From the NCBI RefSeq assembly GCF_016919725.2, contig NZ_JAJERH010000020.1, positions 1-57,829 of the forward strand: a stretch of DNA of 57,829 nt. Direction: 5' to 3'. The position numbers and the translations under genes were made by a program. The stretch's first letter is position 1. Each line of letters begins with the position of its first letter. This stretch comes from Virgibacillus sp. AGTR. GTDB taxonomy: Bacteria; Bacillota; Bacilli; Bacillales; Amphibacillaceae. Shown here one piece after another: positions 1 through 57,829 of the stretch. Under the pieces are notes generated by a model. The model did no database searches. It had not been told where the DNA came from and saw only the letters and a program-made list of their open reading frames with translations.

Positions 1-9
1 TTTGTTTGT

Positions 10-193
10 TAGCTCAAGTGGATAAATATGGGCGTGTTGAGCTACGTCCAACTCCAGTTCCCAGAAACGAGGCAACTTTACGAATCACCCCTAATCTAAG
101 TCATTATCGGCTCGCAAGCTCACCGTGCTTCCTTTATTTCCGTTGACTCGCTCCAGTCGCTACGTTTTAATCAGACGCTTACGCTTTTGTTCT
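10..193 (-). repeat. Dispersed repeat family R1, copy A
   Basis: Read on the minus strand, this stretch matches two other intergenic stretches in the window (28391-28586 and 46678-46836). Shared blocks are AAAAGCG.AAGCG, GAGTCAACGGA.ATAAAGG, GAGC.TGCGAGCCGATAATGA, a short TTAGG block and CTCAACACGCCC followed by TATTTATCCA. No ORF is conserved between copies, so it is a non-coding repeat. It overlaps the 3' end of holA: the last codons and stop of holA lie in the repeat's first bases. The copy probably continues beyond the left window edge. The family name is not known to me. Confidence 0.85.
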
Positions 194-1216
194 AGCAATT
201 TTTCCTTTCGTTAAATGATATAGAAGTATTTCAAATGCTAATTCTTTCTCCATAGATCCTTGTTTCATTGCTGCATCAGCATCTGCTAGTTGATCCATAA
301 TATATTCTAAAGTATCTATAGAAAATTGCTTTTCTCGTTGCATAGCTATTTTAATGACATAGGGATGCACCCCAAGTTGTTTTTGCATATGAGATTGACT
401 GTAGCCTTTTTGCTTTAATAACTTCACTCGAAAAATCGTACGAAATTGGAAGGCAAGTAAACCAATCAATGCAATGGGTTCTTCCTTCATTTTTTCTAAA
501 TCCTTATATATAGCAATTGCCTTATGTAAATCACGATTCATGACAGCATCCACTAATTTCAATGAAGAATTTGTAGTAGTATGCGATAAGAGCGCTTCAG
601 CAATTTCCCTTGTAATTTCACCATTCTCCCCAACATACATTGCTAATTTTTTCAATTCGCTTTCCAATAAGTGCAAATTCGTGGATAATTCCGATTCTAA
701 TAAATCATAAACATCATCACCAATTGTAACATGAAGCTGATCAGCCAATTGCGAAATCCACTTCTTTAGCTCATATTCCTTTATAGCGTTACATGCCACT
801 ACAGATGCTTGCTTTTTTAATTGTTTCGTTACTTTTTTCCGTTCGTCAATTTTTTCATATGGCGCAATCAAAACAAGTACGGAAAAATCAACTGGTGCAG
901 ACAGATAACGTTGTAGCGACTCAAGATCATGCTCAAACGAAAGTTTATCCGGTTTTGCTTTTAAGAAAACAGCGTTAGTAGCTATGATCAATTTACGCTC
1001 ACCAAATAAAGGGAATGTTTCCGTATCTGCAATAACATCTTGTATAGATGTTTCTTCTAAATCATAGCTCGATAAATTATCTTTATCATCATCAAGAATG
1101 GCTTCCATTAAACGTGTTTTAAGTGATTGTATAAAATAGGGCTCGTTTCCATATAGTAAAAATACTGAGGATATTTGATTTTTTTTTATTTGTTTTACCG
1201 CTTCCAAATAGGACAT
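179..1216 (-). CDS. holA: DNA polymerase III subunit delta
   Basis: HolA (YqeN type) is the clamp-loader wrench subunit that opens the beta sliding clamp. The 345-residue length, the N-terminal start SYLEAVKQIKKNQ, the FLLYGNEPYFI segment near residue 20 and the helical C-terminal collar region fit the family. As usual for delta, no Walker A motif is present. I chose the ATG at 1216 because GGAG lies about 9 bases upstream; the reading frame stays open to 1324 but the extra residues look unlike the family. It follows the comE operon as in Bacillus subtilis. The last codons, encoding about ARTKA and stop, fall in a dispersed repeat, so the extreme C-terminus may differ from relatives. Confidence 0.95.
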   Translation of the reverse strand: MSYLEAVKQIKKNQISSVFLLYGNEPYFIQSLKTRLMEAILDDDKDNLSSYDLEETSIQDVIADTETFPLFGERKLIIATNAVFLKAKPDKLSFEHDLESLQRYLSAPVDFSVLVLIAPYEKIDERKKVTKQLKKQASVVACNAIKEYELKKWISQLADQLHVTIGDDVYDLLESELSTNLHLLESELKKLAMYVGENGEITREIAEALLSHTTTNSSLKLVDAVMNRDLHKAIAIYKDLEKMKEEPIALIGLLAFQFRTIFRVKLLKQKGYSQSHMQKQLGVHPYVIKIAMQREKQFSIDTLEYIMDQLADADAAMKQGSMEKELAFEILLYHLTKGKIARTKA

Positions 1217-1529
1217 GCAATTCACTCCAACCTTTTTTGCTGTACCTTTATATGGTAAAACGTTAATAGAAGAATGGCAAGGAATAATGAGAGGGAAAAG
1301 ACTGGCATCTTCTTCCCTCTCCAATCTATATTAACGCTTGCATAACTGCTCTAGAAACAGTCATGTCAAACGATATTTGATCTTATCTATAGATTTTCCC
1401 GTCTAAGTAAAAGTATAGATGTTAAGTCTTTCTAAATTTGGGATCCATTCAATTCGATATAAATTTATTGCAAAAGTGGATTTTTTAAAAAATATAATTT
1501 ATACTAATGGTGATATAGGAGGGGTAATT

Positions 1530-1664
1530 GTGAACGAATTTGAAAAAGATATTCAATCTAAAAATAATGACGTTGTTGACTCCATCAAAGGTTTTGCATT
1601 TTCTTTTATTTTCTTTCTTGTGCTATTTGCAATCGGAGTTATAATTAGTGTAGCAGGAGCCTAA
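1530..1664 (+). CDS. yqzM: YqzM family small membrane protein
   Basis: A 44-residue ORF starting with GTG at 1530, with a strong ribosome binding site AGGAGGGG 5 bases before it. The protein starts MNEFEKDIQSKNNDV, then has one hydrophobic segment of about 22 residues (roughly residues 19-42) ending SVAGA. Length, sequence and position between comEC and holA match the YqzM family, whose function is unknown. It is transcribed opposite to its neighbours and ends in a shared terminator hairpin. Single-pass membrane location is inferred from the hydrophobic stretch. Confidence 0.85.
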   Translation: MNEFEKDIQSKNNDVVDSIKGFAFSFIFFLVLFAIGVIISVAGA

Positions 1665-1705
1665 ATCCTCATTCGTTTACATAGGTTAGACATGTGAACG
1701 TAAGT

Positions 1706-1735
1706 AAAGAGACTGTGTCACAGTCTCTTTTTTGT
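1706..1735. terminator. Bidirectional terminator between yqzM and comEC
   Basis: Arms AAAGAGACTGTG and CACAGTCTCTTT form a 12-bp perfect stem followed by a T run on the plus strand; the A run before it gives a T run on the minus strand. It would end yqzM from the left and comEC from the right. Confidence 0.85.
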
Positions 1736-1757
1736 TTGGATGAATCATGATATATTA

Positions 1758-4031
1758 CTATGGTAAAAAACGATAAAACGTTCCCCGGTCTTTTATAAAT
1801 TTAAACTGTATCGCACCATCTCTATCTGTACGCAAAACAATTGCACCACTTTCTCGTAAATTACGGATAACTTCATCTGACGGATGACCATATGAATTGT
1901 CCTCACCAACAGAAATTAATGCGTAATGAGGTGCTAATTGTGTTAAAACCTCTTTATCTGTAGATGTTTTACTGCCATGATGTGCTACTTTAAGGACATC
2001 AACGTTTATATTTGGGTATGATTTCACTATTTCTTTTTCCTCTTTTTTACTTATATCGCCTGTAAAAAGCCAATTCATTCCCCCAATATTAGTAAATAGA
2101 ACAAGTGAATTGTCATTTGCTGATTTTCTATCTTCAAATGGTGCCAACACTTTAAAAAGTGTATTTCCTACTACAATTGTATCATTTCTTTTTACAGTAA
2201 CTACCTCAGAATAGTTCCATACAATCTCCTTGCTGTCAAAAAAATCACTTATAAATATATTATTTACTTCTATATCCTCCAGTATATAATCCACACTTCC
2301 AATATGATCCAAATCCTCATGCGACAAAAAGATAGCATCTATTTTGTGAATACCTTTTGCAAATAAATACGGCTGAATAACCTGATTATATACACTCGCC
2401 GATGGCTGCTGGTTTGTGTTTGTAACCTTTGAACCAGCATCTATAAGTATCACACCTTTACGATAAGGTAATTCAATAATAAAAGCATCACCTTGTCCGA
2501 TATCGAGCATTGTTACTGTCCCTATGGGAGAAAAAAATGGTCGGCTTATATCGACTAAAATTATCATTACGATGATAACTCCGCAATAAAATGACTTTAC
2601 TTGCTTTCCCCTCTCCAAGTAACCCATAAAGAAGAAGAGAAAGAGGTAATATAATATAACAGCAACAAATGACATAGAGCCTGCAACCAAAGGATAATGT
2701 AGATAGTTATCTATTTTTCCAATACCAAGCAACACCTGTTCATGAACGACAATAAACAACTGATCGATAATTGAGGATATGGTGGATATAGGAGACGTAA
2801 ATAAAAGCATTAATAAAGTGGGAATAACAAAGAATGTAAAGTATGGAACAATGAAAAGGTTGAGTAAAATGGATAATGGTTGGAGTATGTGGAAGTAATG
2901 AAATAGTAGCGGAATTATCATCATTTGCGCAATGAAACTAATAAGTAGCATCTGTTTGATTGAAGAGTTTGTTCGGGATAAGCATTTCCTCGAAAGCAAT
3001 AATCCAAAGGTTACCATAAATGAGAGCTGAAATCCCACATGATATATAATCAGCTTATCAAATAGAATTAGCACAATAAATGTAATACTAAGTACATCTG
3101 TAACACTGATTTTCCATTTGGTTTTATGGAGGATGATAAAAAATATAGCCATGATACTGGCTCGCCATACAGAGGGTTCCCCTCCAGCCATCAGCGCATA
3201 GACAGGCAGAAATAGCAGCATTCCCCATTGCGCGTACTCTTTTGTGAAAAGGTTTGTCCTAACTAAAAGAAAATAAGTAATGGTTATCATTAATCCAACA
3301 TGCAGGCCTGAGATTGCCAATAGATGACTTAATCCCCATTGTCGAAACAATTCAATCGTATCTTTAGCTAAAAAAGATTTATCTCCAAATAATAATGCAA
3401 GTATCCAGGCAGCAGTTCCATCACTTATATTTCCGTTAACGTAATCAAGCATGGATGCTCTTATTTGATATATATGATGTAAAAATCCCGTACCTTCTAG
3501 ACAATCTAACTCGTCTAAACTTGTGATAATGGATTGATAAGAAATCCCTTGCTTATTCGCATATCCTTGATAATCAAATTGACCGGGATTCGTCGCTGGC
3601 TTAGGGATATCCAGTAACGTAGAAATCCGACAGGTGGATCCATATGCTATGTGCGGATAGTCGCTGGCCACATGCACTGGATTGTCTGGGAAATACAACA
3701 TAGAAACTTTGCTATCTGTATTTGCAATTTGAAAGATAAATGATATTTTTTCGGGTTCTACTTGAATAGGAGTAATGATTGTACCTGTTAATTCTTTATC
3801 TTGAGGAGGCTGTTTATGGTTAATTTCAGTGGTTTCTATTCGAGGGATAAAAAAGGAAAAGAATATAAGGGAGATGAGGGATAGTACAAACGGCATTGCA
3901 CATATCCTTCTCCTATAAAATAAATAAAATAACCAAACAAGAAATACTGCAGCAATAATAGGGTGATTCATCCATTTCATCAAGCTACTTACAACGACAG
4001 CCAATGCAGGAAAATGCCAGAATCCTTTCAC
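1758..4031 (-). CDS. comEC: DNA internalization channel protein ComEC/Rec2
   Basis: ComEC forms the membrane channel through which single-stranded DNA enters during natural transformation. The 757-residue protein has hydrophobic N-terminal segments, an extracytoplasmic soluble part, a central multi-spanning competence domain containing the HLLAISGLHVGL signature, and a C-terminal metallo-beta-lactamase-like domain with TMLDIGQGDAFIIEL, SHEDLDHIG, VAHHGSKTS and SYGHPS. The start is GTG at 4031, chosen because AAGGAG lies 6 bases upstream. It is the last gene of the comE operon, only about a dozen bases behind comEB, and ends in a terminator. All motifs needed for a full-length protein are visible. 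Confidence 0.96.
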   Translation of the reverse strand: MKGFWHFPALAVVVSSLMKWMNHPIIAAVFLVWLFYLFYRRRICAMPFVLSLISLIFFSFFIPRIETTEINHKQPPQDKELTGTIITPIQVEPEKISFIFQIANTDSKVSMLYFPDNPVHVASDYPHIAYGSTCRISTLLDIPKPATNPGQFDYQGYANKQGISYQSIITSLDELDCLEGTGFLHHIYQIRASMLDYVNGNISDGTAAWILALLFGDKSFLAKDTIELFRQWGLSHLLAISGLHVGLMITITYFLLVRTNLFTKEYAQWGMLLFLPVYALMAGGEPSVWRASIMAIFFIILHKTKWKISVTDVLSITFIVLILFDKLIIYHVGFQLSFMVTFGLLLSRKCLSRTNSSIKQMLLISFIAQMMIIPLLFHYFHILQPLSILLNLFIVPYFTFFVIPTLLMLLFTSPISTISSIIDQLFIVVHEQVLLGIGKIDNYLHYPLVAGSMSFVAVILYYLFLFFFMGYLERGKQVKSFYCGVIIVMIILVDISRPFFSPIGTVTMLDIGQGDAFIIELPYRKGVILIDAGSKVTNTNQQPSASVYNQVIQPYLFAKGIHKIDAIFLSHEDLDHIGSVDYILEDIEVNNIFISDFFDSKEIVWNYSEVVTVKRNDTIVVGNTLFKVLAPFEDRKSANDNSLVLFTNIGGMNWLFTGDISKKEEKEIVKSYPNINVDVLKVAHHGSKTSTDKEVLTQLAPHYALISVGEDNSYGHPSDEVIRNLRESGAIVLRTDRDGAIQFKFIKDRGTFYRFLP

Positions 4032-4042
4032 ATGATTCTCCT

Positions 4043-4612
4043 TTATCGTAAATTAAATAAATCAAATGCTTTATTTTTCCATTTCTGCAATTCATTACGA
4101 TCAATTTCTTCATTTTCTAGCTTCTGTATTAAATTTTGAATGTAATGCTGTTTTTCCAGATAATTTGTATCAACTGTCAAATAATCAAGCTCTACCTTCT
4201 TGGTAATAACTCCAGCCTCAGCAAACAACTCGATAGCATAATCATTATTATGATAATCCTCTGCATAATAAACAGTATTGATTCCTGCTTGAATTAATTG
4301 CTTACAGCATTGCAGGCATGGGAAGTGTGTTACATAGATATCTGCATTCTCGGTAGGAACACCAAATTTAGCGCATTGCAATAATGCATTTGCCTCAGCA
4401 TGAATCGTACGTACACAATGCCCGTCGACAACATAACAACCTTCATCAATACAATGAACACTTCCCGAGACACTTCCGTTATAGCCTCCAGCAATAATTC
4501 GTTTATCTCTTACAATTGTTGCCCCTACCATTAGTCTAGTACATGTACTGCGTAATGAGAGTAAATGACTTTGCGCCATAAAATATTGATTCCATGAAAT
4601 TCGTTCCATCAT
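4043..4612 (-). CDS. comEB: ComE operon protein 2, dCMP deaminase family
   Basis: Member of the zinc-dependent deoxycytidylate deaminase family, which converts dCMP to dUMP. Zinc ligands and catalytic Glu are visible as HAEAN (His71, Glu73) and PCLQC (Cys99, Cys102). The length of 189 residues fits ComEB. Two consecutive ATG codons occur at the start, and the second is better spaced from the AAAGGGG site, so the true protein may be one residue shorter. It lies between comEA and comEC in the same order as in Bacillus subtilis, where this gene is not needed for DNA uptake itself. Confidence 0.93.
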   Translation of the reverse strand: MMERISWNQYFMAQSHLLSLRSTCTRLMVGATIVRDKRIIAGGYNGSVSGSVHCIDEGCYVVDGHCVRTIHAEANALLQCAKFGVPTENADIYVTHFPCLQCCKQLIQAGINTVYYAEDYHNNDYAIELFAEAGVITKKVELDYLTVDTNYLEKQHYIQNLIQKLENEEIDRNELQKWKNKAFDLFNLR

Positions 4613-4652
4613 TATTCCCCTTTATGTATTTTTTGAAATCATTCATTTTCAG

Positions 4653-5258
4653 TTATGGAATTTGAATCTCTTCCTGAAATACTTCAATTGTTTTCTCGCC
4701 AATTCCAGAAACGTTTAGTAGATCGTCTATTGTGGTAAATGGCCCGTTTTCTTCTCTGTATCTTACAATTGCCTCTGCCTTTGCTGGTCCAATCCCACTC
4801 AAACTCTCAATTTCTTCTACCGAGGCTTGGTTTATACGCAATTTCTCGTTCGTCTCCGTACCTGACAATGACGATGAATAATCACTTTCACTATCTGCAA
4901 CTGAAATAACCATTTCGTCCTGTACTTTTTGCGCAAGGTTTACTTGGGACTCATCTGCATTTTTAGTAAACCCTCCAGCTACTTCTATTGCATCGATCAC
5001 ACGATCTTCCACTTCCAACTCATAGACACCTGGTTTATTTACTTCACCTTTTACATCCACAACGACAGTACTTGTGTCCTCTACCTGATTCGTACGATTA
5101 CTGTTCACCGTATCTGTCGGATCAATCGGCTCGCTAGTATCAATGATTTTTGCATCTTCATCACCTGTATCTTTATCTCCGATCATAAGAAGTAAAATGA
5201 TTATGACGACTGGAATACCAATAAAGAAAAGTACTTTTTTTAATATATTAGAGTACAA
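4653..5258 (-). CDS. comEA: Competence DNA receptor ComEA
   Basis: ComEA is a membrane-anchored protein that binds incoming double-stranded DNA outside the cell. The 201-residue sequence has one N-terminal membrane segment (about residues 8-26), an acidic/Ser-Thr linker, an SLBB-like domain beginning VVVDVKGEVNKPGVYEL, and a C-terminal pair of helix-hairpin-helix motifs (INQASVEEIESLSGIGPAKA, then LLNVSGIGEKTI). The start is TTG, 7 bases after AAGGAGG. It is first gene of comEA-comEB-comEC. In B. subtilis ComN acts on the comE mRNA; a comN gene is present at 55814-56107 of this window. The divergent comER gene found in B. subtilis is absent here. Confidence 0.95.
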   Translation of the reverse strand: MYSNILKKVLFFIGIPVVIIILLLMIGDKDTGDEDAKIIDTSEPIDPTDTVNSNRTNQVEDTSTVVVDVKGEVNKPGVYELEVEDRVIDAIEVAGGFTKNADESQVNLAQKVQDEMVISVADSESDYSSSLSGTETNEKLRINQASVEEIESLSGIGPAKAEAIVRYREENGPFTTIDDLLNVSGIGEKTIEVFQEEIQIP

Positions 5259-5342
5259 ATGTTCACCTCCTTTTTGAGGAATAGAAGGAATTTATTTCAT
5301 TTCTCCTACTTAAAATTCGACATGCTTAACTTGTTTTCCTTT

Positions 5343-5380
5343 TTAAGAAAAAAAACCGGAAATACAGATTATTCCGGTTT
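5343..5380 (-). terminator. Terminator of the yqeG-yqeM operon
   Basis: On the minus strand AAACCGGAA and TTCCGGTTT form a 9-bp stem followed by an uninterrupted T run. The left arm lies in the last codons of yqeM and the stop codon lies in the loop, so translation end and terminator overlap. It separates the yqe operon from comEA. Confidence 0.85.
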
Positions 5381-6124
5381 CTTCTCAGCTGAAAAGAAAA
5401 TTCTTGCTGTATTATTATTTAAACTATCTGCTTTTAATGAAAAATCACCATATACTTTAATATTTTCAAAACCTGACTCATTCAATATTTTTTTATAAAT
5501 TTCTACAGGAAATGTTCGTTGATGATGTTCCTCTTCAAATCGATGGTATAAATTGTCCTTATCCCTTACAAAAAAAGTTAACTGATGGAACATTTCACCA
5601 GGCTGTGTTCCTTCTGCACAAAACCAAATATAAGAAGCATCTTCCGTAACATCAGCGAATGTTTCCCCAAAATAATTATCAGTAATATAGCTAAGCGCGT
5701 GAACATCAAATAAAAATAGCCCACCTGGATCGAGTGCTTCGTTTATATTTATAAATGTATCTCTTAAGGAAGCTTCTGACGTAATATAATTAATGACATC
5801 ACAGTAACTGACTATAGCATCAAGCCCCTGAAGGCCTACAAGACTTCGCAAATCTTGACAAATCCACTGGATGGACATATTTTCTGTAGCAGACTTATGT
5901 GCTGCATATGTTAACATATCTGCCGCATAATCTACTCCTGTGACCTGATATCCCTTTTTTGCCAATCGGATTGCTATTTCTCCCGTACCACATCCTAAAT
6001 CAGCGATCGTCCCAACTTCTCGTTGTCTTGATTTAAACTGAGCTTCCGTAAATGCTACCCATTGATCATAAGGGGCATCTTCCATTAACAGGTCATAAAC
6101 ATTCGCCATTTTTTCGTAAGCCAT
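5369..6124 (-). CDS. yqeM: Class I SAM-dependent methyltransferase YqeM
   Basis: A 251-residue protein with the SAM-binding motif I IADLGCGTGEIAIRLA near residue 40, an acidic motif at VTGVDYAADM, and motif post-I at ICQDLR. This is a Rossmann-type methyltransferase; the substrate of YqeM is not known to me. The start ATG at 6124 directly follows the stop of rsfS (spacing 2 bases); an earlier in-frame ATG would need translation through rsfS. Conserved linkage with rsfS, yqeK and nadD matches B. subtilis yqeG-yqeM. Confidence 0.9.
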   Translation of the reverse strand: MAYEKMANVYDLLMEDAPYDQWVAFTEAQFKSRQREVGTIADLGCGTGEIAIRLAKKGYQVTGVDYAADMLTYAAHKSATENMSIQWICQDLRSLVGLQGLDAIVSYCDVINYITSEASLRDTFININEALDPGGLFLFDVHALSYITDNYFGETFADVTEDASYIWFCAEGTQPGEMFHQLTFFVRDKDNLYHRFEEEHHQRTFPVEIYKKILNESGFENIKVYGDFSLKADSLNNNTARIFFSAEKKPE

Positions 6125-6126
6125 TA

Positions 6127-6483
6127 CTATTTGTTGTCCTCCAATTGCAATGAGACTGGAGCTGCATCTCCCCAAAGACGCTCTAAATTATAGTAGCTTC
6201 TTTCATCCTTATGAAATATATGACAAACGACATCACCTATATCCACTAAAATCCATCTAGCCTGTTCAAATCCCTCTAAACGTTTCAAGGAAATATCGTT
6301 CTCTTCCATCTTATCCTTAATCCCCCTTGCTATTGCTTGCACTTGTCGTTCATTACTTCCATGGCATATTAAAAAATAGTCCGCCACTAATGATACTTCG
6401 TTCATATCAAGTGCAATAATGTCCTCAGCACGTTTATCATCACACGCTTCGGCTGCAAGTTGTATAATTGTCTTATTTTCCAT
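6127..6483 (-). CDS. rsfS: Ribosomal silencing factor RsfS
   Basis: RsfS (YqeL, formerly Iojap) binds ribosomal protein L14 and blocks joining of 50S and 30S subunits when nutrients are short. The 118 residues show the family pattern: DMNEVSLVADYFLICHGSNE, QVQAIARGIKDK, and RWILVDIGDVVCHIFHK. The ATG overlaps the stop codon of yqeK by one base (TAATG), typical of translational coupling. Downstream yqeM begins 2 bases after its stop. Confidence 0.95.
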   Translation of the reverse strand: MENKTIIQLAAEACDDKRAEDIIALDMNEVSLVADYFLICHGSNERQVQAIARGIKDKMEENDISLKRLEGFEQARWILVDIGDVVCHIFHKDERSYYNLERLWGDAAPVSLQLEDNK

Positions 6484-7058
6484 TAATGGTTACCTCCGTT
6501 AACTCTTCTTATTAAATCATTGTACGTATGAAAGGTGTCAGGATAAATGGCAGTATTCTTGTTCATTAAGAATCGAATCGTATTTGCTGATGCCATTAAG
6601 CACGCATGTACCAAGTCGACCTTTGCCATCTCCCGCACCTTATCTATACCTGGAAATTTTCTACCGGGTTCTATATAATCAGCTAAAAATATTATCATTT
6701 CTAGGTTACTCATATGAGCTCTTCCTGTTGTATGGTAATGAATAGCATTTTGGATATCTATATCCTTTACACCGAATTCTTTCTCAATAAGCAATGCTGC
6801 TACTGGACCATGCCATAATTCATGATGATAATCTAATAAGTCTTTAGGTAAATAGGACGTTACTATCCATCGCGCAAGCTCATCCCTCGATCGATATTTC
6901 GCGTAATCATGGAAGACGGCTGCAAGTTCTGCTTTTTCAACTTTTTCACCATATAACAAAGCAAGCTCTTTTGCTGTTTCCGCCACGCGTAACGAATGCT
7001 CATAGCGAGCTGTTGTTAAGTGTTGCTTCACGATGTCCTTTGCTATCTCAATTTTCAT
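6483..7058 (-). CDS. yqeK: HD-domain Ap4A hydrolase YqeK
   Basis: YqeK enzymes hydrolyse diadenosine tetraphosphate symmetrically with an iron-dependent HD domain. The 191-residue protein shows RYEHSLRVAETAKELA (first His), the HD pair in AAVFHDYAKY, HHELWHGPVAA and AIHYHTTGRAHM, followed by IIFLADYIEPGR. I chose the ATG at 7058; longer in-frame versions run back into nadD without family similarity. The gene overlaps the end of nadD by 11 bases and the start of rsfS by one, so the three are translationally linked. Confidence 0.92.
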   Translation of the reverse strand: MKIEIAKDIVKQHLTTARYEHSLRVAETAKELALLYGEKVEKAELAAVFHDYAKYRSRDELARWIVTSYLPKDLLDYHHELWHGPVAALLIEKEFGVKDIDIQNAIHYHTTGRAHMSNLEMIIFLADYIEPGRKFPGIDKVREMAKVDLVHACLMASANTIRFLMNKNTAIYPDTFHTYNDLIRRVNGGNH

Positions 7059-7614
7059 ATAAGTGATTCTCCTTAATATAGTTATAAACGGAGTCAGGTA
7101 GTAAATAGTGAATGGTTTCACTACGTTCTAACCGTTCCCTTAATAACGTAGAGGAAATCTCTATTAATGGGATGTCTACTTCCACTATTGGATAATGTGT
7201 TTGTAAAGAATGAGTAGACCGTTTAACACCAACAAATTGGATTAGTTGCATTAACTCATCAATTCGTTCCCATTTTGGTAAATATTCAACCATATCCGCG
7301 CCAATAATGAAATAAAATGTTTTATGAGGATGATTTTTCTTTAATTCCTTTATCGTATCAATTGTATAAGACTTTCCAACACGGTTGATTTCGACTGGAT
7401 TCACCTTAAAATACCTATTATTCTCTATAGCTAAATGTACCATTTCCAGTCGATTGTTCGGGCTTGTTTTAACATCTTCTTTGTGCGGAGGTGTATAAGA
7501 TGGGATAAACCACACCTCATCCAATTCAAGCGAAATCCGAACCTCTTCAGCAATGATCAAATGACCAATATGCGGTGGGTCAAACGTTCCTCCTAAGATA
7601 CCAATACGCTTCAT
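7048..7614 (-). CDS. nadD: Nicotinate-nucleotide adenylyltransferase
   Basis: NadD joins nicotinate mononucleotide and ATP to make deamido-NAD in NAD synthesis. Signature GGTFDPPHIGHL (HxGH-type nucleotidyl transferase) lies at residues 7-18 and ISSTLLRERL near the C-terminus carries the ISSTxxR motif. The length of 188 residues from the ATG at 7614 fits the family; the reading frame stays open further upstream, but those residues are not family-like and would overlap yhbY. Confidence 0.95.
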   Translation of the reverse strand: MKRIGILGGTFDPPHIGHLIIAEEVRISLELDEVWFIPSYTPPHKEDVKTSPNNRLEMVHLAIENNRYFKVNPVEINRVGKSYTIDTIKELKKNHPHKTFYFIIGADMVEYLPKWERIDELMQLIQFVGVKRSTHSLQTHYPIVEVDIPLIEISSTLLRERLERSETIHYLLPDSVYNYIKENHLYEN

Positions 7615-7627
7615 CAATAAACACCTT

Positions 7628-7918
7628 TTACGGAAGACGAATCTGTTTGTTTTCTGTAGATTCTTTATACAATACGATATTATTCCCAATTATTTGCACG
7701 ATCTCTGCGTCCGTTCCAGTTGCTAATTGCTCAGCAACGGTGTCTTTATCATCCATACAATTTTGTAAGATACTCACTTTTAACAGTTCTCTTTTTTCTA
7801 GTGCATCCTCAATTTGATCAATCATATTTTGATTCACACCTATTTTACCAACTTGGAAAATAGGCTTCAGTTGATTTGCTTGTGCTCGTAAAAAACGTTT
7901 TTGCTTACCTGTTAACAT
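7628..7918 (-). CDS. yhbY: Ribosome assembly RNA-binding protein YhbY
   Basis: A 96-residue single CRM-domain protein (YqeI in B. subtilis). The pattern LTGKQKRFLRAQANQLKPIF, QVGKIGVNQNM and ELLKVSILQNC fits the family, with the usual GxxG-like segment at QIIGNNIVLYK. Family members associate with pre-50S particles. It starts one base after aroE ends and lies 13 bases before nadD, inside the yqe operon. Confidence 0.93.
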   Translation of the reverse strand: MLTGKQKRFLRAQANQLKPIFQVGKIGVNQNMIDQIEDALEKRELLKVSILQNCMDDKDTVAEQLATGTDAEIVQIIGNNIVLYKESTENKQIRLP

Positions 7919-7919
7919 A

Positions 7920-8759
7920 TTATCTTCCTTCCAGTATAAGTTGTAATTCTTGATCCATGCGTTCCATTGGTGGCTTTATGCCTGTCCATATTTCATAAGC
8001 ATATTGTGCCTGATATAGCAACATCGTATGTCCAAAATGCAGAGAAAAACCATAACACTTTGCCTGTGTCAGCAAATTTGTTTCGATCGGTTGATAGATA
8101 ATATCACTAACAATCGTGTCGTTTGGCTTTGTGTTTTTAATTTCAATGATTGATTTATCAGCATACGGTTTCATGCCTACAGAGGTGGTTTGAATAACTA
8201 CATCATATTGATCAATTTGTTTTTCAACGCTTTCCAATGGCATTACCTGTGACTGCACCTGATATAATCTTATTATATCAAGCGCTTTTTCCTTTGTACG
8301 GTTTGCTATGTCTATCGTTGTAAAGCCAGCATCCTGCAATGCAGCATAAATTCCTCTTGCAGCACCACCTGCCCCTAAAATAAGCGCACGTCTATCTGCT
8401 TTAGAAAAAAGGCGTGGATATTTACTTTTAAGAGATCGTACATATCCAATACCATCCGTATTATATCCAATCCATTTCCCATTCTTATTACGTACCGTAT
8501 TTACAGCACCAATTGCCTTTGCCGTATGATCCACTTCGTCAAGAAATGGGATGATTTTTTGTTTGTAAGGAACAGTAATGTTAAATCCATGTAGTTCTTT
8601 TTGTCTAAACGCATTTATTTTTTCGCTAAATGACCCTTCAGGATTAATTTCGTAAATCTCATATTCTCCATCTATATGGGTTCGTTTCATAAATTCTTTA
8701 TGAATCCACGGTGATAATGAATGGGCAATTGGATAACCAATCAATCCAAACCGATACAC
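7920..8759 (-). CDS. aroE: Shikimate dehydrogenase
   Basis: AroE reduces 3-dehydroshikimate to shikimate with NADPH in aromatic amino acid synthesis. The 279-residue protein shows the substrate-side motif GFNITVPYKQKI with its catalytic Lys, NTDGIGYVRSL, and the nucleotide-binding loop LILGAGGAARGI, then NRTKEKA. The start is a GTG at 8759 preceded by GGGGAG; in-frame codons further upstream would overlap yqeH and do not match the family. It is the third gene of the yqe operon. Confidence 0.95.
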   Translation of the reverse strand: MYRFGLIGYPIAHSLSPWIHKEFMKRTHIDGEYEIYEINPEGSFSEKINAFRQKELHGFNITVPYKQKIIPFLDEVDHTAKAIGAVNTVRNKNGKWIGYNTDGIGYVRSLKSKYPRLFSKADRRALILGAGGAARGIYAALQDAGFTTIDIANRTKEKALDIIRLYQVQSQVMPLESVEKQIDQYDVVIQTTSVGMKPYADKSIIEIKNTKPNDTIVSDIIYQPIETNLLTQAKCYGFSLHFGHTMLLYQAQYAYEIWTGIKPPMERMDQELQLILEGR

Positions 8760-8775
8760 ATTATTTCTCCCCTTC

Positions 8776-9876
8776 CTAGTTAAACGAATTTCTAATTGAT
8801 ACAGATACACCCTTCGGACTATGGGCTGTTACAGAGGCACCATTTCCTTGAATAGACACCCACCCAAGCCCCGGAAACACAATATCCTTCTTATCTGCTG
8901 AAATCCGAAAATCGCTTGGTGTTAAATTAGGAAGTTTTTCTAATGTTTTTTCATTTGGTGGCGATAACAGCTCGCCTAAATGATTTTCATATAAATGCTC
9001 GGCATTTTCAAGCTTTGTACGATGAATGGGCAATTGATTGGAAAAGTAGCAAACGAATGACTGCCGCGCTCCTTTGATAAAGTCCAATCTAGCGAGTCCA
9101 CCAAAAAACAATGTTTGACCGGCATTTAATTGATAAACCCTTGGTTTGATTTCTTTATTAGGAGAAATTGCTTTTAAATCAGGCGGAGATATATAGTGCG
9201 CCATCTGTTGTTTATTAACAATTCCCGGAGTATCTATTAATGTAGAATGATCATCTAATGGTATCTTAATGAATCCTAACGTTGTACCTGGAAAATAAGA
9301 GGTAGTAATAACCTCACTGTAGCCAGTAGATTGCTTTATTAAGCGATTAATAAATGTTGATTTTCCAACATTTGTTGTTCCAACAATATACACATTCTTA
9401 TTTTGTCGATAGGCTTCTATTTGATTTGTCAGCTCTTCCATACCATGGCCTTTTGTAGAAGAAATCAAGAATACATCTTTTATGCGAATCCCATTCTCTT
9501 TTGCTTGTGAACGTAACCACTGCATTAATTTTCGCTTATTTACCGATTTTGGAAGTAGGTCCATTTTATTTCCAACTAAAATTATAGGGTTATCGCCAAC
9601 AATACGAGGCAGGCTATTAATCAAGCTGCCATCCACATCAAATATATCAATAACATGTACGATCAGCCCATCTGTTTCTCTTATAGTACTAACCATTGAT
9701 AGGAAATCATTATCTGTCATCGCGACATCCTGTATTTCATTATAGTGCTTTAAACGGAAGCATCGTTGACATAAAATATCTTCCTTTTCCAAAGAGGATT
9801 GTGGTGTATATCCAGGTTGATTCTTATCTGTTGTCTGTATCTCTGCACCACAGCCCTGACAGTATAGTGTTTCCAA
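8776..9876 (-). CDS. yqeH: Ribosome biogenesis GTPase YqeH
   Basis: YqeH is a circularly permuted GTPase needed for 30S subunit assembly. At the N-terminus a zinc ribbon is seen (YCQGCG and LCQRCFRLKHY). GTPase motifs appear in permuted order: NKMD (G4), STKG (G5), then GTTNVGKSTFINRL (G1) and LIDTPGI (G3). 366 residues is the normal length. The gene begins 2 bases after the stop of yqeG, which indicates coupling. Confidence 0.96.
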   Translation of the reverse strand: METLYCQGCGAEIQTTDKNQPGYTPQSSLEKEDILCQRCFRLKHYNEIQDVAMTDNDFLSMVSTIRETDGLIVHVIDIFDVDGSLINSLPRIVGDNPIILVGNKMDLLPKSVNKRKLMQWLRSQAKENGIRIKDVFLISSTKGHGMEELTNQIEAYRQNKNVYIVGTTNVGKSTFINRLIKQSTGYSEVITTSYFPGTTLGFIKIPLDDHSTLIDTPGIVNKQQMAHYISPPDLKAISPNKEIKPRVYQLNAGQTLFFGGLARLDFIKGARQSFVCYFSNQLPIHRTKLENAEHLYENHLGELLSPPNEKTLEKLPNLTPSDFRISADKKDIVFPGLGWVSIQGNGASVTAHSPKGVSVSIRNSFN

Positions 9877-9878
9877 TC

Positions 9879-10394
9879 TTATTCCTCCCAGCTAATTTTT
9901 CCCTTTTTACGCATATATGAAAGAATCCGTCGTTCAATTCTACGATTAAATCTTGTTATCTTACCGTCTGTTTGCACAATAGGGACAACAAGAATTGTGT
10001 AAAACCCAGCAAAATTCCCTCCAAGTACATCAGTCAATATTTGGTCTCCTACCACTACAATCTCTTCTTTCTTTAAACCCATCTTTTTAGCAGTGGTTCT
10101 AAATGCTTTACTCAACGGTTTTCTTGCACTAAATACAAATGGTGTATCTAATGGCTCTGAAAACACCTTTACTCGTTCTTGATTATTGTTCGATATAATT
10201 GTTACTTTAATCCCATGCTCTTTCATTAGTTTAAACCACTGAACTACTTCAGATGTTGCTTCTTTAACATCCCAAGCTACCAGGGTATTATCTAAATCCG
10301 TGATGATCCCCTTAATCCCTTTTTCTTTTAATACGTCGGGATGGATATCAAAAATACTTTTTACATGTTCATTAGGCAGAAATTTTCTTAACAC
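9879..10394 (-). CDS. yqeG: HAD-superfamily phosphatase YqeG
   Basis: A 171-residue member of the HAD subfamily IIIA with the nucleophile motif ITDLDNTLVAWD near residue 34, the Thr/Ser motif VTIISNNNQ and the acidic motif VVVGDQILTDVLGG. Relatives include phosphatidylglycerol-phosphate phosphatases, so a role in phosphatidylglycerol synthesis is possible but unproven. The start is GTG at 10394, behind AGAGGTG. First gene of the operon that runs to yqeM. Confidence 0.9.
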   Translation of the reverse strand: MLRKFLPNEHVKSIFDIHPDVLKEKGIKGIITDLDNTLVAWDVKEATSEVVQWFKLMKEHGIKVTIISNNNQERVKVFSEPLDTPFVFSARKPLSKAFRTTAKKMGLKKEEIVVVGDQILTDVLGGNFAGFYTILVVPIVQTDGKITRFNRRIERRILSYMRKKGKISWEE

Positions 10395-10481
10395 ACTTAC
10401 ACCTCTTTATAGTCTATCTACTAGCAGTATTCATACGAATCTCCATTATAACCTTATCCTATAACAACTTTCTACAATAAT

Positions 10482-10650
10482 AAAGCGAAACTTCATTCTA
10501 ATGTTAAGAACAAAGGCAAAAACGTCACCTCCTGTGACAACGCCTTTGTGACCCACATCCTATAGAGCCGAGCTTATCGGACATTCACTAGCAGTTATCT
10601 CCATACCATGTGTGATTTATTATCAAGACGAAACTTTGTCGATGATAAAC
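10482..10650 (+). repeat. Degenerate copy of dispersed repeat R2
   Basis: Begins AAAGCGAAACTTCA, matching the AAAGTGAAACTTCA start of the copy at 46359, and contains CCTATAGAGCC and TTATCGGACATTCACTAGCAG, which match the middle of the copies at 31714 and 46359. The right half has diverged too far to align with certainty. The stretch carries no gene. It includes the nested hairpin at 10510-10549. It lies in the 560-base gap between yqeG and sda. Confidence 0.5.
10510..10549. other. Nested hairpin
   Basis: Outer arms ACAAAGGC and GCCTTTGT (8 bp, perfect) enclose an inner hairpin GTCAC/GTGAC. On the minus strand the inner loop reads AGGAG and is followed by GTTTTT, so it may be a weak minus-strand terminator, or simply a structural part of the repeat around it. 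Confidence 0.5.
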
Positions 10651-10769
10651 CCTTATCATGTAGACAAGTACAACTAGAAATCCTTGATCTATGTCATTTC
10701 ATCAAGAAGTATGTATGTTCACCCGAAAATATGAATAAATCGTTCGACAAATACCTTCATTTTTTGCAT

Positions 10770-10869
10770 TGTGGATAACTTTATTAACAATTTTCGAGTT
10801 GATGTAATAATGTTTGTAAGGATTTTTTTGAGTTTGTACACAGGTTATCTACAGTCAAATGTAGATAAC
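10770..10869. promoter_or_regulatory. DnaA-box cluster upstream of sda
   Basis: TGTGGATAA at 10770-10778 is a perfect inverse DnaA box (TTATCCACA on the minus strand). TTATCTACA at 10845-10853 and TGTAGATAA at 10860-10868 are one-mismatch boxes in opposite orientation, and together form a perfect 10-bp inverted repeat with a 6-base spacer. TTATTAACA (10781) and TTGTACACA (10834) are further one-mismatch sites. In B. subtilis DnaA controls sda transcription, so a regulatory role here follows from position and family knowledge. Confidence 0.8.
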
Positions 10870-10954
10870 TTCTGCCTTGTCCTGCTTGTTAGAACATGGT
10901 AAATTTATATTAACTTAAATCCAGAAGATTCCCACTCTTAGGAGGGCTGTATTT

Positions 10955-11101
10955 ATGGAACATTTGTCAGACGAATTATTACTTGAATCATACTTTACAG
11001 CAAATGAATTAAATTTAAGCCCCGATTTCCTCTCCCTGATTGAAGAAGAGATTCATAGAAGACGATTATCACATAAAATAAAAAATATAAAATCAGGTTA
11101 A
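10955..11101 (+). CDS. sda: Sporulation checkpoint inhibitor Sda
   Basis: Sda binds the sporulation histidine kinases (KinA in B. subtilis) and blocks entry into sporulation when replication is active or disturbed. The 48-residue ORF starts with [19 protein letters not shown] and continues [17 protein letters not shown], closely matching the two-helix antiparallel hairpin of Sda. AGGAGGG lies 8 bases before the ATG. The upstream DnaA boxes match the known regulation of sda, and a terminator follows at once. Adjacent to yqeG as in B. subtilis. Confidence 0.93.
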
Positions 11102-11135
11102 AAAAAATAATGTATTATAAATATGAAGAAACACG

Positions 11136-11180
11136 AAAACCCTTGAAGAATTTGCGAATCCTAAGGGTTTTTTATTTTTA
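11136..11180 (+). terminator. Terminator of sda
   Basis: AAAACCCTT and AAGGGTTTT form a stem around an 18-base loop, followed by TTTATTTTTATT. It isolates sda as a monocistronic unit. From here to the mrpA ribosome binding site (about 230 bases) I see no gene, only an AT-rich leader. Confidence 0.8.
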
Positions 11181-11432
11181 TTGATAATTTAATGTGTTAA
11201 ACTATTTCTTGGATAAATGATTACATATGGTAGTATCAAAGCCATACTTATCAACCAATTTACCTACTTTTTTTAAAAAGTAGATTTAGAAAAACTAGAC
11301 CCTAGCAAGATGTCATTTCCCCGATGGATATGTACCACTTTCAGTCATTCTCTAATTTCTGTAATGGAATAAGCAATAACGTACAAATTAATAACAACAG
11401 CATTGATATTTTTGAAGGAGGAATCCCGTTCG

Positions 11433-13754
11433 ATGATCTTAGCAGTACTAGTTCCGCTTCTTATTGCATGCTTTATTCCTGCATTAAGTAAATTAAAAGC
11501 AAAAATACATACAGGAATTTTTGTATTCTTTGTTCCGTTCATTATTTTTCTTTATTTTGTTCAATTTGTAGGAAATGATTTCTCACCACAAATAGAGCAG
11601 TATAGTTGGATACCATCCTTAGGTATAAATTTAGATTTTTACTTAGATGGCCTAAGTTTATTGTTCGTACTATTAATTAGTGGTATTGGTTCATTGGTCG
11701 TACTCTATTCCATCTATTATTTACATAAGTCGGAGCGATTAGGACATTTTTATGTTTACCTTCTTATGTTCATGAGTGCAATGCTTGGTGTCGTTTTATC
11801 TGATAATATCTTTGTGCTTTATACATTTTGGGAGCTAACATCTATATCTTCCTTCTTGTTGATTGGTTATTGGCATTTCAAGGAGCGGTCACGGTATGGA
11901 GCATTAAAATCCATGCTTATCACTGTATTTGGTGGATTAAGTATGTTGGGCGGTTTCATTTTATTATATGTAGTAACTGGTACAACCAGCATCCAAGAAA
12001 TGATCAGCCAGGTTGATGTCATTTTAGATAGCAATTACTTACCATTGATTTTAGGATTTATTTTATTAGGAGCATTTACAAAATCGGCTCAATTTCCATT
12101 CCATATTTGGCTACCAGATGCAATGGAAGCACCTACACCAGTAAGTGCCTATCTCCACTCGGCGACGATGGTAAAGGCTGGGATATTTTTAATAGCCAGA
12201 TTTTCTCCCATATTCTCTAGCTATGAATGGTTCTTTTTGATTGTAAGTATAGTCGGGATTATCACTCTTTGTTGGGGATCGTATATGTCTGTCAGACAAA
12301 CGGATTTAAAAGCTATTCTTGCTTTTTCAACAATTAGTCAGCTCGGAATGATTATGGCAATGCTTGGATTTGGTACAACAATTGCCGTTTTCGCAGCTGT
12401 GTTCCATATTTTAAATCATGCTACATTTAAAGGCAGTCTATTTATGATTGCTGGAATTGTGGATCACGAGACAGGTACAAGGGATATCCGCAAGCTCGGT
12501 GGTTTAGCTACATTTATGCCAATTACAGCAACACTAGCTATATTTGCAACATTTTCAATGGCTGGAGTTCCTTTACCTTTTCTTAATGGTTTCTACAGTA
12601 AAGAACTCTTCTTTGATGCTGGTATTCAGTTAGATAATTCAGGATTCTGGTCACAAGCCATTCCCTATTTAGCAGTTCTTGGTAGTATTTTTACATTTGT
12701 ATATTCGATGTACTTATTTTTTGGAACCTTTACGGGGAAAAAGCATCTTGAACAACTGCCTAAAAAACCACATGAAGCGCCTTTTGGTATGCTTGTTTCA
12801 CCTATCATCTTAGTGCTTGGCGTTATTCTGATTGGACTATTGCCTAATATGGCAAACGCTCCATTCTTGCAGCACGCTGCAGAAGCTATTAATGGCGACA
12901 CAGAGTTTTATAAAGTTAAGTTTTGGCATGGTTGGGATTCTCCTGCGTTTAGAATGTCACTCGTTGTTGTTACATTAGGTATTATTCTGTTTGTAACACG
13001 AAAAAGATGGCAAGCTGTTTATCAAGTATTACCTGGAAAAGCAAGCTTTAATAAGGTGTACGATGCAATTGTAGCCAACATGGATAGCGTATCTCGATCT
13101 GTAACTAATTTCTACATGACAGGCTCATTAAAAACATATATGTCTCTAATTCTTGGAACAACACTCGTTGTCTCCTTCTTCGTTATGTTCGTAAGTAACG
13201 GCTTTACTGTTAGTACAGATCAATTAGCTGATATATCATTTATTGAAATTGCAGTTGTTCTTATTATGATTATTGCTGCTATTGGAACAATATATATGAA
13301 TCATAATGTAGCGGCGGTACTTGTGCTAGGTGTTGTTGGCTTTGGAGTGGCGATTTTATTTGTCATTTATCGAGCCCCAGACATCGCTTTAACACAATTA
13401 GTCATTGAAACAGTGTCTGTAGCATTGTTCTTATTATGCTTCTACCACCTTCCAAAACTAAGGAAATCAACGGATTCAGCTAAAACAAAGACAATGAATG
13501 CGATTATTTCCATTGGGTTTGGTGCGTTGATTACGATGGTAGCTATTTCTGCTCATAGCAGCAGGTGGTTTGAATCTATATCTGATTATTTTGTGGAGAA
13601 TTCCTATAAACTTGGTGGTGGAGATAATATTGTTAATGTAATTCTTGTAGACATGCGTGGGTTGGATACATTATTTGAGATCGCTGTGCTTGGAATTGCA
13701 GCACTTGCGATATTTGGCCTCATTAAAAATAAAAAGAATAAGGAGGCAGAATAA
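11433..13754 (+). CDS. mrpA: Na+/H+ antiporter subunit A (Mrp complex)
   Basis: Largest subunit of the Mrp-type sodium/proton antiporter, related to NuoL of complex I. The 773-residue multi-spanning protein carries the essential-type Glu in FWELTS (Glu134), the TKSAQFPFHIWLPDAMEAPT segment with its Lys, and the MrpA-specific C-terminal extension ending VDMRGLDTLFEIAVLGIAAL. The start is the ATG at 11433, with AAGGAGG 11 bases upstream. The protein ends where normal MrpA ends, so it is not an MrpA-MrpB fusion. The mrpC ribosome binding site lies inside its last codons. Confidence 0.95.
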   Translation: MILAVLVPLLIACFIPALSKLKAKIHTGIFVFFVPFIIFLYFVQFVGNDFSPQIEQYSWIPSLGINLDFYLDGLSLLFVLLISGIGSLVVLYSIYYLHKSERLGHFYVYLLMFMSAMLGVVLSDNIFVLYTFWELTSISSFLLIGYWHFKERSRYGALKSMLITVFGGLSMLGGFILLYVVTGTTSIQEMISQVDVILDSNYLPLILGFILLGAFTKSAQFPFHIWLPDAMEAPTPVSAYLHSATMVKAGIFLIARFSPIFSSYEWFFLIVSIVGIITLCWGSYMSVRQTDLKAILAFSTISQLGMIMAMLGFGTTIAVFAAVFHILNHATFKGSLFMIAGIVDHETGTRDIRKLGGLATFMPITATLAIFATFSMAGVPLPFLNGFYSKELFFDAGIQLDNSGFWSQAIPYLAVLGSIFTFVYSMYLFFGTFTGKKHLEQLPKKPHEAPFGMLVSPIILVLGVILIGLLPNMANAPFLQHAAEAINGDTEFYKVKFWHGWDSPAFRMSLVVVTLGIILFVTRKRWQAVYQVLPGKASFNKVYDAIVANMDSVSRSVTNFYMTGSLKTYMSLILGTTLVVSFFVMFVSNGFTVSTDQLADISFIEIAVVLIMIIAAIGTIYMNHNVAAVLVLGVVGFGVAILFVIYRAPDIALTQLVIETVSVALFLLCFYHLPKLRKSTDSAKTKTMNAIISIGFGALITMVAISAHSSRWFESISDYFVENSYKLGGGDNIVNVILVDMRGLDTLFEIAVLGIAALAIFGLIKNKKNKEAE

Positions 13755-13756
13755 AT

Positions 13757-14095
13757 ATGGAAATTATCACTTCTATTTTAGCGGGAGTGTTATTTGCAAC
13801 GGCTATCTATAATATTTTACAGAAGCAATTACTTCGGATAGTAATTGGTACGGCTTTGCTGTCTCACGGAGCACATATACTCATACTTACTATGGGTAGA
13901 TTAAAAACAGGGCAGCCTCCTATTCTTACTGAAGGAATTTCCGACTATACAGATCCATTGCCACAGGCATTAATCCTAACGTCTATCGTTATTAGCTTTG
14001 GTGTCACAAGTCTGCTATTAGTATTGGCCTATCGTACGACGAAAGAAAATAATACAGACAATATGGAACAATTAAGGGGTAACGAAAATGAGTAA
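13757..14095 (+). CDS. mrpC: Na+/H+ antiporter subunit C
   Basis: A 112-residue, three-helix NuoK-like subunit of the Mrp antiporter. RIVIGTALLSHGAHILILTM and the conserved DPLPQALILTSIVISFG identify it as MrpC. It begins 2 bases after mrpA ends, with AAGGAGG inside the end of mrpA, so there is no room for mrpB, which sits at this place in canonical operons. It overlaps mrpD by 8 bases. Confidence 0.95.
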   Translation: MEIITSILAGVLFATAIYNILQKQLLRIVIGTALLSHGAHILILTMGRLKTGQPPILTEGISDYTDPLPQALILTSIVISFGVTSLLLVLAYRTTKENNTDNMEQLRGNENE

Positions 14096-15569
14096 TTTAG
14101 CAGTATTACCAATCATCATTCCATTGATATCAGCAGTGATTCTAATATTCTTTAATCAAAAAGTAAAGGTATCAAGAGCACTTTCAAAACTGTTTTCTTT
14201 AATAAGTCTAGGAACTTCTAGTTATATCACTTGGTATGTATTCACTAATGGTACGATTATCTTGGAAACAGGGGATTGGCTAGCTCCATATGGTATTATC
14301 CTTGTTATGGACGGATTAGCAGCTATATTAGTGTTAACAACTAACATTATTGCTGTTGCATGTGCATTCTATGCACCTAACGCTGGATTAGAAAAAAGGG
14401 AAACGTTTTATTTCTATCCCTTTTTCTTCTTCCTTATAACTGGAGTATCTGGAGCGTTTATTACCGGCGACCTATTTAACCTCTTTGTATTTTTCGAGGT
14501 TTTACTTATGGCTTCCTACGGCCTGATCGTTCTTGGTGGTGGAAAAGTACAGCTAAGAGAATCACTTAAATATTTATTGATTAACTTGTTTTCCTCCATG
14601 CTTTTCGTTACTGCAGTAGCGTTTCTTTATGCTGTTGTAGGTACTGTAAATATGGCTCAGATTGCTCAAAGAGTTCAAGAGGTTGAACAACAAGGGATCT
14701 TAACTACGATTGGAATATTGCTGTTCTTTGTATTTGCTACGAAAGCGGCATTATTCCCACTCTATTACTGGCTTCCTAAATCCTACATCGTACCAAATCC
14801 TGTCATTTCAGCTCTATTTGGAGCATTATTGACGAAGGTAGGAATATATTCTATTTTACGTGTATTTACTTTGATCTTTGTTCATAAAACGGATATGACA
14901 CATGAGATGTTTATTTGGATCGCTGGTCTATCTATGATTTTTGGTGTAATTGGCGCACTTTCAACTTCTAATATTAAATTAATTATTGCTTATAACATCA
15001 TTCCTGCTATAGGTTTTATTATCTTAGGGATTGGATTATTAAATCAGGATGGAATTAGTGGTTCTATCTACTACCTGATTAACGATATGATCATTAAATC
15101 CGTCTTATTTTTACTTGTCGGAGTAATTGCATATGTTGCAGGGACTTCTGACTTGCGAAAAATGGGTGGACTCATTCACTATTATCCATTCTTAGGATGG
15201 CTCTTGTTCGTTTCGGCGTTAGTATTAGCAGGTTTACCTCCGTTCAGTGGTTTTATTGGTAAGCTACTATTACTAAAAGGCGCATTCGAGCAAGGAGAAA
15301 TCGCCATTGTTATTATCGGTCTAATTACTAGCCTGTTGATCCTCTACTCTGTTGTTAAAATATTTATTAACGGGTTTTGGGGAGATAAAGAAACGATGGC
15401 GGAACTACCTAAAAAATCTACCAAAGGGCTTCTCGCACCAGTTGTTGGCCTGCTAGCTCTTTCTGTGATATTAGGTGTTGGAGCAGAATTTTTCTATCCG
15501 CATATCGAGTCAATTGCCACTTATTTACTTGATCCGGAAATCTACATTGATTCTGTATTAAAGGAGTAA
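14088..15569 (+). CDS. mrpD: Na+/H+ antiporter subunit D
   Basis: A 493-residue NuoM/N-like proton-channel subunit of the Mrp complex. Visible are FEVLLMASYG with Glu137 (the conserved Glu of transmembrane helix 5) and ATKAALFPLYYWLPKSY with the helix-7 Lys, then VISALFGALLTKVG. The length equals the typical MrpD. It overlaps mrpC and is followed by mrpE after 6 bases. Confidence 0.95.
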   Translation: MSNLAVLPIIIPLISAVILIFFNQKVKVSRALSKLFSLISLGTSSYITWYVFTNGTIILETGDWLAPYGIILVMDGLAAILVLTTNIIAVACAFYAPNAGLEKRETFYFYPFFFFLITGVSGAFITGDLFNLFVFFEVLLMASYGLIVLGGGKVQLRESLKYLLINLFSSMLFVTAVAFLYAVVGTVNMAQIAQRVQEVEQQGILTTIGILLFFVFATKAALFPLYYWLPKSYIVPNPVISALFGALLTKVGIYSILRVFTLIFVHKTDMTHEMFIWIAGLSMIFGVIGALSTSNIKLIIAYNIIPAIGFIILGIGLLNQDGISGSIYYLINDMIIKSVLFLLVGVIAYVAGTSDLRKMGGLIHYYPFLGWLLFVSALVLAGLPPFSGFIGKLLLLKGAFEQGEIAIVIIGLITSLLILYSVVKIFINGFWGDKETMAELPKKSTKGLLAPVVGLLALSVILGVGAEFFYPHIESIATYLLDPEIYIDSVLKE

Positions 15570-15575
15570 TTCATT

Positions 15576-16052
15576 ATGGCCTTTCAGATTGTAATTAACT
15601 TAATTATTGCATGCATGTGGATGTTCTTAAGTGAATCTTATTCTGTTCCTAGTTTTATAGCTGGTTATATATTAGGTATACTTCTCCTACTGCTTCTAAG
15701 ACGTTTCGTACCGGATACATTCTATTTACGACGCGTTATGAAAATCCTACGATTGATTATGCTGTTTATAAAAGAGCTTTTTTCATCCAATATGGATATC
15801 GTAAAATTAGTGTATACACCTAAACCAGATATAGAGCCAGGAATCTTTGAGCTACCGACCGAGCTTAAAAGCAATTGGGAGATTACCTTACTTGCAAATT
15901 TAATCTCGCTTACACCTGGCACACTTTCCGTTGCAGTTTCACGAGATAATACAAAGCTATTTATTCATGCAATGGATATTGATGATAGTGATGAATCCAT
16001 TCAGTCCATTAAGAATACCTTTGAAAAAGCAATTATGGAGGTGACAAGATGA
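15576..16052 (+). CDS. mrpE: Na+/H+ antiporter subunit E
   Basis: A 158-residue Mrp subunit with N-terminal membrane helices (about residues 1-45 and 50-75) and a cytoplasmic C-terminal domain. TLLANLISLTPGTLSVAVS is the family's conserved stretch and FIHAMDID follows. GGAG in the end of mrpD serves as its ribosome binding site. Its last four bases overlap the start of mrpF (ATGA). Confidence 0.93.
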   Translation: MAFQIVINLIIACMWMFLSESYSVPSFIAGYILGILLLLLLRRFVPDTFYLRRVMKILRLIMLFIKELFSSNMDIVKLVYTPKPDIEPGIFELPTELKSNWEITLLANLISLTPGTLSVAVSRDNTKLFIHAMDIDDSDESIQSIKNTFEKAIMEVTR

Positions 16053-16360
16053 CAGATCTTTTAACTACGACAGAGCAGATACTTCATGTTGTTGTCATTA
16101 TATGCTTTATCGGAATTGCAATTTCATTGGCCCTTTTATTATATCGTGTGATTGCAGGTCCCACACAACCAGATCGCGCTGTTGCACTAGACACAATTGG
16201 AATAAATCTGATGGGCCTTGCAGGATTAATGGCTATATTTATTGTCACAACAAAATTAAACGATGTTATCTTGCTAATCGGGATCTTAGCATTTCTGGGG
16301 ACACTTGCCATCGCAAAATATCTAGAAAAGGGTGTTATTATTGATAGAGACTTGGATTAG
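16049..16360 (+). CDS. mrpF: Na+/H+ antiporter subunit F
   Basis: A 103-residue Mrp subunit of three membrane helices. LYRVIAGPTQPDRAVALDTI and NDVILLIGILAFLGTLAIAKY are characteristic of MrpF. ATGA overlap with mrpE, and its end overlaps the start of mrpG. Confidence 0.93.
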   Translation: MTDLLTTTEQILHVVVIICFIGIAISLALLLYRVIAGPTQPDRAVALDTIGINLMGLAGLMAIFIVTTKLNDVILLIGILAFLGTLAIAKYLEKGVIIDRDLD

Positions 16361-16721
16361 CATTATCTTGAATATACTTGTTATCTTATTTGTTTTAGTT
16401 GGTACGTTCTTTATCTTATCTGCTTCGATTGGAATTGTACGATTTCCCGATGTCTACACAAGACTTCATGCAGCTACAAAAGCTTCCACATTAGGAATTG
16501 CTTGTATACTTATTGGTGCTTTTCTTTATCTATACCTAGAGCATTCAATTGTAAGTGGTAAATTACTTCTAGCTATCGTATTCATTCTTTTAACAGCGCC
16601 AGTATCTGCACATATGATTGGCAGAGCAGCACACTCATATGGAGTGAAGCCGCATCTTAAAAACCGAAGAGATGCTTATCAAGATGCTATTGATAGTTAC
16701 TCTAAACAACAAAATAATTAA
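16341..16721 (+). CDS. mrpG: Na+/H+ antiporter subunit G
   Basis: Last Mrp subunit, three membrane helices, with the conserved GIVRFPDVYTRLHAATKAST. I prefer the TTG at 16341 (126 residues) because AAAAGGGTG ends 6 bases before it; a GTG at 16332 would give 129 residues but overlaps that site. Either start overlaps mrpF. A strong terminator follows, which ends the antiporter operon. Confidence 0.9.
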   Translation: MIETWISIILNILVILFVLVGTFFILSASIGIVRFPDVYTRLHAATKASTLGIACILIGAFLYLYLEHSIVSGKLLLAIVFILLTAPVSAHMIGRAAHSYGVKPHLKNRRDAYQDAIDSYSKQQNN

Positions 16722-16724
16722 AAT

Positions 16725-16764
16725 AAGAAGTGACGTCCTTGCAAAGGCAGTCACTTCTTTTTGT
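16725..16764 (+). terminator. Terminator of the mrp operon
   Basis: AAGAAGTGAC and GTCACTTCTT form a 10-bp perfect stem, followed by TTTTTG and TTT. Confidence 0.9.
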
Positions 16765-16822
16765 TTAATAAATTAGTTTTTCGTTGGGCAATATAAAAGC
16801 ATTAGCAAATGAGGGAGGCATC

Positions 16823-18301
16823 ATGTTGAAAACAACTGAGTTACTTGAGTGCCTTAAAATCAAACAGGTAATTGGACACCTTCCAAACCAAATTAAGAGT
16901 ATACACCATGATTCCCGAAACGTACAAAACAAATCACTATTTGTTTGTATTTCTGGATTTACTGTTGATGGGCATGATTATTATCGTGATGCATTAAAAA
17001 AAGGAGCTCGGGTTATTGTCGCTAACCGTAGCCTTACAATTGACCTAGAAAAAAACGCGCTTATCATTGTTCCTGATACAATTAAAGCCTTGGCTAAATT
17101 AGCTAATACGTTTTATCACTTTCCCTCCAATAAGTTAAATATATTTGGAGTTACTGGCACAAATGGCAAAACAACGGTAACTAGTTTAATACATGATATG
17201 CTCCGTAAATTAAATCAAAAAACTGCTGTGGCTGGTACAAATGGTATGCTTATTAATAAGCACTATTTTCAGACAGCAAATACGACTTGTGATGTTTTAA
17301 CCAACCAACAATTACTTCATCGTGCATATCAGGAAGGTGTAGATCATGTTATTATGGAGGTATCATCCCAAGGCCTATCCCAAGGGAGATTATCAGGAAT
17401 TAATTTTGATGTGGCTGTCTTCACAAACCTTTCTCAGGACCATCTTGATTATCACCACACCATGGAAAACTATGGTTATGCTAAGGGAATATTGTTTGCA
17501 CAGTTAGGTAACGATATGACTTCACCAAAATATGCTGTACTAAATTGTGATGATCCTTGGTGGAAGACATACAATTATTTCACATCTGCAGAAGTCATTA
17601 CTTACAGCATATATACCGATGCTATTTTCAGAGCAACGAATATAAATTATCATACAGATACTACCGAATTTACCCTGCAATCACCAGAAGGAAAGCATTT
17701 GATTCAGAGCAATCTGTTAGGAGAGTTTAATGTTTATAATACATTGGCAGCCTTGGCATCCCTTTATGTAAAGGGTTATTCGATAACAACATTAGTTCCT
17801 CTATTGCGTGGTATGTCCACCATAAAAGGTAGGATGGAAAGGATAAATGTGGAAGCCCCTGTAACCATCTACATTGATTATGCTCATACGCCTGATGCAA
17901 TTGAAAAATGCGTTCATGCCGTCAGGTCTTCAAAGAATAGTGAACAACAATTAATTATGGTGGTTGGTACAGGAGGAGAACGTGATAAGGAAAAACGACC
18001 ACTTATGGGCGAAAAAGCCTCCCAAGCTGACACCGTAATTCTAACCATTAACGATCCACGTAATGAGGATAGCAATAAGATACTTACAGATATGGAAAAA
18101 GGGATGTTACACAACAATTATTCGTTAATTCCTGATCGCAAACAGGCTATAAAGCAAGCGATTCAACTTAGTAAACCTGGAGATATCATCGTCATCGCTG
18201 GAAAAGGTCGAGAAAACTATCAAATTATTGGAGATAAGAAATATCCACACAGTGATGCTTCATTAGCTATAGAACAAGTTAAAATAACATATCCTGATTA
18301 A
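16823..18301 (+). CDS. MurE-type UDP-MurNAc-tripeptide ligase, stand-alone paralogue
   Basis: A 492-residue Mur ligase. The order of motifs fits MurE: N-terminal HHDSRNV, P-loop GVTGTNGKTTVTSLI, MEVSSQGLSQGRLSG, FTNLSQDHLDYHHTMENY, the AKGILF segment with the likely carbamylated Lys, IDYAHTPDAIEKC and GTGGERDKEKRPLMG. Where meso-diaminopimelate enzymes read DNPR, this one reads NDPRNED, so the Arg is kept but the D/N pair is swapped. The gene is not among division-cluster genes, so it is probably a second murE; substrate may be UDP-MurNAc-dipeptide plus meso-DAP, or another amino acid. GAGGGAGG precedes the ATG. Its location between mrp and sigK might mean a spore or envelope role; that is inference. 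Confidence 0.8.
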   Translation: MLKTTELLECLKIKQVIGHLPNQIKSIHHDSRNVQNKSLFVCISGFTVDGHDYYRDALKKGARVIVANRSLTIDLEKNALIIVPDTIKALAKLANTFYHFPSNKLNIFGVTGTNGKTTVTSLIHDMLRKLNQKTAVAGTNGMLINKHYFQTANTTCDVLTNQQLLHRAYQEGVDHVIMEVSSQGLSQGRLSGINFDVAVFTNLSQDHLDYHHTMENYGYAKGILFAQLGNDMTSPKYAVLNCDDPWWKTYNYFTSAEVITYSIYTDAIFRATNINYHTDTTEFTLQSPEGKHLIQSNLLGEFNVYNTLAALASLYVKGYSITTLVPLLRGMSTIKGRMERINVEAPVTIYIDYAHTPDAIEKCVHAVRSSKNSEQQLIMVVGTGGERDKEKRPLMGEKASQADTVILTINDPRNEDSNKILTDMEKGMLHNNYSLIPDRKQAIKQAIQLSKPGDIIVIAGKGRENYQIIGDKKYPHSDASLAIEQVKITYPD

Positions 18302-18435
18302 ACATCGAGCAGGATAAAAGTACTATATTTAATTAGAATAAAGAAATTAATGCGGACAGACACTTTCCTTCTCCATGATTCATAAAAATAAGGTATAGGC
18401 ATTAGCCCAGCCTTGTATGGAGGAGGTTGATATAG

Positions 18436-19140
18436 TTGTCCGGGATATTAAGTGCCCTTGCGCTTCTTATTAAAGAAGCTATGTTTTTTGTGTCCTACGT
18501 TAAAAATCATGCTTTTCCTCAGCCTTTACCACCAGAAGAAGAAATGAAATATATTAAGCAGATGCAGGAGGGGGATGAAACTTCAAGGAACAAACTAATT
18601 GAACATAACCTTCGATTGGTGGCACATATTGTTAAGAAATTCGAGAATACAGGTGAAGATGCAGAGGATCTAATTTCCATTGGGACAATTGGTCTTATTA
18701 AAGGAGTTGAAAGCTACTCCACTGACAAAGGAACAAAGCTTGCAACGTATGCCGCCCGTTGTATAGAAAATGAAATACTTATGCATTTACGTGCCTTGAA
18801 AAAAGTGAAAAAGGACGTCTCCCTGCATGATCCGATCGGGCAAGATAAAGAAGGTAATGAAATCAGCTTAATCGATATTTTAGAAGCTGAAAATCAAAAC
18901 ATTATTGAATTTATCCAGTTAAATATGGAAATCGAGAAAATGGAAGATTATTTTTCAATACTTGATAATCGTGAGCGAGAGGTAATTGTTTACCGTTATG
19001 GGTTAAATGATCAAAAAGAAATGACACAGCGTGAGATTGCTAAAAAACTAAATATATCAAGAAGTTATGTTTCTCGAATTGAAAAGCGTGCACTAATGAA
19101 GGTATTTCATGAATATTATCGAAAAGAAAGAAGAAGGTAG
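18436..19140 (+). CDS. sigK: Sporulation sigma factor SigmaK precursor
   Basis: Late mother-cell sigma factor of sporulation. The 234 residues begin with a hydrophobic pro-sequence; in the family it is removed by the SpoIVFB protease, and the junction VS/YVKN at Ser20/Tyr21 is conserved here. Region 2 ([37 protein letters not shown]) and region 4 helix-turn-helix ([20 protein letters not shown]) are intact. The reading frame is continuous, so no skin-type element splits it, unlike B. subtilis 168. The start is TTG, 9 bases after AGGAGG. I looked for a clear SigmaE-type promoter upstream and could not settle on one. Confidence 0.95.
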
Positions 19141-19156
19141 TTTGACACCATCATTC

Positions 19157-19200
19157 AAAAAGGAGCGAACCCATAGCAGGGTTTAGCGCTCCTTTTCTAG
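19157..19200. terminator. Bidirectional terminator between sigK and yrhC-like gene
   Basis: AAAAAGGAGCG and CGCTCCTTTT form a stem with an inner AACCC/GGGTT pairing and T runs on both strands. The minus-strand yrhC-like gene ends inside it. Confidence 0.85.
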
Positions 19201-19419
19201 TTCTATTTTAATTTTTCGTTGTTTAGTTGCTAGCAAAATTCCAGATAACACAGTTACAAAAGCAAGCAGCATTAATATCTTCCCATCAGTAGATGGTCTC
19301 ATGAACGTATTAATAATGGCACCAAGATATAAATAGCTACTTAGTATAAGCAAAGTCCCTATAAAGCGCTGAAAGTCTTTTAATTTAGATTCCAATTCCT
19401 TTACCTTTTCATTTACCAC
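19183..19419 (-). CDS. YrhC family membrane protein
   Basis: A 78-residue protein with a charged N-terminus (EKVKELESKLKDFQRF), two membrane helices (about residues 19-37 and 47-65) and a basic C-terminal tail. Length, layout and position beside mtnN match YrhC of B. subtilis, whose function is unknown. The start is GTG at 19419 after a GGGGGG stretch. The yrhA and yrhB genes (reverse transsulfuration) and yrrT, which accompany it in B. subtilis, are absent here. Confidence 0.75.
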   Translation of the reverse strand: MVNEKVKELESKLKDFQRFIGTLLILSSYLYLGAIINTFMRPSTDGKILMLLAFVTVLSGILLATKQRKIKIELEKER

Positions 19420-19501
19420 CTATATCCCCCCATTTAGTACATATAATAACATAGAATAGATGCACGTTAGAAAGGTAAATATTGGTTGTTTCATAGATTC
19501 T

Positions 19502-20191
19502 TTACAGTTCTTTAACTAAGCTCATAACCATTTCAGCCGCATTGGTTGCAGCTTTTTCTAAGAATTTATCAAAGGATATGGAAGATTCCTTTCCAGCAAT
19601 ATCCGATAACGCACGAATTATGACAAACGGGATATTATACTGATAACAAACCTGCGCAACTGCAGCTGCTTCCATCTCGGCAGCAATCATAGTTGGGAAT
19701 TTATGACGTACAAAGGCAACTCGGTCTGGATCAGACATGAAGGAATCACCTGTAGCAATTATTCCTTCCTCATAACCTATATCCATTGTATGCATTACTT
19801 TTGATGCCTTTGCCACTAAGTTAGTGTCAGCATCATACATCGCCGGCATTCCTGGAACCTGTCCATATGTGTAGTCAAACGCAGTTGCATCTACATCGTG
19901 ATGAACAACCTGTGTGGAGATGATAACATCGCCCACTTCTAGATTCTTGGAAAACCCACCAGCAGAACCAGTATTTATTACGAACTTTGGTGTAAATCGT
20001 TCGTGCATAATAGTCGTAGCCATTGCAGCATTAACTTTACCTATACCAGATTTTAATAGAACAACTTCTCTATCAAATAATTTACCACGGGTAAATATAC
20101 AATTCGCAACTTTCAATTGTTCTTTGTCAGTCATCTTAGACTGTAATAGAGCAACTTCTTCATCCATTGCTCCAATAATTCCAATTGTCAT
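19502..20191 (-). CDS. mtnN: 5'-methylthioadenosine/S-adenosylhomocysteine nucleosidase
   Basis: MtnN cleaves methylthioadenosine and S-adenosylhomocysteine to adenine plus the thioribose or homocysteine moiety, feeding methionine salvage and the activated methyl cycle. The 229-residue protein has [10 protein letters not shown] with Glu12, NTGSAGGF, the [10 protein letters not shown] segment with substrate-binding Met-Glu, and catalytic Asp in RALSDIAG. It is followed by the yrhC-like gene and preceded by yrrS in the same orientation. Confidence 0.96.
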
Positions 20192-20218
20192 ACCTTTTCC
20201 TCCATCATCTTGATTATA

Positions 20219-20902
20219 TTAAATATCGACCTCTTGCAACACTTCAACCTTTGTCGGCTGCCAACCTTTATTATCAACCCAAGATAAATATACACGGTAA
20301 ATCTCTGTATTGTCAGGGTTTGATACAGTTGCCTCTACCTTTTGATCTCCTCCATTACCAACCCAATGTGTCGTCATATTATTCTCAGCTAATCCCGTAG
20401 CCATTGCTACTGCTCTACTAATTTCAATTCTATCTTGTGAGCCATCATCATAATTTGTTGTATGTGGACCTTGTTGCTCTGTTCCAATTGGCTCCCAATT
20501 GGCTGTATAAGCCTCTACAACATTGTCACCAGAAGGCTCTAGCTGCTCTATTTGTACATCTTCATTTGCATTTTCCGAGTCTTCCTCGTTTGATGCTTCA
20601 TTCTCATCATTTTCAGAAGCATTGTTTTGATCCGTATCATTTGTGGAGTCTTCTTCTTCAACTTTAGTGAAGTGATCGCCACTCTCATCATTGCCATCTT
20701 TTTCAGTGTCATTTTGCTCTGTCTCGTTACCAGACTTACTCTCTTCTTCTTTAGCAGCCTCATCGTCACCACCGAACATCCAAAAACCAATTAATACAAT
20801 AAGTAAAACTGCACCAAGCACAAGCAAAAGTGAGATAGACTTTGTATTTTTTCTGCGCTTTTCAAATTTATCTACTCTTGATACTCTATCAAATTCACTC
20901 AT
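20219..20902 (-). CDS. yrrS: YrrS family protein (DUF1510)
   Basis: A 227-residue bitopic membrane protein: basic cytoplasmic N-terminus (DKFEKRRKNTKS), one membrane helix (about residues 23-44), a very acidic Asn/Glu/Ser-rich linker (about 45-130), and a conserved C-terminal domain (about 135-227) beginning EAYTANWEPIGTEQQGPHTT. This fits YrrS of B. subtilis, which lies in front of pbpI there. The pbpI gene is missing here and mtnN follows directly. A role in peptidoglycan work during sporulation is suggested only by that linkage. Confidence 0.85.
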   Translation of the reverse strand: MSEFDRVSRVDKFEKRRKNTKSISLLLVLGAVLLIVLIGFWMFGGDDEAAKEEESKSGNETEQNDTEKDGNDESGDHFTKVEEEDSTNDTDQNNASENDENEASNEEDSENANEDVQIEQLEPSGDNVVEAYTANWEPIGTEQQGPHTTNYDDGSQDRIEISRAVAMATGLAENNMTTHWVGNGGDQKVEATVSNPDNTEIYRVYLSWVDNKGWQPTKVEVLQEVDI

Positions 20903-21072
20903 GTTTTCAGCCCTCCCATATTTACTCTACTATGATATCATATTTATGTTATAGAATTATATGATAGAGACATTACAAAATATTAGTAGTCATAATTTCC
21001 TACCAACAGAACGACCGATTACTGATCCCCAGTCGATCATCCATTAACCTCTTATTGAAGGAATTTAAAATG

Positions 21073-21137
21073 AAAAAACCCCCCCTTTTCCAGTAAGTGT
21101 AACACCAACTATTTTACACTACTACATAAGGGGGGAA
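21073..21137 (-). terminator. Terminator of greA
   Basis: On the minus strand CCCCCCTTAT pairs with AAAAGGGGGG, with an inner AGTGTAA/TTACACT pairing, followed by TTTTTTC. It separates greA from yrrS. The rest of the 280-base gap holds no gene I can support. Confidence 0.85.
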
Positions 21138-21183
21138 TATTACACCATGATCTTTTTATACAACAACCATATAGATATAAAAA

Positions 21184-21660
21184 TTAATCTACATTTACAA
21201 TTTTAACTTGAATCTCTCCACCAGGTGTAGCTACAGTTACTTCAGAACCAATTTCTTGTCCAAGTAAACTTTGAGCCATTGGGGAATCATTTGAAATTTT
21301 CCCTTCAAACGGATCAGCTTCAGCGCTCCCTACTATCGTGTATGTTTCTTCTTCACCATCTGGAAGCTCTTGAAACGTTACCGATTTCCCTAGTGATACA
21401 ATATTCGGATTATCATTATCGTTTTCAATGATTACTGCATTACGAATCATTTTTTCCACTTGTGCAATACGTGATTCGACAAATGCCTGATCATCCTTCG
21501 CAGCATCATACTCCGAATTCTCGGAAAGATCTCCAAAATCACGAGCAACTTTTATACGTTCAACAACTTCTTGTCGTCTATCCGTTTTTAAATAATGTAG
21601 TTCTTCTTCTAACTTTTCTTTCCCCTCTTGTGTCATATAGTAACTTTTCTCTGTAGCCAT
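21184..21660 (-). CDS. greA: Transcription elongation factor GreA
   Basis: GreA rescues backtracked RNA polymerase by stimulating transcript cleavage. The 158-residue protein shows the N-terminal coiled coil ([20 protein letters not shown]) with the tip acidic pair in [15 protein letters not shown], and the C-terminal FKBP-like domain with [22 protein letters not shown] at 21660 is 8 bases after AAGGAG; an in-frame GTG three codons earlier overlaps that site and is rejected. Confidence 0.97.
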
Positions 21661-21853
21661 TCTAAACACTCCTTTTTATTCCTTCAGCATCTAAAGAGAA
21701 TTTTCACTTTTGGAGTCTCATAATAACCCCCAGTTAATAAAAAACATTGAGCTGAGCTTATATCAATAACGGAGCCAATGTAAACGCTCCATTATACCAA
21801 AATTGTACTAATCATTACTATGGCAGACTTTGTACAAATTTTCAATACTTTTC

Positions 21854-22495
21854 CTAAATTTGTTTATGTTGATTTTTATAAAGTATCGTTTCTATTTTCG
21901 TAGCCATAATGTCGATTGCTACGTGATTTTGTCCGCCTTCTGGGATAATAATATCGGCATATCGCTTGGTTGGTTCAATAAATTGTAAGTGCGATGGCCT
22001 TACATTGTTAATATATTGATCGATGACAGAGTCTAGAGATCTTCCGCGTTCATTTATATCCCGCATCAATCTGCGAATAATACGTAAATCTGCATCTGTA
22101 TCAACATATACTTTTATATCCATTAAGTCAACAAGACGAGGATCCTCTAATATCAGGATGCCTTCTAAAATAATAACATCTTTCGGCTTTACCTTTATTA
22201 CTTCTTTCGATCGTGTATGAACCTTGTAATCGTACACTGGCTTTTCGATTTCTTTTCCATTTAATAGATCGTATATATGACTAATTAATAAATCATTATC
22301 AAATGCTAAAGGATGATCGTAGTTCGTATTTAATCGCTCCTCAAATGGCAAATGACTTTGATCTTTATAATAATAATCCTGTTCAATAACAAGAATGGTT
22401 TGATCTGAAAAACGTTGACATATGGAACGAGTAACAGAAGTTTTACCACTACCACTCCCCCCAGCAACGCCAATAACCACTGGTTTATCTTGCAT
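21854..22495 (-). CDS. udk: Uridine kinase
   Basis: Udk phosphorylates uridine and cytidine in pyrimidine salvage. The P-loop [13 protein letters not shown] spans residues 9-21; [11 protein letters not shown] and [13 protein letters not shown] are family segments, and [17 protein letters not shown] carries the lid. 213 residues is typical. It lies between yrrM and greA as in B. subtilis. Confidence 0.96.
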
Positions 22496-22512
22496 AGATA
22501 CGGTACCCCCTT

Positions 22513-23151
22513 CTAGTGTTTCTTTAAACTAATAGCAACACCGTCTCCGATAGGTACAATAGTGGTTGTAAAATCAGGATGATGCATAAGCCATTCGTTG
22601 TAATGATGAATTTTTTTGACCATATTTTTAAATCTTGCTGGAGCTAATTCTGGTTGTGCAACATACCCTCTAAACAAGACATTATCCGTAATAATTAGTC
22701 CATCCCTTGCAAGTAAAGGAACCGATTGCTCAAAAAACTTTTGATACTGCCCTTTAGCTGCATCGATAAATATTACATCAAAAAATGAATCATTTTGCAA
22801 CTCATTTAGTTTATCGATGGCATCTCCTAGGATAACATCTATTGTACTAGACTTCCCTTGCTTTTCTATGTTCATAACAGCTTCCTGGTAACGCTGTTCA
22901 TTTTTTTCAATTGTTATTATTTCACAATCTGGTGCTACTTCTGCCATTCTTAAAGCAGAATATCCAATTGCTGCTCCAATCTCCAATATTCTCTTCGGTT
23001 TCTTTAATTGAAGTATGTGCAGCATAAAATCCATACTTAGAGGCTCCATAATAGGTACATGATTTTGCTTTGCTTCCTTTTCTAATTGCTGAACAAATGA
23101 AGTTGTAGCAGGTAAAATGTTCAATAAGTAGTGTATTACTTGTTCGTTCAT
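22513..23151 (-). CDS. yrrM: O-methyltransferase YrrM (TrmR family)
   Basis: A 212-residue SAM-dependent O-methyltransferase of family 3, with [18 protein letters not shown] (SAM site), [31 protein letters not shown] and [12 protein letters not shown]. In B. subtilis YrrM was identified as TrmR, which methylates 5-hydroxyuridine at tRNA position 34; by orthology this gene probably does the same. It stands between mltG and udk; the peptidase genes yrrN and yrrO of B. subtilis are missing. Confidence 0.9.
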
Positions 23152-23237
23152 AAAATGACCTCTTTTTCAGAATGAAATCTCGATACCAAGATTACATATT
23201 TTATCATAAATTAAATGAAGGGTAAATATATCGGAAG

Positions 23238-23271
23238 CATCCCCCTTCTCAGCTTATGAGATAGGGGGATG
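23238..23271. other. Stable hairpin after mltG without a T tract
   Basis: CATCCCCC and GGGGGATG form an 8-bp stem with an inner CTCA/TGAG pairing. Neither strand shows a following T run, so it is not a standard intrinsic terminator; it may protect the mRNA end or slow transcription between mltG and yrrM. Confidence 0.6.
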
Positions 23272-23276
23272 AGACT

Positions 23277-24395
23277 TTAATCGATATACTTCTGTTTATT
23301 TTCATTATGTTCATCTAATGTTTTTGCATAATAAATATTTCCTTCTCCATCATGGAGGAAATATAAGAAATCTGATTGCTCTGGATTAAGCACTGCCTTT
23401 AAGGAGCTTTCGGCATAGCTTCCAATTGGCCCAATCGGTAAGCCCTCCGCATAGTAAGTGTTATAAGGAGACTCTACTTCTAAATCCTCATATAATACAC
23501 GATCCTTATGTTTTCCTAAAGCGTACAATACGGTTGGATCTGTTTGTAGCTTCATTCCTTCCTCTATACGATTATAAAACACACCGGCAATTTTTTTCCG
23601 CTGTTTTGCAGTGCTCGCTTCTTTTTCAACAACCGAGGCAAAGGTAACAGCTTCATGAACCGAATAATCAGTTTCACTAATTTCGTTTAAATAATCGGAT
23701 AACACAGCATCTGTTTTCTTCAACATTTCATTGATAACTGCTTCTACGCTTGGCTTCTCTTCATAGAAATCATATGTTGATGCAAATAAATACCCTTCTA
23801 ATGGATGACGAATCTCAGTATTTAGAATTTCCTCTGACAATATAGATGGATATCTTTTGATTAACTGACTAATATAATCTTTGTCGTCTACTTTCTTCAA
23901 AAAATCTTCTTTCGAAAAACTCATTTTCTTTGCAAAGATTCCTGCCATTTGCTCAATGGTTTTTCCTTCTGGAATGGTAATTGTATGAACTGCTTCAGCC
24001 ATAATCTTTCCATTTTTCAGTGATTCAATTATTTCATCTAATTCCATATCTGGCGTGAATGTGTATTTTCCAGCTTGAAAATCTGATTCATTATTAAATT
24101 TTATGTAAAAACGAAATATAAGGGCATTTTTAATAACCCCCTTTTCTTCTAATAAAGAAGCAATCTCTGAAGATGATGAACCAATTGGAATTGTTACTTT
24201 TATCTCTTCCTTGCTATCTGGATCAACTGGTTTTAGGGCTGACTTGACGTACAAAAAACCAGATAAGCCACCAATAATCAAAATTAAAAGTAATGCGATA
24301 ATAATAATTGACACAATCTTACGCACTGTCTTGGCTTCTTCGCTTCGAGCAATGAGGTTGTCCCTAAAATTACCATTCTTTTTCTCTTTGGACAT
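23277..24395 (-). CDS. mltG: Endolytic murein transglycosylase MltG (YceG family)
   Basis: MltG cuts nascent glycan strands inside the chain and so sets glycan length. The 372-residue protein has a cytoplasmic N-terminus, one membrane helix (about residues 25-50), a LysM-like part, and the catalytic domain with AVTFASVVEKEAST (catalytic Glu), IAGVFYNRIEEGMKLQTDPT, SPYNTYYAEGLPIGPIGS and VLNPEQSDFLYFLHDG. YrrL in B. subtilis, at the same place. Confidence 0.95.
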   Translation of the reverse strand: MSKEKKNGNFRDNLIARSEEAKTVRKIVSIIIIALLLILIIGGLSGFLYVKSALKPVDPDSKEEIKVTIPIGSSSSEIASLLEEKGVIKNALIFRFYIKFNNESDFQAGKYTFTPDMELDEIIESLKNGKIMAEAVHTITIPEGKTIEQMAGIFAKKMSFSKEDFLKKVDDKDYISQLIKRYPSILSEEILNTEIRHPLEGYLFASTYDFYEEKPSVEAVINEMLKKTDAVLSDYLNEISETDYSVHEAVTFASVVEKEASTAKQRKKIAGVFYNRIEEGMKLQTDPTVLYALGKHKDRVLYEDLEVESPYNTYYAEGLPIGPIGSYAESSLKAVLNPEQSDFLYFLHDGEGNIYYAKTLDEHNENKQKYID

Positions 24396-24460
24396 AGTTA
24401 TCCCCCTCTCATCCGGTATATTATACTAAAATTCGATGTTATATTCCATTAATTTTATGC

Positions 24461-24501
24461 AAAAAACAAAAAGCTGATGCCGTATTTCGACATCAGCTTT
24501 T
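24461..24501 (-). terminator. Terminator after the alaS-yrzB operon
   Basis: AAAAGCTGATG and CATCAGCTTTT form an 11-bp perfect stem; on the minus strand TTTTTGTTTTTTG follows. It separates yrzB from mltG. Confidence 0.9.
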
Positions 24502-24518
24502 CATTTTTTGAGATAACC

Positions 24519-24806
24519 CTATGCCTCATTTTCTTGATCTGCTAGTGTATGAAGCATTTCTTCAACCATTTCCCATTCTTTATCAGATTCAATTGGAAAC
24601 AGCGATAAATCGTCATCATCTTTTTCCTTTTCTTCGTAACGGAATGCATAAACTTCGACTTCCTCATCCTCTGATTGCTCTACAGGAATAACTGCGATAT
24701 AGGATTGACTTGTCTCATCCACATCAAAGGTAAACAGAACTTCAAATAAATGTTCTTCTCCATTTTCATCAGGTATTATAATTCGTTCCTTTTCCTCAAG
24801 TGCCAT
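24519..24806 (-). CDS. yrzB: DUF1292 protein (YrzB family)
   Basis: A 95-residue, very acidic cytosolic protein. IIIPDENGEEHLFEVLFTFD and the tail WEMVEEMLHTLADQENEA fit DUF1292, a small family of unknown function that nearly always follows ruvX in Firmicutes. 12 bases separate it from ruvX. Confidence 0.9.
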   Translation of the reverse strand: MALEEKERIIIPDENGEEHLFEVLFTFDVDETSQSYIAVIPVEQSEDEEVEVYAFRYEEKEKDDDDLSLFPIESDKEWEMVEEMLHTLADQENEA

Positions 24807-24818
24807 TCTTTCACTCCT

Positions 24819-25232
24819 TTATTTCTGGTCTAAATAATTTTGTAGAATCATTACAGCTGCCATCTTATCAATGACTTTCTTACGTTTCTTTCTACTCATA
24901 TCCGCTTCTAGTAGAACTCTTTCAGCAGCCATCGTAGTTAAACGCTCATCCCATAGCACTGTTTCAATTCCGTGGACTTTTTCTAGATGCTCTGCGTAGA
25001 GCTTAGATGCTTCTCCACGCTCTCCGATCGTACCATTCATATTCTTCGGAAGTCCAACAATAGCTTTCCCAACTTGATGTTCTACTATAATGGATTTTAA
25101 TGCTTCATCGGCAGAGGTAATCTCTTCTTCGTTCCATTTGATTGTTTTTATTCCTTGTGCAGTCCAACCAAAGGCATCACTAACAGCAACACCTATTGTT
25201 TTGGATCCTACATCTAATCCCATTACTTTCAT
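24819..25232 (-). CDS. ruvX: Pre-16S rRNA nuclease YqgF/RuvX
   Basis: RNase H-fold protein of the YqgF family, which processes the 5' end of 16S rRNA. 137 residues with the acidic motifs [16 protein letters not shown] (first Asp), [12 protein letters not shown] and [15 protein letters not shown]. Overlaps ireB by 4 bases (ATGA type). Confidence 0.94.
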
Positions 25233-25501
25233 TTATTTTCCTTTTGCTGTTGTTCTAAATAGAACTTGACAAGCTCTTCAATTACTTCGTCACGTTCGAT
25301 TTTACGAATTAAGTTACGTGCGTCATTGTACCTTGGAATATAAGCAGGATCACCAGAAAGCAAGTAACCTACAATCTGATTTATCGGATTATACCCTTTT
25401 TCCTTTAAAGCTGCATGCACTGTGAAAAGTATTTCCTTAATATCCTGGTCAAAAGGCTCTTCCGAAAAATTAAATTTCATCGTTTTATCAATTGAACTCA
25501 T
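25229..25501 (-). CDS. ireB: IreB family regulatory phosphoprotein
   Basis: A 90-residue DUF965 protein (YrzL) with [19 protein letters not shown] at the N-terminus and [20 protein letters not shown] in the middle. In Enterococcus, IreB is phosphorylated on Thr by the kinase IreK and affects cephalosporin resistance; the Thr near residue 7 is the likely matching site. It lies between alaS and ruvX, as in other Firmicutes. Confidence 0.92.
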
Positions 25502-25623
25502 CGTGACACCTCGATCTTAGAATCATTTGGTAAAGCCATCTGCTAAACCGAATGTAAGCTTCTTCTATTATCTTAACATGATTATAGAATTAATTATATC
25601 TTTTTCACTAGATGATATTCAAA

Positions 25624-28269
25624 TTAGTTGCTATTCATATGCTCTAAAATATATTCTTTAGCTGCATTTAAGGCTTGATCAATTTTGGATGGATCCTTAC
25701 CTCCTGCTTGGGCCATGTCTGGACGACCTCCTCCGCCACCGCCACAAGCATGCGCAGCCTGTTTAATTAATTTCCCTGCATGGAATCCTTGTTCCATTAA
25801 GTCTTTTGAAACTCCTGCTGCTAATTGAACCTTTCCGTTATTCTCTATTGCTAATAGAATAATTCCAGATTCTAGTTTTTGTTTTAAGTCATCCAGCATA
25901 TTTCGCAACTGATTCATATCATTTACATCGACTTTTTCACTTAATAAAGAGATACCTTCAATGTTTTGTACATTATCTAAAATTGAAGAAGCTTCTACAT
26001 TTGCAAGTTTTGCACGAAGTGATTCTTTTTCCTTCTGCAACTCTTTAATATCCTGAAATAAGCCCTCTATTCTTTCTGGAAGTGCTTCCTCTTTCGATTT
26101 AACTAATTGAGCAGATTGCTGTAATAGACCTACCTTATTTGCTAAATATTGATAGGCTTCTTTACTAGTAACAGCCTCAATTCTTCTTGTTCCAGCTCCG
26201 ATTCCACTTTCCGAAACGATCTTGAATAGACCAATTTCAGATGTATTCACAACGTGACAGCCACCACAAAGCTCTAAACTATAATCACCAATTCTAACTA
26301 CTCGAACTACATCGCCATACTTCTCGCCGAATAAGGCCATTGCTCCCATTTTTTTAGCATCCTCAATATTTTCATTGGTAATGACTAGGGACATTGCCTC
26401 CCATATCTTTGTATTAACAATTTCTTCAATTTGTTGTAGCTCAGCTTTGGTTACAGCATTAAAATGAGAGAAATCAAATCGGAGGCGTTCATGCGTAACA
26501 AGTGATCCAGCTTGATTAACATGACTACCAAGCACATCCTTTAATGCCTGATGTAATAAATGAGTTGCTGTATGGTTTTTGACAATAAAAGAGCGAGCCG
26601 ACTTTTCAACTATGGCATGAACCGCTTCTCCTATACGTAAAGAACCTTGTTGAATGCTTACACGATGAATATGCTGCCCAATTGGCGATTTTTGTACGTC
26701 TTTTACATATGCAGTAGCTTGCTCGGTAGAAATGAAACCTTTGTCAGCAATTTGCCCGCCACTTTCGGCATAGAATGGTGTTTGCTCTAGGAATACATAT
26801 ATGTCGTCACCTGCTTCTGCTACTTCCACCTGTTCATTACCAGCAATCATTGCCACAATGGAAGTATCTACTTCCATTTGGGTATACCCTACAAACGCAC
26901 TATCGATATTAATCTCACTGAAAACAGCATCTTGTACTTGCATAGAATCAACTTTTTGTCGAGCGTTACGTGCACGCTCACGTTGTTTTTCCATTTCTCG
27001 TTGGAAACCTTCTTCATCAATCGTAAAACCTTGTGCTTCCACATATTCCTCTGTTAATTCTTTAGGGAACCCATAGGTATCATATAAGCGAAATACTTCC
27101 ACTCCTGGGAATAAGGTGCTTCCTTTCTCCTTTTCGCTGTTCAAGATTGCTGTTAATATTTCTAAGCCATCGTGCAGTGTCTCATGAAACCGCTCTTCTT
27201 CCACTTTCACCATATTTTTAATAAATTCTTTTTTCTTCACTACTTCATGGTAGAAATCCTTCATAATGTCTGCTACCGTATCTACTAATTCATACATGAA
27301 CGGCTTTTCAATACCAATTTCTTTGGCAAATCGAACAGCTCTTCTAATTAATCTTCTTAATACATAACCTCTTCCTTCATTCGAAGGAACAGCACCATCT
27401 CCTACCGCAAAGCTAACCGTACGAATATGATCAGCAATCACTTTAAAAGCTGTATCTCCTTCTTGACTAGCTCCATACTTTGTAGAGGCTAACTCTTCTG
27501 TCTTTTTAATAATTGGCATAAATAGGTCTGTTTCAAAGTTTGTTGGTGCGTCTTGAATGACACATACCATCCGTTCTAAGCCCATACCAGTATCTATATT
27601 CTTTTTAGGTAAAGGCGTGTACGTGTCATCTGGATTATGATTAAACTGGGAGAAGACAAGGTTCCATATTTCCAAGTATCTTTCGTTTTCTCCCCCAGGA
27701 TAAAGTTCAGGATCACTTGGATCGTTTCCATAGTGTTCGCCACGATCATAAAAGATTTCTGTATTCGGTCCACTTGGGCCTTCACCAATATCCCAAAAAT
27801 TCTCTTCTAAACGAATAATTCTTTCCTTTGGAATACCTATATTCTTTAACCATATATCATAGGCCTCATCATCCTCTGGATGCACTGTAACGGATAAACG
27901 TTCTTGATCAAACCCAATCCAATGATCACTCGTTAGAAATTCCCAAGCCCAATCGATAGCTTCTTTTTTAAAGTAGTCACCTATTGAAAAGTTACCGAGC
28001 ATTTCAAAGAACGTATGATGTCTTGCGGTAAAACCGACATTTTCTATATCATTCGTACGAATTGATTTTTGGGCATTTACGATTCGAGGATTATCAGGGA
28101 TTACCCGACCATCAAAATATTTTTTTAATGTTGCAACACCACTGTTGATCCATAGTAGCGTCGGATCATCCTTCGGAACTAGAGAAGCACTTGGCTCAAC
28201 ACGATGGCCTTTTTCTTTAAAGAAATCTAAAAACATTTGCCTAACTTCTGCTGATGATAATTGTTTCAT
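25624..28269 (-). CDS. alaS: Alanyl-tRNA synthetase
   Basis: AlaRS, 881 residues: class II catalytic core ([48 protein letters not shown]), tRNA recognition part, editing domain ([12 protein letters not shown] and CGGCHV zinc ligands) and C-Ala domain ending with the glycine-rich [16 protein letters not shown]. The gene is first of alaS-ireB-ruvX-yrzB. It is controlled by an Ala-specific T-box leader, separated from it by an inserted repeat. Confidence 0.97.
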
Positions 28270-28390
28270 CTTAAACTTCCTCCCAATCTAAAAATAGTTG
28301 AATAGAACATCAAGTCATTAATCATTGACATCACTTTTTCGTCAGGAAAGACTAACTGAGCGCAGTAAATGGATTATTTATTTCCTGAAA

Positions 28391-28586
28391 AGAATAAAAG
28401 CGCAAGCGCCCGATTAGAAACGTAGCGAACTGAAGCGAGTCAACGGAGATAAAGGAATCACGGTGTACATGCAAGCCGATGATAACTTAGATTAGGGCAA
28501 TTCGTGAAGTCGCCTCCGCTGGAACAGCTCAACACGCCCATTTTTATCCACAGGTTCAAATTTTACAATTACCTAGACAATAAAAA
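28391..28586 (+). repeat. Dispersed repeat family R1, copy B
   Basis: Starts AGAATAAAAGCGCAAGCG and runs through GAGTCAACGGAGATAAAGG, CTCAACACGCCC and TTTATCCA to CCTAGACAATAAAAA. Blocks match copies at 10-193 and 46678-46836. It lies inside the alaS 5' untranslated region (antisense in orientation), between the T-box terminator and the alaS start; its last bases run into the T tract of that terminator. Confidence 0.9.
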
Positions 28587-28820
28587 AATCCCTTCTCTGC
28601 ATTTGCAGGGACGAGATTTGATCGCGGTACCACCCTAATTATGAACTATTGTTCATCACTTTATCATTATAACGGTATGACACCGACGGGAATTAACCGT
28701 ACTCCAGCTTAGCTTTCCATGATTCTACCTTAGGATTTCTTTCAGCCAACGGAAATCCTTCTCTTAAAAGCGATTGTCATGTACTCAAAACTTTCAACGT
28801 ATTCTACATGTATAGTTGTT
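28585..28820 (-). promoter_or_regulatory. T-box riboswitch of alaS (Ala)
   Basis: Transcribed from 28820 down. Stem I has GAGTA on the 5' side and GAAA on the 3' side of the S-turn; the CATGA/TCATG pair closes it, and the specifier is GCT (28713-28711, Ala) followed by A. The 14-base T-box consensus AGGGTGGTACCGCG lies at 28636-28623; its variable base T pairs with discriminator A73 of tRNA-Ala. The terminator stem (AAATCTCG...AGGGATTT) ends in seven Ts. Uncharged tRNA-Ala would favour the antiterminator and alaS expression. Confidence 0.93.
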
Positions 28821-28826
28821 AGCGTA

Positions 28827-28855
28827 ATTATAAAAAACATCGAGCGGAATGTCAA
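28827..28855 (-). promoter_or_regulatory. SigmaA promoter of the alaS T-box transcript
   Basis: TTGACA (28855-28850), a 17-base spacer, and TATAAT (28832-28827): a perfect consensus promoter. The TGA inside the -35 box is the stop codon of the upstream small ORF. Confidence 0.92.
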
Positions 28856-29073
28856 CGCCGATGCATACCTATGAGACAGAATCTTTCTTTGAAATTTCCT
28901 TTAATCCCTCTAGGTGATTTTTCGGATAAAGGCAGCGCTATACCTACTATAATTGCAGTAAAAGGAAAACCTCCTGATTCTGAGAGCCATTCAATAATTG
29001 ATATAGGTGCATAAATGATATAGATAAATAACATTAAATACAGATAGAACCTTCTCCAGCTTTTTTCTGACAT
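28852..29073 (-). CDS. Small hypothetical membrane protein
   Basis: A 73-residue ORF with a charged start (MSEKSWRRF), one or two membrane helices (about residues 9-28 and 36-49) and a basic tail. I do not recognise it. Its stop codon TGA sits in the -35 box of the alaS promoter. It is the last ORF of a minus-strand run that begins at the decayed pilus locus. A ribosome binding site is weak (AAGGTG, about 13 bases upstream), so expression is uncertain. Confidence 0.5.
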   Translation of the reverse strand: MSEKSWRRFYLYLMLFIYIIYAPISIIEWLSESGGFPFTAIIVGIALPLSEKSPRGIKGNFKERFCLIGMHRR

Positions 29074-29119
29074 AAAAACTTCTTACACCTTCTCTTGATG
29101 TAATACACAGATATATTGC

Positions 29120-29581
29120 TTATTCTATTTCCCTATAGCGAAATTGATGTTGAAAATAATACATCCTATCATCAGTTTGAAAAGAATATTGATTCCATAT
29201 ACTTGATTGTTGATTGGTTTCCTCCGTTTTTACCATTTGTAACTCATTCGCACCGACCTCCATGATCTTCGAGTCAATAACTTTTAATTCTTGTTGATCC
29301 TTGTCTAGTGCGCGTATCTTGATTTGTATTTCTTTTGGCTCATCCATATTGTTCTTCACATAAATCACATTGTGAAACTGTTCATTCGAACAATTTCTTT
29401 TTGTAAGACAATTACTTTCTGATTTAACTAGTGAAAGTGTAATTTCTTCTGAACCATTAGCATTTTCTGTTGCATTCATTGCTTGCTCTAAAGCCATCAC
29501 ATATGATAGCTTTTGTCCAAAGGGCATAAACCAAATAAACAGGAATCCTAAAACAGTGCCATCCCACCAATTAATTTCCAT
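29120..29581 (-). CDS. Hypothetical membrane-anchored protein
   Basis: A 153-residue ORF with an N-terminal hydrophobic segment (about residues 9-31, WDGTVLGFLFIWFMPFGQ), then a soluble extracytoplasmic-looking domain with two Cys (in SNCLTKRNCSN) and many polar residues. I do not recognise a family. Its first 34 bases overlap the 3' end of the preceding ORF, which suggests coupling, or that one of the two starts further in. Confidence 0.6.
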   Translation of the reverse strand: MEINWWDGTVLGFLFIWFMPFGQKLSYVMALEQAMNATENANGSEEITLSLVKSESNCLTKRNCSNEQFHNVIYVKNNMDEPKEIQIKIRALDKDQQELKVIDSKIMEVGANELQMVKTEETNQQSSIWNQYSFQTDDRMYYFQHQFRYREIE

Positions 29582-29913
29582 ATCACTCTCGGATTATGAA
29601 ATTGCTTAGAAACATTTTTATTCCGTAATGATAATGTTACAAATACATTAATAAGGGCAATGATTCCTAAAAACACAGCTGCTACGATTAGCCAGATCAT
29701 ACTTTCCATCGAGGTTTGCAAGAAAGGAATCGTATAAGTGGAAGATAGATAGACATTTCCAATTATCGATAACAAGATTAATAACAGAAAAAGGAGGATA
29801 GGATACTTCCATTTCACCTTTTCCCTTTTATTATTTTTTACGTTTATAAATGACCAAAGCACCCAAATAAACGGGACACTATATAAAATTATAACTAACA
29901 ATATAAAAATCAA
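29548..29913 (-). CDS. Hypothetical multi-pass membrane protein
   Basis: A 121-residue ORF with about three membrane helices (residues 2-22, 38-57, 71-95) and a basic C-terminus. Start TTG with AGAGGTG 6 bases upstream. No family recognised. It lies between the TadG-like gene and another small membrane ORF, so it may belong to the remains of the pilus locus. Confidence 0.6.
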   Translation of the reverse strand: MIFILLVIILYSVPFIWVLWSFINVKNNKREKVKWKYPILLFLLLILLSIIGNVYLSSTYTIPFLQTSMESMIWLIVAAVFLGIIALINVFVTLSLRNKNVSKQFHNPRVIWKLIGGMALF

Positions 29914-29986
29914 TTTGTCACCTCTTTACTTCATTAAAACAGATCCCTACTGGATAATATTTCGTTATAATACGTAACTATACCAT

Positions 29987-30100
29987 TTAGAATGGTTGGT
30001 CTAATGATACCTCCGTGCTCCAATCCCACACAACGTTAATAAAATCAATTTTTGGACCAGCTGATTCTTGGTACACATTCTCTTTTAAATTATCCATCAT
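29987..30100 (-). pseudogene. Probable out-of-frame C-terminal tail of the TadG-like gene
   Basis: In the frame shifted from the TadG-like gene, an open stretch encodes MMDNLKENVYQESAGPK and then IDFINVVWDW to a stop. It starts just where the TadG-like frame ends (SYDG, stop) and reads as a plausible continuation. A single-base change near 30093-30100 would join the two. It might instead be a separate 37-residue ORF, but no ribosome binding site is evident. Confidence 0.5.
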
Positions 30101-30653
30101 AGGACACTGCCTCTATTTCATTTGCTGCCCTTACAAATAGACGGTCTTCACTGATCTTTAATTTCGCATTTTCTAATACGCCACCGTTATCAATAATAAT
30201 CTCTTTAACCTTTGCAACCACTTGACTTTCAATATCTACATCTTGGAGTAACTCTATCAGTTTTGGTCTTATCATTTCATGTTGTAAAGCTTCATTCACT
30301 ACTTGGTCCAACGCTTCTAGATGTATTTCATTTGCTGACCAATCACGATAATAATTTCTACTTGCTAATTGCTCAGTTCGTTCTTGAAGATTTTCATCAA
30401 AATCTTCAAAGAAGCTAAGCAGCTCTCCTTCTAACGTCTCATACTCATACGTTTCAATGATTTTCTGTACTTCCTCATAGATTATACTAGATCCTGCCAT
30501 GCTTGCTTGTTGAACCGTCGTACTAGATTTTTCTTTCGTGGCTAAAACGCCTCCCATATTTACTACTAGCAAAAACAGGATCATAATAATACTTAACATA
30601 CCTAAAACGAATAAAGCTATGTTCCCTTCTTCTTGTTGGATAAACTGCTTCAT
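30090..30653 (-). CDS. TadE/TadG-like pilus assembly protein
   Basis: A 187-residue ORF with the typical Tad minor-pilin start: short polar lead QQEEGN followed by a hydrophobic helix (about residues 12-35), then TKEKSSTTVQQASMAGSSIIYE and a soluble domain. This resembles TadG/Flp-locus proteins of Bacilli. Its ATG overlaps the stop codon of the truncated ORF before it (ATGA). The end is probably shortened by a frameshift. No pilus ATPase, prepilin peptidase or TadB/C gene is in the window, so a working system here is unlikely. Confidence 0.65.
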   Translation of the reverse strand: MKQFIQQEEGNIALFVLGMLSIIMILFLLVVNMGGVLATKEKSSTTVQQASMAGSSIIYEEVQKIIETYEYETLEGELLSFFEDFDENLQERTEQLASRNYYRDWSANEIHLEALDQVVNEALQHEMIRPKLIELLQDVDIESQVVAKVKEIIIDNGGVLENAKLKISEDRLFVRAANEIEAVSYDG

Positions 30654-30955
30654 TCTATTACCCTACCATGTGCACTTGCTGTATATGGAATGGAAGGTAC
30701 ATGATATCCGAATATTTCCTTAGGTAAAAATACCATCCGGATATTGACTTTAACCTTTGCAGTAAATTCTTTATTTCCAGAACTACTTATCGAATTTTTT
30801 TGTAAGTAACTCCCTGTCGTAGCTAATATATCATTCGCGGCATCTCTGGCACTCCCAGCGTTTTTGGTAATAGAATATACTTTTACATATTCGTTTGCAG
30901 CCGATTGTGTAATAAGAACCCCATTAATTCGGTTGAAAGCTTTAAGTGATGCTAA
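30650..30955 (-). pseudogene. 5'-truncated TadE-like gene remnant
   Basis: An open frame of 101 codons with no start codon at a suitable place: it opens directly after an in-frame stop (30958-30956) with LASLKAFNRINGVLITQSAA, continues with KNAGSARDAANDILATTG and ends with a stop overlapping the start of the TadG-like gene. The coupled stop and start show it was once a normal operon gene. The N-terminus, expected to hold a membrane helix, is missing. Confidence 0.65.
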
Positions 30956-30959
30956 TTAA

Positions 30960-31214
30960 AAAGAAGTTACAAATAGCTTCGATATCCACAAAGTTACAAA
31001 TGAAAGGGATAGAAAAATCACTCGATTGTTTAACAACTTATCCAAAGTCGCTATTGATTTAAAAAATGAAGAAATCATAAATAGTAATCAATTAGACTCA
31101 TTTAACAAGAAACGAAATGAAATAGATGAAGAGTTAAAGAATATTAGTGTAAAACAAGTTGAAGAATTGAAAAAATCTATTAACGAAAAATACAATAAAC
31201 AAACGCAGGATTAA
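30960..31214 (+). pseudogene. 5'-truncated ORF remnant, coiled-coil type
   Basis: An open frame of 84 codons on the plus strand begins right after a stop at 30957-30959. It is rich in Lys, Glu and Asn (KEVTNSFDIHK, NEIDEELKNISVKQVEEL) with heptad-like spacing. The only start is a TTG at 31026 without a good ribosome binding site. It abuts the truncated TadE-like frame head to head. I do not recognise the protein; it looks like the 3' end of a foreign gene left at a rearrangement junction. Confidence 0.5.
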
Positions 31215-31280
31215 CTGAGATAAAGTTGTTATTTGTATTAACTTTTGATAACCCAGACTTGCCAGATTCGAAATTTCATT

Positions 31281-31355
31281 TTAAAGACCAGATACTACTG
31301 CTAATACTAGTGCGATAAGAAATAAAATAATTGCTTTACGCTTTGACTCCAGCAT
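31281..31355 (-). pseudogene. 5' fragment of a cpaB-like gene
   Basis: 24 codons reading MLESKRKAIILFLIALVLA and then VVSGL before a stop. This matches the N-terminal membrane anchor of Flp pilus assembly protein CpaB in Bacilli as I know it, but everything after the anchor is missing. It lies on the same strand and upstream of the TadE-like and TadG-like frames, which fits the order of a tad operon that has lost its middle. Confidence 0.55.
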
Positions 31356-31650
31356 TCTTAGACCTATTCTTTATCTGGGACTTTATTCCATCTTTTCATA
31401 CTTTGTTTGATCATGTCAATTTTGTGTCTATATACAAAACGGTTCTAAAGTTAGCATTTTTGTTACTTATTTCATGAAATCATTAAACATCTTGAATTCT
31501 AAATATTTTTCTCGTACTTTTAACCTATTAAATGAAGCAAATAAGTTATCTCATTTTTATACTAGGTATTTATAATCGTTTTTTCCATTTAGCAGTACGA
31601 GTTGCATTTCGATAATGTTTTCGATATAATTTCTCTTTTTTACCCACAAC

Positions 31651-31697
31651 AAAACGTACCATTTCTAGCTTGCTAAACTAAAAATGATACGTTTTTT
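31651..31697. terminator. Bidirectional terminator-like hairpin
   Basis: AAAACGTACCATTT and AAAATGATACGTTTT pair with one mismatch and are followed by TT on the plus strand and preceded by A residues. It lies in the 660-base stretch between the pilus remnants and the yrrI-type gene, which otherwise holds only the cpaB fragment and a repeat copy. Confidence 0.65.
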
Positions 31698-31713
31698 AGG
31701 AATCCCTGCTTAT

Positions 31714-31858
31714 AAAGTGAAAATTCAATAAGTAGGGATTTGGTTTTTCTCCCACTGATTGTTAGTCAAACCAATCGGACATTTACTGGCAGTCGATCCC
31801 CACTTACCCATATTGGTTTCACTTTGTTTCTTGAAGTGGGGGACTTCAGTTATATGCA
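31714..31858 (+). repeat. Dispersed repeat family R2, copy 2
   Basis: Aligns with 46359-46532 from AAAGTGAAAATTCAA through GATTGTTAGT, ACTGGCAGTCGAT, TGGTTTCACTTTGTTTCTTG to CAGTTATAT. CCCCACTT (31798) and AAGTGGGG (31834) can form a hairpin that the other copy retains with one G.U change. About 30 bases of the middle are missing. No conserved ORF. Confidence 0.75.
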
Positions 31859-31878
31859 GGTTAAAATACTACTCCAAA

Positions 31879-32964
31879 TTACCCCTCTTGCTCCTTGCTA
31901 CGAAATTGTCTCCAGTGAATGACATGCTTAATAATTACTTTGGCAATCGTCATCGTTGGTACAGCTATAATCATGCCAACAATTCCAAAAAGCTGTCCAC
32001 CCAGTAATAAAGCAAAGATGATTGCTATTGGGTGTATATTAATACTTTTTCCAACAATGTATGGGGACAATAGGTTACTCTCAATTAATTGAATAATAAA
32101 TACAGCTACTATTACAAATATAACTAATTTCCCTGAGACTGTAAGGGCAATCGCTACAGCAGGTGCTGCTCCAATAATTGGGCCAAAATATGGGATTAGA
32201 TTTGTAATCCCCATAAGAATAGCAAGTAGCAAAGCAAAATCCATTCCAAGTAGCTTAAAAATAATAAGTGAGGTTAGGCTTACAAATAGGCAGACGAGTA
32301 ATTGACCACGAATGTAATCACCTAACGTTTCATCAATAGCATGGACCATTTTACTTGATTGACTACGATATTTCTTTGGTATAAACCGCTTAAAATAAGC
32401 CTTAATTTTGTCATAATCCTTTAAAAAGTAAAACACTAATACAGGAATAACCGTAATAAAAATAATAAAATCGAATACTTTTGTAAATCCGTTTACAAGT
32501 CTTGCGAGTAATCGATCCAAGCCATTTTCTACCCTCGCGATTAAGTGATCAAATTTATCATGAACGGTTTCTGGTAAAAATGATGTATATTCGTACATTT
32601 GGTATATCAGTTTTTCATACATATTAATGAATTGAGGCAGTTGTTCATTAAGCTCTCTAACTTGCGTGACGATCATCGGGTAGACACGATAGATTAAATA
32701 TGCGGTACCTCCAAAAAATAACAAATAGATGAGTAAAACAGCTATTCCCCTTGGAATATTATAGCTATGGAGTTTATTTACCACTGGATATAATAAATAC
32801 GCTATAAGACAGGAAATAAGAAATGGAGCTAAGAGATGCCATAGAAATAAAAAAACTGTTTTGTAAAATGGAAACAGTTTTATCAGTAAGAAAATGAAAA
32901 GGAATAGAAAAATGCCAATCAATAACCAGTAAAGGAAGTTCAAACGCTTATTGTTTTTAAACAT
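31879..32964 (-). CDS. yrrI: AI-2E family transporter (YrrI)
   Basis: A 361-residue membrane protein of the AI-2E/YdbI/TqsA superfamily with about seven to eight helices. Family segments FYFLKDYDKIKAYFKRFIPK, ETLGDYIRGQLLVCLFVS, ITNLIPYFGPIIGAAPAVAI and GKSINIHPIAIIFALLLGGQ are seen. Substrates differ across the family, from autoinducers to Na+(Li+)/H+ exchange, so the function is open. Position near alaS and recD2 matches YrrI. Confidence 0.88.
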   Translation of the reverse strand: MFKNNKRLNFLYWLLIGIFLFLFIFLLIKLFPFYKTVFLFLWHLLAPFLISCLIAYLLYPVVNKLHSYNIPRGIAVLLIYLLFFGGTAYLIYRVYPMIVTQVRELNEQLPQFINMYEKLIYQMYEYTSFLPETVHDKFDHLIARVENGLDRLLARLVNGFTKVFDFIIFITVIPVLVFYFLKDYDKIKAYFKRFIPKKYRSQSSKMVHAIDETLGDYIRGQLLVCLFVSLTSLIIFKLLGMDFALLLAILMGITNLIPYFGPIIGAAPAVAIALTVSGKLVIFVIVAVFIIQLIESNLLSPYIVGKSINIHPIAIIFALLLGGQLFGIVGMIIAVPTMTIAKVIIKHVIHWRQFRSKEQEG

Positions 32965-33002
32965 GATGACACTTCATCCTACTGAAGTAATTATCAGCAT
33001 AG

Positions 33003-33197
33003 TTAAGGATTTTCATAGATCGTTCTTTCGTCTTCACTGAATAGATCGTTAAGTGAACTTAACGATCCATCTGCCTCAACCTGATGGACAGTTAATTTAT
33101 CATTGATTACTGACATTTCAATAAAGCAATTCCAGCAATAAAACTGTTGTGTGCCTATCTTTCCAATATCCTTACCACGGCAATTTGGGCATCGCAT
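33003..33197 (-). CDS. Small zinc-ribbon protein
   Basis: A 64-residue protein with two CxxC knuckles, CPNC and CWNC (MRCPNCRGKDIGKIGTQQFY then CWNCFIEM), expected to bind one zinc ion. AAGGAG lies 11 bases before the ATG. A similar short gene lies near recD2 and yrrI in related Bacilli. Function unknown. Confidence 0.8.
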   Translation of the reverse strand: MRCPNCRGKDIGKIGTQQFYCWNCFIEMSVINDKLTVHQVEADGSLSSLNDLFSEDERTIYENP

Positions 33198-33269
33198 TAT
33201 CTATAGAGCTCCTTCTGTCTCAAATCTTACTCTCATGCTAACCCAAATTAACCAAAAATATACGTTTTG

Positions 33270-35579
33270 TCACATGAAATCGTATGGTGAAAGCTGGTCC
33301 TCATCCTCCACTTCAGGTTCAATCACTTTGCTGTCTAATTTAGCGATAAGACTCTCCTTTAGGCTGGTATAGCGCTGATTTGTATCAACTGTTGTTACTC
33401 CTTTTACAAACGCCTGCTGTTCTCCACAAATAATTAATGATTGTTTGCTTCTCGTAATTGCAGTATAAAGAAGGTTCTTTTTTAGCATCCGATGATAGGT
33501 TCTGACTACAGGTAATATGACAATTGGAAATTCACTACCTTGTGATTTATGTATAGAAATACAGTAAGCATGCATGATATTTCGGTAATCCTTCGGCTCA
33601 TAGACGACTTCTTTATCATCATAAGCAATAACAAGCTGCTCCACATTTTCAGTATTTTCTTCTTCTCGAAAAATCGCAACTACTTCACCTATATCTCCAT
33701 TATAAACACCGTCTTCAGGTTGATTTACCAGCTGAATAACCTTATCACCCTTACGATACACAGCATCCTGTGTTTTCACTTCTCTTTTTTGCTCTGTCTT
33801 CGGATTGATGATTTGCTGTAAAGCTTGATTTATTTTCGTGATACCAGCTTCCGATCGATACATAGGAGCTAACACTTGTACATCTCGAACATCAAACCCC
33901 TTATCCATAGCTTTTGTAAATATTTTCGTAATCACATCCACCATTTGCAGCTCATTACAAGGAATAAAGCTAAAGTCTTGATCATTTTGTAATTGAACTG
34001 GAGCGTCATTTTTAATCTCATGAGCAATTTGAATAATTCTCGAACCTTCTTTTTGACGATAAACTTCTGTAAGACGTACAAACGGTATGCAATCACTTCC
34101 AAGTAAATCTGATAACACCTGACCAGGTCCTACAGATGGTAACTGATCCTCATCTCCAACAATTAATACTTGCATATCATCAGGAATAGCCTTAAATAGA
34201 TGATTAGCTAACCAACTATCGACCATTGAAAATTCATCAATAATTAAAAATCTACCAGCTAATGGTTCATGTTCATTTTTATCAAAACCACTATTACCAT
34301 CCCAACCTAGTAATCGATGAATGGTTTGTGCAGGAAGGCCGGCAGATTCTGTTAATCGTTTCGCTGCTCTTCCAGTAGGAGCAGTTAAAATAAACGGGAA
34401 TTCATGCTCATTATCATAATCTTTCGGGTTTAGGGATAATTGATGAATCGTAGCGTACGCATTTAATATTCCTTTCACTACAGTAGTCTTTCCCGTACCA
34501 GGACCACCTGTTAAGATCATGAGTTTTGAATGAATCGACTGATTAATCGCAGTGAATTGCTCTTTTCCGTACGATAGAACTTCGGACTCCTCGATGTCAC
34601 CGATTATCTTCATTAATTCAGCCATCGGGGTTTGATGTTCAATTGGCTTTGTTAGAATTCTTTTAATATGTGTACTAAATCCATCTTCTGCATAATACAA
34701 AGAAGGTAGATAGACATGACCATCCTGAATAATAATCGTTTTATCACGATTCAATTCTGTTAAGCGTTCTGTAATAATAACTTCAGAAAGGTCTATTGTT
34801 GCTAGCAGCTCCATTACCAAATTTATACACTTATCCATAGGCAAAAACACATGGCCATCTTGAACAGATCGTTGTAACACATAAATACACCCTGCTCCAA
34901 TTCGATTCGGATGCGACGTAGAAAGTCCCATTTGGTTTGCTATTTCATCCGCTGTCCGAAACCCAAATCCCTCAATATCAAATACAAACTGATAAGGATC
35001 CTCCTCAATCAAATGGATAGCTTCATCCTTATAATTCTGATATATTTTTTGTGCCATTTTCAGACCAATATGATAATTAGCTAAATAGACAGCAACATGT
35101 TCAAATCCTTGATTCTCTTGAAGTGCAGTCCGCAAAGATTCTGCTGTTGCTTGCTTTAATCCTGCTACATTAGCTAGAGCCTTAGGATCGTTTATAATCT
35201 TTGTAATTGCGTTTTCACCAAGTTGATCAACGATCTTCTCCGCCGTTTTCTTGCCTACACCGTAAAAGAGATCACTCGAAAGATAAGCAACAAGCCCATC
35301 CTTCGAATTAGGAATAAACGTCTGATAAGAAGTTACGTTATATTGAGTGCCGAAACGAGGATGCTTTTCAAACGTTCCATAAAAATAGTAGCTAGTTTCC
35401 TCTTGCAGATTTGAAAAATATCCTTTTATGACAATATCTTTCTCTTTAAATGCTTCATTCGTTTCCAGTACTTTAATTTTTGCAATCGAAAACTGCTCAG
35501 CTTGATTGTGAAAAATAGTATAAACAAGTTCCCCTTTGATATACCCTTGATCCTCCACTGCATATTTGTCTCGTTCCAT
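33270..35579 (-). CDS. recD2: ATP-dependent DNA helicase RecD2
   Basis: RecD2 is a 5'-3' superfamily 1B helicase that works without RecBC in Firmicutes. The 769 residues show an N-terminal OB/HhH part (LFYGVGKKTAEKIVDQLG), Walker A LTGGPGTGKTTVVKGIL, LTAPTGRAAKRLTESAG, Walker B LIIDEFSMVDSWL, VGDEDQLPSVGPGQVL and the C-terminal SIHKSQGSEFPIVI. I start at the ATG three codons inside the open frame (35579), 8 bases after GGAG; the GTG at 35588 overlaps that site. It is YrrC by position. Confidence 0.95.
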   Translation of the reverse strand: MERDKYAVEDQGYIKGELVYTIFHNQAEQFSIAKIKVLETNEAFKEKDIVIKGYFSNLQEETSYYFYGTFEKHPRFGTQYNVTSYQTFIPNSKDGLVAYLSSDLFYGVGKKTAEKIVDQLGENAITKIINDPKALANVAGLKQATAESLRTALQENQGFEHVAVYLANYHIGLKMAQKIYQNYKDEAIHLIEEDPYQFVFDIEGFGFRTADEIANQMGLSTSHPNRIGAGCIYVLQRSVQDGHVFLPMDKCINLVMELLATIDLSEVIITERLTELNRDKTIIIQDGHVYLPSLYYAEDGFSTHIKRILTKPIEHQTPMAELMKIIGDIEESEVLSYGKEQFTAINQSIHSKLMILTGGPGTGKTTVVKGILNAYATIHQLSLNPKDYDNEHEFPFILTAPTGRAAKRLTESAGLPAQTIHRLLGWDGNSGFDKNEHEPLAGRFLIIDEFSMVDSWLANHLFKAIPDDMQVLIVGDEDQLPSVGPGQVLSDLLGSDCIPFVRLTEVYRQKEGSRIIQIAHEIKNDAPVQLQNDQDFSFIPCNELQMVDVITKIFTKAMDKGFDVRDVQVLAPMYRSEAGITKINQALQQIINPKTEQKREVKTQDAVYRKGDKVIQLVNQPEDGVYNGDIGEVVAIFREEENTENVEQLVIAYDDKEVVYEPKDYRNIMHAYCISIHKSQGSEFPIVILPVVRTYHRMLKKNLLYTAITRSKQSLIICGEQQAFVKGVTTVDTNQRYTSLKESLIAKLDSKVIEPEVEDEDQLSPYDFM

Positions 35580-35600
35580 CTCAAACACTCCACTATTTTC

Positions 35601-36260
35601 TTACTTCTTCAACAATCCCTCTGTTTTTTCCTTGCCATTTGCAGCTAAGATATGCTCAGGTTGAATGCGTAACGCTTCTTCAAAGAACGCTAATGCCTGC
35701 TCTAACCGATCTTCAAATAGGGCAATAACACCTAGGTTGTAATTAGCATCACTGTGATTAGTCTCTATTGTTAATACTTTTCGAAAGATTTCTTCTGCAT
35801 CTTTTAAATGATCGCTCTGTGCCAACGTTAATCCATATTGAAACAAGCTATCAGCATCTTCTGGGTCTAGCTCTGTAGCTCGTAATAAATACGGAAGAGC
35901 TAATTTATAATGCTCCTGGTGTTGAAAAGTCATTCCTAGTAAAAAATAAACGTCTGCTTCCTCTAAGCCCAGCTCTACAGCTTTCTGAAAGTTTTCTTGT
36001 GCTTTAGGGTAGAGTGCTTGCTCATAAAATAGATTACCTAATCCATAGTAAGCTGTTGCTGCGTGCTCATCCAACTCGATCGCTTTCTCAAAAAAGCGCT
36101 GTGCTCTAGGAAGATCATTGACATGAAATAGCAAGTTCCCAAAGTTGATGTAACCAACTGGGTCGTTTGGATTTTCTTCGATTACTTCTGTAAACAATGC
36201 AGCAGCCTCTTCGAATTTATTCTCCTGCATGTGCGCTATTGCTTGTTTGTTCTTATCCAT
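35601..36260 (-). CDS. yrrB: Tetratricopeptide repeat protein YrrB
   Basis: A 219-residue cytosolic protein made almost wholly of about six TPR units (for example EENPNDPVGYINFGNLLF, ELDEHAATAYYGLGNLFYEQ, ELDPEDADSLFQYGLTLAQS, AIETNHSDANYNLGV-type units). TPR arrays bind other proteins; the partner is unknown. It lies between mnmA and recD2 as YrrB does in B. subtilis. Confidence 0.9.
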   Translation of the reverse strand: MDKNKQAIAHMQENKFEEAAALFTEVIEENPNDPVGYINFGNLLFHVNDLPRAQRFFEKAIELDEHAATAYYGLGNLFYEQALYPKAQENFQKAVELGLEEADVYFLLGMTFQHQEHYKLALPYLLRATELDPEDADSLFQYGLTLAQSDHLKDAEEIFRKVLTIETNHSDANYNLGVIALFEDRLEQALAFFEEALRIQPEHILAANGKEKTEGLLKK

Positions 36261-36274
36261 AGTAAAACTCCTTA

Positions 36275-37390
<1,116 letters not shown>

Positions 37391-37403
37391 TTATCCATCC
37401 TTT

Positions 37404-38546
37404 TTAACGAGCTAATCGCTTCACAATTTTTGCAACACGTAATGCAGCTTGCTCTACATTTTCCTCTGTATTGAAAATTCCAAAGCTAAACCGAATTGAG
37501 TTTGTTGTACATTCATGTTCTTTACCAAACATCGCTGTTAATACATGAGAAGGCTCTACAGATCCCGCTGTACAAGCACTACCACTTGAAGCAGCTATGC
37601 CTTCTAAATCAAAATTCGTCAAAAGCGCTTCTACTTTTGTACCTGGAAAGCTAATATTAACAATCGATGCAATCGTGGACTTAACATCCCCATTTACTTG
37701 AAACTCAACACCATTTTCTTCTAACAGGCGAAGAAACAGATTTTTATAGGAGCTATACAATTCATTACGTTCAACTTTATTTTCCATAGCAAGCTCAACG
37801 GCTTTTTGAAATCCAACTATGCCAGCAATATTTTCTGTCCCAGCCCGACGTTTTCTTTCTTGCTCACCGCCAAATTGTAAAGACTGAAGCTGTACATTCT
37901 CTTGAACATATAAAAAACCTATCCCTTTAGGTCCATTTATTTTATGTGAAGATACTGTCAGCAGATCAATGCCTAGCAAATTTACGTCAATATCGATTAG
38001 TCCATAAGCCTGGACAGCATCCGTATGAAAATAAGCCTGGTGTTCGTGTAGCAATTGTCCAATCTCTTGGATCGGCTGAATAACCCCAGTTTCATTATTT
38101 ACAAACATTATCGAAACTAAAATAGTTTCATCCGTTAGTGCACGTCGTACATCTTCTGTAGAAACCAAACCATCTTGATCAACAGGTAAATAGGTCACGC
38201 TAAAACCCTCTGCTTCTAATTTCTCAATGGTATGCAGGACAGCATGATGCTCTTGTACTGTCGTAATAATATGGTTACCTTTATCTCGATTACCTAAAGC
38301 AGCACCTATTAATGCAAGATTATCAGCTTCCGTTCCCCCACTTGTAAAAACAATTTCTCTTTCCTTAGCTTGTATACTTCTAGCCATTACGAGTCTTGCT
38401 TCATCAAGCAGGTGCCTTGCTTTCCTACCAAATGAATGAACACTTGATGGATTACCAAACACTTCTTTTTCTACGTTATACATGGTATCCAAGACATCTT
38501 GATGAATCGGCGTTGTTGCTGCATGATCTAAATAAATTTGTTCCAT
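37404..38546 (-). CDS. yrvO: Cysteine desulfurase (YrvO/NifS-IscS family)
   Basis: PLP enzyme that takes sulfur from cysteine. 380 residues with YLDHAATTPIH at the start, FTSGGTEADNLAL, the PLP-binding Lys in VSSHKINGPKGIGFLY and the catalytic loop Cys in SSGSACTAGSVEPSHVL. In B. subtilis YrvO supplies sulfur specifically to MnmA; the 17-base spacing to mnmA supports that pairing here. Confidence 0.94.
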   Translation of the reverse strand: MEQIYLDHAATTPIHQDVLDTMYNVEKEVFGNPSSVHSFGRKARHLLDEARLVMARSIQAKEREIVFTSGGTEADNLALIGAALGNRDKGNHIITTVQEHHAVLHTIEKLEAEGFSVTYLPVDQDGLVSTEDVRRALTDETILVSIMFVNNETGVIQPIQEIGQLLHEHQAYFHTDAVQAYGLIDIDVNLLGIDLLTVSSHKINGPKGIGFLYVQENVQLQSLQFGGEQERKRRAGTENIAGIVGFQKAVELAMENKVERNELYSSYKNLFLRLLEENGVEFQVNGDVKSTIASIVNISFPGTKVEALLTNFDLEGIAASSGSACTAGSVEPSHVLTAMFGKEHECTTNSIRFSFGIFNTEENVEQAALRVAKIVKRLAR

Positions 38547-38570
38547 GTTTATCTTTCCTTCCTGCTTGCA

Positions 38571-38990
38571 TTAAATATAGAACATATATGCTTCTTGCGG
38601 CTGTTCATTATTATGTTCGGATAAATCCTTTAAAGTCGTGGTATCTAAGACATCCTTAACAGCATCACGAATTCGTAGCCAAAGCGCCTGCTTGGCAGGT
38701 TCTTCATCCTCTATTCCCTCTACAGGTGTAATAGGGCCTTCTAATACCCGAATAATGTCACCAGCTTTTATATCAATTGGTTCTTTCGCTAATATATAAC
38801 CACCATAAGCACCACGAATACTTTTTATTAACCCTGCATTACGTAGTGGGCTAGCAAGCTGCTCTAAATAATGTTCCGATAAGTTATTCTCTTTAGCTAT
38901 TTGTTTTAAAGAAGTCGGTCCTTTTCCATGCTGCTTAGCTAAATGAATCATAATTGTTAATCCATATCTTCCCTTTGTAGAAATCTTCAT
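38571..38990 (-). CDS. cymR: Cysteine metabolism repressor CymR (Rrf2 family)
   Basis: A 139-residue Rrf2-type regulator with N-terminal winged helix: MKISTKGRYGLTIMIHLAKQ, LKQIAKENNLSEHYLEQL and IRGAYGGYILAKEP. No iron-sulfur Cys triad of the IscR type is present, which fits CymR. In Firmicutes CymR, with CysK, represses cysteine and sulfur uptake genes. First gene of cymR-yrvO-mnmA. Confidence 0.92.
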   Translation of the reverse strand: MKISTKGRYGLTIMIHLAKQHGKGPTSLKQIAKENNLSEHYLEQLASPLRNAGLIKSIRGAYGGYILAKEPIDIKAGDIIRVLEGPITPVEGIEDEEPAKQALWLRIRDAVKDVLDTTTLKDLSEHNNEQPQEAYMFYI

Positions 38991-39209
38991 TTATTACACC
39001 TCAATTTAAATTACGTTCCATTAATACTAATACATGATATTATAGCATGGAACGCATTCTTCATGCATGTTATCGAATTGAATTGTATGGTAGTGTATGT
39101 AATCATTATATCGTAGCATTACTTCTATTTTAATCATGCTACCTCGCATATCTCTTTATGAACAATCTTCTTGAAACAATGTTTTATTATATTATAAAGG
39201 AAGGTATAA

Positions 39210-40487
39210 ATGAAATTAAAACCACTTGCATTTCGTATGAGACCCGGACATATTGACGAGATTATTGGACAAGAGCACTTAGTTGGGGAAGGTAAAATCA
39301 TTCGACGTATGGTAACTGCTGAGCGATTAGCATCGATGATTTTATTCGGGCCACCGGGAACTGGTAAGACGTCCATGGCATTTGCTCTAGCAAAAAGTTT
39401 AGGAAAGACGGTTAAATCACTGAATGCAGTGACAGATAAAAAGAAAGATATGGAGATCGTTGTCGAAGAAGCTAAAATGTTAGGTCAGGTTGTGCTCATA
39501 CTCGATGAAGTTCATCGTTTAGATAAAGGAAAACAAGATTTTCTGCTGCCTCATTTAGAGAGCAATCTTATCATTCTGATTGGTTGTACCACTAGTAATC
39601 CTTATCATTCCATTAATCCCGCTATTCGTAGCCGGTGTCATTTATTCGAATTGCAGCCCTTAACAACAGAGCATGTGAAACAAGCGATCAATCGAGCAAT
39701 AGCAGATCAAGAAAACGGGCTGGGTAAGCAGCAAGTAAAGCTTTCTGATGATGCACTCGAGCATTTCGCTAGAAGTGCAAACGGTGATATGCGCGCTGCA
39801 CTGAATGGACTGGAACTAGCAGTTTCATCAACCCCTGAAAACGAACAGCATGAGATTGCTATTGCTTTAGATACCGCTGAAGAGTGTATGCAAAAAAAGA
39901 GCTTTTCCCATGATAAGGATGGAGACGCTCATTACGATGTACTTTCTGCTTTTCAAAAGTCAATTCGTGGTAGCGACGTTGATGCTGCCCTTCACTATTT
40001 AGGTAGATTAATTGAGGCTGGTGATCTAGATAGTATTGCTCGACGAATGATCGTAACAGCGTATGAAGATATTGGGCTTGCAAACCCACAAGCTGGTCCT
40101 CGAGCAATTTATGCCGTACAGGCCGCAGAGCGATTAGGCTTTCCTGAGGCAAGAATACCACTTGCAGTAGCTATTGTAGAATTGTGTTTGTCCCCTAAAT
40201 CCAATACTGCATATAAAGCACTTGATGCAGCTTTGGCAGATATTCGCCAAGGTAAGAGCGGTGATATACCGTTACATCTAAAAGATTCACATTATCAAGG
40301 TGCGAATTCATTAGGCAGGGGCAATGAATACAAATACCCCCATAATTATGATAATGGGTGGATTGATCAGCAGTACTTACCTGATTCTATAAAAAACAAA
40401 CAGTATTATCATCCAAGAGCGACAGGTAAATTTGAGCAGGCTATGAAACAAGTTTATGAAAAAATACAACAAGATAAAAAGATTTGA
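39210..40487 (+). CDS. rarA: Replication-associated recombination protein RarA/MgsA (YrvN)
   Basis: AAA+ ATPase of the clamp-loader-like RarA group, acting at stalled replication forks. 425 residues: FRMRPGHIDEIIGQEHLVG, Walker A FGPPGTGKTSMA, Walker B LILDEVHRLDKGKQD, sensor TSNPYHSINPAIRSRC and the C-terminal tetramerization part (AYKALDAALADIRQGKSGD, IPLHLKDSHYQGA, NYDNGWIDQQYLP). AAGGAAGG precedes the ATG. Divergent from cymR with a 219-base gap between them. Confidence 0.94.
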   Translation: MKLKPLAFRMRPGHIDEIIGQEHLVGEGKIIRRMVTAERLASMILFGPPGTGKTSMAFALAKSLGKTVKSLNAVTDKKKDMEIVVEEAKMLGQVVLILDEVHRLDKGKQDFLLPHLESNLIILIGCTTSNPYHSINPAIRSRCHLFELQPLTTEHVKQAINRAIADQENGLGKQQVKLSDDALEHFARSANGDMRAALNGLELAVSSTPENEQHEIAIALDTAEECMQKKSFSHDKDGDAHYDVLSAFQKSIRGSDVDAALHYLGRLIEAGDLDSIARRMIVTAYEDIGLANPQAGPRAIYAVQAAERLGFPEARIPLAVAIVELCLSPKSNTAYKALDAALADIRQGKSGDIPLHLKDSHYQGANSLGRGNEYKYPHNYDNGWIDQQYLPDSIKNKQYYHPRATGKFEQAMKQVYEKIQQDKKI

Positions 40488-40580
40488 CGTATAAGATAAA
40501 CCTCCTGCGGCAACAATAAATGTAAAAATAGCTAAATCTATTATTTATTGAAGCTGTTATTACTAAAGGAGTTGAACATA

Positions 40581-41246
40581 ATGGTAAAGGTAAGACAAGA
40601 CGCATGGTCACATGAAGATGATTTATTATTGGCTGAAACCGTATTGCGCCATATCAGAGAGGGGAGCACCCAATTAAATGCTTTTGAAGAAGTCGGTGAT
40701 AAATTGAACCGTACATCAGCAGCATGCGGCTTTCGCTGGAATGCTGAGATTCGGATGAAATATGTGAATGCTATTGATCTGGCAAAGCGTCAACGTAAAG
40801 AGAAGAAACGTGCCATGGCTAAAAGCGGCCAAACAATCAGAAAGCCTGTAGTTTCTTTACCTCAGAATCACGTACAAGAGGAAGATACACAGCAAAACGA
40901 CGTCCCAGCTGTACAAGCTGATTCATCGATGACAATGGATATGGTAATACGCTATTTAAAGGACGTTAAAAAACAAACAATTTCTTCCAACCAATCAAAA
41001 GCAAATCTGGAGCAAGTGGAAAACGAGAATAAAAAATTAAGAGAACAAGTAGATACATTGAATAAAGAATTAGAACAAACTAAAACACAGTTGTCTACTA
41101 TTCAAGAGGACTATCAAGCATTTATTCAAATTATGGAAAGAGCACGTAAAATGACCGTTTTGGATGATCAAGGTTCCATGCCTGCACCGGCATTTCGCAT
41201 GGATAAAAATGGAAACTTGCAGCAATTAGCACAAGGGTCAAATTAA
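40581..41246 (+). CDS. RsfA family transcriptional regulator
   Basis: A 221-residue protein with an N-terminal Myb/SANT-like DNA-binding domain (VRQDAWSHEDDLLLAETVLR, then FEEVGDKLNRTSAACGFRWN) and a C-terminal coiled coil (about residues 145-190, LEQVENENKKLREQVDTL). This fits the RsfA/YlbO group; RsfA of B. subtilis is a SigmaF-dependent prespore regulator. ATG at 40581 follows AAAGGAG by 8 bases. Ends in a strong terminator. Confidence 0.88.
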   Translation: MVKVRQDAWSHEDDLLLAETVLRHIREGSTQLNAFEEVGDKLNRTSAACGFRWNAEIRMKYVNAIDLAKRQRKEKKRAMAKSGQTIRKPVVSLPQNHVQEEDTQQNDVPAVQADSSMTMDMVIRYLKDVKKQTISSNQSKANLEQVENENKKLREQVDTLNKELEQTKTQLSTIQEDYQAFIQIMERARKMTVLDDQGSMPAPAFRMDKNGNLQQLAQGSN

Positions 41247-41270
41247 CAGATTCTGGCTATCTTGCTAGCA

Positions 41271-41324
41271 AAAAACCCTAAATTGCCAAAGGAGGTAATC
41301 CTTTTTGCAATTTAGGGTTTTTTT
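41271..41324. terminator. Bidirectional terminator of the rsfA-like gene and 6S RNA
   Basis: AAAACCCTAAATTGC and GCAATTTAGGGTTTT form a 15-bp perfect stem, with TTTTTT after it on the plus strand and T residues after it on the minus strand. Confidence 0.92.
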
Positions 41325-41327
41325 TAC

Positions 41328-41508
41328 ACAATCCCGATCGTGCCGTCCAGTATGAAGCTTTGATCCCGCTCACGGCAGGTGGGCGCTCTGTCCTATATTT
41401 ATTGTACTTCCTAATTCAAGGCACGTACGCAACATAGGAACTACTTCGAGCTCCCAAGTATACAGTTGTTCGGTCAAAACACTTTTCATGGACGCACACA
41501 TCAGGATT
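41328..41508 (-). ncRNA. bsrA: 6S RNA (6S-1/BsrA type)
   Basis: 6S RNA mimics an open promoter and traps SigmaA-RNA polymerase in stationary phase. Minus-strand reading starts ATCCTGATGTGTGC and ends GCACGATCGGGATTGT, whose ends pair to form the closing stem. The CCTGATGTG start, the GAGCGCCCACCTGC segment and the CGATC.GGA end match what I know of B. subtilis 6S-1. The site directly downstream of aspS is also where bsrA lies. Ends are estimated to within a few bases. It stops at the strong shared terminator. Confidence 0.85.
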
Positions 41509-41602
41509 GCGTTAAATACTATTATTCATCAAACCTTGCATAAGCTTTGATGTTATTTTAACACGTGTATTCTTCAAAAAGCAATAATGAGATAACTTTC
41601 AA

Positions 41603-43378
41603 TTACTTATCTTTACGGTTTAACTGGATGGATAATTCATCTAACTGTGCCTTTTCTACTTCACTTGGTGCATTTGTTAACAAATCGGAAGCAGATGCAG
41701 TCTTTGGAAACAAAATCGTATCTCTAAGATTCGTTCTTCCTGCTAATAGCATAACAATTCGGTCTAGTCCTAATGCAACACCGCCATGGGGAGGAGTTCC
41801 ATAATCAAGTGCTTCAAATAAAAATCCAAATTGTTCTTTTGCTTCTTCTTCAGAAAAACCTAAGACATCAAACATTTCCTTCTGTAGGTCTGTTTTATGA
41901 ATCCTAATCGAACCTCCACCTAATTCAAAGCCGTTGAGAACAAGATCATATGCATTTGCTCGAACACTAGCTGGGTCAGATTTTAATTTATCTATATCAG
42001 CCTCTGCTGGAGAAGTAAACGGATGATGTGCTGCAAAATATCTTTTTAACTCCTCATCATATTCTAATAGCGGCCAATCTGTTACCCAAAGAAAATGAAA
42101 TGCTGATTCATCGATTAATTTTAGTTCCTTCCCTAACTTCAATCGAAGTGCACCTAAGCTGTCATGAACTACATTGCTTTTATCAGCTACAAACAACAGT
42201 AAATCGCCGTCTTCTGCACTTGCATTTGCTAATAACCCCGCTTTTTCATCTTCCGAAATAAATTTAGCAATCGGACCTTTGACATCCGCACCTTCCACTT
42301 TTAACCATGCAAGTCCTTTAGCTCCATACACCTTAACAAAATCTGTTAGTTTATCAATATCTTTTCTTGAATAATTTGCGGCCTGCTCTTTTACATTTAA
42401 TAAAGCAACGCTACCTCCAGATTCAATGGCACTTTGGAAAACCTTAAAGGTTGAATCTTTAAGCACCTCTGATACATGAATTAATTCCATACCAAATCTT
42501 GTGTCAGGCTTATCTGAACCATATCGAGACATTGCTTCATCATACGCCATTCTTGGTAGCGGTAAGGAGATATCTATACCTTTTACTTCCTTCATCACAT
42601 ATTTCATCATTTCCTCAGTCATCTGCATAATTTCATCGCTTGATAGAAACGATGTTTCAATATCAATCTGAGTAAATTCAGGCTGTCGATCAGCTCGTAA
42701 ATCCTCATCTCGGAAGCAACGAGCAATTTGGTAATACCTCTCAAATCCGCCCATCATAATGAGCTGTTTAAATAACTGAGGTGATTGAGGTAATGCATAA
42801 AATTCCCCATCATGAACACGACTTGGTACTAAATAATCCCTAGCACCTTCTGGTGTGCTTTTTGTCAGAATAGGTGTTTCCATTTCCAAAAAATCACGTT
42901 GGTTAAGGAAGTTACGTACCGCTTGTGTTGTTTGATGACGAAGTTTAAATGTTTCCTGCAGAGGTTTGCGTCTTAAATCAATATAACGGTATTTTAAGCG
43001 CAGATCCTCTGCAACATCAGTCTCATCCTGGATCGTAAAAGGCGGTGTTTTTGCCTTATTTAAAATGGCAATTTCTGCAACAATTATTTCAATGGTACCA
43101 GTAGTCATTAATGGATTAATCGTTGAAACGTCCCGTTTTACTACTTTCCCTTTTACCTCTACCACATATTCACTTCGAATTGTTTCGGCAATTTCCATAG
43201 CTGTCGCCGAATGATCAGGGTTAAATACAATTTGTACAATACCTGATTTATCACGAAGATCAACAAAGATTAAACCGCCTAAGTCACGACGCTTTTGCAC
43301 CCATCCCTTTAATAATACCGTTTCACCGACATTTGCTTCTCCAAGCGTTCCTGCCATTATACGTTGATGTTCACTCAT
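41603..43378 (-). CDS. aspS: Aspartyl-tRNA synthetase
   Basis: Bacterial-type AspRS of 591 residues: OB-fold anticodon domain ([20 protein letters not shown]), class II motif 2 ([19 protein letters not shown]), a GAD insertion domain and motif 3 ([15 protein letters not shown]). It lies 13 bases behind hisS in the common hisS-aspS operon, under a T-box leader upstream of hisS. Whether it charges only tRNA-Asp or also tRNA-Asn cannot be told by eye. Confidence 0.96.
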
Positions 43379-43391
43379 TACTATTTCCTCC

Positions 43392-44660
43392 TCAAAGCTT
43401 TTCCTTTATAACTTCTTCCAACTCTGCCAGTGGAACATTCTCTTGATTACCTGTACGCATTTCGCGAACAGCGATATGCTGTTGTTGCAGCTCATCCTCT
43501 CCCAAAATTAATACGTACTTTGCTTGATAACGATCTGCAGCTTTAAATTGCCCTTTCATTTTCTTCCCTTGATAATCCTTATCTACTTGAATACCTTGCT
43601 TACGAAGATTGTGCATAATACGTACAGCTTCTTTTTCAGGTCTTTCTCCAACTGCAACTAGATAGCAATCCAATGTATCATCTACAGGTATTTCTTTTTC
43701 TTCTACCTCAAGAGCCATTAATAGGCGCTCAAGTCCCATTGCAAAACCAATACCAGGTGTCGCAGGTCCACCTAGTTCTTCAACCAGACCATTATATCTG
43801 CCGCCACCAGCCAACGTAGTAATAGCGCCAAATCCCTCCGCTTCACTCATAATTTCAAATGTCGTGTGATTATAATAATCAAGACCACGGACCATATTTT
43901 TATCCACTTCAAATTCAATACCCATTAGCGTTAAATAATCTTTCACACGATTAAAATAATCTGTTGATTCATTATTCAAATATTCTAAGATCGATGGAGC
44001 TGTTTTCATAGATGGGTGCTCGCGATCTTTCTTACAATCCAATACACGTAATGGATTCTTTTCTAATCGTGATTGGCAATCACCACATAGCTGCTCTTTA
44101 TGTGGAGCAAAATGATTAATTAATGCTTGACGGTGAGCAGTTCGACTTTCTTTATCACCTAAAGAGTTGATTACTAACTTTAATGATTTCAATCCCATTT
44201 CTCTATAACAGTTCATAGCCAAATCGATAACTTCAGCATCAATTGCAGGATCAGCACTTCCAAGTACTTCCACTCCGAATTGATGTAATTGACGCATGCG
44301 GCCTTTTTGTGGTCGTTCATAACGAAACATTTGCGCAAAATAATACAATTTTACTGGTTGGTTAGCTGAACCAAACAGCTTATGTTCAACAAATGAACGA
44401 ACAACTGGAGCAGTTCCTTCAGGGCGAAGTGTTATGCTTCTACCACCACGGTCTTCGAATGTATACATTTCTTTTTGCACAATATCTGTTGAATCACCAA
44501 CACCACGTTGAAATACTTCTGTATGTTCAAACAAGGGTGTCCGTATTTCATGAAAGTGGTATCTATTACATACCTCTTTTATTTTTCGTTCGATAAACTG
44601 CCATTTACTTGCATCCTGTGGTAGAACATCAACTGTTCCCCTAGGTGCTTTATAACTCAT
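43392..44660 (-). CDS. hisS: Histidyl-tRNA synthetase
   Basis: HisRS of 422 residues: [18 protein letters not shown] at the N-terminus, motif 2 [19 protein letters not shown], HisA loop [13 protein letters not shown], motif 3 [14 protein letters not shown] and the C-terminal anticodon domain. A start-proximal T-box leader on the same transcript controls it together with aspS; the leader appears to sense tRNA-Asp. Confidence 0.96.
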
Positions 44661-44726
44661 ACCAAAACCCCCTGCTTTTAATTTTTGCTTTGCGATGACT
44701 ATGTATATACAAGTCCTCTTTAAAAT

Positions 44727-45002
44727 ATAAAAACTCCCGACCCTTATAATAAAATAAGGGACGAGAGTTTACCCGCGTTGCCACCCTAGTTGATGTATTA
44801 CATACATCCGCTTTACACAGTTAACGCCTGCAAAACGTTTATATCTACTATTATTTCGATATAAAACCTCAGGAATGTCTTTCATTGGACCAACTGTAAA
44901 AATGCTTTCAGCCTAAGGCATTTTCTCTCTATCCAATTGGGTTTCAATTACTTTTTCCCTCATCGGCATATTTTTTAACGATCGAATTCGTAATCATGAA
45001 TG
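44727..45002 (-). promoter_or_regulatory. T-box riboswitch of hisS-aspS (specifier Asp)
   Basis: The S-turn sides are AAGTA (5') and GAAA (3') around an ATTG/CAAT stem, and the next triplet is GAC (44879-44877, Asp) followed by A. The T-box element AGGGTGGCAACGCGG lies at 44787-44773. Its variable base is C, which pairs with discriminator G73, as in tRNA-Asp; tRNA-His carries C73. The terminator stem (AAACTCTCGTCCCTTA with TAAGGGTCGGGAGTTT) ends in a T run at 44727. So Asp starvation should raise both synthetases. Confidence 0.9.
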
Positions 45003-45008
45003 TATATT

Positions 45009-45037
45009 ATATTAATCTTTCCAACCACTTCTGTCAA
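45009..45037 (-). promoter_or_regulatory. SigmaA promoter of the hisS-aspS T-box transcript
   Basis: TTGACA (45037-45032), a 17-base spacer and TAATAT (45014-45009). The TGA of the -35 box is also the stop codon of the upstream small HTH gene. Confidence 0.82.
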
Positions 45038-45210
45038 GCACGAGTTATTTTTTTCTTTAACATTTTTACTTCTCCTAAAGAAATGCCTAATTCCTGAGCA
45101 ATTTCCATGTGATTCGCATGCCCTTCCATCTCCATAAACTTATGGAGATTTACACCGAACACTTCATTTTGGTGATGTGAATGCCATTGTTTATCTGCCG
45201 ATCGCATCAT
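45034..45210 (-). CDS. Small helix-turn-helix protein
   Basis: A 58-residue ORF starting MMRSADKQWHSHHQ and ending in a helix-turn-helix-like stretch: ANHMEIAQELGISLGEVKML, then KKKITRA. GGAGG lies 8 bases before the first of two ATG codons. It sits between the amidase gene and hisS, the place of the small yrzK gene in B. subtilis, and is probably its counterpart. Function unknown; a DNA-binding or sigma-region-4-like role is suggested by the helix pattern only. Confidence 0.75.
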   Translation of the reverse strand: MMRSADKQWHSHHQNEVFGVNLHKFMEMEGHANHMEIAQELGISLGEVKMLKKKITRA

Positions 45211-45296
45211 CTACACTCCTCCTATCCATTACCATTAGCTTTGCCTAGAAAGAGTGTTTTTATTATACTAAAGTAAAACATAACAAGGAGGTTGTT

Positions 45297-46340
45297 ATGT
45301 ATTTACGTAAACTTCGTATAACGGTTTGTTCCATCATGATTTGGTTATTTCTAACTCCAATGGTTAGCTATGCTGACACAGCTATCATCAAAGGCGATAA
45401 TGTTAACATTCGAAATGGTCCGGGAACCAATTATCAAACGATTGGACAAGCCGGAACCAATGATACTTTTTCCATTATACAGCGACAAGGAGAATGGATT
45501 CACGTTCAATTAGAGAATGACACAGGCTGGATTATCGAGACATATTTAAGCATTATAGAGGATAATGAGCAGTCTACAGTTGATACACCCCCAGAATCCA
45601 TAACGATCCCCAATGACCATACACAAATTCGTAACGGACCTTCAACAGAGTATAAGATTGCATATTTTGCTGAAAAAGGTAGCTCCTTTCAAGTTATTTC
45701 TGTAGAAGGACAATGGTATGAAATACAGAACAAGAACATTCATGGATATGTATATAAACCACTTATTGACAAAGTAGAAGTACCCTCTTCAAGTACGTTC
45801 AAGAATAAAACGATTGTGATTGATGCTGGACACGGAGGTAGAGATGTTGGGGCTATTGGTTCATCAAATATCTTTGAGAAAGATATTGCTTTTTTAACAG
45901 CACAAGAATTAGCACAAGAGCTAACCATGCTTGGTTCTGATGTAAGAATAACAAGACCACGTGATATGTTCGTATCATTAGGTAGTAGGGTCAGCTTTAG
46001 CAATATGGTGAAAACAGATGTATTTATAAGCATTCACTATAATAGTGTGCCTGAATTGCCCGAGGTCACCGGAATTGAGTCATATTACTACCAGGAAGCA
46101 AATAATCAATTAGCAGCTTCTATCCAATCAGAGTTGATAAAAGCTACAGACTCGAAAGACCGAGGAACAACCCATGGTGACTTCTTAGTGCTTCGGCAGA
46201 ATTTACAAGCATCTGTTCTAGTAGAGCTTGGGTTTATTTCCAACCCTGAACAAGAATCCTCACTCCGAACAACTATATATCAAAAAGAGTTGGTATCAGG
46301 AATAGTTAATGGTCTCGCAAAATATTTTGCAAGTAAATAG
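45297..46340 (+). CDS. yrvJ: N-acetylmuramoyl-L-alanine amidase with SH3b domains (YrvJ-like)
   Basis: Secreted cell-wall hydrolase of 347 residues: signal peptide (about residues 1-26, cleavage after VSYA), two bacterial SH3 domains (about 28-85 and 97-152, each with the IRNGPGTNY or IRNGPSTEY pattern) and a C-terminal Amidase_3 domain (about 165-345) with zinc-site segments VIDAGHGGRDVGAIG, EKDIAFL, VFISIHYNS and VELGFISNPEQES. AAGGAGG precedes the ATG. B. subtilis YrvJ is longer with more SH3b units, so this is a short form. Confidence 0.9.
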   Translation: MYLRKLRITVCSIMIWLFLTPMVSYADTAIIKGDNVNIRNGPGTNYQTIGQAGTNDTFSIIQRQGEWIHVQLENDTGWIIETYLSIIEDNEQSTVDTPPESITIPNDHTQIRNGPSTEYKIAYFAEKGSSFQVISVEGQWYEIQNKNIHGYVYKPLIDKVEVPSSSTFKNKTIVIDAGHGGRDVGAIGSSNIFEKDIAFLTAQELAQELTMLGSDVRITRPRDMFVSLGSRVSFSNMVKTDVFISIHYNSVPELPEVTGIESYYYQEANNQLAASIQSELIKATDSKDRGTTHGDFLVLRQNLQASVLVELGFISNPEQESSLRTTIYQKELVSGIVNGLAKYFASK

Positions 46341-46358
46341 CTATCGCAATCAGCTAAC

Positions 46359-46532
46359 AAAGTGAAACTTCAATCCGTGGGGAGTTTGTTTATCCTTCAT
46401 GGATTGTTAGTACCACAAGGGTATGACCTAGAGTCCCTTAAGCCAACTAGACTGGTAGTCGATTTCCTACTTACTAAGATTGATTTCACTTTATTGCTTG
46501 AAGTGGGGAACTTACTGCCAGTTATATACACG
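46359..46532 (+). repeat. Dispersed repeat family R2, copy 3 (most complete)
   Basis: 174 bases starting AAAGTGAAACTTCAATCC, with GGATTGTTAGTACC, GGGTATGACCTAGAG, AGACTGGTAGTCGATTTCC, TTGATTTCACTTT, CTTGAAGTGGGGAACTTAC and CCAGTTATA. Possible stems: AATCC with GGATT near the start, and TTCCTACTT with AAGTGGGGAA near the end. Matches 31714-31858 well and 10482-10650 weakly. It starts 19 bases after the amidase stop codon. No conserved ORF. Confidence 0.8.
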
Positions 46533-46677
46533 ATAAAAACTACAAGTTTTTCCTTGACTGAACCTCTTGTAAGGATAACACAATAGCATGCCATAACGCT
46601 CTTTCGCATAGCTTAGACAGGCAGGTATAGGAGGACGCTTTTACATTCTTTGAGCTTGAACAAAGCTAATTTCCCAC

Positions 46678-46836
46678 AGAACAAAAGCGCAAGCGAGTCA
46701 ACGGAGATAAAGGTGAGCTTGCGAGCCGATAATGATTCATCGTAGGGCAGCCTAGTTTCTGGACACTGGACGTGGCTCAACACGCCCGTATTTATCCATA
46801 TGGGCTAAATCTTTTAATGTCCTAGACTATAAAAAT
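46678..46836 (+). repeat. Dispersed repeat family R1, copy C
   Basis: Starts AGAACAAAAGCGCAAGCG, lacks about 30 bases present in copies A and B after that block, then continues GAGTCAACGGAGATAAAGG, GAGCTTGCGAGCCGATAATGA, CTCAACACGCCC, TATTTATCCA and CCTAGACTATAAAAA. Its last A/T bases are the T tract of the dtd terminator read on the other strand. The 547-base gap between the amidase gene and dtd holds R2, R1 and this terminator, and no gene. Confidence 0.9.
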
Positions 46837-46863
46837 AACTGCCGAGAAAAAGTTTCTCGACAG
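46829..46863 (-). terminator. Terminator of dtd (end of the relA operon)
   Basis: On the minus strand CTGTCGAGAAA pairs with TTTCTCGGCAG (11 bp, one G.T), followed by TTATTTTTATA. The T tract is shared with the end of repeat R1 copy C. Confidence 0.85.
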
Positions 46864-46887
46864 CCTGAAATAATACAACCATTCCGA

Positions 46888-47334
46888 TTACTTATCTTTA
46901 CTGTCTATAATTAATGTAACTGGTCCAGAATTCGTGAATTGCACATCCATCATTTCTCCGAATTTGCCTGTCTCCACTTGAATACCTTCTTGTTGAATTA
47001 ATTCATTGAATTGATGGTAGAGTTTCGATGCCTCACTCGGTTTTGCTGCATTCATAAAATTTGGTCGTCTACCCTTTCGAGTATCGCCATATAAGGTGAA
47101 CTGAGAGATCGATAGTATACTTCCACCGACATCTTTTAAAGGTACATTCATTTTTTGATGATCATCTTCAAAAATGCGCAAATTTATAATTTTGTTTACT
47201 AAGTAAGCCGCATCATCTATCGTATCTCCATGCGTTATACCTAGTAATACGACAAAACCAAAGTCTATTTCTCCAATAATTTCATCGTTTACAGCTACAC
47301 TTGCTTGCTTTGCGCGTTGGATGACTGCTTTCAC
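46888..47334 (-). CDS. dtd: D-aminoacyl-tRNA deacylase
   Basis: Dtd removes D-amino acids and glycine wrongly attached to tRNA. 148 residues with the catalytic [19 protein letters not shown] and the C-terminal [10 protein letters not shown] (GP motif). The start is GTG at 47334, behind GGGGG. It follows relA by 45 bases as in many Firmicutes. Confidence 0.96.
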
Positions 47335-47378
47335 TTTTGATCCCCCTTTTGCGATTTTATTTCGTGAATGTTCAGCGT

Positions 47379-49580
47379 CTACTGTAACGTTCGTGTTACT
47401 GTATAAACATCAGTAATTTGCTTTATACGTTCAACTATTTTTCGGAGATGCCCCGTATTATGAATAAGGATTGTGATTTGAACAACAGCCATTTTATTGC
47501 GATCCGATCTACCGTTTACATAGGTTATATTTGTTTTTGTTTCGTTTACCGCTTGTAATACTTCATTTACTAGTCCACGTCTATCATAGCCAGAGATTTC
47601 AAGATCTACATGGTATTGCTTTTGATCTGTACGATCATTTTCCCATTCAACATGAAGAAACCGCTGCTTCGCTTCCTCTGTTTGCACATTTGGACAATCC
47701 GTGCGATGCACAGAAACGCCTCTACCTTTGGTAATATAGCCAATAATATTGTCTCCTGGTACAGGATTACAGCATTTGGATAATCGAACCAAAAGGTTAT
47801 CTATTCCTTCTACCTTAACACCAGAATCTCTTTTATGCGCTTTAGATTGTTTTACCTCTGATTTTACTTCTTCAATAGTTTGAGCTAGGTCTTGCTCTTT
47901 TTCTTTGGATTGCCTTATTTTATCGGTTAATCTTGTAGCAATTAATGCAGCCGTTATCCCTTGATAACCAACAGCAGCATACATATCGTCTTCATTAGAA
48001 AAATTAAACTTTTCATAAATACGCTGCAGGTTATCCTGTGTCAAAACATCCTTTGGCTCGATCGATAGGTCACGGATTTCTTTGTCAACCGCTTCTTTTC
48101 CTTTTATAATATTTTCTTCTCTACGTTGCTTTTTGAAGAACTGCTTTATTTTATTTTTAGCTTGCGATGTCTGTGTGATCTTTAACCAATCCTGCGACGG
48201 ACCATAAGAATGCTTCGAAGTCATCACTTCAATAATGTCACCGTTTTTCAGTTTATAATCAAGCGGCTCCATCTTCCCATTTACTTTTGCACCAATAGTT
48301 TTATTACCTATTTCTGTGTGAATTTTATAGGCAAAATCTAATGGAATGGATCCTGACGGTAGTTCAATGACATCCCCTTTTGGTGTAAAGACATATACCA
48401 TATCCGAAAATAAATCAACCTTCAAAGATTCCATAAATTCTTCTGCATCATGTGTATCATTTTGCCAATCTAAAATTTCTCTAAACCACGTTAGCTTCTC
48501 TTCAAATGATTTTTTGTCGTTATTAACTCGTTTTCCTTCCTTATAAGCCCAATGTGCAGCTATTCCATATTCAGCAATTTCATGCATTTCTTTCGTACGG
48601 ATTTGCACTTCAAGAGGGTCGCCTTTCGGACCAATAACGGTTGTATGAAGGGATTGATATAGGTTGGGCTTTGGCATTGCGATATAATCCTTAAATCTTC
48701 CAGGCATTGGCTTCCAGCATGTATGAATAATCCCTAACACTGCATAGCAATCTTTAATGCTATTAACAAGAATACGTACTGCAAGTAGGTCATATATTTC
48801 ATTAAATTGCTTATTCTGCTTTACCATTTTGCGATAAATACTATATAGATGCTTTGGTCTTCCTGACAATTCTGCATCAATATTCATATCCTTAAGTTGA
48901 TTGGAAACTTCATCCATCACTTCTTCAATATAGGATTCTCGCTGATCCCTTTTTTGCTTCATCAGCTGTACAATTCGATAATATTGCTGTGGATTTAGAT
49001 AACGTAAGGCAGTATCCTCAAGCTCCCATTTAATAGTTGAAATCCCAAGTCGATGTGCCAATGGTGCAAAGATTTCTAACGTTTCATTGGATATCCTTCG
49101 TTGTTTTTCTGGAGGTAAGTGCTTTAATGTTCGCATATTATGCAATCGATCTGCTAATTTTATTAATATGACTCGAATATCTTTCGCCATTGCTACAAAC
49201 ATTTTTCGATGATTCTCTGCTTGTAGAGCTTCCTTTGATTTATATTTAATTTTACCTAATTTAGTTACCCCGTCTACTAGCATAGCGACCTCATGATTAA
49301 ATGCTTCTTCAATTGCTTCAAGAGTGACATCCGTATCCTCTACTACATCATGAAGAAAGCCTCCGGCAATTGTTTCTGGATCCATTTCAAGTTCCGTTAA
49401 TATCCCTGCCACTTGAACTGGATGGATAATATAAGGCTCACCAGATTTCCGAAACTGATCGGCATGCGCCTGTTCAGCAAATTCATATGCCCGGCGAATA
49501 AAATCAGTATCTCCTGATGTTAAATACTGACCAGCCATTTCCAAAATGTCATCAATTGTCATAATATCGCTTTTTGCCAT
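47379..49580 (-). CDS. relA: Bifunctional (p)ppGpp synthetase/hydrolase RelA (Rel)
   Basis: Central enzyme of the stringent response. 733 residues: HD hydrolase domain ([37 protein letters not shown]), synthetase domain ([49 protein letters not shown]), TGS ([20 protein letters not shown]), helical and zinc-finger part ([20 protein letters not shown]) and C-terminal ACT. Both catalytic domains keep the key motifs, so both activities are expected. Linked to apt, recJ and dtd as in B. subtilis. Confidence 0.97.
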
Positions 49581-49744
49581 TCAAATCACCTTTATTCGCT
49601 GTCTCAAGTTCAAATTATACCTTAAATTGATATTATTATTAAATATATCAATTATATGCTTTTCCTTTGTATGTGTCCATCGTTAAAATTTGTAAAGTTT
49701 TATATATGTAATTCCGTCTAAAATAAGTATGTATTAATACATAA

Positions 49745-49779
49745 ATAGGCCTAACGATCTATATCATCGTCAGACCTAT
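49745..49779 (-). terminator. Hairpin after apt
   Basis: ATAGGTCTGACGAT and ATCGTTAGGCCTAT form a 14-base stem with one mismatch and one or two G.T pairs; the following TTTATG is a poor T tract, so termination may be partial and relA partly co-transcribed. Confidence 0.6.
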
Positions 49780-49786
49780 CTCCTGC

Positions 49787-50299
49787 TTAATAACTCATAA
49801 GTGTCAGGACGTCATAACCTTGCAATTTCTCTAATCCATCTAAATAGCTTAATTCAATGATGAAAGCACAACCTACTACAATTCCACCTAGTTCTTCAAC
49901 TAGCTTAATTGTCGCTTCAATTGTGCCACCTGTAGCAAGTAAATCATCTGTAATCAACACACGCTGTCCAGGTTTTATAGCATCCTTGTGGATGGTTAAA
50001 ATATTAGATCCATATTCTAAACCGTAGTTCACCTTCACAACTTCGCGAGGAAGCTTACCTTCCTTTCTAACTGGTGCAAATCCTACCCCGAGTGCATAAG
50101 AAACAGGGCAGCCAATAATAAATCCTCTTGCTTCTGGACCAACTACTATATCTATTTCTTTTTCTTTTGCATATTCAACGATCTCATCAACTGCTGAACG
50201 AAAAGCATCACCATCTGCCATCAAAGGCGTTATATCTTTGAATTTTATTCCTTCCTTTGGCCAATCTTCTACAATTTTTACATGCTTTTTATAATCCAT
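49787..50299 (-). CDS. apt: Adenine phosphoribosyltransferase
   Basis: Apt makes AMP from adenine and PRPP. 170 residues with the PRPP motif [32 protein letters not shown] and the N-terminal [14 protein letters not shown]. The start overlaps the end of recJ by 11 bases. Adenine released by MtnN and other nucleosidases is its substrate. Confidence 0.97.
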
Positions 50300-52619
50300 A
50301 ACTAAGTTCCTCCTTGGGACGTCCCAAATAATCCATACATTCTTCCGTAAACCACTTTCTCAATTCCTCATAACTAGAATAATAAAGTATCTTCTCAATC
50401 TCAGCCTGCTGTAATCGATCTTGATAAATCATTGAAGATTGTAAGTCTTGTTTTAATGGCTTTGCTTGTAGCCTCAGCATACCATTATCAATTAAGGCAA
50501 ATTCCAATTCATGGAACACATTTAGCATAAACAAAACTTTATCTTTATTCCAACCTCTAGATTGCATGATACCTGAAATTGCTTGTTTTAAATCGATTTC
50601 CCTCTGTTTCATGAGAAGTGCATAGAGCCATTTAAATTCTTCTCTTGTTGGAAATGCTCGCAAATACGTACTATCCTCCACATAATAACACACATGAATA
50701 TTAGTAGGCTTTGTCATTTGAATTAACTGTTTTAACGCAGTAAGTTCATTTGGTAAATCATAAATAAACAACGTCTCTACTTCTTGCAGTTGCTCTAAAT
50801 TACATTGATAGGTTATTTGTGGAATAGCATCATCGAATGATTGCTGATTACCATTACGTACGATAAGAAAATCATCTTCAAATTCCATAAAATTTAACTT
50901 ATTGACATTTCTTTTACCTCGATGATCAAACAATTGCCATTCCGCTATGCTTAAATCTTGAATCATCATTTGAGGTTTACGAACTCCATTCCACTCATTT
51001 ATACCTAACTCTCCTACTACATTTATTTCAGTATGAGGTGTTAAATAATCATAAAGTTCTCCCATGCCAAAGCCAATACCGTCTAATACTGTATTCTCTT
51101 CCTTAAATTGTAGCTTTAGATGATTTTTCATACTACCAATTTGCCTTGCTTGAGTAGGAAGATTTTTAATATGAAAAACAGGTTTTGGATTATCCATACC
51201 AAAAGGAGCTAATTGATTAATTTCATGAATCAGCTCTTCTGAAATTTCTGGAATCGTAATGGTCTGACTTACATGAATGACTTGCTTAAAATCTTCTTCC
51301 GTTAACTTACTCTGTATTAGTTCATCTAATGCAGATTGTACTGCAGAAAGCTGGTCAAGCTGAATGGTCATTCCGGCAGCCTGTGAATGACCACCAAAAC
51401 TGGAAAACAACTGCTTTATCGTCATACAATTTTGAAACAAATCAAACGCAGGTATACTTCTTGCAGACCCCTTAGCTACACCACTGTCTGGTTTTATAGC
51501 CAGAACAATAGCTGGCCTATCAAATTTCCGAACTAATTTGGATGCAACAATACCTAATACACCCTCATTCCAGCCTTCTTTAGCAACAATGATAACTCCT
51601 TGATTATCAGTGTTATCTACCATTTGCTCTGCTTCTTTTACAATACGACTGACAATTTGTTGTCTTTCTTGGTTAATAGCATTTATTTCCTCAGCCATTT
51701 CCTGTGCTAGTTGTTTATTTTCTGTCATTAGCAAATGTACAGCCATATCCGCGTCCTGAAGTCGCCCAACAGCATTAATTCTAGGACCTATTAAAAAACC
51801 TACATCTTCCTCAGTTACTTCGCCTTCTATTTTGCATACAGCCTTTAATGCTTTCAACCCATAGTTATCCGTAGCTGTTAATGCTTTTAACCCGTAATAA
51901 GCAAGAATTCGATTTTCATTCACCAATGGAACTAGATCTGCAATGGTACCAATTGCCGCAAAAGCTAATAAATGGTTTGGAAAATAGCCTAGTAAGCTTT
52001 CTGCAAACTTAAACGCGACCCCTACTCCCGCTAACTCTTGAAATTTATAATCAGGTGAACACTTTGGATGTATAATCGCATAGCAATCTGGCAGTTCTTC
52101 TTGAATCTCATGATGGTCTGTAATGATCAAGTCGATGCCAAGTTCTTTTGCTATTTTTGCTTCATGAATCGCAGCAATGCCAGTATCAACTGTTATAATT
52201 AATCGGTAGCCTTCTTCAAAAGCCTGACGAAATGCTTGTTCATTCGGTCCATAACCCTCTGTGAAACGATTGGGAATATAAAAGTCACATGTAGCTCCTA
52301 ATTCCTGCAACGCTTTTAATAGGACTGTCGTTGAACTGACACCATCAGCATCATAGTCACCAAAAACTAGAATCTTATCTTGTTGTTCAATTGCTTGATG
52401 AACACGACGTGTTGCCTTATCCATAGATAAGAGTCCATCTGGATTATGTAAATCGGATAAATCAGGTGCAAGAAATTTAGAGGCAGCATCTTCGGTTGTT
52501 ATTCCTCTTTGTAGTAAAAGCTCTTGAATAACAGGGGATAAGTGATGTAAATTGTCCATCCAATGTATGGCATCATCCTCTATATTTGTAAAATTCCATT
52601 TTGCTTTACTTTTTAACAT
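50289..52619 (-). CDS. recJ: Single-stranded-DNA-specific exonuclease RecJ
   Basis: RecJ degrades single-stranded DNA 5' to 3' in recombination and repair. 776 residues: DHH domain ([43 protein letters not shown]), DHHA1 ([31 protein letters not shown]), OB fold, and the Firmicutes-type C-terminal domain. I start at the ATG at 52619, with AGGGGTG 5 bases upstream; 17 further in-frame residues upstream lack a site and are not family-like. A hairpin covers that ribosome binding site. Confidence 0.95.
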
Positions 52620-52625
52620 TTTTTC

Positions 52626-52665
52626 ACCCCTGACTAATCTATTATACATAAATAAAGTCAGGGGT
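52626..52665 (-). promoter_or_regulatory. RBS-masking hairpin and possible promoter in front of recJ
   Basis: ACCCCTGACT and AGTCAGGGGT are perfect 10-bp arms around a 20-base loop; the second arm contains the recJ ribosome binding site AGGGG. The loop holds TATAAT (52646-52641) with TTGCTA 18 bases upstream (52670-52665). Read-through RNA would fold and hide the site, while RNA started at this promoter would lack the first arm. The promoter is tentative; the inverted repeat is certain. Confidence 0.6.
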
Positions 52666-52689
52666 AGCAACTAGAAATACAATATTTCA

Positions 52690-53022
52690 TTATCCTTTAC
52701 TATCTTCTTGCTCACCGCTTGATTGCATCGCTTTTGAATCAATATTAGTAGAGACACCAGCGTCTTCAAGTTTGTTTACTAATTCTTTATTTTTGGCTTT
52801 GATTTGTTTCATTTCACGTTGCAACCGAAAAATTTTTAATGTACCAGCAGCTGCTGTAATAATAACTCCCATTAAAACAGAAAACAAAATAATTAAAATA
52901 AGCGGCGATTCTCCAGTCCAAAATAAATAATTAACTTCAACAGATTCCACATTTGTGACTGCAAAAACCGCAACAATAATAGTAAATAAAATAGCAAAAA
53001 TCACATATGTTTGACCCTTCAT
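52690..53022 (-). CDS. LapA domain membrane protein (YrvD-like)
   Basis: A 110-residue protein with two membrane helices (about residues 6-24 and 40-62) forming a LapA/DUF1049 hairpin (ESVEVNYLFWTGESPLILII), followed by a cytoplasmic coiled coil (REMKQIKAKNKELVNKLED). Function not established. It lies between secDF and recJ, as YrvD does in B. subtilis. Confidence 0.85.
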   Translation of the reverse strand: MKGQTYVIFAILFTIIVAVFAVTNVESVEVNYLFWTGESPLILIILFSVLMGVIITAAAGTLKIFRLQREMKQIKAKNKELVNKLEDAGVSTNIDSKAMQSSGEQEDSKG

Positions 53023-53246
53023 TTAATCCCTCCTATCATTTCCCTTTATACAACCGTTTCCCATTTATTTCAAGGATGAAACAATTCTATGATGGATTAT
53101 CTACATGGAATGCGTTTAGATTTCCCTTATATAACACCCTTTATGCTAGTTTATATTACGAACAGAAGCTCCCAATTAGAAACATAAAGGAGATTTTTCT
53201 GTTACAACTCTACAAGTTTAATTCTCACACAGGCAGAGCCTGTGGT

Positions 53247-53284
53247 TTAAAAAACCTCTGTTACGCTGTTCGTAACAGAGGTTA
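53247..53284 (-). terminator. Terminator of secDF
   Basis: On the minus strand AACCTCTGTTACG and CGTAACAGAGGTT form a 13-bp perfect stem followed by TTTTTTAAA. The rest of the gap up to the LapA gene is without a gene I can support. Confidence 0.92.
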
Positions 53285-53291
53285 TCAATAG

Positions 53292-55562
53292 TTATACCTG
53301 AGGTCCTTCAACACGTTTTTTCTTCGTAAAGTCTACAGGCTTTTTCTTAATCATTTTCCCGCGCCACACTAACCATAATTGGGCAGCTAAGAATAGTGAA
53401 GAATACGTTCCAGCTATTAACCCTACTGCAAGCGCAATGGCAAATCCACCAATGGATTGAGCACCAAGGAATAAAAATGCTAATACCGCAATTAATGTCG
53501 TTATAGAAGTATTAATACTTCGGACAAATGTTTGCACCAAGCTTCTGTTCACAATCACAGCAAGCTCTTTGAACGACTTGACTTTTTTCTTCTTACGGAG
53601 ATTTTCCCTAATTCTATCAAAAGTAACAATCGTATCGTTAATGGAATAACCAACAATTGTTAAAATAGCAGCCACTATGGTTACATCAAATTCTATTTGC
53701 GTCATACTAAAAATCGCCACGGTAAAGAAGGCATCGTGTAGCAAGGCAATGATTGCTGTGATAGCAAAAAAGAATTCAAAGCGAATCGTGACATAGATGA
53801 TCATAATTACAGAAGCAATCGCTACTGCATATGCAGCGTTTTTGACTAGCTCCTGACCTACAATCGGTGATACTACACTTACACTTGGTTCAATATTATA
53901 TTGATCGATATAATAATCCTTTATTTCGGCAATTTTATCCTCTGAAAGAACTTTATCAAATCTCGCTACTGCTATCTCTCCATTTTCACCAGAAGATACG
54001 ATCGATTTTGCTTCTATTCCTAATGCTTCAAAGCCTGTTTGAACATCTTCTTTAGCAATTGTTTCTTCCGCTAATAATTCGATTCTAGATCCACTTGTAA
54101 AATCAATTCCTGGATTTAGTTTAAATAAGAACAATGAAGCAATTCCGATAACCACCATAAAAATGGATATTATAAAGAATTTCTTACGATGCTGCACAAC
54201 ATTAATTTGACGGTTAAACATCTTCGGTTCTTCTGTATTTTTAACAGCAATATCTTTAATATCTTCTCTTTTAACCGCAAACCAACCTGGGCGATTTTTG
54301 AAAAGTTTCGTTTTTACCCAAAGACTAAGTAACAATCGTGTCCCAAAGACTGCTGTTAGAAAGCTAACAAGAATGCTAACAATTAACATAGTAGCAAACC
54401 CTTTTACAGAGCTTGTCCCAAAGATAAATAATACAGAAGCTGCTAATAACGTCGTAATATTGGCATCCAAAATCGTCGATAATGAATTCTTTGTTCCGGC
54501 TTTAAACGAGGCCATAATGGACTTACCAGCACGTAATTCTTCCTTAATCCGCTCGAAAGTAATGACGTTGGCATCTACAGCCATACCCACACCGAGTATG
54601 AGCGCAGCTATACCTGGTAAGGTCAATACACCATGCATTAATTCAAAAACTACTAAAATTAGATAAATGTAAATACTTAGGTTAATTACTGCAATGAAAC
54701 CTGGAAAACGATAAACAGCAATCATAAACAGAAATATTATTCCTACACCAACAAAGCCTGCAAATACAGTTTTATCTAATGCTTGTTCACCAAACTGCGC
54801 ACCGACTGATGTGGAATATATTTCCGACATATGTACTGGTAGTGAACCAGAATTTATAATATCTGCTAGCTGTTTAGCAGATTCAACGGTAAAATTACCA
54901 CTTATCATAACATTGGTCGTATTTAATATTTTGCTTACTCGTGGTGCGGAAACAAACTTAGGATCCTCTTTAGAATACTCTGCTGCATATGAATCGCCTT
55001 CCTTATAATCCATCCAAATTACAAGAAGGTTATCATCATATGGCGTATCCGGATTTTCCATATCCTTTATTTGACTTGTAACATCACCAAATTTTTTCGC
55101 ATCCTTAAGCTGTAATGAAACAATCGGTTGATTACTATTAGGATCAAAATCCTGTTTTGCTGATCCTTCTTTAACATCTGTTCCATCTAATAATTCCTTA
55201 TCGTTTACATCGCGAAACGATAATTGTGCTGTTGTTGATAAAAGATCACGTGCTTCTGACTGGTCCTCTACGCCAGCTAATTGAACACGTATTCTATCCT
55301 CGCCCTCAATATCAATACTAGCCTCACTAATACCTAATCGATTCACACGGTCGTTCAACATCTCTACGGTCGATTCCAATAACCTTCTATCAACCTGTTG
55401 ATCTTTATCTACCGGTTCAACCTCATATAGAACCTCAAATCCACCTTGTAAATCTAATCCCAATTTAATATCCTTTGTAATTCCTGTAACCGTTGATCCA
55501 ATCAAACCTGCAAATACAAGCACGATTAGAAAAAAGGCAACAATTCTGCCTCTACTTTTCAT
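53292..55562 (-). CDS. secDF: Protein translocase subunit SecDF (fused)
   Basis: Proton-motive-force-driven helper of Sec export; in Bacillus SecD and SecF are one chain. 756 residues with about twelve membrane helices: the SecD half has LGLDLQGGFEVLYEV, the P1 domain and ALILGVGMAVDANVITFERI; the SecF half has NPGIDFTSGSRIEL and TIVGYSINDTIVTFDRIREN. It is on the minus strand between comN and the LapA gene, with its own terminator. Confidence 0.97.
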   Translation of the reverse strand: MKSRGRIVAFFLIVLVFAGLIGSTVTGITKDIKLGLDLQGGFEVLYEVEPVDKDQQVDRRLLESTVEMLNDRVNRLGISEASIDIEGEDRIRVQLAGVEDQSEARDLLSTTAQLSFRDVNDKELLDGTDVKEGSAKQDFDPNSNQPIVSLQLKDAKKFGDVTSQIKDMENPDTPYDDNLLVIWMDYKEGDSYAAEYSKEDPKFVSAPRVSKILNTTNVMISGNFTVESAKQLADIINSGSLPVHMSEIYSTSVGAQFGEQALDKTVFAGFVGVGIIFLFMIAVYRFPGFIAVINLSIYIYLILVVFELMHGVLTLPGIAALILGVGMAVDANVITFERIKEELRAGKSIMASFKAGTKNSLSTILDANITTLLAASVLFIFGTSSVKGFATMLIVSILVSFLTAVFGTRLLLSLWVKTKLFKNRPGWFAVKREDIKDIAVKNTEEPKMFNRQINVVQHRKKFFIISIFMVVIGIASLFLFKLNPGIDFTSGSRIELLAEETIAKEDVQTGFEALGIEAKSIVSSGENGEIAVARFDKVLSEDKIAEIKDYYIDQYNIEPSVSVVSPIVGQELVKNAAYAVAIASVIMIIYVTIRFEFFFAITAIIALLHDAFFTVAIFSMTQIEFDVTIVAAILTIVGYSINDTIVTFDRIRENLRKKKKVKSFKELAVIVNRSLVQTFVRSINTSITTLIAVLAFLFLGAQSIGGFAIALAVGLIAGTYSSLFLAAQLWLVWRGKMIKKKPVDFTKKKRVEGPQV

Positions 55563-55813
55563 TAATAATTGTCCTCCCTTTTATCCCGCATCTTATAAAC
55601 AGAACTGCTTCCCTTACTTCATTTTCCTCTTGGTAGGAATCATTTATTTCAGTCATCGGCTGAAAACAAATTACGTCTGTTTTTCTATACTGCAACATGC
55701 AGGTTACCAAGACGTTCTTCTTAACATAGAATGTCCGCCTTTATCTGATATCGAATCATTAAACTGCGTGTAAAGTGTATTCTTTATTGAGTTACAATTT
55801 ATGTATTTTCTCA

Positions 55814-56107
55814 TTATTCGCTAGGGTCATTTGTGACGGCTGCTATCGATGCCATTAAATCGTCACTCTGGTAGGCAGAAATTGTCAGATAACTTATATA
55901 CGTAGCAGTTGTTAAATGAAAAATATCCTGCACTACTTCATATATACGCTTTTCTGGATCTCCCTTCCATACTTTTTGTACAAGACAAGCCCAAACATCC
56001 TCTGTCGATGCTCGTTCATATCCCATTAAGTGAAATTCCTTTGCCTTACTCTCTAATGCTGGTATAACCATTGCTTTCCATTCTGATACAGTTTGTACAA
56101 TTTCCAA
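55814..56107 (-). CDS. comN: Post-transcriptional regulator ComN
   Basis: A 97-residue protein of the ComN (YrzD) family. SEWKAMVIPALESKAKEFHL and ASTEDVWACLVQKVWKG are family-like. In B. subtilis ComN controls accumulation of comE mRNA and is found at division sites and poles with DivIVA. Start TTG, 6 bases after AAGGAGGG. The comE operon it would act on lies at the other end of this window. Divergent from spoVB. Confidence 0.88.
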   Translation of the reverse strand: MEIVQTVSEWKAMVIPALESKAKEFHLMGYERASTEDVWACLVQKVWKGDPEKRIYEVVQDIFHLTTATYISYLTISAYQSDDLMASIAAVTNDPSE

Positions 56108-56225
56108 AACAATCCCTCCTTATTCGGAGTAGTAAAAATTGAGCAACTTGTCATGCTTGGCCCATTTAGTAGCATATATATCATTGTATATGAAATTTTA
56201 TTTTTTGAGAAGGCAGGTCGACAGA

Positions 56226-57776
56226 ATGACCAAACAAACATTTTTACAAGGTACGCTCATTTTGATACTAGCTGGCATGATTACTCGTTTTCTAGGCTTT
56301 ATTAATCGAATTGTTGTAGCACGACTTATGGGAGAAGAAGGCGTTGGTCTCTATATGATGGCTCTCCCAACCTTTTTTCTTGTCATTACACTTACACAGC
56401 TTGGATTGCCTGTTGCAATATCAAAAAGAATTGCAGAAGCAGAAGCTCGTGGTGATCACGCCAAAATTAAAAAAATTCTAATTGTATCTCTCGTTGTAAC
56501 AGGGATTTCAAGCATTATTTTTACCACGGCAATGATTGTAGCAACACCTTTTATAGCATCCACTTTGTTAACAGATGAACGTACACTTTACCCATTATTA
56601 GCGATTAGTCCTATTATACCGATCATTGCCATTTCCTCAGTTCTCAGAGGATATTTCCAAGGAAAACAGAACATGAAGCCACAAAGCTATGCCCAAGTGA
56701 TTGAACAAATTGTTCGAATTGCTTGTGTTGCCTTATTTGTAAAATTACTTCTCCCTTACGGATTAGAATACGCAGCAGCAGGTGCCATGTTTAGTATCAT
56801 TCTTGGAGAATCTGTTTCCTTGCTTTATATGGTCAAAATGTTTAATTTAAAAAAGCGTATAAAAATCCGTACTCGATTTTTCACGTATTTAACTTCTAGT
56901 AAAAATACATTAAAAGAGTTATTTTCTATTGCACTACCTAGTACTGGTAGTCGACTCATTGCTTCTTTCTCGAATTTTCTTGAACCAATATTAGTAGCGC
57001 AAAGCTTAGCGATCGCTGGAATATCAAGTACATTAGCTACTAGACAGTATGGAGAATTAACTGGTTATGTACTTCCATTATTGTTTCTCCCTACCTTCAT
57101 AACGCATTCCCTGTCAGTTGCGTTAGTACCATCGATTTCCGAGGCAGAGGCAACAAATAATCATACGCTAATCCATTATCGTATCCATCAATCCATCCGT
57201 TTATCATTTGCTTCAGGCGCAATTGCAACCATTGTACTATCACTTTTTTCTGTTCCTATTTTAACATATATGTACGGAAGTGGGGATGCAAGCAGATTCG
57301 TTCTACTAATGGCGCCATTTTTTATTTTACTTTATATACAAGCTCCTTTACAAGCAGCACTACAAGCTTTAGATTTAGCAAGACCAGCCATGTGGAACAG
57401 TTTTATCGGAAATGCTTGTAAATTCATTGCTTTATTCTTTCTGGCTTCCAATCCCAGCTTCGGTATTATGGGTGTAGCTATTGCAATCGCACTAAGTGTC
57501 GTGCTTATCACACTTTTACATCTCGGTTCATTATATAAAGCAATAGGTTTTGGCATACCATGGAAGGATATTGTAAAAATGATTGCTCTCTTAGCAATGA
57601 CGTGGGGAGTAGGGCAAATTATAAAAAGTATTTATGAAAATATAAATCCAGGCATTATCATATTTATTTCATTATTGTTGTTACTAACAGGTATATACGT
57701 ATTATTTCTGTTTCTATTAAGATTTATAACAAAAGAGGAGCTAAAGCAGATTCCATTCATACAAAAATGGATATAA
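56226..57776 (+). CDS. spoVB: Stage V sporulation protein B (MATE/MOP flippase family)
   Basis: A 516-residue membrane protein with about fourteen helices, of the polysaccharide flippase (MOP) superfamily; SpoVB is needed for spore cortex and is thought to move lipid-linked precursors. Start region TKQTFLQGTLILILAGMITR, FLGFINRIVVARLMGEEGVG, AISKRIAEAEARGD and RGYFQGKQNMKPQ are typical. I start at the ATG at 56226; the open frame reaches back to 56139 but earlier residues are not family-like. Next to comN and secDF as in B. subtilis. Confidence 0.92.
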   Translation: MTKQTFLQGTLILILAGMITRFLGFINRIVVARLMGEEGVGLYMMALPTFFLVITLTQLGLPVAISKRIAEAEARGDHAKIKKILIVSLVVTGISSIIFTTAMIVATPFIASTLLTDERTLYPLLAISPIIPIIAISSVLRGYFQGKQNMKPQSYAQVIEQIVRIACVALFVKLLLPYGLEYAAAGAMFSIILGESVSLLYMVKMFNLKKRIKIRTRFFTYLTSSKNTLKELFSIALPSTGSRLIASFSNFLEPILVAQSLAIAGISSTLATRQYGELTGYVLPLLFLPTFITHSLSVALVPSISEAEATNNHTLIHYRIHQSIRLSFASGAIATIVLSLFSVPILTYMYGSGDASRFVLLMAPFFILLYIQAPLQAALQALDLARPAMWNSFIGNACKFIALFFLASNPSFGIMGVAIAIALSVVLITLLHLGSLYKAIGFGIPWKDIVKMIALLAMTWGVGQIIKSIYENINPGIIIFISLLLLLTGIYVLFLFLLRFITKEELKQIPFIQKWI

Positions 57777-57829
57777 TCTTGAGGATAGGACATCAATTTC
57801 TCGTCTGAAAAGAAGATAAATAACAGTAA

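Follow-up and report, generated by a model that had tools for sequence, protein, structure and literature searches.

The locus upstream of alaS raises the question of why a non-coding repeat of about 205 bp (R1) should stop exactly at the T tract of a transcription terminator, and whether the repeat was inserted there or brought the terminator with it. The stretch analyzed (the window) comprises 57,829 nucleotides of Virgibacillus sp. AGTR and holds three copies of R1. Copy B (28391..28581, plus strand, 3′ edge uncertain by about 3 nt) starts with AGAATAAAAG at 28391, carries TTATCCACA, which we take to be the DnaA-box consensus, at 28544..28552 (+), and ends with CCTAGAC at 28572-28578 (+). 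Read on the minus strand, the A run that follows (28582..28588) forms the T tract of a terminator, the target of copy B; its hairpin (28588..28618, −) is that of the T-box leader of alaS (28604..28806, −; Rfam RF00230; gene name from the initial annotation). Copy C (46678..46830, +), which is shorter than copy B and has an internal deletion near its 5′ end, also ends with CCTAGAC (46821-46827, +) and is followed by an A run (46831..46835) that is the minus-strand T tract of its target, the terminator with a hairpin 3′ of dtd (46836..46867, −; dtd ORF at 46888..47334, −, named in the same annotation). The initial annotation had described this junction, together with an identical orientation relative to the terminator in copies B and C, and both points were confirmed.

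Copy A (1..195, −) is a reversed R1 truncated by the start of contig C113, which is base 1 of the window, with its absent 3′ end toward base 1. A plus-strand gene ending in a terminator had been predicted just left of base 1, and the assembly agrees with this, as rpsT of the same genome was found at the start of contig C200, reading outwards. In eight of eight relatives, holA and rpsT converged on a shared gap that held a terminator-like hairpin (hairpins judged by eye). These data fit copy A lying behind the rpsT terminator, with the rpsT-holA joint falling outside the assembly.

Other features of the window were recorded alongside. At 46340-46670, a further repeat separates copy C from the gene that ends at 46340; words like CACTTTATTGCTTGAAGTG from this repeat recur in the 5′ flank of locus L028, the 5′ flank of L036 is also implicated, and such words resemble IS605 remnants, for example the one in L154. 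The remaining Rfam matches were Bacillaceae-1 RNA (10501-10566, +), 6S RNA (41327-41510, −) and a second T-box leader (44754-44972, −).

A profile search detected 23 R1 matches in 449 kb of the source genome (the window plus 391 kb from four contigs). Scaled to 4.7 Mb, this suggests roughly 200 copies, a density that may be somewhat high because the contigs were picked by length among those known to carry R1. When copy B was used as the query, 40 of 215 first-look candidates were scored, and these 40 were the matches listed. Forty-six distinct copies from this genome were available, of which 41 had a usable 3′ flank (two copies without a 3′ end and three at a sequence edge were left out of the 3′ test) and 40 a usable 5′ flank. 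On the terminator strand, a hairpin and T run adjoined the R1 3′ end in 32 of 41 copies at dG ≤ −8 and in 35 of 41 at dG ≤ −5, the T tract of the adjacent hairpin being the terminal A run of R1, and 6 of 41 ends had no hairpin of dG ≤ −5. The corresponding counts at the R1 5′ ends, which served as a control, were 1/40 and 2/40, and those at random non-coding T runs were 78/600 and 136/600, with a crude non-coding mask based on ORFs of 100 codons. The differences at dG ≤ −8 gave Fisher p-values of 5e-19 (32/41 vs 78/600) and 3e-13 (32/41 vs 1/40), and a slightly different scan of the same copies returned 31/41 at this threshold. The genome-wide excess next to terminators, which the initial annotation had proposed looking for, was thus present.

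The gene on the terminator side pointed into the terminator at 34 of 36 loci in the source genome and at 67 of 88 in other genomes. R1 copies were not confined to convergent gaps, since 44 of 88 loci lay between tandem genes, upstream of the next gene; T-box terminators served as sites at 6 of 124 loci (motif scan). Among the copies examined, those inside long ORFs numbered 0 of 36 in the source genome and 1 of 88 in the others. The R1 3′ ends of L012, L022, L036 and L040 adjoined another repeat with GGGACAAAACACAACTTCTTTACTCAAAATACGAATAATCA or parts of it, and copies abutting this repeat were among those with weak hairpins.

On its top strand, R1 consists in order of GAACAAAAG, a single long stem that is imperfect and spans about 135 nt, a linker that varies, TTATCCACA, 5–7 nt and AAATTTTATAMTTTCYTA, after which a few variable bases lead to the A run of the target. 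We refer to TTATCCACA-N5-7-AAATTTTATAMTTTCYTA as the 3′ module. By inspection, the order on the terminator strand is host hairpin-TTTTTnn, then the element (module, variable body and far end), then the flank. The far end on this strand is a short hairpin-TTTTgttc in R1 and a complete terminator in a second repeat family, R2 (about 95 bp; loci L341-L358, in G005 and G002), which has only the module in common with R1; the far end of the element therefore resembles its target. No conserved hairpin was seen by eye near the module end, the short hairpin being at the far end, and neither terminal inverted repeats nor target duplications were seen at R1 ends or at clean empty sites. Arrays were also observed, in which R1 stood directly behind R2 and behind other R1 copies.

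Whether the terminator is target or cargo was examined at sites filled in one relative and empty in another. The relatives G001 and G002 were 94.7% identical over 225 kb (long alignments), and the compared stretches contained 31 R1 groups (15 + 16). At eight candidate sites among these groups, one genome carried the element and the other was nearly empty, with clean junctions at five (G001:C25 near 69092, 224110 and 231469; G002:C15 near 1070734 and 1202486) and complex ones at three. The five clean empty sites already held a hairpin and T tract, two of the target hairpins being the terminator end of an R2 element, and no bases had been duplicated or removed beyond one or two ambiguous positions. 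A clean R2 empty site was likewise found at a host terminator, without duplication (G001:C25:113270-113361). The possibility that the A run is part of R1 was ruled out by the R1 and R2 empty sites.

Behind dtd, in relatives without R1, a hairpin was present in eight of eight (by eye), with T-rich sequence after it in at least six, and the module was found in none of the eight within the 330 nt scanned. In the holA-rpsT gap, at least three of eight relatives showed no element, G001 carried an R1-type element on the opposite side of the same hairpin, and G002 carried an R2-like element. The hairpin sequences beside R1 3′ ends varied from copy to copy, and the R1 ends were constant apart from a few junction bases. 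Of the two ideas offered in the initial annotation, insertion next to terminator T tracts is supported, as empty sites and relatives hold the terminators first, but mobilization together with the T tracts is not, as the hairpins differ by copy and pre-exist in the empty sites and at dtd and rpsT/holA in relatives. The same annotation had counted T tracts in relatives lacking R1, combined with variable R1 ends, as evidence against targeting; the T tracts do pre-exist, which is what targeting demands, but the R1 ends are constant. These results show that R1 inserts without target duplication about 7–9 nt past the GC foot of a terminator hairpin that was already in place, and that its 3′ end points toward the T tract of the target terminator. 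R1 is very probably a targeted non-autonomous element.

The long stem of R1 covaried. The fold alignment comprised 21 sequences from 20 genomes (two from Calidifontibacillus); 13 further loci had been offered to this set, eight of which passed the length filter, and mostly gapped columns were dropped. The consensus fold had an energy of −87.2 kcal/mol, compared with −29.9 (SD 4.3, minimum −41.8) in 60 column-shuffled alignments. At least two Watson-Crick types occurred in 28 of 44 stem pairs and standard pairs in 846 of 916 cells. These are not independent events, as one alignment served both for predicting the fold and for counting the pairs, and its sequences are related. Wobble counts in the 21-sequence set (49 G.T and 16 A.C) favour the complement of the terminator strand as the one that folds. 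A strand inference from a set dominated by the source genome was dropped, three of the wobble pairs occurring mostly in that lineage, and the wider set was used. No Rfam 15 family matched over threshold at R1 in the window or at the loci of five relatives.

Of 87 copies that were collected by their R1 body and retained a recognizable 3′ end, 54 carried TTATCCACA with at most one mismatch (source genome 31/41, G001 7/12, G002 8/18, others 8/16), whereas permuted 9-mers averaged fewer than 0.3 copies per group, with a maximum of 6/41. Titration of DnaA by R1 was considered and appears weak: 449 kb held 12 boxes, compared with 5.4 (SD 3.1) for permuted 9-mers, and five of them were inside R1.

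R1 matches were found in 23 of 41 genomes of the genus, family and order, including the source genome. One sequence, NZ_QWLJ01, is titled Roseburia sp. 1XD42-34 yet placed in the genus of the source genome, and its title looks wrong. A TTATCCACA-N2-16-module pattern matched at least 117 stretches of GTDB species genomes, covering many Bacilli as well as Clostridia such as Clostridium ganghwense and Marinisporobacter. Among 119 distinct places listed, a set selected for carrying the TTATCCACA motif, the spacer was 6 nt in 87, 5 nt in 26 and 7 nt in 6, with 2–16 allowed. An adjacent terminator hairpin reached dG ≤ −5 at 99 and dG ≤ −8 at 95 of the 117 listed places that had sufficient flanking sequence, and 18 of these 117 3′ ends in other genomes had no hairpin of dG ≤ −5. 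Marinisporobacter and Neobacillus have the module in common, but not the R1 body. The targeting rule thus reaches beyond R1, to other bodies with the module, to other genera and to Clostridia. Among 398 genomes spread evenly over the phylum, the exact pattern (spacer 4–8) occurred in the source genome and one other, and a reversed control pattern had no match in the same 398; this rarity indicates that the module is lineage-bound, not a chance AT-rich word.

Copy B had no match in the plasmid collection, and a 50-nt consensus of the R1 3′ end gave only partial matches to plasmids and phages, covering at most 64% of the query. A viral scan returned 24 matches, of which L167 and L176 had R1-type context and the rest looked like chance by eye. 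No description of these repeats was found in the titles and abstracts of the limited library searched, and R1 is filed as a gene-free mobile repeat with an unusual structure-based target.

The orientation of the insertions was compared with the direction of replication, assuming an origin near base 1 and a terminus at the midpoint. The first half of G002:C15 had 31 exact module matches on the minus strand and 3 on the plus strand, and the second half had 1 and 14, respectively, so that the terminator strand was the presumed lagging-strand template in 45 of 49 (p = 4e-5 vs 138 of 206 co-directional ORFs in one G002 stretch, in which strong terminator-like hairpins numbered 28 plus and 30 minus). 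For the best-scored R1 copies listed, the lagging-template counts were 17/17 in G002:C15, 21/21 in G005 and 11/15 in G020, and for module matches they were 14/18 in G005 (exact) and 6/14 in G020 (at most one mismatch). By these counts, G002 has a clear bias and G005 also has one, whereas for G020 it is unproven. In G002, and in the best-scoring copies of G005, the terminator strand was mostly the presumed lagging-strand template, which G020 does not show.

No autonomous partner or enzyme of R1 was found among the loci examined. Matches to PF01797 (Y1) occurred in 25 of 26 element-bearing genomes and were of several kinds across hosts, those of the source genome being fragments or frames with stops. 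None of the Y1 loci inspected contained an element with R1-like ends, and none of the reverse-transcriptase loci inspected had R1 ends as its own. In the sequence covered, four pairs of R1 5′ and 3′ halves more than 90 nt apart were tried as candidates for an autonomous R1 form and rejected: three were separated by 108–175 nt, and the fourth (3.5 kb) consisted of two separate copies. A unit shared by L154 and L160, with a Y1 fragment about 1.4 kb from R1, was also rejected, as the two loci align only over R1 and an IS remnant. At L162:1180-1512 (G011), a long R1 variant interrupts an IS200-type Y1 gene; its insertion point is a T run with no obvious terminator hairpin, and it is an exception to the targeting rule, as are the 6/41 and 18/117 3′ ends noted above.

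The explanation that we prefer as a whole, including the single-strand DNA proposal, places R1 in a class of small non-autonomous terminator-homing elements, and we consider it probable on balance. For the route itself, mobilization as single-stranded DNA by a putative enzyme is favoured, with a confidence a little short of even. The element would move as single-stranded DNA exposed at replication forks, and an enzyme supplied in trans would cut behind a hairpin and T run, once at the element's far end and once in the target, much as the Y1 transposases of IS200/IS605 elements cut left and right sites that resemble each other; terminators on the lagging template would serve as landing sites. 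This route is favoured because the target is not duplicated, the far end looks like the target and G002 shows the strand rule. For the explanation as a whole there count also the adjacency to terminators, the clean empty sites of R1 and R2, the Y1 matches in 25 of 26 hosts, the lack of inverted ends, the terminator-like far ends and the arrays. Counting against the explanation as a whole are the lack of a Y1 element with R1-like ends among the loci inspected, the differing kinds of Y1 match across hosts and their fragmentary state in the source genome, the variable target bases where IS200/IS605 elements use short fixed words, the lack of a hairpin at the module end (by eye), the wobble counts, the orientation in G020 and of the exact module matches in G005, the L162 variant, the three complex sites of eight and the 3′ ends without hairpins.

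Some other enzyme or process may move R1, a reading that we regard as rather improbable. A different enzyme or a host process would then insert R1 either at the 3′ ends of transcripts or at hairpins that are cut at the fork, and the DnaA-box-like motif may link this to replication. Intrinsic termination is expected about where the R1 insertion point lies, which agrees with this reading, as do the failure to find a partner and the TTATCCACA motif, spaced at 5–7 nt in Bacilli and Clostridia when 2–16 was allowed; however, the argument is mostly one of exclusion, many of the 87 copies have a degenerate motif, and the 117 places were selected for it.

It is unlikely, in our estimate, that R1 is a retroelement moved in trans by the machinery of group IIC introns, with the intron protein, which already recognizes a hairpin and T tract on the lagging template, carrying R1 RNA to the terminator. 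An RNA route nevertheless has in its favour the strong covariation of the stem with its G.T excess, which suggests a folded RNA, and a geometry like that of the introns. Among 15 reverse-transcriptase matches in G002, we inspected 10 intron loci that start with GTGCG, which we take to be of the group IIC class. The hairpin foot lay 7–9 nt before the intron in nine of the 10, L116 having no hairpin by the same method. Of the 117 R1-type places listed, 89 had a hairpin that reached dG ≤ −8 and stood on a G/C foot, at a median distance of 8 nt from the foot (IQR 7–9, with 67 of 89 at 7–9), the R1 boundary being set from the empty sites at 5 nt after CYTA with an uncertainty of about 2 nt and distances of 3–16 allowed. 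At L121 (G002:C15:764552-768169), a group II intron stood directly between a terminator and an R1 copy. A passage in PMC8919778, citing Robart 2007, likewise places C-type introns right after rho-independent terminators, with a lagging-strand template. However, PF00078 (reverse transcriptase) had no match in 8 of 26 element-bearing genomes (1/9 + 7/17), which speaks against dependence on a resident reverse transcriptase, although one may have been present in the past and completeness is known for few of the 17. G001 is among these eight genomes and holds R1 copies absent from G002. Moreover, the ends of R1 differ from intron ends, no match to the ribozyme core exceeded the Rfam threshold, and the strand favoured by the wobble counts is opposite to the intron sense strand.

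Insertion of R1 at any T run, with selection then retaining just the copies behind terminators, is very unlikely. The harmlessness of gene 3′ ends and the near absence of long-ORF copies among those examined speak for it, but a hairpin of dG ≤ −8 stood at only 78 of 600 non-coding T runs, the tandem-gene (44/88) and T-box (6/124) loci do not agree with it, and neither does the fixed distance of 7–9 nt. That the A run and hairpin belong to R1, which would bring terminators along as R2 does with its own far end, can be dismissed almost entirely, as it is refuted for the R1 3′ end by hairpins that differ among copies and pre-exist in empty sites and relatives.

Terminators offer abundant and safe landing sites. 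A gene-free element that finds them with group IIC geometry would show either that several mobility systems can recognize a hairpin and T run or that the machinery of introns also moves passengers, and R2-like elements, whose far end is a terminator, would alter the ends and leaders of transcripts across many genomes. More tentatively than the route itself, we suggest that R1, R2 and their Clostridial kin may form one terminator-homing class, characterized by the module and a target-mimicking far end, whose mechanism would be neither intron retrohoming nor a described form of transposition and may be tied to replication through DnaA. With the empty sites, the arrays and the conserved module at hand, the mechanism is open to direct tests.

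Among known systems, MITEs of DDE transposons are, like R1, short, gene-free and multi-copy and presumably moved in trans, but R1 has neither terminal inverted repeats nor target duplications. REP/REPIN elements with their RAYT proteins resemble R1 in their many short, gene-free intergenic copies, in their strong stems and in presumably being moved in trans; they differ in that the R1 stem is about 135 nt and that the RAYT-like genes of three of these hosts had other palindromes beside them (by eye). These palindromes, GGGGTCTGACCCC and GTGCCTGTCAC-type words beside the RAYT-like genes of L334, L335 and L338, are candidate REP elements. An R1-like 3′ end with a terminator also follows a RAYT-like gene at L334:2034-2160 (Salirhabdus euzebyi), which may be a coincidence, R1 being so common.

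IS200/IS605 elements target short fixed words, not hairpins. Together with PATEs, their gene-free derivatives, they share with R1 the lack of inverted ends and of target duplication, the target-like far end and the lagging-template bias (for R1, in G002), and a passage in PMC6006769 states that Y1 elements use the lagging strand. The target of R1 differs in being a structure, as no fixed short target word was found before the junction, where the bases varied among the copies of the source genome and the empty sites. Group IIC introns come closest in geometry: like R1, they insert just behind the hairpin and T tract of a terminator, and both the distance and the strand agree. R1 differs from them in having no reverse-transcriptase gene, GTGCG start or Rfam-recognized ribozyme. 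R1-type elements and group IIC introns have no recognizable sequence in common, yet they share the insertion spot.
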